From Ecdyonurus torrentis (lineage: Eukaryota; Arthropoda; Insecta; Ephemeroptera; Heptageniidae), in the NCBI GenBank assembly GCA_949318235.1, contig OX439130.1, forward strand, positions 43,227,040-43,291,039: a stretch of 64,000 nt of DNA, in the 5' to 3' direction. Shown piece after piece: positions 1 to 64,000 of this stretch. The stretch's first letter is position 1. Every line of letters begins with the position of its first letter. The translations under genes and the position numbers were made by a program. The notes under the pieces were generated by a model. The model saw only the letters and a list, made by a program, of their open reading frames with translations, did no database searches and was not told the origin of the DNA.

Positions 1-268
1 CTTATCACCTCTGTCAGCGCTTCACAGCGTTTACCGAAAAGACCCGAACGGGCAACAGCTGATGCTGAGAACCTCTGCCGGCTTCTGGATGTGAATAGGT
101 GAGGCGCTCCATAGAGGTCGGGCATACCGTATTTGCTAACGCAAAGTATCCAAATTGCTCAGAAAACGTACCGTATTGCCACAGCACTGCACAGCGCTCT
201 CATTAAAATACGGTACGCACCCCGATGCTACCGTTGGTATGATACAAAATGTGTTTAGGTACAGTATG

Positions 269-813
269 TACATATATCGTTGGGTAAAGTATTGTTCACA
301 TGGAGTGAAAACTTAACGTCTGTCAACGTCCGCGTTGACAGGATACCGCGTTGACAGGATGCGCGGGAAAACTGACGGATACCAACGGATCGAGCTGCGT
401 TAATATAAACATATCACCCCTTTCACATGCATTATTGTTGACGGATGGAGCTGGGCTTACGTAAACAAATGCAACCGTTCACATGTACCCGTCGTTTTGA
501 CGGATAGAAAAGCTGGGTGTTGCCAGCTTTGCCCGTCAGTATCCGTTGGTAGCCGTCAGTTTTAAAACCATGTGAAAGGGTTCGTTTTTTTACATTATAA
601 ACAAGTTGCAACAACACTTTTTTAACTTTGTTTACCCGTCGACGTCCGTCGACGGATGTTAAATTTTCAGTCCATGTGAATGATACTTTAGAGCACAAAC
701 CGTGTATCTACAAAAGCAGCTAAGTCAAAAATCTTATATTTTTGCTTAAATAGTAATGTGAACCTTGTTGCTTTTGTAGATTCACGGTTTGTGCTCTAAC
801 CCAACGATATGTA
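269..813. mobile_element. Foldback element with GACGGAT/CGTC subterminal repeats
   Basis: The outer ends are inverted copies: TACATATATCGTTGGGT at 269-285 and ACCCAACGATATGTA at 799-813. On the left they continue into AAAGTATTGTTCACATGG; on the right the matching inverse sequence ends at about 688 and is separated from the outer part by a younger 106 bp insertion. Inside are inverted blocks (ACGGATACCAACGGA near 371-385, TCCGTTGGTAGCCGTC near 541-556) and a short tandem CCGCGTTGACAGGAT twice at 333-360. The TTCACATG/CATGTGAA octamer recurs at least five times. TA dinucleotides flank both ends, consistent with a TA target duplication. No transposase frame is present, so this is a non-autonomous DNA element. 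Confidence 0.7.
689..798. mobile_element. 106 bp MITE with TA target duplication, nested in the 269-813 element
   Basis: Terminal inverted repeats of 28 bp with one mismatch lie at 691-718 (starting GAGCACAAACCGTG) and 769-796 (ending CACGGTTTGTGCTC). TA occurs directly outside both ends (689-690 and 797-798). The element interrupts the right terminal repeat of the larger foldback element, so it is the younger insertion. Size and TA duplication suggest a Tc1/mariner-superfamily MITE. Confidence 0.75.
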
Positions 814-1067
814 AGTTGAGAGAGATGAGAGATGGAGTTTATTATTGTTATTTCCCAAAAAAAAAAAAAAAAAAAAAAAAACTTCCCAGTCATCACAAAT
901 GCTACTTTTCATTGCAATGTTTTTTTTTTTTTTTTTTTTTTTTTTTAGTATGTATACTTTAATTACCCACAAGCTTTTAGATTTAATGGATTTGTGTTAT
1001 TTAGCAACAACAAAAAGTTGGATGGTATATTTGAAAATACAATTATTTATTTTAAATGTGTTTGCAG

Positions 1068-1279
1068 TGGATCATCTGAGCAAGTATCTTGCTATGCGAC
1101 TAACACTGGACCTTGATTCGGAGTTGACAGACAGTCTTCTAAACTTCTGCATCTATATTGCACCAAGTCCTAACCAGTTTGTTGTCCTCAATGGTAACCA
1201 AACATTAGGACAAGTCAATGAGAAATTCTGGAAAGTCAATCGTCCACTAGAGATGTTCTACTCATGGAAGAAATCTTAA
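1068..1279 (+). CDS. Sce: E3 ubiquitin ligase RING1/Sex combs extra, last coding exon (partial gene)
   Basis: Last exon of the Polycomb repressive complex 1 RING-finger ubiquitin ligase, which monoubiquitinates histone H2A in the nucleus. A TTTGCAG acceptor (1061-1067) opens the exon in phase 1 (first codon split G|TG), and TAA lies at 1277-1279. The encoded 70 residues start [20 protein letters not shown] and end in [20 protein letters not shown]. This is the C-terminal RAWUL (ubiquitin-like) domain that binds CBX/Pc and other PRC1 partners. The block VDHLSKYLA and the ending around FWKV..P.E..Y are recognisable in human RING1/RING2, and the match to insect Sce is closer still. The RING domain and earlier exons lie upstream of the window. 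AATAAA signals occur at 1300-1305 and 1340-1345. Confidence 0.93.
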
Positions 1280-1830
1280 AATAATAATAACAACCTCATA
1301 ATAAATACTTAAGTAGGTAGTACATACCTTTAAATGGGTAATAAAAAAACTATAGCAAGACTTATTTTCTGAATTAAAAATTAAGATATTGTTAACTCAT
1401 TGTGTCATAAATGTATTAAAGAGATGCTGGCCACTTAATAATAATCAAATCAAATTCTTTCAATGATAAATCATGTGTATCATGTGTATTATACACAAAT
1501 TATGTCTCATTAATTAGCGCAAACAGGAGAGAAAACTTGAAATGTAGGCAACTCGTGGTATAATTTCTATTAACACAATGGCATTATGAATTCCTAAAGT
1601 TGTCTAATTTTCAGTTTTTGACACAAGTTGGGGAGGGGTGCAGAAGGTTTGAGGGATAATATGTGTATGAATGATGGTCCCATCTCATACATGCATGCTA
1701 AGTTTTTGATATAATTTTTTTGAGGCCAGCATCCCTTTTAAGAAATAGCATTTTTATATTAAATTTTCATGATTTCTAATTAGGTATTTTATTCCTCCCC
1801 CCCCCCCCTCCCCCACCATTAAAAGTGTTG

Positions 1831-1831
<1 letters not shown>

Positions 1832-1868
<37 letters not shown>
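1832..1868. repeat. (TA)n microsatellite
   Basis: Uninterrupted alternating T and A, preceded by a poly-C run from about 1796. Confidence 0.9.
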
Positions 1869-1870
<2 letters not shown>

Positions 1871-2396
1871 GCTCTTTAAATTAATTTTCCCTGTACAAAT
1901 GTTAAATTTGTTTAGTAGAGATAAAATATCAGCTACTTTAAATAATGGTTTCACTCGTCAGATATTGTTCAATTTCATTGTAATAAAACGACAACACTTG
2001 TCCATAAAACTAGGTTTTGAATACAGGTTTTGTTTGCCCTAATGACAGTATATTCCAAATTGCATAGATACTTTTGCATATGATGCATCTATGCACTTTG
2101 TTAGTTTATTATTCCATATTTTTGTAAAACAACCTAATCGTATGTAAATTACTTTTTAGAGTTTTATGTAGTTGTAAATTGTGTCATTTTCTTAAAAATT
2201 ATAGCCTATATAAATATGTGTATTTTAAATGCCATTTTAAATGCAAGCATTAATCCTGAGTAAAAACAAATAAATGTAAACTATGTCTACTGTAGATCTT
2301 TTAGTCTGATTTAACTTTGGCTATTTCAGAAAAATGTTCTGTTTGGTATTATTATTATTTTTAACTAAAGATTTAAATGTATTTCCTTTTATTCGT

Positions 2397-2431
<35 letters not shown>

Positions 2432-2437
2432 AATATG

Positions 2438-2561
2438 TACAGCTCTGGCCAAAAGTTATCAAACGATTTGCATAGGCAACCCACAACCACACTATGTTAT
2501 CTTTATGAGAAAACACAGCAGCCGCCGTTGCCCCGTTTAGGAACTTTTGGCCACAACTGTA
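2438..2561. mobile_element. 120 bp Tc1/mariner-type MITE
   Basis: The left terminus CAGCTCTGGCCAAAAGTTAT (2440-2459) and the right terminus, whose inverse reads CAGTTGTGGCCAAAAGTTCC (2540-2559), form about 20 bp terminal inverted repeats. TA lies directly outside each (2438-2439 and 2560-2561). The CAGnTnTGGCCAAAAGTT start is the terminal motif of many Tc1-like transposons. The interior is only about 80 bp, so no transposase is encoded. It is flanked by poly-T and poly-A tracts. Confidence 0.8.
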
Positions 2562-3782
2562 CATTTTTCTTAAATCTCAAGATTTGCTGTATAACACAAG
2601 TAAAAATAAATCAGACAAAAAAAAAAAAAAAAAAAAAGGTCTATTTATAGGTTGTAAACATTAAACTTTTTGTTTCATAATTTTATTTTTTTTTTATTAG
2701 AGTTTACAATCAGAGCTATTATTACATTTTAATTAAATATTTTGTTTTAAATTAAAAATAATAATAATAAAAATAAATAAAAATAATAATAAATAAACAA
2801 TGGACTATGCAAATCCAGAGTTTAATTAGGAAGCTAGTTGTTCTAGATACTCTCCACATTTTTTTTCCCCTTTTTTATGTTATGTAAATATATTATGTGA
2901 ACGTGGACATGCAAAAAAAGAGCACTGGCTCACGTTAGATTTTATTGGCAGTAATCTTAAATCAGACAATTTGCCTTTAATGGTTTCCATTGTTACATAA
3001 TTATTTTATTGTTTAGTATTCAAGCTGCTAGACTTATGGTGTACCTGGTTGCTTGTATGCATTTTAGTTTTTATTTAGTAAGCAAATGTTTGTTTATTGG
3101 ACTTCAAAATGGTATAACATATTACCATCATCTTAATGTAATTAATTCACCTTTCAGATGGGGAAATAACAATGCTATGTGAATAGCAAATTTTTCTATA
3201 AAATATGGTGCAAGTAACACCTTCTGTTAATAGGTTATGAGTTTCAAATACAAGGTACAACTCTAGTTCCTTAATTGGCAAAATGAAAATGTAAGGCAGT
3301 ATTTGAGTAAGCTGTTGGTTCAGTAAAGATTTGTGTTAATATTTACTGTCTGTTAACAACATTAAAAAAAAAACTCTTGCTCACTGCTTATTTTTCAAAA
3401 TAGTAACTTATAATTCAAATATTTTTCTCCTTATTAACACTCCATTATGCAGATGTGATGTATTAATGAAATTACCGCAAGCTTGCTTTTTCTCACTTTT
3501 GCATCTTGTTCAATAATATATCAAGCCTGTTACTTATACACTAACAACTGTTTGTTTTCTTTTATATATATTTATATATAAGTAAATGAGGAAAAATCAT
3601 TACAGCTAATTATATGATGTTAAAAACATAATACACAAATAGTATATAGCAAGATTACAGCATGTTAAATTGCAAATTAAATTTTATATGGTTTGCATTT
3701 TCTTAAATTTTCAATTAAATGTGTTTTAATCTTTATGTGTACAATTTCTCTTATTTTTGTAAATAGGCCAAGAAAAATAAAA

Positions 3783-4680
3783 AAAAGTGGAAAAAAATTA
3801 GGACAAGTCTGAATTTTTCAGGGTTGGTAGAGACCATTGCTCCAAGCTTTCTACCAAAAGTTACCAAAAATTGCCCTTGAGCTTTTCCGGAAAAGCGGAA
3901 AAATCTGCTAAATCGTAACTAATGAAGATACCTTAAAAATTCAAACGGATTCTTGTTCCTCGGATCAAAATACATTGGAAACACATATTTTCCAAAAAAT
4001 TATGTCAATAGTAATGGCGGTAGAATTTTCCAAAGTCGTCACTTTACCACTTCAGCTATTTTCTCCACATTTTCACATTTTGTATAAAAACTTGAAAATA
4101 TAGACCATAATGATTAACACAGTTTATTGTAAAAAATGTAACAAACAAAATGAGATATGATTTATTAAAATATCTCAATTTATAACGGAGTTATGCCCGG
4201 AAAAGCAGGAGAATCTATAGGTAAAGCATGCTGCGCAAACCATAGGCGCTTGTGCTTTTCCGGGCACAACTCCGTTATAAATTGAGATATTTTAATAAAT
4301 CATATTTCATTTTGTTTGCTACATTCTTTACAATAAACTGTGTTAATCATTATGGTCTATAGTTTCAAGTTTTTATACAAATTGTGAAAATGTGGAGAAA
4401 ATAGCTGAATAAGTGGTAAAGTGACGATTTTGGAAAAGTCTACCGCCATTACTGTTGACATAATTTTTTGGAAAATACGTGTTTCCCACGTATTTTGATC
4501 CAAGGAACAAGAATTCGTTTGAATTTTTAAGGTATCTTCATTAGTTACGATTTAGCAGATTTTTCCACTTTTCCGGAAAAGCTCAAGGGCAATTTTTGGT
4601 AACTTTTGGTAGAAAGCTTGGGGCAATGGTCTCTACCAACCCTGAAAAATTCAGACTTGTCCTAATTTTTTTCCACTTTT
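3783..4680. repeat. Large palindromic foldback element (425 bp arms, 45 bp loop)
   Basis: Left arm 3783-4207 and right arm 4253-4680 are near-perfect inverted copies, beginning AAAAGTGGAAAAAAATTAGG on the left and ending with its inverse on the right. The inner arm ends are GGAGTTATGCCCGGAAAAGC and its inverse. The loop is 4208-4252. No ORF of substance is present. A target duplication is not obvious because the flanks are A-rich. The arms differ at only scattered single positions, which suggests recent formation or ongoing arm-to-arm gene conversion. Confidence 0.85.
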
Positions 4681-4909
4681 ATAGGGATTTGAGTTCGTTT
4701 CCTGGTCTAAAATCACATTTTTCTTGTTTACATTTTATAATGCATCTTTGGGAGACTGTCTCTGCTTTTTATTTTATTAACTTGTATTTTCCAAAGAAAA
4801 GATAAGGCTACCATAGATACAAATGAGTTTGAAGTTCCGATATTATTTTGTTTTGTTTTGAATCATATGTAAATTAAGGGGTTTGTTTCTCTAAAAAAAA
4901 CAATACACC

Positions 4910-5322
4910 TTAAACCCTTGTCAACCTACCTTTTTATCATTTAGAAAATTTAGAATACTAGATTGATAATTACCATGCCTTATTATCCATGAATTAGAGA
5001 CCAACACGTTGATTTTGTATTTATTTATTTAAAAAAAATTTAGCGGTTATTTCATGCATCTGACGTCGCAATGTACCGATGGGGTTGTGATAGGGGTAAA
5101 GAACTTGAGGGAGGGGCTTAAATTTATCACGTGACCAGAGCGGTGACTGTGATTGGCGGCGGTACATTGTGACTTCAGATACGTGAAATAACTGTCAAAA
5201 AGAAAACAAATAAAAATAAATACAAAATCAATGTGGTGGTGTATAATTCATGGATAATAAGGTATGGTAATTATCAATCTAGTATTCTAAACGATAAAAA
5301 AGTAAGTTGACAAGGGCTTTAA
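4910..5322. mobile_element. TTAA-flanked foldback MITE
   Basis: Inverted arms 4914-5078 and 5160-5318 are separated by an 81 bp spacer. The termini read ACCCTTGTCAACCTACC (left) and, inverted, AGCCCTTGTCAACTTACT (right), each bordered by TTAA (4910-4913 and 5319-5322). TTAA target duplication is typical of piggyBac-like and some other cut-and-paste families. There is no coding capacity. Confidence 0.75.
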
Positions 5323-6614
5323 AAAAAATTAATGAGCTGTTGTAAATTAAATGTAAAAATTACCAATAAATTATTTTGAAGTGTAAGAATGCATTTACTT
5401 ATTTATTCAACTTAAATAATTTAGCCACCACGAGTTTTTAGTTTTAGATTGGCGTTAATGAAATCTTATACTGTAATATTGCCCATAAGGGATCGCCATA
5501 AAAATTAAACAAAACAATGTTCAAAAACTAATGATGGAGCTTTACATCCTAAAATTTAAAAAACATTTAAGGTCTATATAATAATGGACCTTCAAAAACA
5601 CTGAAAATTTTTTTCAAGGAGTTATTCAAAATTCCAATATTAACAACAAACGAGTTTCTGTTTCAAATTGCATTCACTGTTGAATTATTTTTTTAACGCT
5701 ATAATTTTTAATAGTTAAAAGGCATGCTGTTTTAAATATGTAAAGATAAATTTATCCAAAATCTCACTGTATTAAATGAAAGTATGTACAGAAATTCTTA
5801 AAGCTTAGTAAAATCCCACTGTTGTTGAAAAGGGTCAGATAAGGATATTTGTATTTTTGAAAAAATTACGACTTCTTCATGTAATTACAAGGTTTTTATT
5901 TTTCATGAAACAAAACAGATAATTGAATTGTATTGCTTCAATGTATTGCAGGAAAGCAAAAGGAAGAGAGAAAAGACGAAGATAATGTATATTGTGCTGT
6001 CTGGTGATAAACAGTTTAGTATCATCATAGTATGCATAAAATACATTCAGTAGCAATAACAATACAGTTACAGTATTATACATACTGCTGATAGAAATTT
6101 TATTCAATGGAAATGAAATGACATTTAGAAGTAATTGCATTAAATTCTGTAATCAAATCCAAAATTAAAGAATCAATATAAAAAAGTGGAAGACAAAATA
6201 TTATACCGGTTGCATTAGTGAAGTAACCAACTATATGGATGCTGAATGTAAACAGTACAGTTTCAATCAAAGTTATTTAGAAAGTTTACCTGCATACTTA
6301 AAATAAATCTGCCTACACTAGATTTAAATACAATTGAATGTTTTGAACTTTACGTAAAATATAAACTTTTTATTGCATGTCTCGCGCCACATAGATCCTG
6401 AATTATTTTCAATAATAATGACACATAAAAAAAAAAAATGGCAGTAGCTTATTGAAGCCCTACATGCACATATACCCTACATATTGCATGCATGTATTGA
6501 GTAGACTTGTGTATATTATATACTATAGTATACCAGACAAATTTGTATGCAATCTTTTATTGCAATCAAGTTTTCGGTTTTCCACTCTTGAGTGTTACCG
6601 GAAAACTTGTTTAT

Positions 6615-6719
<105 letters not shown>

Positions 6720-7037
6720 ATACTGAATTATAAATTAATTTTGGTTTTTCAGAATATAGTTTAAACTATAACAGCATAAAATGTTATGATTACAATGAAA
6801 AAAAAAAAAAAATACCTATATAGTCACCGACACACGTATGATATTTATGTTTAACATGTACATCAAACAAATGTTCAACCTTAATTTTAATAGAAAACAC
6901 AAATTCTTCATCACACTCTATGTATAATTAATTGTCCATAATGTCCATTGTATGTTGCATGTTGGACCAACAACAAGGATTCGCGCAGCACTTAATGTGT
7001 GTTTGTGAATACATAATTCGTGACCAAATAAAAGCCT

Positions 7038-7493
7038 TTAATCTTTGAAGGTACGTTTCCTCTTGCCAGGTCTAGGAATATCTGCATCCTCCTGTTGCGT
7101 GTCCTTATCCTTAGGTTGCCATAATCCTCCACGGATGAACCGCTTTGCAACTCCTGTATCAAGACGAGGAGCCAGCGCACGTTCCTCAAGCTGTTTAGCT
7201 CTTGCTATGTGCTCTCGAACACGTCCCAGTTCAGTTTTAACCGGATGGTTTGCTGCGTCACGACCCTTAGTCTTCAAATAAGCCCAAAATAAAGAATTTA
7301 TTGCATAAGTGAGAAAAATATCATGTTGCGCTTTACCAGCTGCATCTAATTTACGATAAACTCCTTCTGGATCACTTTCGCATAGAGTTGTAAGTAAACG
7401 TTCAACCTCGTTTATTTTGCCTTGAAGATCTGTAACCGCAAATATAACTTCAGGATTATTTAGTTCCTTAAGATCTAGTTCTACTGATGACAT
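7038..7493 (-). CDS. C1D: Nuclear nucleic acid-binding protein C1D (Rrp47/Lrp1, Sas10/C1D family)
   Basis: A single-exon frame of 151 residues starts MSSVELDLKEL and ends KRKRTFKD. C1D is the metazoan counterpart of yeast Rrp47, a nuclear exosome cofactor that partners the exonuclease Rrp6/EXOSC10 in rRNA and snoRNA 3' processing. The N-terminal helical Sas10/C1D domain covers roughly residues 10-100. The motifs YAINSLFWAYLKTKG, NHPVKTELGRVR and AKRFIRGGLWQPK align with the human protein (YTLNSMFWVYLATQG, EHPVKQELERIR, ASRFVKNALWEPK). The basic C-terminus (PGKRKR) is usual for the family. I chose the ATG at 7493; an in-frame TTG 24 bases upstream is not credible as a start. The gene is head-to-head with MFSD11, 911 bp apart. 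Confidence 0.93.
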   Translation of the reverse strand: MSSVELDLKELNNPEVIFAVTDLQGKINEVERLLTTLCESDPEGVYRKLDAAGKAQHDIFLTYAINSLFWAYLKTKGRDAANHPVKTELGRVREHIARAKQLEERALAPRLDTGVAKRFIRGGLWQPKDKDTQQEDADIPRPGKRKRTFKD

Positions 7494-8404
7494 GTTTGCA
7501 CCTGTTTCTATAATCAATAAAATAGTATAAAAACACTTAAAAAGTAAAAAATTAAATAAGAAAACAAATATTCACGTGTTTTAAATTTGATCAGCTGCTA
7601 TAATTCATTCGTTAATTTCCGGATGTTTTCTTTTTCCACGGACATTTCCGAAGTACAAAAAAATGCGCGCTAAGAACCAATAAATTTGAAACTTTTTGCC
7701 GCTTTTTTTGCAAGTGCGCAAAAATAATGTATTAGAGGACAATAGTTAAAACGTTAAAGCATAATTAGGCAAAAGAAACTAATACAAACAATTAACTTCT
7801 TTAAAAGACAAATATGATATGAAAGGATTTTAAAATCAAAGAAACTACTGTGTATAATTAAATATATTTGTTTACATACCTATAATTATGTTTTTATATA
7901 TATATACGCCGATCAATAAAAGCGACACAATTCTATATGTTAATATTACTGAAAAATAATAATGATTGACATTTTAAAATATATATAATGTGCTTTTAAT
8001 TAATATCGTGGCAGGCTTTCCATATAAATACAAGTGCTGCACCCTGCACTGATCTGAAAGGATTATTGAAGTAAATTATTTATTTTCTAACACTGCGCTT
8101 GCGTGTATGGACACTCCCCCAAAACGTTTGAAAACGTCATTATCGATATAAAAAATTGGTGGGAGAATGCATCGTAATAGGGGAATATAAAGTTATACAA
8201 TACGTAATAGGACGTCACCCTTTCCACCTCACTTTTTCATTTCCCCGTCGAGGTTGCATTGCCGACGCCGACCTTGCTCGCGATGCTTGTAGTAGAGTCT
8301 CTCCGCAGCTGGAGTACAGAGTAGGCGTGTCGTCTACATCTATACTAAAACTGGAATTAAAACTTTAAACCTAAATTGCACTTGATAACATACCAACAAT
8401 CACC
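7494..8404. promoter_or_regulatory. Shared upstream region of the divergent C1D and MFSD11 genes
   Basis: C1D begins at 7493 on the minus strand and MFSD11 at 8405 on the plus strand, so the 911 bp between them must hold both promoters and 5' UTRs. The part nearest MFSD11 (about 8200-8345) is locally GC-richer than its surroundings and contains CGACGCCGACCTTGCTCG, as expected for a promoter or 5' UTR. On the minus strand an acceptor-like ATTATAGAAACAG lies just before the C1D start, so a non-coding first exon is possible. No clear TATA box was found. Confidence 0.5.
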
Positions 8405-22063
<13,659 letters not shown>

Positions 22064-24654
22064 AACAAAATCTCGGTGTTGTTTCCTACAACGAACAATT
22101 TTATATAACGTGCAATGTTTTTACTGTGTGTAATCTGCATATAGAGGTGCTGGGATAATTGTGCACTTTTATTATTCTCAAAGTATCAGATCAGGTTGAT
22201 GTTTATAAATCATGATATGGCTGTGTTATGTGCATGAATGATGGTATTGATGAATTATTATAGTCAAGTAACTGAATTCTGGTTCATAATTGTAAGTAAC
22301 TTTTCAATGAACGTAAAATTCTACGCAAAGAAAAAAAAAAGAAGAAAAAAAAAGGCAAATTTATCATTGTTGTAAAAATAAAGGAAATGAAAATATGTCA
22401 ATTTACTTATAATGTTACGGCCATTGTGAAGCTATGCTTTATGCGGCAGTCGGCAGTTAAAGCAGCCCATTTTAAAGTGAATGGAATGATATTTTACGTT
22501 AGTTTGAAATTAATAATAAATTAAAACACTTTTATTATTATATAATTATATGTCTGTTATAAGTTTAATTTCAAATTTTCGTTACTCTATCTGCTAATGT
22601 TGATGTACTGTATAGAGACCAGATTTCCATAGGCAAAAATTTGTGAGTTTATACGCCTACAAGTTTTATGGTTAGGCTTCTTGCATATCAATCTACTGTG
22701 AACTTTTAAATTTGTTAATGCTCAAAGTAATAAGTAGTATGAATTGAGCCTGAATAATAAAATATAAAATATTATTAAAACATGTTGACAGTAGTTTGTG
22801 GAGCAAAAAGCCTAACTAATAAATTTGCAGGCGCGCACTCCTCGAACTTTTTATTACAATAAGAAAATTAGTTACAAGACTACATACATACATCAAATAT
22901 AAATGCAATATTATTTATAAAATTGGTATATTAAAAAATTGAATCTCTCACGTGATGTAATACTTAACTGTGATAACTTCTGTACAACTAAAATCTCGAA
23001 CAAAATATATTGCTCATCAAAACGTCCCGTCTAATAATGGAGTTATTGCTATCGTACGGGGTTTATAGAACTAATTTAGAATAGTCTTAAGCTATTTTGT
23101 ATGAAATGATGACGCACATTTTATAATCATCATTGAATTAACATGATAAACATTCTATGAATAATTCATTTTGTGTGCGTATTACTTTTACTCAAAGTTT
23201 CTTAATCGGAGAGATTCAATTTTTTTTGTTAACGTTGGCAACTATATTTGACCTGATCTGTTTATATATTTTAATCATCACATTTTTTTTTCTCAATGCT
23301 CATAATATCTTTATAAGATTATTTTATAGGAAAAGCATATAAAAAAATGCTGATAAGTACATGTTTTGTAATCAAGTCTTTTAATGTTATATTTTATAAA
23401 TTTTAAACACTTTTAAAAGTATTCTTAAATAAATTTTATACGAATTAATAAATTTAATATGGTAGTTTTTTTTCAATGTTATTACTTGAAAATTTAAAGA
23501 ATTTATAAGAAATTTTATAATTTTTTTAGTAAAAGTATAGATTTTTTTTTTAAACGTTCAATATCTTTTCAAATATGTTATATAAAGTTATGCAAAAATA
23601 ATTAACTACCAAATTAAATAAAATTACGATCTTCCTGTGTAGTAAATAACACATTTAATATTAATAGAATTTTTAGAATACATCTTTATATAAACAAAAT
23701 GATTTTTTACTAATTAATAAAAAAATAATTGCAAATTTTTACGGTGTTAGAAATGAAAAAAGGAAAAAACTTTTATTGTAAATAGATGATTTATATTTTC
23801 ATCACTTGTATATTAAAAAAAAAACATTCCAATTTTTTAGAACACTTTTATAATATTGTACATGGTTGTTATTGAAATCTTATCGAATGTTTTATATAGC
23901 AATAAAAATATCAATGTTTTATAATATATTATAGTAATTGATTGTTGTTTAATGTCGTTGCATGCCTAATAATATTATTAATATATTTATATGGTAGTTA
24001 AGATATTATTTAATAAATATTTTTACATATTAAAATACAATCTCATTATTAATTATTTTTTTTACAGATATGCGCACATAAATAATTACTGAATAATATG
24101 TTTTACACACTATATATTATAGTTATAAAGTTTTTTTAACAGAGGGTTATATTTTATTTGTTTGTTTATTTATTTATTTTTTTAATGTTTTTATAGCTGT
24201 TTATACGTTATGTATCGCTGTAAAAATATATTTATGTACTGCAGTATTAATTTCACCCAAAAGAAGAAGATGAAGGGGAAATATATATTATATAACGCGT
24301 CATGCGATACACGTAATCTTAAAATTTGCAGGCCATTTCTAACATTAAAATTTCTAACATTTTTTAATCAAAGTCTTGAAATTTTATGGTATCTACTATT
24401 ACAGTATATTATATGTTATTGAGATCTGAAAGTTGCTATTATATTATTTAACATAAATTTCACAAAAGTTTAAAAAATTAAAGATTAGCATCATAGCACT
24501 TATAATTAAACATAAACAATATTTGTTCATTTTTATAGCTTGAAAATCTAAAAGCTAATATGGCTTAAAAAATTACAATAAATATCATTATAAGCAGATT
24601 AATAAAATATTGTTTGATAAATTATTTGCATTAATTACAATTATCACAATTAAA
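22064..24654. other. Region between convergent MFSD11 and NOX4-like genes
   Basis: It contains the MFSD11 3' UTR (AATAAA at 22377-22382 and further candidates) and the NOX4 3' UTR on the opposite strand, where the inverse of TTTATTTATTTATTTT (about 24164-24180) supplies several AATAAA signals. The rest is AT-rich with no recognisable gene. Confidence 0.6.
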
Positions 24655-32547
<7,893 letters not shown>

Positions 32548-33471
32548 GACTCACACCACCACACTCGTGGTCCAGCAGTGAGTGGATGCTGGAGAAGATG
32601 TTCTCTGGAGATGAGATCGTGAAGTTAATGAGAGAGAGAAAGAGAGAGAGAGAGAGCACTGTTGCCGTGCACCACCACCACTACGAGCTGGCAACTGCGA
32701 TAGAGTGGTGCTCCGGTGTGCGAGTACGATCGTACGATATACACCTGTCTGCAGGTGAGCGCAAAGTTTACCGCGTGCCATGCGCCGTGTAAAGCCATGC
32801 CACCACGCCACGCCAGCGACAGGCAAGAATGCCAATTGTTTCCTTCCTTATCTCAAAATGAGAAAGTGACTTTTTTTTTTTTATTATTATTTTTTTATTA
32901 CGTTTTAGTAGTGAGAACAAAATTATTACATAAAAATTATAAACAATTGTGTATGACCATGAAAAATGCTTATTAAAAACAACTGTCACTTTTTTGTTAT
33001 TAATGGAAAGGATATAATAATAAATGAAGATTTTAAGATATCATTATTAAGAAAGCTTAATACTTAATTGTTTCTCACACACTTTAAAACGCATACAGTA
33101 TAAGTGAGTGGATGAGTATGTCAGTAATACTTCTGGCTGTATGCTGTCTAGTTTTGCTAATAAAAAAAATATAAATATACTTTAAATTGACGCTGGTTAA
33201 TAAAATGTGAAACTAATAGTTATCAACTCAATTAGTTTAAATACGAAAATATACAGTAGTGCAAATGAACTATTCACAGCAAGGGATTTTGTGAGTATGT
33301 AATTTATTTTACTATTTGAATTTTTGTGAAGATATTAAAACATATTAACAAACATTGAAATTTAAAAAAGGTTTGCGAGTTTGATTATAAAATTATTAAC
33401 TTTTTGGTTATATATACGCACTCAATTTCTGAAAGGGAATTATATATGTATACACTATACAGTATATAATA

Positions 33472-33476
<5 letters not shown>

Positions 33477-33545
<69 letters not shown>
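33477..33545. repeat. (TA)n microsatellite
   Basis: About 68 bp of uninterrupted TA. Confidence 0.9.
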
Positions 33546-33551
<6 letters not shown>

Positions 33552-34155
33552 ATGTATTATATTTAAGATATTTTCCGTGGAAAACTAAATAATATTTTAA
33601 TTAGAAAATTAGCATTTTGATGTACTATGTAATATTAAAACCATAAACATTTTTTGGGAAATCTAAATAATTAACTTTTTCCCATAATGATATTATAAAG
33701 CTGTTGTTTATTACCTGTGTTGAGGATAATAATATTAATAAAATATATAGTTTGTGTAGTTTATTTTTCAACAACGAGTCATATTATATTATAATGTAGT
33801 ACATATACGTATAGTCGTATAGACGTAGTGATATCCTGCAACCTGCAATGCATAATATATTATGTAGTTCGCACGGTGAAATATTTTACGTCGAATAATA
33901 ATAAAAACATTTGAAAGTGTATTATAATGTGTATAATAGAATTGACTTGAAATGCTCTTCTATGGCATAACATATTAAATCGACATACTATATTACGATA
34001 TCTGCTGCAGTTTTTTGTGTTGCGCACATGATCTCTTTAATTAAAATAAACAAAGAATTGGGTAATATATATTGTCAGCTGCACTGACGCGTGAATTATT
34101 GTTCGTAAAAATTGTTATAATGCGTATATACGTGATCGTGAAAAAAAAAAAAAGG

Positions 34156-34156
<1 letters not shown>

Positions 34157-34212
<56 letters not shown>
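34157..34212. repeat. (TA)n microsatellite
   Basis: About 55 bp of uninterrupted TA. Confidence 0.9.
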
Positions 34213-34215
<3 letters not shown>

Positions 34216-36489
34216 TATATAATTATATATTAATTTCAGGTTACTGAAAAATCACTGAAAATTATTTAATCTTGAAAAGGTGACTGCGATTACTGTCTGA
34301 TAAAAAAAAAATGACATTAAATAAATATTAACAATATTTTATGCTGCTTTATTTTTACAGAACATTGTGCTAACTCAAGACTAATATTAAGTGCTAGGTG
34401 TCATGGTCTTGAACTTAAGTTACAATAATAATGATAATAAATAATAATAATAATAAAAATCAAGAAATAATAAATAAAAAGAGATAGAGGATATACTATA
34501 AAATAATTAAAATACGAGTTAAAAAGTGAAAATAGGAAGGGAATTTTATAATTAAAATGGGTATCATTACATTATAGACATTGACATTATCATATGAAAT
34601 TATGATCTTAAGCATTTTACTATTTTAAATAATTTTTACGTTGACACATGTGTGAGTTAAAATTCAGTTTTATGTTTTATTACGTTTTTGCGATACAAAA
34701 TAAGTGCCTGAAATAAAATTAAAACCTTTAATATGTAATCTGAAAATATGTAAACAATAGTGCCAATATAGAGCACACTTGGTGTCATGTGTGTGAGTGT
34801 GTGTGTGTGTGTATACTGTTATACTGTACAGTATAATATAGATATAATGTAATTGTACTTTATTTTATACTCTTTATAGTATGAAATACATTTTTTTTAA
34901 TATCCAAATGCACGTATAAATAATAAATATCCTACTCGGGAGTAGCCTACTCCTACATAATAATATTGCACTTATCATACCCAATCTGATACAAGATTTC
35001 ACTCACAGACCGGCACTTGGATATCATCAATACTTTTTTTTTTTTTTTTTAAATGCTAGCACTTTTATAATGGCACAGAACAGAACACAGCAGTGCAATT
35101 ACTGCAATTATGTGTTTTATTTTATTTGTATTTTGTATTATTTATGGTGATTTTCATGTCATGTGCTTTTTACGCTAATTGCTAATTGTAATTATAATTA
35201 TACTAATTATTATGCGATCTGAGAGGTGCGCAATGTTTGTGAGCAGTTTGCGAGGAAAAAGTCAAACTCAAAAGAAGACTTTAAAACTTTTATCATTTTC
35301 CCACGAATAAAAAAAAAAGTGAGCAACGAAAAGCGGTTTTCGAGGTCAAAAGAGGGGAAGGGGGAAGCTGTCTGCTGAGGAAGACACAAAACGCAATTTT
35401 TTCGTGAAAATTGACTCGTTTTTAGTGCTTTGATCAGTATAAAGTGAATAGTATAAACTAGTTTTATGTTAAGTATGTAAAATTTAACTATCTAGCTTTC
35501 AAAGCTAGGTGAGATGTGTTTTTAAAGTCACAGAATGGCTGACAAAGCTTCAACAGTCAAAACTCATTAACTTGATTAATTTCTGTAATATCAGTCAATG
35601 CTTTCGTAATAAGTTTCAATCTTCACTATAAATGAAGTGTTCATATTTAATATAATTTAAATATTCATATTTGTAAATGCTATGGACTTCAATTGATATT
35701 AAATTCTTTACTACAAAGTGGTTGGTGCATGCTAGACGCTGTCTTCGCATTTTTTTTTTTTTTTTTTTTTTTTGCGCATATGTACAAAAATTAAAAGCCC
35801 CATATTTTTGTCATTGGGTTATTCATATTTTTACTCCGGCCTTTTCATCAATAAAACAAGTTTAATTTAATGAATTATTTTTATAAGTCCAAGCAAAATT
35901 TCGTATACGAACCAAAGGTAAGCAAATATCGGGCGGGAAACCACTGAAAATGCGCTGATAAGGTTTTGTTGACTTGCAGTTGCATGAATGAAGCTCAGTC
36001 ATAACAAATTTTAGGCATATTTGCAGTTAATTTTTTTTTCTTTGCATACCTGTGTTCAGGGAGCTTGTAATCTCGTACCTTTATTTGCTCAAGTTATCCA
36101 TAGGGAAGAACACACGTTGAATTATAGTAAATCTTATGCATTACAGTACATACATGCATAATATGTATGTACGTAATGATATGATACACACATCATGATA
36201 CATATGTATGTATATGTATTTAACATATATGTTTGTATGTATGCACATAACATTAATTTTATAAGTTCAAATGTATGTACATATACATGCATATCCTCAG
36301 CCTTGCCTGTCGTGTTGCGAAAATATAATTATGCAATTTATTTTCACTACATTTTCTTTATACGAACATTACTGTATTTGATTTGAATGTGTAGACACAA
36401 ATATGCATGAAGTAGGAACATACATATCATGATATCATATAATTAAGTTTATAGTTATGCGCGCATTTTGCATGATGTATTGTACTTAT

Positions 36490-36604
36490 ACAATATTGTC
36501 TATATGCCTATTAATACTAAAAAAATATATGTATGTGTATGTATAACTTATACATACACATACATATATTTTTTTAGTATTAATAGGCATATAGACAATA
36601 TTGT
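36490..36604. repeat. Perfect 57 bp inverted repeat with a 1-base loop
   Basis: Left arm 36490-36546 (ACAATATTGTCTATATGCCT onward) and right arm 36548-36604 are exact inverse copies around a single C at 36547. Transcription from either strand would give a 57 bp perfect hairpin. It lies 84 bp upstream of a probable 5' UTR exon of Ptpmeg. Confidence 0.9.
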
Positions 36605-36687
36605 CAATAAGTATTTTGACAGTATTTGAGTATTGTTTATTTATGTATGTACATATTAAAATTATGATGCATTTTGGTCTATTTCAG

Positions 36688-36739
36688 AGTGCCTTTCAAA
36701 ATTCTCCTTGCTGAATGATGAGACTGAGTGTCACATCAG
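36688..36739 (+). other. Probable non-coding 5' exon of Ptpmeg
   Basis: TCTATTTCAG acceptor (ending 36687) and CACATCAG|GTAAAT donor (36739) define a 52 nt exon containing a short upstream ATG frame. It is placed directly before the coding gene and is inferred from splice signals alone. Confidence 0.45.
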
Positions 36740-37149
36740 GTAAATATATATATTTCTGTTTTAATTCACCATGTTTGTGTAACTGTACTACAGTGTAGAA
36801 GGGAAGAAAGAAAAAAAAAGTCCGTGAACTTTAACTTTAAAAACATTATACAGTAACTCAACATAACAGTAAAAAATAATAATAATAAAAAAAAGCGATC
36901 TGCTGATAACTAGGATAATTATTACTATACACCTAAAAATAATAATAACAATAATAAAATCCAGTCAGGTTGACAATTTTGAATCTAAATAAACAAAAGT
37001 TTATTGATAAAAATAATATAATACTTAACATCTTTTATCATATACCATACATATGAAATACTACTGATAATGATAATATATATTATTTATACGTACCTAT
37101 ATCATGTAGATTTTAAATTATAAAAATATTTGTTTAATTATTGTTTCAG

Positions 37150-37242
37150 GCAGACAATCGTGGTATGATGCAAGATGGTTAACAATAATACTCAATAACT
37201 GTGACAACATCCCTCTGTCAAACTGGACCAGTTGACACAGAG
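37150..37242 (+). other. Probable second non-coding 5' exon of Ptpmeg
   Basis: Acceptor TTGTTTCAG (37141-37149) and donor CACAGAG|GTGAGT (37242) bracket 93 nt with no open frame continuing into the coding exon at 37412. Composition is richer in GC than the flanks. Inferred from splice signals and position. Confidence 0.5.
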
Positions 37243-37421
37243 GTGAGTCACAATTGGAATTAAAAATATATAAAAATAAAAAAACGAGTAAGTTACACCT
37301 CAATGTGATAGTACACTCTATAAATGTTACAGTAATAAGATAATGAATTACCGGTATAATTACTGTATTTTTTTAAAAACTTATATCTTTGTCTTTTCTT
37401 TTATTTTAAAGGAGCCGCAAC

Positions 37422-39094
37422 ATGATAGAGAGCGTGTCGCGGCGAGCTTTCGGTGGCTCTAGTGGAACTTACCATGTAAGAGCTACAGAACTGGCACGTG
37501 ACCGAAGTCTCAAGACTGTCAGCGCAACTGTAACCTTCTTAGATGACTCTCAGCATACGTTTCAACTAGAGGTAAGTGTGAAGTTATCCCTACTTGTATT
37601 TTGATGACAGAATAGTAATTTAAATTGAGAAGGCATTGGTATCAGATGTCAGTAAAATACAAAAGAAGAAGAAAATAACATCACTTAAATAAGAAACAAT
37701 ACGCAGTAAGTAGATTGATTGATGATCTATAATGTACGTTATTTTGTTGAATAGAAACGTGCTAAGGGCCAGGAGCTCCTAGATCTTGTATTTCAACACT
37801 TGGAGCTGGTAGAAAAAGATTACTTTGGGTTGCAGTTCTCTGACAATGGTGCACCTCCCTCCGCTTCAAATTCTGACCTAATGGTATGCCACATTACTGG
37901 ATTATTTCACTACAAAAATTTAACAATGACTTATTTTTGTTCATAGCGTTGGCTGGATCCACTAAAATTAGTGAAAAAGCAGCTACGAAGTAAGTTTTGA
38001 TTTTTTAAATACAGTAAATTATTTTTAGAGGCTCTGTATAATTTAAAATTATTTATCATAAAATGCTATTTCCCATGTACATTTGCATTTTTTTCTTTCT
38101 TTTTGCAAAAATGCTGAGAAAATATCAAAATTTCAAGCTAAAATTTTTAATTATGCATATACTCAGTATACTCATGCAGTTATCTTATTTCAACCAAAGT
38201 TGTTTCTGTTTTGTTTTTTTCATTCAGTTTATACTTACCTACCAGTACTGTTTCTAACCTTATTGCTTACATCTGTCTACAAAGTTTAGGAAAGTTTGGC
38301 GAATAACTAATTTTCTTCTTCTTAATTTCTAGATGGGCAGCTGTATTTCCGAGTTAAATTCTATGTAACTGATCCTAGCAAACTGCAAGAAGAATACACT
38401 CGTTATCATTTCTTCCTGCAGTTACGTCGTGATATTCTTGATGGCAAGCTTATTGTACCTCCCAGCACTGCTTGTCTCCTTGCAAGCTATGCTGTGCAAT
38501 GTAAGTTTAAAACTGCAGTCATTTGTGAATGCTCAACTTTAGTTTTATTATTATTTTAAACAGCTTAGCACAATCTTCCATTAGACTTATTTGCAAAGTT
38601 TTTTCTGTTTAAATTATTAATTACTAGTCAAGCTAGAAAATGCTTGAAATTAAATACTAGCTTTTATGTAAAAAGTTTATTACATACTGTATTATTATTT
38701 TATTTATGAGGCTCTTACTTGACACAACAACTGATCTGTGTGTCAAAATATCTTGTTCAGTTTTGTACAGTATAACATTGAATATTTTAAGAAAAATTAC
38801 TGATTGCAAATGTGTATTAATTTTAGCCGAGCTGGGCGACTTTCACCCAGATGACCACAGTCCAGGCTACCTGAATCAACTGCCCCTTATTCCTGGACAG
38901 ACTGAGGAGATGGAGAAAAAGATTGCTGAATTGCACAAGCTGCACAAGTAAGCCATATTGAGTCATTGATGAAACAATAGAAATATATCTCAAAACCACA
39001 TTAAAAAAAAAAAGTGCTAAACTTAGTAATATGGGAAGCAAAAAGATAAAGAGGATATTCTGCAAGTACTAGTGTCAGGTAATGGGGCTAGAAA

Positions 39095-39139
<45 letters not shown>

Positions 39140-42100
39140 GCTAGTACCACTGCCTGGTGCAAAATGCTTGCATATTTTAACCAATAAATTTAAATTAATT
39201 TTTGTAATTCTATTGTTAAGGGAGTAGGGTACCGACCTTATATCTCAAAATTTAGATGTGTTTTAGATCTAAAATTGGTGTCATTGCGTAGCTTAGGGTC
39301 ACACCTAGGCATGATAAAAATTTCATGACGTTTGACCGTCCCGAAAATAAGAAAAATGTTGTTGAAATTAACATTTGGGCCTTATAAGCTTAAAATTTTA
39401 AAAAATCATATAAAATTAATTTGCACAATGACCTCCCAAAATTTTTATATATTTGAAATTCTCTTAAGCTGAAGTATCATTGTGCAAAATTTCAGATTTT
39501 TTTGACGAGAAAACTTATGAGTCTAATGGCCGACGTCAGTCCCCTACTCCCTTAAGTGGTTATGTTTTCCTCCTTAATTTTTCTATTTTATTCAATAATC
39601 ACTCATGGTGTACAACATAACATAAATTTACAAAATAAGAATATTAAATTAAATACATACATTAAGGGTTGTCTTTAGATGGCTTGTATCTCAAAATCTA
39701 AAAAAGAAAACTTCTTAATTTTTTGATGTCACCTCAAACTTAATGATAAAATTTTCAATACCCGTGACAATCAGATAAGAGAGAAAATATTTATTGAAAT
39801 TTACTTAAATTAACATGGCCTCTTATGGGACTTAAACTTCAAAATATCATAATTCAAAATCTAGCATGGTGACCTCCCAAAACTTTTACATTTTTGGAGT
39901 TGCCTTAACCTAATGTATCACCATGAAAAATTTCAGATTTTTCTTTACGACTTTTTAATCAAATCCCGTAGTAGCTGATTTCCCAACTTAAACATTATTC
40001 TTGAGCATATGCCGTTAGACTAATGCTACAATTAGTACATTTCAGCAAATGATATTGATCACATTGCTCACCACACAATTTACATTTACATGAGGTACCA
40101 CACTCGTGGTACAGTACTCTTTAATTACGCAAATCTTATGGTGAAAACCGTGCACTGCAAATCTAGTGAAAATGTGCCTATTTTTAGAGTTTAGATTTTT
40201 TCAATTAACATTATTAAAGGCCGTGGTATTATTGATAAGTATTTGTGTGCATACCTTGCACACTTTCTATTACCCTTCCAATTTAAAATAACTTTTATAT
40301 AGCCTTTTTTATTTTTTCCAAAGTGCAAGTTTGAAAATGATTTACAAGCATTGTCACAGATAAGGTGAATGTTTTGAATTTTATTAACATCCTAAAAGTA
40401 AAAACTAATATAAAAATTGAATACCCGACCTGATTAAAAAAATGTTTCCTTAATGTTACAGAGGACAGACTCCTGCAGATGCAGAGTTTAATTTCCTGGA
40501 TCATGCTAAAAGACTTGAAATGTATGGAGTTGACCTTCATCGAGCTAGGGTAAGGGTAAGATCCTTTTAGAATCTCTTCTAGAAAACACCAACATTTCCC
40601 TTCTCTAACTTTTCTATACCTTGACGTAACCTCTGTCACCCACCTTACTTTATCTACCTCTTGCCTCTCTTTGGTACCCAAACATAAGCGTACAATGTTT
40701 ATGTTGACTCAAATGATGTTAATTTTTACTATCTTAATAACAGGATAATACAAATAAAGAAATTCAGCTGGGTGTGACTTCTATTGGACTTGTAGTTTTC
40801 CAGAATAATATTAGAATCAATACATTTTCTTGGTCAAAAATTGTCAAGATTTCTTTCAAGAGGAAACAATTTTTCATTCAGCTACGCAGAGAACCAGTAA
40901 GTAATTAATATTTATTATTATTATTTTAATTGGCAATACATTACATTTATACGGAGATTTATTCATGTGATTCTTCATATAAATACTGTATACATATATA
41001 GCATTTCTATTAGATAAGAAGAATGCAATATTATATTGCTATATCTTAACTGGTAAATAATGCTTGTCTTTTGCTGCTAATTGGTATGCATTTTGTTTAG
41101 AAGGAAAACATTTTTGGGAACATTTTATCCCAAGTCCCAATTAACTATAAATAAATAAGATAATCTTTGCCGTTTATCAATTTTCAATTCATTGTACTCT
41201 ATTCTGTCTACCTTTTACTCTCTATTATTATGATATTTTTTACATTATTATTAATTTTGTTAAGAAGCATTTATTGTTATTTTTAATTTTTTAGTACAGC
41301 ATTAACTTAATCTACAGTAATTAATCTCTTTTTTTTTTCTTTTTTTTTTACTCTACTTTGTTTAACAATTAAATTAAAGAAAGATTTATGGATAAGTTTT
41401 AACATAAATCATCATATTTTTTTAGTCTGAAGACTATGATACTCTTCTTGGTTTCAACATGGTGAGCTACAGGTCATCTAAAAACCTGTGGAAGTCTTGC
41501 GTAGAACACCATACATTCTTCCGTCTACATACTCCTAGAGCAAGGGCAAGACGTTTTGTCTTCTCTCTTGGCTCTCGTTTCCGTTACTCAGGTCGTACAG
41601 AGTTTCAAACTGTCGAAGAGAGCAAGCGACGAGCGCGTCTTGAGAGAACATTCATCAGGTAATTTTACCAAACTAGATTTAAAAAATACTTATTTTGTAT
41701 CTTTTACAATCAAATGCATCAATGTAATTTTATACATTTATTTAGGTTAATTTAGGCTAGCATCAATGCACGTAGTAACAAACTGGAAACACATTAAAAT
41801 TTAGCAAATCAGATTTTTTTTCTTTTAAAAATTAAAATCAATTTAAGGAAAAAAACATCGAGGTTAGGATCAATATTAAAGAAAAGGATAGAATAACCAG
41901 CAAGGGCCTTACCACAGTAGAAGTTCTATGGAGAGGTCGAAGTCTCGCATGGCATAGTGTTTTGTTATAAAAAAGTTCATTTTATAACTGAGAGCTTTCG
42001 TCATATATTAATGACATTATCAATCAAAGAAGAAAATTACTTGAGCACATCACCGAGCAGTGTCTTGTCTTGTACTTGTCTTGTACAAGACAAGACACTG

Positions 42101-45100
42101 CTCGGTGATGTGCTCAAGTAATTTTCTTCTTTGATTGATAATGTCATTAATATATGACGAAAGCTCTCAGTTATAAAATGAACTTTTTTATAACAAAACA
42201 CTATGCCATGCAAGACTTCGACCTCTCCATAGAACTTCTACTGTGGTAAGGCCCTTGCTGGTTATTCTATCCTTTTCTTTAATATTGACTTTAAAAATTA
42301 AAATCCTTTTTTATCATGGTAGCTGTATAGTTGTGATTTTATTTAGTAGTAATTTATAAGATTACATACAGCTCTGTTAATCACATAACCTTGTAATTAA
42401 AATTCTATTAAAAATATTCTTAAAGTAAATAAATAAGTAAAAATGGTATTGCATACTATTTGGGTCTACTTGGTAGCTTTCATGTGGTTGAATAATTTAA
42501 AGCTAAATGGCACATGTACTCTATACATGCATTTTTAAAAGAACTGCCTATGGTATTTTAGAACTTTTTTTATATGTAACCATAGCCATACACTAAAGTA
42601 GACACTGGAGTGAGGTCTATAAAAAAAAAAAAAAAAAAAGTGATGAGGTGTGCACAAGTTGTTACAACCAATCATAGTGCTTCTAAATGTGAGCTGTTGA
42701 AAAAATAAGAGCTGCTATCACCATTTGATCAGAAAACGATGGGTCACTGTAGAGAACAATCTAAAGACTACAAAATTTGTTTCTTACATTGATGCAGTCA
42801 GTATTGGGAGTATTAATGATGTTTTAGATCTCCCAGCAGGAAGTTTGCTCGCCAGACAGTACCACAACCTCCAGAAGAGAAACTTAAGCTGGTATTACCC
42901 TCTACTAGAACTGCTCGTTCGTTTGATAATAAAGTTCAGTCTTTGGGAGCAAGGGAGCCAAAGAAAGCATGGGAGGATGGTCTACCATCTGATGAGTAAG
43001 TTGAACTGCAAACATTGATCTAGTTTGACTTGTATATTTGATAAGTATATTTATAGTTTAGTGTCAGTAAATTACTCTATTGGATTTGATTTTACTGAAA
43101 TTTTCATTATAAACTACAATTATGATATAATTCCAAGGTCACTTCCTTGTTCAATTCAAAAACGTCTTTATTAAGGCAAAGGGTAAGGCAAGATTGCCTT
43201 TTTTATCCTTAACCTTATTCTATACTAATATCATACATCAATGTAGATATCATATTATCATATATCATATCAGTTTAGAGAGCACTAAATAACAGAAAAG
43301 AAAAATGTTGCCAGTAATAGTTATCACAAAGTGTTGTTATTGAAAATAGTTGAAGGCTGGTTATTGAATTTAATGTTAACTGCTTTGTTGTTTCAGTGAG
43401 GGTGGATTTTTAGACCGTGGAGAAGTTCCCTTTGCCCCAGTGGTGCCACCACGAGCTGTCTATCCTGATGACGTCCCTGAATCTGAGAGAACCAATTTTG
43501 AGATCCCTCCTTACCTAGAGACTCAGGTATGTACTGTTCAAAGCTACTCAGTTTAATACCAATTGAAGTATACTATTATCATGTAGTATTATATTAAAAT
43601 AGAAAGGGTTTTACATTATTAATTTATTGCAGGATGATTCTCTGGTGACAATACGTATCCAACCTGATGACCAAGGACGTTTTGGTTTTAATGTGAAAGG
43701 AGGCTCAGACCTAGGTATGCCAATCCTTGTGTCCAGAGTGGCTCCCAATACTCCAGCTGATCGATGTTACCCAAGACTCAATGAGGGAGACCAGGTAACT
43801 AACTTCTATTTCTAAATTTGAAAATTATAGGATATAGAAAATTCTGATACTCAACATTTTTTTTTCAAGGTATTGCTAATCAATGCTCGAGAAGTAAGTG
43901 GTCTTGCCCATGATCAAGTAGTGAACCTCATCAGGACATCGCGAGACTCTCAGCCAGGGGGAGAGTTAGTACTCACTGTTAGGCCTAATGGTAAGTCTTG
44001 ACTTTATATCTTTTAGTAAAAAAAAATATATAGGCCTATATATATATTTATGAATATGTAAGTAGACTATACGCATGTTTTATTATAATCTTTTTTGAAA
44101 AATGAAAAATTATTAGAGCATTAGTTTAGAAGTTAGAATTTAAAATGATAGTTAAATATATAGGCACAGGGTTGGGATGTCTCTAATTTCAAATACAGGA
44201 GGCGGAGATCTGAAGAAAATATGGGGATAGAGCACAAAATGGTAAAGTAGCACCAAATTTACTCTTGGCTTTATAATGGCTTTGCCATTTAGTAGAACTT
44301 GTCACTGACGCTGGGCAGAGGGCTCAAAGTGTTAGTTAATTTAAACTTAAATTGTACTTAGTACAGTATGTTCTTTACCATTACAAAAGAAGACTTTGAA
44401 TTAGTTTTTCTTAAAGCACTAGAGTAAAAGTGAAAAAAAGTGACCTATGTTATCAGCAGTTAACCTTAAGATAAAGAGCAAAAGTTTAGAGTGAGTGATG
44501 ATGATTGCAGTGTATGAGGCTGGAGATGCAGAGGAGCCTGCCTTCCAGTATGTGCTTGACGTGCCACACGTCCCAGCAGCAGTACCACGTGCTGATGCCC
44601 TTGCAGAGTCTCTCCTGCTCCTAGCAGAGGGACTTGAGAGTGGCGCGGCCATGGCGCAGTTTGAACAACTCTATCGAAAGAAACCAGGCCTTGCGGCAAA
44701 TGAGTCCAAGAAACCTGATAATGCTGCTAAGAATAGATATCGAGATATATCTCCTTGTAAGTATTCATTGAATAATTTTGTTCATTTGCACTTTGTTTAA
44801 ATTTTGAATAGCTATTCCCAATCATTACTAATAATTCACCAATTGTTATAAACATATAAGTTGATTGTAGATGTTAATTTTATGATAGTGCTGTATAGTA
44901 GGATAATAATGTATAGTAAATTGTAGTATTGTAATCATAATAAATCTGAAACATAATATTAGATATTAGGAAAAAATCGTCTGTGCGATAGTTGATAATA
45001 TATAAAAGATTTGATAGAAACACATAGATAGATTAGGAAAAATTGAGGAATGGGAGATAGTGTGAGCTTATACACTTATACAGTGACGCGAGATAGAGAA

Positions 45101-48100
45101 AATATTCTAACCCAGGCCGAAACAAAATGCGTCGTATGTAAAGTGGCCCAAATTGCTCTGTAGAAAGCGAGCTTCCTTAAATAAATAAGGGAATTTTGGC
45201 TTGCATATTGGTTTGGGCGGTATGAGCATTGCGCATAGCACACTGTCATTTTCAGCACCTCATATCTCTAGCCATGGACAGCTGTTTCGTCCTTACTGGG
45301 ACTCATCAGCATGGCGAGGAGAGAGAAGCCTCATGCCCTCTATTTTATCCCGCTATTTCTCATCTTTTACTTTTTATCCCTGGCTTGCAACTTGGTTTGG
45401 CGGTTTGAAGTTTGAACAGTGCGCGCGCGTCTGGAATTTTCCGCGCCTCACTGACGACGCACGGCCGCGGGTATAAATTGCCGCAGCCCAGTCAGTCAGG
45501 CACTCAGTTCTCTTCCAGCCTTCAAGGAGGCTGGAGGTAGGGCATGAGGCTTCTCTCTCCTCGCCATGCTGATGAGTCCCAGTAAGGACAAAACAGCTGT
45601 CCATGGCTAGAGATATGAGGTGCTGAAAATGACAGTGTGCTATGCGCAATGCTCACACCGTCTAAACCAATATGCAAGCCAAAATTCCCTTATTTATTTA
45701 ATGAAGCTCGCTTTCTACAGAGCAATTTGGGCCACTTTACATACGACAAAATTCAAAATTCAAAATTCATTTCTTTCATCCAACATACATAACACAATAA
45801 AATGCATTAGTTTAGGTTATTGCCATAAATGACAATGTAGAAATGATTGTCAATAACATATAACATATACATTTACAAATAAAACAAATAAAGAGAAAAC
45901 AACATTACAATGTACAAAATTAAATTTGTATTTAAATTGTGTCATCATTCATGTATTCATCAATTGAGTAGTACTGCTTATTTAATAGGAAAACTTTTAG
46001 CTCTTTCTTAAATGCTAATAAGTTATTTTGTTTTCTCATATCCAATGGCAATTTATTATAGATATTTAGACAACTGCAGAAAGGACCTTTATTATACATT
46101 TCAGTTCTTTTATATATACTTCCAATTTTATTTGTATTTCTAGTATTATGATTATGATTTATTTCATGGCTTTTAAAAAACTCAATATTATGTTTAACTT
46201 TCATAGCACATTCCATGATAAAAACACAGGGTACAGTTAAAATATTTAAAATTTTAAAAAGATCTCTACACTCAGCTCTAAATTTAGCACCACATATTAT
46301 GCGTATGACTTTTTTTTGTAGTTTAAAGATTCTATTTGCATCGATGGAGTTACCCCAGCAAACCACACCATATTTAACATGACAATGAAAATTAGCAAAA
46401 TACATAGATATTAAACAATCAATTTGACTTTCATGCTTAAGTTCTCGTATTGCAAAAATTGTAGATGCAAGCTTTTTAGAAATATAATCAATATGCTCAC
46501 ACCATCTTAAATTTTCGTCAATTATTATGCCTAAAAATTTTGTTTTCTTTGCAATTTTAACGGTTTCAGACTCGCATTTAACTTCATTTAAAGTATCATT
46601 TTTATTTCTTAAATTTTGAAATTGTAATATTTCTGTTTTATCAACATTTAATTTAAGACCGTTTTGATTAAAATAATTCTTTACCTCAGAAATAAGTGAT
46701 TTAATATTTTTTGTAAGAATGGTGTTGTTTGGTGCAGTAACTTTGAAGTTAGAATCATCAGCATAACCAACAGGATGAACCGAGTCATCAACATGTAATG
46801 GGAGGTCATTTATATAAATTAGAAACAGAATTGGGCCCATTAATGAGCCTTAGATAACAGAATGATTTATAGTTTTATTGTCCGATTTATAATGTACCTC
46901 CTTACCATCTTCTAGCTTTGTAATATGAATATATTGTTTTCTGTCTTTTAAAAAGGATTTTATCCAACTATAACTATTTCCCCTTATCCCATATGATTGA
47001 AGTTTTTGTAATAAAATTTCATGATCAACTACATCAAAAGCTTTTGATAAATCCAAAAAAATACCGGCTGTTTTTTCTTTGCCATCTAAACTTTTTAAAA
47101 TACTATCTATTAAGTCAAATATTGCTGATTCAGTTGATCTTTTTTTTCTAAAACCATGCTGAAAGTTATTTAAAATTTTTGAATCTTCTAGAAATGATAA
47201 AAGCCTAAACATATAGGCTCTTTCAAAAATTTTTGAAAAAACAGAAAGCAAATTTAATGTTTAAAGCAAATTTTGTTTCGGCCTGGGTTAGAATATTTTC
47301 TCTATCTCGCGTCACTGTATAAGTGCATAAGCTCACACTATCTCCCATTCCCCAATTTTTCCTAATCTATCTATGTGTTTCTATCAAATCTTTTATATAT
47401 AAACATAATATTAGGATATTCAAGAATGAGGAAGTCTACACGAAGTTAACCCCTAGGTTTGAATACGTCATTTGAAAGAGAAAAAATAGCAGATAAACTT
47501 AGCATAGGCAATTACCTGGAAAATTGATATTTTATTTAATAAAAGAAGAAATAAAACATTTCAATTCCCAACCCTTTGCTGACTATGACGTCATTTGTTT
47601 ACATCCAATTTTCAATTGTCTTCTGGATTTCATGCAACTGCTACAAATTCAAAAAATTTAACGGCTAACGGCCGACTTTCAACAATGGGATCGTCTGAAA
47701 TCCAGAAGACAATTGAAAATCAGATGTAAACAAATGACGCCATTGTCAGCTAAGGGGTGGGAATTGAAATGTTTTATTTCTTCTTTTATTAAATAAAACG
47801 TCAATTTTCCAGGTAATTGCCTATGCCAAGTTTATCTACTACTTTTTCTCTTTCAAATGATGTATTCAAACCTAGGGGTTAACTTCGTGTAGACTTCCTC
47901 ACAGTGTCACTAAAACACTTAAGTTCACCATTTTTGGTCAAATCAGATTTTAAACATTTGTACAAAAATATTTGCTACATTAAAATTACATTGTTTATGT
48001 TGTTACGTGCAATTTAGTTACACTCAAGAATGGCATTGTCAATCTATGTTTAATGTGTTGATAATGTAACTGACATTTTTGTGTACATAATTTGTAAGTG

Positions 48101-48966
48101 TGAAAACAAGTTACTAACATTGTAACTTTCAGATGATACTACGCGAGTGATTCTCACTGGTGCAGAAGGAGGAGATTATATCAATGCCAATCTGATAAAT
48201 ATGGAGATTCCAGGCTCGGGGATCATCAACAGATACATTGCTACTCAAGGTATGTATGCCACATACAGGTTATTACTTTTTTATTACAAGCTACTTATAT
48301 TTTATTTTATTATTATTGTGTTTCATAGCAGTAAAATTTTAAATTTAATTTAATCTTGCTATAAAAAGTCATGTGATACTGTGTTTTATCAAGGGGATTT
48401 TTTTCTTCCATTCAATCCAGCATGAAACAAAAATGCAGATACCCCTCTTTTTTTTTTCTTTTTTTTTTAATCTAATGCTTTTATTAATGGCAATAATTGC
48501 ACTGCAATATTAAAACACCATACAGTCTGGGGGGGGGGGGGGGGGGGGGAACTTTCCTAATCTTCCAGTTACATACTTGATTTTAAAAGTTATAAAAATA
48601 TAAATGTAACACTTTACAAAGTGTTGATATTCTGTGTTGATATTCAGGTCCATTGCCGAGCACGGTGCTTGACTTCTGGCAGATGGTGCTGGAGGCCCAG
48701 AGCACGCTGGTGGTGATGCTGACAACAGTAGTAGAGCGAGGTCGTGTCAAATGTCATAAGTACTGGCCAAGTCTTGGAGAACCACCCTTAGAGTTAGGAC
48801 ATTTACATCTGTCCTGCTCACATGAGACCGAAGATGCAAGCTTTGCCTTCAGAGAGTTTCTGCTCAAGAGCTCAGTGGTGAGAACTTATCTGTTTGCAAT
48901 AATTTGTATTGTTTTCTATTTACATATCATATACTGTACATAATACTTAGCAACATAATGCAATAT

Positions 48967-49016
<50 letters not shown>

Positions 49017-50370
49017 TATATAAATAATTACGTTATGTGGTCTATTCATTACAGTTATTTAGAATGCTTAAAACATTTTAAGATCTTTAGTGTATCTCGC
49101 CCATAAAGGATATTTTAGTAATTAAAGGCATCTAGAACAATTTGGACGGAGTCATTGGTTTCTAATTTATTTTCCATTTACAAAATGGCAGATGTGGACA
49201 ATGGAGTCACAGCTGGCTGGTCCACGCGCAAGTAAAACAAGCTAGCTGTAACGTCATAATCAGGCATATGCCATTTTGTGAATGGAAAATAAGTTATAAA
49301 TCAATGACCGACCAAGTCAACGTTGATTTTCAAGTATGTTAGGATATTACCAGTACTGTACCTTTTATTAGACAAGCTTTTGTTCAATGAGTTCTGTGGC
49401 TTTAATGTTTGGGGGGAAAAAAATACAGCACTTTCTTTTTATTATTATTTGTGTACTGTGTTACTGTTACACAATTCAAAATTGTAAGTTATTATGACAT
49501 TTAATGGTGCCCTTTCATCACACTTTTACTGCTATTTTTAGATACTTGGCAAGCATGTTAAATGTAAGTTTTTGTTTGATTTATATTGTTACTTTTTATG
49601 AAAATATTTGCTTCTTTAATGATGTTTACAATATCAATTTTGTGTTTAGACAATGATTATTGATTATTTTAAAATGCTACGTAATTTATTAAACAAAACA
49701 AAACAAAAAAAAAAAAAAAAGGCTTGCTTTTCACTGTCATGGTCTGTTATGTGTTGCAGACGGGTGAGGAGCGGCAAGTGTCTCACATGCAGTACTTGGC
49801 CTGGCCAGACCACGGAGTGCCTGATGAATGTGATGACTTCCTCTCATTCTGTGAGAAAGTACGCAAGGCCCGTGCTGGAAACACAGAACCCATTGTCGTG
49901 CACTGTTCTGCAGGTATTGGTCGTACTGGAGTATTGGTGCTCATGGAGACTGCCATGTGCCTCGTAGAGGCAAATGAACCTGTCTACCCTCTGGATATTG
50001 TACGCTCCATGAGGGATCAGAGAGCTATGATGATACAAACCCCGGTATGTATACTTTTTATCATTGTTTGTTACTATAAATAGCATGCGGCATCCTTTTA
50101 TTATTACCTTGAATTCTGATGTTCAATTGTTCAATAGCAGTAACAATTGTAACAAAATTGCTCAATGTAATTGTAAATTTTTATTAGTTTTGTTCTCTCG
50201 GTTTTCTTATATTATATTCTCGTAGTAATCAGGATGTAAATCTGTGTAAACCAAAAATTGAGTTTGTTTATTCTTGTTAATTTCAGAGCCAGTATCGCTT
50301 TGTTTGTGAAAGCGTGCAGCGAGCTTATCATGAGAAGTTAGTGAAGCCACTGCCAGAGTTTCAGAGATAA
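37422..50370 (+). CDS. Ptpmeg: FERM-PDZ protein tyrosine phosphatase, PTPN4/PTPN3 type (Ptpmeg), complete coding gene
   Basis: Coding exons: 37422-37571, 37755-37883, 37947-37989, 38333-38500, 38827-38947, 40462-40549, 40744-40896, 41426-41658, 42828-42995, 43397-43526, 43633-43794, 43870-43990, 44511-44756, 48133-48249, 48648-48877, 49760-50044, 50287-50370. They sum to 2628 nt, 875 residues (human PTPN4 has 926). The N-terminal FERM domain is about residues 18-330 ([50 protein letters not shown]), followed by a basic FERM-adjacent region and [10 protein letters not shown] linker (about 362-372). The PDZ domain is about 462-556, including [10 protein letters not shown]. The phosphatase domain is about 610-865, with [10 protein letters not shown], general acid D770 in WPDHGVP, and catalytic C802/R808 in [10 protein letters not shown]. 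All catalytic residues are present. It is a cytosolic, membrane-skeleton-associated phosphatase; the fly orthologue acts in neuronal wiring. The exon at 37412 has its ATG 10 nt in. The proline-rich linker is shorter than in vertebrates. Confidence 0.95.
39216..39555. mobile_element. TTAA-flanked MITE, copy A (Ptpmeg intron 5)
   Basis: TTAA at 39216-39219 and 39552-39555 brackets inverted termini GGGAGTAGGG (39220-39229) and CCCTACTCCC (39542-39551). The interior contains the block TGACCTCCCAAAATTTTTAT and AAATTTCAGATTTTT shared with copy B downstream. There is no ORF. Confidence 0.8.
39662..39991. mobile_element. TTAA-flanked MITE, diverged copy B in direct orientation
   Basis: TTAA at 39662-39665 and 39988-39991 brackets a 322 bp sequence that aligns with copy A along its length (TTGTATCTCAAAAT near the left end, GTGACCTCCCAAAACTTTTA in the middle, AAAAATTTCAGATTTTTCTT near the right). 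Terminal repeats are eroded (GGGTTGTC against GGGAAATC after inversion), so this copy is older. Confidence 0.65.
41824..42305. mobile_element. Palindromic element with 16 bp flanking direct repeat (Ptpmeg intron 8)
   Basis: Inverted arms 41870-42072 and 42086-42288 (about 203 bp each) are almost identical; the centre is TACTTGTCTTGTA (42073-42085). A perfect 16 bp direct repeat TTTAAAAATTAAAATC lies at 41824-41839 and 42290-42305, a candidate target-site duplication. On the left, 30 bp (AATTTAAGGAAAAAAACATC onward) not present on the right separates the duplication from the arm. The long, variable duplication favours a retroelement rather than a cut-and-paste transposon. Confidence 0.75.
45258..45319 (-). 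ncRNA. Type I hammerhead ribozyme, intact core (left arm, antisense to Ptpmeg)
   Basis: Read on the minus strand from 45319: stem I strand CCUC-GCCAUG, core CUGAUGA, stem II GUCC with loop CAGUAA and GGAC, core GAAA, a minimal helix III made of CAGCUG, then cleavage triplet GUC and stem I return strand CAUGGC, a UAGAGAUAU bulge and GAGG. All invariant core positions are present (C3 U4 G5 A6 G8 A9, G12 A13 A14). Predicted cleavage is between 45277 and 45276. Helix III is too short for a stable monomer but CAGCUG is self-complementary, as in newt satellite and Penelope-type hammerheads that work as dimers. Activity is inferred. Confidence 0.88.
45472..45509 (+). promoter_or_regulatory. TATA box plus initiator-like motifs inside the loop of the hammerhead element
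   Basis: TATAAA at 45472-45477 is followed by TCAGTC, TCAGGC and TCAGTT (A residues at 45494, 45498 and 45506). The last matches the arthropod initiator TCAKTY, 34 nt after the TATA start. The sequence before it is strikingly GC-rich (45419-45470, with GCGCGCGCG). A transcript starting here would reach the plus-strand hammerhead about 55-65 nt downstream. Confidence 0.45.
45559..45620 (+). ncRNA. Type I hammerhead ribozyme with G12A core mutation (right arm, sense to Ptpmeg)
   Basis: Inverted copy of the left-arm motif on the plus strand: CUGAUGA at 45569-45575, stem II 45576-45579/45586-45589, and helix III CAGCUG 45594-45599. GUC ends at 45601, followed by CAUGGC 45602-45607 and GAGG 45617-45620. 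The only core change is AAAA in place of GAAA at 45590-45593, replacing the catalytic general base G12. It is therefore expected to be inactive or severely impaired. Confidence 0.85.
45748..47265 (-). pseudogene. 5'-truncated LINE reverse transcriptase with an in-frame stop
   Basis: Minus-strand frame from about 47262 to 45932 encodes a non-LTR retrotransposon reverse transcriptase. It begins at the motif [12 protein letters not shown], then [46 protein letters not shown] and the catalytic block VGYADDSNF. These are typical of the Jockey/CR1/L2 type. Endonuclease and earlier parts are missing. A TAA at 46850-46852 replaces the expected Gln codon in the (P)QGS motif (reads ..HSVI stop GSLMGP); the frame is otherwise open. 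The 3' UTR is 184 bp and ends in a (GAATTTT)-like tail (45748-45768). It is inserted in the right arm of the hammerhead element, after ATACGAC at 45747. Confidence 0.9.
47428..47900. repeat. Palindromic foldback element (205 bp arms)
   Basis: Left arm 47428-47632 starts GAGGAAGTCTACACGAAGTT; right arm 47696-47900 ends with its inverse. The spacer 47633-47695 is unique. It lies 13 bp beyond the hammerhead element in Ptpmeg intron 13. A target duplication was not identified. Confidence 0.85.
48531..48549. repeat. Poly-G tract
   Basis: Nineteen consecutive G residues in Ptpmeg intron 14, about 100 bp before exon 15; potentially quadruplex-forming in the pre-mRNA. Confidence 0.9.
48971..49014. 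repeat. (CT)n microsatellite
   Basis: About 44 bp of uninterrupted CT in Ptpmeg intron 15. Confidence 0.9.
49152..49306. repeat. Imperfect inverted-repeat (MITE-like) element in Ptpmeg intron 15
   Basis: TCATTGGTTTCTAATTTATT continuing to AAAATGGC (49152-49190) is matched, with several mismatches, by the inverse at 49268-49306 (GCCATTTTGTGAATGGAAAA onward). The spacer is about 77 bp. Target duplication unclear; no coding capacity. Confidence 0.6.
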
Positions 50371-53300
50371 GTAAATAATTAATTAAATGTTAAACAATAA
50401 ATCTTGCCACCCAGAAACCTATTTCCGTCTTTGAAAAAGAAAGAAAATAAAATACACTTGGAGAGGCCTTATTTTTGTCAGCCAACTATATTAACTACAT
50501 ACACATCATTTCTGAACAAAACATGTATAGTGTTTTTTTGTATATAGTAGCTACATATAATATACATACATGAAGTAAAATTATATCTCTACTTTTTAAG
50601 ATTCTAATTATAAGGAATCTAAAAATATGCCTTTCATTTTTTTTATCATAATATTTTTAGGATCATTTTAAAATGATGGAAAAAAAATATATACATCTCC
50701 TTTTTGGAAATAATTATAAAAAATACTGCCAGTCGCATATCCCCTTTTTACATCACTCTGTGCCTTTCTAAAAATGTTGTAAAATAAAATCAGAAAGGGT
50801 TTATGAATGGGATTCAAAGATTGGTAAAAAAAAAAAGTATTTCAGGTTGGAATTGTTTTTTTGGTTGTTTGTAAGTATACTACTAATAAAGTAATTTTGA
50901 AAAGCAAAGAAAAAAAAAAGTTAAGCTTATCGGAATGTTGGTTGATATAAAAATGTGCCCTGTTACTAACAAATAATAATAATTTTTTTAGAATACATAC
51001 ATAAATAAATACACTTTCTATTGATCTGATATCTTTATATAAATGTATAGAAACAGTATATAATATTATATATTGGTAGCTGTCAATTCTTTATTTTAAA
51101 TGTATAAAAGTTTTACATAATGTAATTATTTTTCCCCTTTCTTGTATTTGTAAAAGAAAATATTAAGTATGTTGTTTTATTTCGTTTAATTTGTGTATAA
51201 TTATGCTTAAAAGATATTGCCAAAAATGTCAAAAGTTTCTTCTTCTTCTTTTTTTGTTGTATTTCAGTATTTCTTCTTTGTAAATTGTATTTTTTTTATA
51301 TATATATAAATTTTGCGTGATTTACTCTTAGCTACCATGGTGATGGCCAAATGTCACAACATAGAGTCATTAGCAAAGCAGACATTAAAATTTCTGTTAT
51401 ATTGCTTTATGGAAATAAATTGTAATGAGTTTCAGAGATGAAAAAAGGGTAATGTTTAACTTTATGGAATAATCCTCATTCACGTGCTCTCTGCTTTCTC
51501 CAAAGTTTATAAGATATATTTATGTATGTGTGAAGGTTTAAATTTAGGTGTACCAATTAATATAGTTCATATTTCCATGAAGCAATATAGATTAAAAAGA
51601 AAGATTAGGTGCAGTTGCTATTTGCTATGTCATTTAGAGTGCTTGATAGTGTTGTATTTTATGGAGTGAATAGTGACTGGCCCTTAAATTAAAAAAAAAA
51701 AAATCATGATTATTTCTCTGCTACTATTGCTGATGACTAAACCTGTGTCCTTTTGTCATAATGAATTATTTCCTAGTTTTCTTATTATTTTTTTATCCTT
51801 TTTATTTTGTGCATAAGATCAAATTTATTTAAAATTTTTGTTTCCTTGTCCTTATTTATAAAAAAAACTAAATAAATTGTGTTGCAAAGTATTTTGGGGG
51901 GTCGTTCAAAGGATAAATTAAACCTCTACTGACAGATCGTTTTGTCTGAACTACATCGGATACCATCATCTTTTTTTGCCACTTCTAACTTTTTGTCTCA
52001 TGTAAAATTTGCAAGACATTAACATCATTATTATGCTAATGAGCAAATTTTTGAGTTAATCCGCTTTAAAGTCAAAAAGAAGAAGAAGGGGGGTATATCC
52101 AGTGTTAGTGAAGAGAAAGGCTTTGTTGGTAGGAGTATATAAATGTTAAAAACTATGTTGTGAATAAAAATGAAGAAGGTTTTAGCATATAGTACAAAAT
52201 ATAATAATTGATACAATAGATAAAAAAAAAATTGCAAGGAGATATAGCATTATATAATATCAATTTTGTTTTATAAAATTGGTACTTGGTAAAAATTAAT
52301 TAAAAAAAAAAATAGTACATACAGTTAGTTAAACACAATAGTTAGCAGGTTTTTTTTTTTCAGAATTTACAAAATAAATATATATACATAAAAACACAAC
52401 TATCAATTTAAGTTTGGAATTAAAGAAAACAAAAAATTGCAGTAAAAATATAATATATAATCTCTAAACGGGAATATGATGGCCAAATATTATTAATTTT
52501 TTTTATCACAGTTAGATCTCTTATAGTTACTGCAGAGAAAAAGTATAATCTGAAATTAATAACATTAATATGATAGTTGTGTTACCATTTTAGGTTGTGT
52601 GACAATATAAAAGATGTAATCAAAGGACCTAATTTCTACAACGATATACTTAACCACTCTTCATATTAAAAGAGTGTTTCAATATTACTTTATCTTTTTT
52701 ATCATTTTAGATAATTAGAAAGAAAAAAAAATGCTTCATCTATATTCTTCCATCTGTCATAATGTTAGGAATATATCAGTTATTATTGTAACAATAAGTA
52801 AAGTAAAAAATTCTGTCCAGAAAATTCAAAGTATAGCCGTCCTAGGCAATAAAATAATAATTAAAAAATAAATCAATACTAAAAAAAAAAAAAAAAAAAA
52901 AATTAAAAAAATTGGTGTGCTCAAATAATAATTGAAATTTTAATTATGAATGCTTTATTCTAAATGTTAAAATAATATTCATATATATTCAAAATACTTT
53001 TTAGCTTTGGAATGGTGTAATGTTATTTATTCTGTGTAGAATTTTTTTTTTTTATTGTAGGTTCTGTTCATTTTAGTATGTTTAATATTTGCAATAATAT
53101 CAATTGATTATAAAATAAGTAATATAATAATCTTTATAAATTTATGTATCTGGAAATAATGTGTTCAATACAAGAAAATTTTAAGTAGTGAAACAATATA
53201 AATAAGTAAAAGTTAGTTTAGGAAAACATAAAATTGTACAAAAATTTTATAAACATTTTTTTTCTTCCTTTACTGGTGAGAAATTTAATACAGTTAATAT

Positions 53301-54760
53301 TGTATAAGTGTTATAAATTTTTGGGGAAAAAGTCATGATTTTACAAATTCGCTTTTTATTGGAAAGCTGAACCCTTTTACAGAATTGAAATCCCCAAATC
53401 GCTTTGAACTGTATTATTATTATTATAATTATTTATATCACAAAGAACCATGTGGTGTGTAATTAGAATGTATATATTAAACATTTAATTGCACATTAAG
53501 ATGTCAAAGTTTTTTTGAACTTTTTAATAAAAAAAACTTTATATATATAAAATTTTAAATTGCATAGATCAGTTCCATTGTTTGACTTTTTGGTAGTTTG
53601 GTAAAAGTATAATAATTAATCAAGTCGGCAAGAAACTATTTAAACTGATTCTTTCTCTGAAGATACTTTGATGACGCCTTATAATGGTTCTTAACATTTA
53701 ATTAAAAGTTGTACCTGGTGACATAAAAAATATATATATATCAAAAACAGTGCATTATATACATAAAAAAAGTTTTTGTATGAAAATTTTGAATCCGTCT
53801 TTTTGATGTATACTCATATGATAGCACCCTATAACTGACATTAAAAATAAATTTGTCGTGCTTGATATGCTAATCTCTTGTCGATTTGAGTGTCATTTTG
53901 AATTGTATTTTTGTCACCATCAGTTCAAATGCCTTCCAAAGTGTCTCTTTGTCTTCTTCCATTGTTTATTTAGTCTTGTGTAAATGCTTTAAAATTTTGA
54001 ACTATAAATGGCATTTTTTTTTTTGAAATAATAATAATATTTGTTATTTGGTGTGTAATGTGTTGGTAGATTTTGATTTGGTTTGTCTCTCCATTTTTTT
54101 TATGTTTTGATTTGCGGTTTTCAGCAATAATCGCGATAATATTTCTTTTAGGTAACTTCATTGAATCATTAAATTTAACATTTAAATCTAAAATTGAATA
54201 AAAACCCGTTGGTTTAAAAAAATTATTATCCCCCCCCCCCTTCTTTTCCTTTCGTAGATTTGATAACTTCTATTATTACTAAAATATTTGCTTATTGATT
54301 TGCATTCTAGTAACACAATATTTGTATTTATATTATAAAATAGTGAAAAAAAAAAGTCTACATTTATAATTAAAAAAAAGCATTTACACCTGACTTAAAG
54401 GCAGCCTATAAAATAGCCCCAAGAAAAAGTCCAAAAAAAATACGTTTGTAATCCCTATATTGTGTACATCACTTTTTTGGGGCTATATGTGTGTTTCTTT
54501 TATAAAAACGTATTCGATCAGATATATTATAATATAATATTTATTATTATAAACTTTCCAATTTTTTTTAGAATTCTTTAGTGCTTTAATAATTAATTAA
54601 AAAATAATTAATATGTTTGAATTTGTGCTGTGAATAAATGTTAATTGCTGGAGTAGAAATGTAATCACAATTAGGAAAATAATTAAGTATTCGTCTTGTG
54701 AACAAAATATTATTACTTATTGTAAATAATAAAGAAGTCCAAAAACCAAATAACCTTTCT
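50371..54760 (+). other. Ptpmeg 3' UTR and downstream AT-rich region
   Basis: The first AATAAA after the stop codon is at 50396-50401, with more at later positions, so the 3' UTR length cannot be fixed from sequence. Many A/T homopolymers and AU-rich stretches occur (poly-A at 52881-52902, poly-C at 54231-54240). No exon or RNA gene was recognised. Confidence 0.5.
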
Positions 54761-55034
54761 TTTTTATTTTTACCGTGTTTTTATTACAAATATAAGCTTG
54801 GTTTATAAGAGGGTGTATCCGCGTGACGTCATACTGAATGCGCTTCGACGCCATACGCTTTTTTTTTATTGAAACTCATTATTTTTAATTAAATCTTAAA
54901 AATTGATAATTATTAATTATATATAGAATTCTAGCATAGAAACACTTTTTGGAACTTGCCATGTTGTTATTAATATTAGCAGGTAAATTTATCACTGCTT
55001 GGCCAAACTATATTCCTATATTCCTCAATATATA

Positions 55035-55199
<165 letters not shown>

Positions 55200-56705
55200 G
55201 GTATGATCTATATTAATACAAAATATTAATAATTTACTTAGAAAGATAAAACTGGAATTAATTATAGCATGACGTAAAAGTTTCTTTATTAAATATACGC
55301 GTGTATAATATAGTGTTTGTTTTCTAATAATTAATCGCTATCAATTTAAAATTGTATCCCCTCTCGCTACATATATGTCCTGAAGGTTTAATTTCAATGT
55401 TTTCTATTATTAAAACTTGTGTATGACAAAACACATTTCACTCTTGTATTATATATATCCTCGTGCATATATTTTTCCAATGTGATATATCGTGCGGCAC
55501 GTGTCTCCAGCACTCATGTTGGCCGCAGTTCTGACACGTGCATGTGTGCCGTACAAGTGGCCAGTAGGTCGCTACATGTAGCTCCCGCTACCTACCTACC
55601 CTAGCTTGTCCATCAAAGTGAGCAATATAATTATTATATGTTTTGAAATTGCAGTGGGATAATCCTAGAGATAACATAAGAATAAAATGTTCATATACGA
55701 TATTAAGATTTGTACAATATAACGATTTAAATTATTATTTTTTCACACCGAGCCTATATATATATGATGCAGTATATATGATTGCAGCAAAAGAAAAAAA
55801 AATTAATAAATTAAAGATTTTATTCTTTCATCGTAAATTATTTCTATCTAATTTTGAAAAACAAAACAAAATAGTTTCTTTGTATATACTTAATATATAT
55901 AAACTACAAAAATTTAAATATGCACCATTTTTTAATTTGTTTCTCTGTACTGTGTGTACCGCGGTACAATGGGCAAGTAAACCTGCCTGTTTCTTAAAGC
56001 CATAGACCACATAAAAATCAAAACTGAAGACAATTTTTTCCAGAATGTTAATGTAACCACACGAGAGAGCGTGAAAATACTGTAAAGTATGCAATTTTCG
56101 TGACTATTCGCATGTTTCTGACGTCAAAATCATGCAAAAATTAGTAAAGAAAAAAATGTTGTGCGGGTTGCATAAATTGAAATTTTCTGATCACTGCTAC
56201 GGAGCTTCAGTTGGTTTTTGACATAAAACTAAAGTTATTTATGTAAGTCCCATCAAGTGTTTTGTGATATAAATACTTATGTTTTCTCCTGGTCTATTCC
56301 TTTAAATAAAAAAAATTATAATATATTAATTTCAATTAACAAATAATAATAATGAAAAACATTGCTTTTGTTTCCTTTTTATTTATTTTTTTCTTCGTAT
56401 TTATTATGTTTCAATAATATTTTTTAAGACATTTGGTAAAAATGTGTTTTCTTTATAATAAAATAAACATTGAGTTTTACCACGTGAGAAAATTATTAAG
56501 TAAAAAAAAGAGTCAGAAAAGTTAAAATTTAACTGAAAAATAGAGAGAGAGAAAGAGAAGGAGAGAAATTATTTTCACGATTTTTTTATTACATATATAA
56601 AAAGAAGTTCGTTAATGTGTGAATGAAAAAAACATGAGTTGAAACAATGTTTGCTCAGTGGACGACAGTAAAAAGAAAGAATATATGGGGCATACGACTC
56701 GGCAG

Positions 56706-56731
56706 TCTCTCTCTCTCTCTCTCTCTCTCTC
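56706..56731. repeat. (CT)n microsatellite
   Basis: About 26 bp of CT directly before a GC-rich CGCGGCGTGCGGGTCG island. Confidence 0.85.
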
Positions 56732-56830
56732 GCGGCGTGCGGGTCGATTGTCCAAACAATTGGGGAATAAAAGCCATCGCCAGTGAATCAAGCTGACTGC
56801 TGACTCACCCAGTTTGGAGACCTACAGCTA
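56732..56830 (+). promoter_or_regulatory. Possible core promoter
   Basis: A CT tract and GC-rich segment are followed by GGAATAAAAGCC, a TATA-like box, and 20-35 nt later by ATCAAGCTGACTGCTGACTCA with initiator-like spacing. No downstream coding exon is recognised before the (TA)n tract at 56911, so this is only a suggestion. Confidence 0.2.
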
Positions 56831-56908
56831 CCACTTTTGCTTGCTTGCGTTCGTTATCTCTTTTATATTTTTCTCTCACTCGCGGATCAATATAGGATTC
56901 CCCTACAA

Positions 56909-57056
<148 letters not shown>

Positions 57057-58952
57057 CTGTACATATATACATATTATATAAACTCAACCAGTAATCATTG
57101 TTATATTTTTTCTTGGTAGTAGCTTAAAATTTTCAACTTTCAATTTTTTATAATTTTGGTTGTAATAAAATTATACATTCTTATAGAAGTTTAAATTATT
57201 GAAACTTACAGTATAAAAGTTCATATCTCATCATAGCCGAAATATAATAATAAATTTAATATTACTGTAAAACTATTTATTTCACAGTAACTTTTTTTGT
57301 TTTTTAAATTAAAAATGCAAATAAATACTTAAATGTGTGTGTTTTTATTACTATAAAAACCTTTATTGATATAACCTTGTACTAAGAATAAAAATTTAAC
57401 TGGAAAACTTTCGTAAAATATTCAGGATTGTTTTATTTAGTGTCAATATAGATTGTGCACATAAAATTAATCAAATTTCATCAATTACTTCATATATAAA
57501 AATATACCTTCATTACTCAAAAATAACCCGTAAAAGGTAGGACTAACACCATAAGCCTGCTGGCTACTTTTTTCATACAGTGACTGCGTTGGATGGATAA
57601 AATTTTAATAAAATTTAATATGTGGTCTTTGTTAACAAAAATAAAAACAAGTCATGAAAACGTTAAGATGTTGCTTCGAACGGATTCATGTATAACTCAA
57701 ATATTTCGCTCTATATCCAATATAAGAAGGATAATTGAGAAAATATATTATAGAATTTGAACAAGTTTGATTGATTTGCTTGCTAACATATTGCTCATGC
57801 ATGGTATATAATTTTAAATGTTTTATTAGAGAATAGTATAATCTTGTATGCATTTTTTTTTTTCACTTCATAGAAATAATGTTTATCAATTTAGTGAGAT
57901 ATTATGTGTCATCCTCGTTGTTTTTTCTGGCCGAGAGAAGAGAGAGAGAGAGAAATGCATGGGACAAAGCAGGTGCAGTGGAGACATCACTAATGGCAAT
58001 CCAATGTCCCTGGCTGCAATGGCTATAGCATGACTCCGTCGTGGTAAAATATTTACACTACTATAGCCGACCCTTCTGCACTCACGTAAGAAAACTATTT
58101 GGACTGCGGCTTATATACTTTATTTTCATATATGAAGCTACTTTTTCTCTCTCGTACAAATAATAATTTATTGATCTCTAGACTATAGTTGTAATTTATG
58201 TATAGCTGCATTGTATAATGAGTGCATTTTTATATATTTCTCTGCGCAACAAATTAATGACGGGATAAAATTAGTTGTCAAATAAATTATTGCATTACAA
58301 AAATAGCAATCAACGAGTCTAAAGTTAACGTCCATACGAGTCTATTTTATACACAAAAATACAAGTTTGTATTTTTGTCATATGTGATCATTATAAATGT
58401 CCATAAATTAATGCAAATTTATTACCCCCCCCCCCCTCTATAAGTTTCTTAATAACTATCTGTAACCCTTTTACAAAAATTTCAATTTGTAATTCCTTAA
58501 ACCTTGTTTTATAAAACTTTTTAAAACTTTCTCTCTCTCTCTATATATAAAATATAATAATAATGAATTCCATTTATACATATATTAAATTTTCTTTAAG
58601 GCGATAGTTTTATTACTCGCTTTAAGATGGTATAATAATATACATAAATTGCAGCATTTCTCTGTGGTTTAGGGTCCTGCAAATTTCAAAGCTATAAGAT
58701 GATGAGCGTATAAAGTATTATGTAAACTTGAAGATATTATGTTTACTATATACGGTGTATGTCTCCGAAGTACTGTATCACCGCACCTGCGTTGCCTTTT
58801 ATATTATATATAATATTTATATATATATACACGTTGGTCTTTCTATATAAATAATGTAATACCGTAGATTTCTTGTGGTTCTTGTGTAAGAACCTAAAAC
58901 TTTTCAGAGGAGGAAGAGAAGAAGAAGAAGAAGGGAATATTTGCGTAGACTA

Positions 58953-58982
58953 AACGAGAGAGAGAGAGAGAGAGAGAGAGAG
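58953..58982. repeat. (AG)n microsatellite
   Basis: About 28 bp of GA following a short (GAA)n run. Confidence 0.85.
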
Positions 58983-59263
58983 CTGCATTAAAGCTTGAAG
59001 CAATGTTAAATGTTTACACATAGGGTTTTAATGTTACTATGCGTAAAGTTGAGCTTATAAACAACGTAGCATATTATACAAAATACGTAATTACTTTGAT
59101 ACTTCATATATCCCTCTATATAGTATATCTTTCTTATATATATATATATAGCTAAGAAAAACAACTTGATGACATGTAATATTATTTTAAAAAGAAAATT
59201 ACTTTTGCGTCTGTTCTTCAACTATATAATGATAATGAAGTTTATATTTTTATAAACACATGC

Positions 59264-59265
<2 letters not shown>

Positions 59266-59347
<82 letters not shown>
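59266..59347. repeat. (TA)n microsatellite at a transposon insertion site
   Basis: About 80 bp of TA directly abuts the left end of the 59348-60908 element; short TA sequence also follows its right end. Confidence 0.9.
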
Positions 59348-59351
<4 letters not shown>

Positions 59352-60908
59352 AGCTTCCAGAAGCGAATTCGCTCCGGAAGCGGAAAATATGGTCAGAACG
59401 CGTTGGGACCACGTATGAGGCTTCGTAACGCGAAATTCGTGTTGGGAGCATGGTAAATTTAATCCCAACGCGTTGAGATCAAGTTGAAAATTTTCAACGT
59501 GACGGGATCAAATTTGAAATCTTGTGACGCGTTAGGAACATGCAAAATTGTTCTCAATGCGTTGGGACCAAAATTGAAAATTCACAACGCGTTTCGGTAC
59601 AATAATACAATTATGTATATAAAATATCACCAAATAAATAAAAATAAAAAACAAATAAACGATAATTAGAGCTAATATATAAATATTTATAGCAACATTT
59701 CTTAACTAAAATTAAAACTATAATTTTATTTAGTAAAATAATCAAAAGCCGAAAAGGAACTTTTCTCAATTCAAAATTTTATGTGATATGATTTAAGACT
59801 TTGCTATTATTACTTAAATGTATTATTATTATGCATGTTTATATAGGTATTGTTTGTTTTTCATCTTAAACTTATACATTTATAATTACTTTGCTTGAAA
59901 TGCAAGAATACAGTATACTGTATGTGTTTTGAGCAAGGTGTTGTTAAATCACACGGACGGAATATATTGAGACATGAAAATTAAACTTACTAAACGATCT
60001 ATCTTATTATTAATTATATATGACCGAAACTTTTTTATTTTTAAGTGAATACTTACGATTAATTATGTAAGAGCCACTGTAAAACCGTTATCCACTCACT
60101 TAATTATTTGCGCACCAACAATACACGTCAATTATTTAAATTCAAATATTTTCTTAACATATTCTATTTCCAACGACTATGGTGAAATTATAAAACATGT
60201 TTTCCGCACAGAGACGAACATTCAACTGAACGTGTATGAGAAAAAATATATCGGTATATTGTTATCACTGGATAAAATAATGAGAAAAAATATATCGGTA
60301 TATTGTTATCACTTGATAAAATAAGGTAGACTTGAACTTTGAACCAATGTATGAGGAAAGTAGTCATAGGTCATAATAGATTAATTTTGTTGGTATATGA
60401 AATAAATACTTTTATTTTTCATTATTTAAAATCAGTTTTAAAAAAGGCGTGTTCTCTCTCTCTGTCCTTTTCTTCGAAAGAAGATACCTTAGCAAATATT
60501 ATTCGACTTTTGATTATTTTATTAAATAAAATGATAGTTTTTTTTTTTAATTTTGCTATAAAAATAAAGAAATTTTATATTGATCTAATTATCGTTTGTT
60601 TTTTATTATTATTTTTATTTATTTTGTGATGTTTTATTCAAATAATTATATTATTTTACCGAAACGTGTTGTGAAATTTCAATTTTGGTCCCAACGCATT
60701 GAGAACAATTTTGCATGTTCCTAACGCGTCACAAGATTTCAAATTTGATCCCGTCACGTTGAAAATTTTCAACTTGATCTCAACGCGTTGGGATTAAATT
60801 TACCATGCTCCCAACACAAATTTCGCGTTACGAAGCCTCATACGTGGTCCCAACGCGTTCTGACCATATTTTCCGCTTCCGGAGCGAATTCGCTTCTGGA
60901 AGCTAACA
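59348..60908. mobile_element. Long terminal-inverted-repeat element with AACGCGTT subrepeats
   Basis: Left arm 59348-59600 and right arm 60657-60908 are inverted copies (about 252 bp, few mismatches). The ends TGTTAGCTTCC and GGAAGCTAACA are bordered by TA on both sides, matching TA target duplication into a (TA)n tract. The outermost 30 bp is itself a palindrome centred on GAATTC. Each arm carries a degenerate tandem series of (A)ACGCGTTGGGACC-like units, including exact AACGCGTT at 59397-59404, 59467-59474 and 59586-59593. The 1.06 kb interior is AT-rich without a transposase and contains a 44 bp tandem duplication. Confidence 0.82.
60237..60324. repeat. 44 bp tandem duplication
   Basis: The unit beginning TGAGAAAAAATATATCGGTA occurs at 60237-60280 and 60281-60324 with a single difference (CTGG against CTTG). 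Confidence 0.9.
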
Positions 60909-63461
60909 TATATATATAATATATATATGTAATGTATGTAAAATAACAGTACATTAATGAATATAAGTATATTTTTCCTTCAAAAGTAAATATCAACTAA
61001 TGAGTATAACGTTTTAACTTTATGCTTTTAATCAATATTTATTTTAATTTGTTTGTTAATAATATGCAATGATATTAATTAGTATTAAGAAATAATATAA
61101 TTATGCTATTCTATGTTATAGGAGGGTGTTCATATTTTAAACTGTGATGTTCATCGAAAATTTTATTTACAGTATTTTGTTTTTGAAATAATTTTTAAAT
61201 AAATAAATTATAAATGAATTAATTAATCAAAATGTCATGATGCTGAGAGAGAGAGAGAGAAAGAGAGAGATGAACACTCTAACCAGATTAACATTGTGTA
61301 TAACTATGTGTATAGTATATATTTGGTCCAGACAAATATTCACAAGTGTTTGTCTCGCCTCCGTGTGTTCTTACTTACTTTACTTATATAATGTAATATC
61401 AAGCAAAAGTCGAGAGAGTGGGAGAGCTATATAGCGCTCACTGGACACCACAAACTTTGTTTTGTTATGTGTACACCAAACAACCGCGAGCTACGTATAT
61501 TAAATATATATACCACTCTGTAAACTTTATATGTATATGTTTGGTTTTAATCTTTAATTTATACACTATATGTCTGCGTGCGATTTTCTATATATTTGCA
61601 TTTTTTATAAAATTATATAAAAAAAATTGCGTATTTAACTTCTGAGGTAATAGGAAAACTATACAAGGCCCTACATTTAATAGCATTTACTAATAAAAAA
61701 AATCGTCAACGTCTAAAACTATACATAAAAAAATATCATAATTATATATAGTAAAGTTAAATACAGTATAGGGAGTGAAGGAATAAAGGTATAATAAAAT
61801 TTTAATAATATAATATACAATTCTCTACACTATATTTATACCAAAGACAATTACACTTACTTATAATATCAATGCACTCATCATAAAAAGCGGTATGAAA
61901 TAATATGATAGTTAATTTTTTTTATCGCAAAACAACAGCCGCACACATATGTTATTCTCGGGGATTTATAATGATTGATTTGTCATCCTAATAGACGCTA
62001 ACCATAACAGATTTACACCAGTATTACTCTCACACACAAGGGTTGATGGGGGAGGGGGTGAAATTAGCATGAGAAAGGCGGCGGCGCTAAGCCACCCCTC
62101 TCTGTTTCTCGCTCGCTCCCTCACTCTCTATCTTTCTCTTTCTGCCAGTATTAAGTTAAACGCCTGGTAATACAGGATCATCCTCTTCGCACAAACAACC
62201 CTTTTTCTTCAATCACCCTTTTTTCAATTGTTCAACATAATAATAACAATATATATGGGACCTTTTCCTCTGTTAACTATAGAAAATAAAATGTATTATA
62301 CAGTATTTGTCTATTTTTGTTTTGAACTTATTTCGTATAATGACAACTATTTTCTGTTCTGTTGTACGTAAATGAGTGAAGAATATAATATGATTAATTT
62401 GATAAGTAATATTAAAATATACTATATTACGTATATACGTGTATTTTGATATTATTTTGTTTCAAATCATTGTGTATGCATTTGCCTTTTTCTCACCCCA
62501 GTTGGGTATATTATTATAATTATTATTTTATTATTATGTTGTTATATTTTATTATACATAATTATTGTATTATACATAATTTTTTTCTCTGTATTTTTGT
62601 ACCATTTTAATATACCCAATAAAGAATTATTAGTATTATAATTATTATGGCATAATAAAATACTTGAAATTTTCAGAAATTTGAAATAGTTCATTAGTAA
62701 AAAATTAACTATAACTGTTTTAAATGTATTATTACATATTTTCAGAACTATTTATAAAATTTTCATTCTTGATATAAACAGATACTCGATGAATATTGTC
62801 TTATTATATACATATAGTTTCTGTTGTGAGTATATAACAATGACATATGATAGAAAAGAAATATCGCTAATTATTTTGTTATATACAAAACATTGCAAAA
62901 CCTTCAAATCATTTGTTACAATGCGAACAAAAAAGTGAAATGAAAAATTATATATATTTTAAGTGAGTAAAATATGTTAATACTTGAACATGACTTAACA
63001 TAAAATATAATAATCATTTTATTAAATGCGTTACTTTTGGTATATTCGAAAAATATTATAAACAAAAAGCAATGATTTAAATGTAATGTATGATTGATTT
63101 GCAACGCATATTAACACATGAATGTCATGTCACCGTCGAGGTCAACATACAGGTCACGTGTTCAATTGGTCACTGATTGCGCACGCTTTGAACATCACGG
63201 CGGGATATCAGCAGCAAGTCTTCATTATGTCGTTCCTCTACTCATTCAAAACAATTGAAATCTGAAACATGAAACTTAAAGTTAGGTATATTAAATATAT
63301 TTTAGTATACCTAGGCACGTTGATTGTGTGCTGGATCAATATGAAGACATTCCATTGCACGCACATGCATGATATATAGTGTAAATTAACTTTCAACAAT
63401 TCACATACTATGATATTAATTCATATTTTAGTTGAAAAAAATCGCGCGTTTTAAGCTGTAA

Positions 63462-63559
63462 ACTCCTCCCGAATAAATCTGACCGCAGCACTAATCTCTA
63501 CAAATGTTAAATATATGAGGAAACTTCAACGCAAGTGGTCAGATTTATTCGGGAGGAGT
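63462..63559. repeat. Hairpin element with 23 bp perfect inverted ends
   Basis: ACTCCTCCCGAATAAATCTG plus ACC (63462-63484) is matched exactly by the inverse at 63537-63559; the spacer is 52 bp. The size suggests a MITE or a structured RNA; no target duplication was recognised. Confidence 0.75.
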
Positions 63560-64000
63560 GTACATCTGTTTCTGATTTAACTATTAACTTACTATATGAA
63601 TGTGCATAAATAAATATTAGAAACATTGAAAATTCTATGAATTGGGAAATGAGTTATTATTCTCCTTTACTACTCCAACAAGTCACTTTCCCACTTTGCA
63701 TATCAAAACGATAATTTAAACAATTATCGTTATTATTATAAAAAACAATTATTAATTCCAGCTATAAGATGGTTACGTATAAACAATATTATACATCATA
63801 TGCACAGACCAAATAAATTAAATTAATTATTAAAAAAACTTATAGCTGTCAAATAATGTTTTAGAAGACATGAGTTTAAATTGCATTCGTTTTTATTATA
63901 AATAATTATTTTATGAATTCTGAAATATGTAACAATCTGTGAGATGTTTATCTCATATTTCCGTGGTGCTAAGTATGCAAGGTAATAGTATGTTTGTGTA

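Follow-up and report, generated by a model that had tools for sequence, protein, structure and literature searches.

The DNA analysed here was a stretch of 64,000 nucleotides from the mayfly Ecdyonurus torrentis, hereafter called the window. A PTPN3/PTPN4-like gene contained an inverted-repeat element in one of its introns. This intron extended approximately from 44757 to 48125 on the plus strand, as judged from the flanking open reading frames (ORFs) and from splice ends read by eye. The plus-strand ORFs on both sides of the element read as PTPN3/PTPN4-like exons. For the phosphatase exon, the best PDB matches were PTPN3 and PTPN4 chains, and the PDZ exon and the splice ends of the host gene were assigned by eye. 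These flanking exons supported the intronic setting proposed in the initial annotation. In addition, two other features of the window were recorded. An ORF resembling C1D (Sas10/Utp3/C1D domain) was 67% identical to its match in the mayfly Ephemera danica, the top hit among four, the last of which came from an ostracod. A hairpin at 42000-42158 had 76-nt arms that were 100% complementary with a 7-nt gap, and microRNA models scored below threshold.

An intact type I hammerhead was found at 45271-45315 on the minus strand by Rfam and by pattern match. In cmscan, RF00163 matched minus 45315-45271 with 39.2 bits against a gathering score of 34 (E 2.1e-6), and the match spanned model positions 1-45 of 45. 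This covariance-model search had been proposed as a check in the initial annotation, and its outcome was above threshold. With a score exceeding the curated threshold and an intact core, the motif belonged to the type I hammerhead ribozymes. The motif, the order of its parts, its strand and its coordinates had all been given correctly. It consisted of stem I GCCAUG/CAUGGC, stem II GUCC/GGAC, loop CAGUAA, GAAA, ACAGCUGU and UC, and the predicted cut site was between 45277 and 45276. A strict pattern (CUGANGA, 4-bp stem II, GAAA, UH and 6-bp stem I) matched once in the 64-kb window and not at all in 40 random sequences of that length from a first-order Markov model. Full intramolecular pairing of stem III (ACAGCUGU) was impossible, with at most 2 pairs around an AGCU loop. 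The outer stem I extension CCUC/GAGG was, by eye, not retained in the related hammerheads compared. The recurrent extension in those relatives was CUCU(CU)/(AG)AGAG, also by eye.

A mirror copy of the hammerhead was present at 45563-45607 on the plus strand, detected by pattern match and below the gathering score. The initial annotation was right about the single motif that it described, but this inverted second copy was not mentioned there. The change of G12 to A (GAAA to AAAA) was the sole difference between the two copies over the 39-nt search pattern. The single Rfam match of the mirror copy was to HH9, with 33.8 bits against a family threshold of 52, and it was the only other hammerhead match listed in a lenient Rfam scan of the window. 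Because G12 was changed to A, the mirror hammerhead was predicted from its sequence to be dead. The intact hammerhead was antisense to the PTPN3/4-like gene, and the G12A copy was sense.

An inverted repeat of 342 bp held the intact hammerhead in its left arm (44998-45339); its right arm was at 45539-45747 plus about 47268-47400. The arms aligned over 342 columns and were about 97% alike. A 14-bp target-site duplication, AAACATAATATTAG, bordered the element at 44949-44962 on the left and at 47401-47414 on the right, both read on the plus strand. The left arm (44998-45339, minus strand, delimited by the arm alignment) started in the leader and ran through the intact hammerhead and the body into a one-sided tail of 35 nt (44963-44997, minus strand). 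This tail formed the 3' end of the minus-strand copy and was absent from the other arm. The first part of the right copy (45340-45747, plus strand) comprised the upstream region, TATA box, leader, G12A hammerhead and body, and the rest of the body followed at 47268-47400 (plus strand, left border ± about 2 nt) without a tail. The TATA box, TATAAA, was at 45472-45477 and an Inr-like TCAGTT was at 45504-45509, with its A at 45506. Both were on the plus strand, and a similar layout was seen by eye in relatives. The left copy began about 33 nt past the initiator, inside the leader, and carried neither TATA box nor initiator. The promoter-like sequence belonged to the copy bearing the G12A hammerhead, opposite the intact one.

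The palindrome was interrupted in its right arm by a truncated non-LTR retrotransposon fragment (45748-47267, minus strand, right border ± about 2 nt). Its reverse transcriptase was in two open pieces, each of which matched RVT_1, and a repeated TTCAAAA-type stretch was present at its left border. With head-to-head copies, a tail at one end and a target duplication, the element had the anatomy of a Penelope-like insertion. The element in the window was not itself tandem. A search of the element against a plasmid collection, an ill-suited set, gave no match. A second palindrome (47427-47632 / 47696-47901) adjoined the element in the same intron, and its 206-nt arms were 94% complementary.

Related copies were surveyed in the genome of 503,193,034 bases in 117 contigs. 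When 408 bp of the right copy served as the query of a similarity search, in which 40 of 752 candidates were scored, at least 52 matches were obtained. Thirty loci were cut out, and 27 of them were distinct, the window's own included. The loci form a biased sample, because resemblance to the window or to the hammerhead determined their choice and L010-L022 came from the first 100 places of a genome listing. Head-to-head elements were found at 18 of the 27 distinct loci (window included), and nine loci were single-orientation or unclear. Exactly one tail was present in 17 of the 18 head-to-head elements, two tails were present in 0, and L027, with none, was the exception to the one-tail rule. 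For this count, matches below 75% identity were dropped, a truncated end was scored as lacking a tail, and the right end of the window element appeared to be cut at the reverse transcriptase fragment. If tails were independent and had even odds, at least 17 of 18 elements with exactly one tail would be expected by chance about 7 times in 100,000. Of the 26 other loci, 16 had target duplications of 9-15 nt and seven had 6 nt or less; the candidates at L038, L040 and L046 were not counted, being of low complexity or ambiguous. At L037, a copy in one orientation only was truncated at its 5' end and had a target duplication.

All nine of the same-orientation junctions that were picked joined unit to unit via a common spacer of 65-80 nt. 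Unit length was about 640-655 bp in the window type, 676 bp in a second type (L013) and 888-901 bp in a third (L011, L016). By eye, the second and third hammerhead types had a layout like that of the window type. The shared layout consisted of TATA, initiator, hammerhead, a one-sided tail containing TTTTTTCCTAAT and a target duplication. Allowing up to 3 mismatches, the genome held 109 hammerheads of the window type, 116 of the 676-bp type and 1196 of the 888-901-bp type, and reversed-pattern controls gave 0 for each of the three. Tail matches numbered 671 genome-wide versus 3 for the control. Neighbours were examined at 300 places, the first 100 in the list for each type; for the commonest type, this list covered contig C1 alone. 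Among these 300 places, inverted neighbours within 2.5 kb were head-to-head in 44 of 44 cases and tail-to-tail in 0. Direct neighbours numbered 15; the spacing equalled one unit for 14 of them (665-673 or 886-904 bp) and was 2256 bp for the other.

The hammerhead was more conserved than most of the unit. It ranked 2nd of 531 45-nt windows across 14 diverged copy fragments and 5th over all 36 copy fragments. In the 14 fragments below 95% identity, the mean mismatch of the hammerhead was 0.022 and that of the tail 0.038, compared with 0.085-0.113 in the other large parts; some 30-nt stretches outside the hammerhead and tail were also near 0.04. By pattern, the core was intact in 27 of 34 sampled hammerheads and broken in 7. 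For the window type, the core was intact in 55 and broken in 45 of 100 listed hammerheads, where G12A was present in 31 and the C to T partner of the same CpG in 8. G12A was found at 2 of 100 listed places of the 676-bp type. The stem II U-A pair was replaced by G-C in 4, by A-U in 1 and broken in 3 of 100 listed copies. These pair changes were scored from the 100 listed copies and by eye; the MAFFT family alignment misplaced the stem II of one family. The transition frequency at CpG sites was about three to four times that at other C or G positions, and CpG decay showed no overall bias between the strands (25 C-to-T, 17 G-to-A). A single inherited dead lineage as the source of G12A was not supported. 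On a tree for which 26 of the 40 short loci fetched passed an overlap filter, G12A was scattered: it was present at 15 of the 59 tips and required 11 changes, whereas shuffling gave a mean of 13.6 and a minimum of 10.

Penelope reverse transcriptase ORFs were also present in this genome. The fragment L013:2214-3266, beside a 676-bp relative, had 295 homologues, and among the 120 listed, many carried RVT_1 and PF26215 and some carried PF01541. A Pfam scan of the fragment itself gave no domain. At least 116 Penelope matches were obtained in the genome (scored, from 1290 candidates). Many were 100% identical, and open frames reached 915 aa. A tandem Penelope array with a 2775-bp period and 846-aa open frames was found at L053 and C12:32148249-32157563. 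Since many copies were 100% identical over the compared stretch, this family is probably young. The Pfam scan of the 846-aa frame of L053 gave RVT_1 alone and no GIY-YIG domain; from the homologues and by eye, we infer that the family has a GIY-YIG endonuclease. When the 846-aa ORF was compared with 95 fetched loci and the window, a comparison in which a distant Penelope could be missed, L013 was the only match, as a neighbouring separate element. No autonomous Penelope-like element with a single ORF for reverse transcriptase and GIY-YIG was found in the window or beside the unit in the fetched loci. By eye, the tail of the 2775-bp Penelope was unlike that of the hammerhead units, and it is therefore a candidate helper only. 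An Rfam scan of this Penelope gave no hammerhead. On the minus strand of the L053 UTR, after the Penelope stop, CUGAAGA, a GAGUGC/GCACUC stem and GAAAAC formed a hammerhead-like series with no stem I (by eye). L054, with two tails 2509 bp apart, was rejected as a helper; it contained copies of the 676-bp family and had no Penelope match.

The locus contained a head-to-head pair between duplications and a tail at one end, relatives followed that rule, and tandem units were found elsewhere in the genome. We consider it likely that the locus arose by a single insertion from a gene-less, non-autonomous retroelement family, whose unit combines a TATA/initiator promoter with a minimal type I hammerhead and with a tail marking a start of reverse transcription. 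Two such starts, at the end of the tail and immediately ahead of the tail, would lay down copies from the opposite strands of one staggered AT-rich cut. Transcripts of tandem copies would be cut into units by paired (dimeric) hammerheads, and copying would be performed by a Penelope-like enzyme encoded elsewhere. It is possible, and we propose it only tentatively, that the units are retrozymes mobilised in trans by a Penelope enzyme, mostly with two starts at two fixed sites, one per cut strand.

Published descriptions of Penelope include inverted pseudo-LTRs that are mostly head-to-head, with an optional tail on one and with TATA and initiator (PMC3846280). The Anolis Penelope enzyme is described as cutting and extending both target strands, with two internal starts bordering the tail (PMC11167929). 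Because this published anatomy matches, the layout of the hammerhead units was already known for Penelope elements (PMC3846280, PMC11167929). Head-to-head layout and one-sided tails are the Penelope repeats' own and thus do not alone prove a separate family. The unit might be the pseudo-LTR of an autonomous Penelope-like element, with the window as a solo inverted pair. TATA plus initiator, an inverted copy, a tail and a duplication are present as in Penelope pseudo-LTRs, and the hammerhead coincides with an AUG, as it does in Anolis Penelope. However, in the window copy the frame from this AUG spanned, by eye, 14 codons before closing, all 9 picked junctions passed from unit to unit through the 65-80-nt spacer, and the 846-aa Penelope ORF, in a comparison that could miss a distant Penelope, was beside the unit at no fetched locus, its L013 match being in another element. 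This origin is unlikely on these grounds. A foldback or MITE-like DNA transposon carrying a hammerhead by chance would account for the long inverted repeats and target-site duplications, but we regard it as extremely improbable. The ends were unequal, with one tail in 17 of 18, and the duplication length varied from 9 to 15. L037 was also a 5'-truncated single-orientation copy with a duplication, as target-primed reverse transcription predicts.

A different matter was whether the hammerhead acts where it lies. In the modelled isolated RNA of the intact copy, stem II and five of the six stem I pairs had probabilities >0.95, the core-adjacent stem I pair was near 0.2 and stem III was 0.0. The predicted monomer fold paired GCUG with CAGC in place of stem III. 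This predicted folding fits minimal hammerheads that may be active as dimers (PMC7761336) or when assisted by proteins (PMC11167929). In the modelled whole-locus RNA of either strand, every hammerhead pair had a probability of 0.0, and the same result was obtained for the minus-strand locus RNA without the reverse transcriptase fragment. The whole-locus RNA was predicted to lock the motif in the 342-bp duplex, which makes self-cleavage at the locus doubtful. An antisense hammerhead that trims antisense RNA of the host gene would agree with the intact core and with the stem II and stem I pairs of the isolated RNA. Against it, no TATA box was seen by eye on the intact side, stem III was unformed in the monomer model and the whole-locus transcript is predicted to bury the motif, and such activity is very unlikely. 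The initial annotation's cleavage of the minus-strand transcript at this locus was accordingly left without support. The ribozyme here is most likely a silent passenger, and other copies of the hammerhead family may cleave.

The earlier assignment to minimal type I hammerheads of the Penelope-associated sort in a mobile element was borne out. The likely gene-less family resembled the Penelope-like elements of Adineta vaga (PMC3846280) and Anolis (PMC11167929) in its head-to-head copies, its short target duplications and an optional tail, described there as 30-40 nt, on one copy. TATA and initiator were as described for Adineta Penelope (PMC3846280), and the hammerhead was as described for Anolis Penelope (PMC11167929). 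Unlike those elements, no reverse transcriptase-endonuclease ORF was found in the unit, and tandem units were directly joined. The family shared ORF-less tandem repeats, type I hammerheads and target duplications with the metazoan non-LTR retrozymes described in PMC7229834. It thus consisted of ORF-less tandem units with a type I hammerhead, as metazoan retrozymes do, but its units of 640-901 bp were outside the range of about 170-400 nt given for them (PMC7229834). It also differed from them in the TATA/initiator-like promoter, seemingly absent from retrozymes according to a 2020 review (PMC7761336), and in its Penelope-style insertions, which were inverted and one-tailed. The pDo500 satellite of Dolichopoda cave crickets (PMC2837043) is, by its description, also an insect hammerhead repeat, but it is satellite DNA. 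Gene-less tandem hammerhead units in a Penelope layout were not found in the literature searched, which did not extend to the likeliest sources, Cervera and de la Pena (2014) and Lunse (2017).

Penelope elements have been described as strong or likely candidate movers of animal retrozymes (PMC7229834, PMC7761336), and the role of Penelope hammerheads has been called a mystery (PMC7761336). The motif in the window is a real ribozyme motif, ordinary in kind and probably silent at its locus. It points to a system of three families in which retrozyme-like units are linked with insertion of the Penelope type. In this one genome, the insertion signature of Penelope is present on many hammerhead units that have no ORF, and the listed places follow a strict orientation rule. 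Since this signature is on numerous ORF-less units in one genome, the link between retrozymes and Penelope is directly testable. If true, mobilisation in trans with two starts would be a missing link between hammerhead retrozymes and the Penelope machinery, and it would explain the head-to-head arrangement and the one-tail rule.
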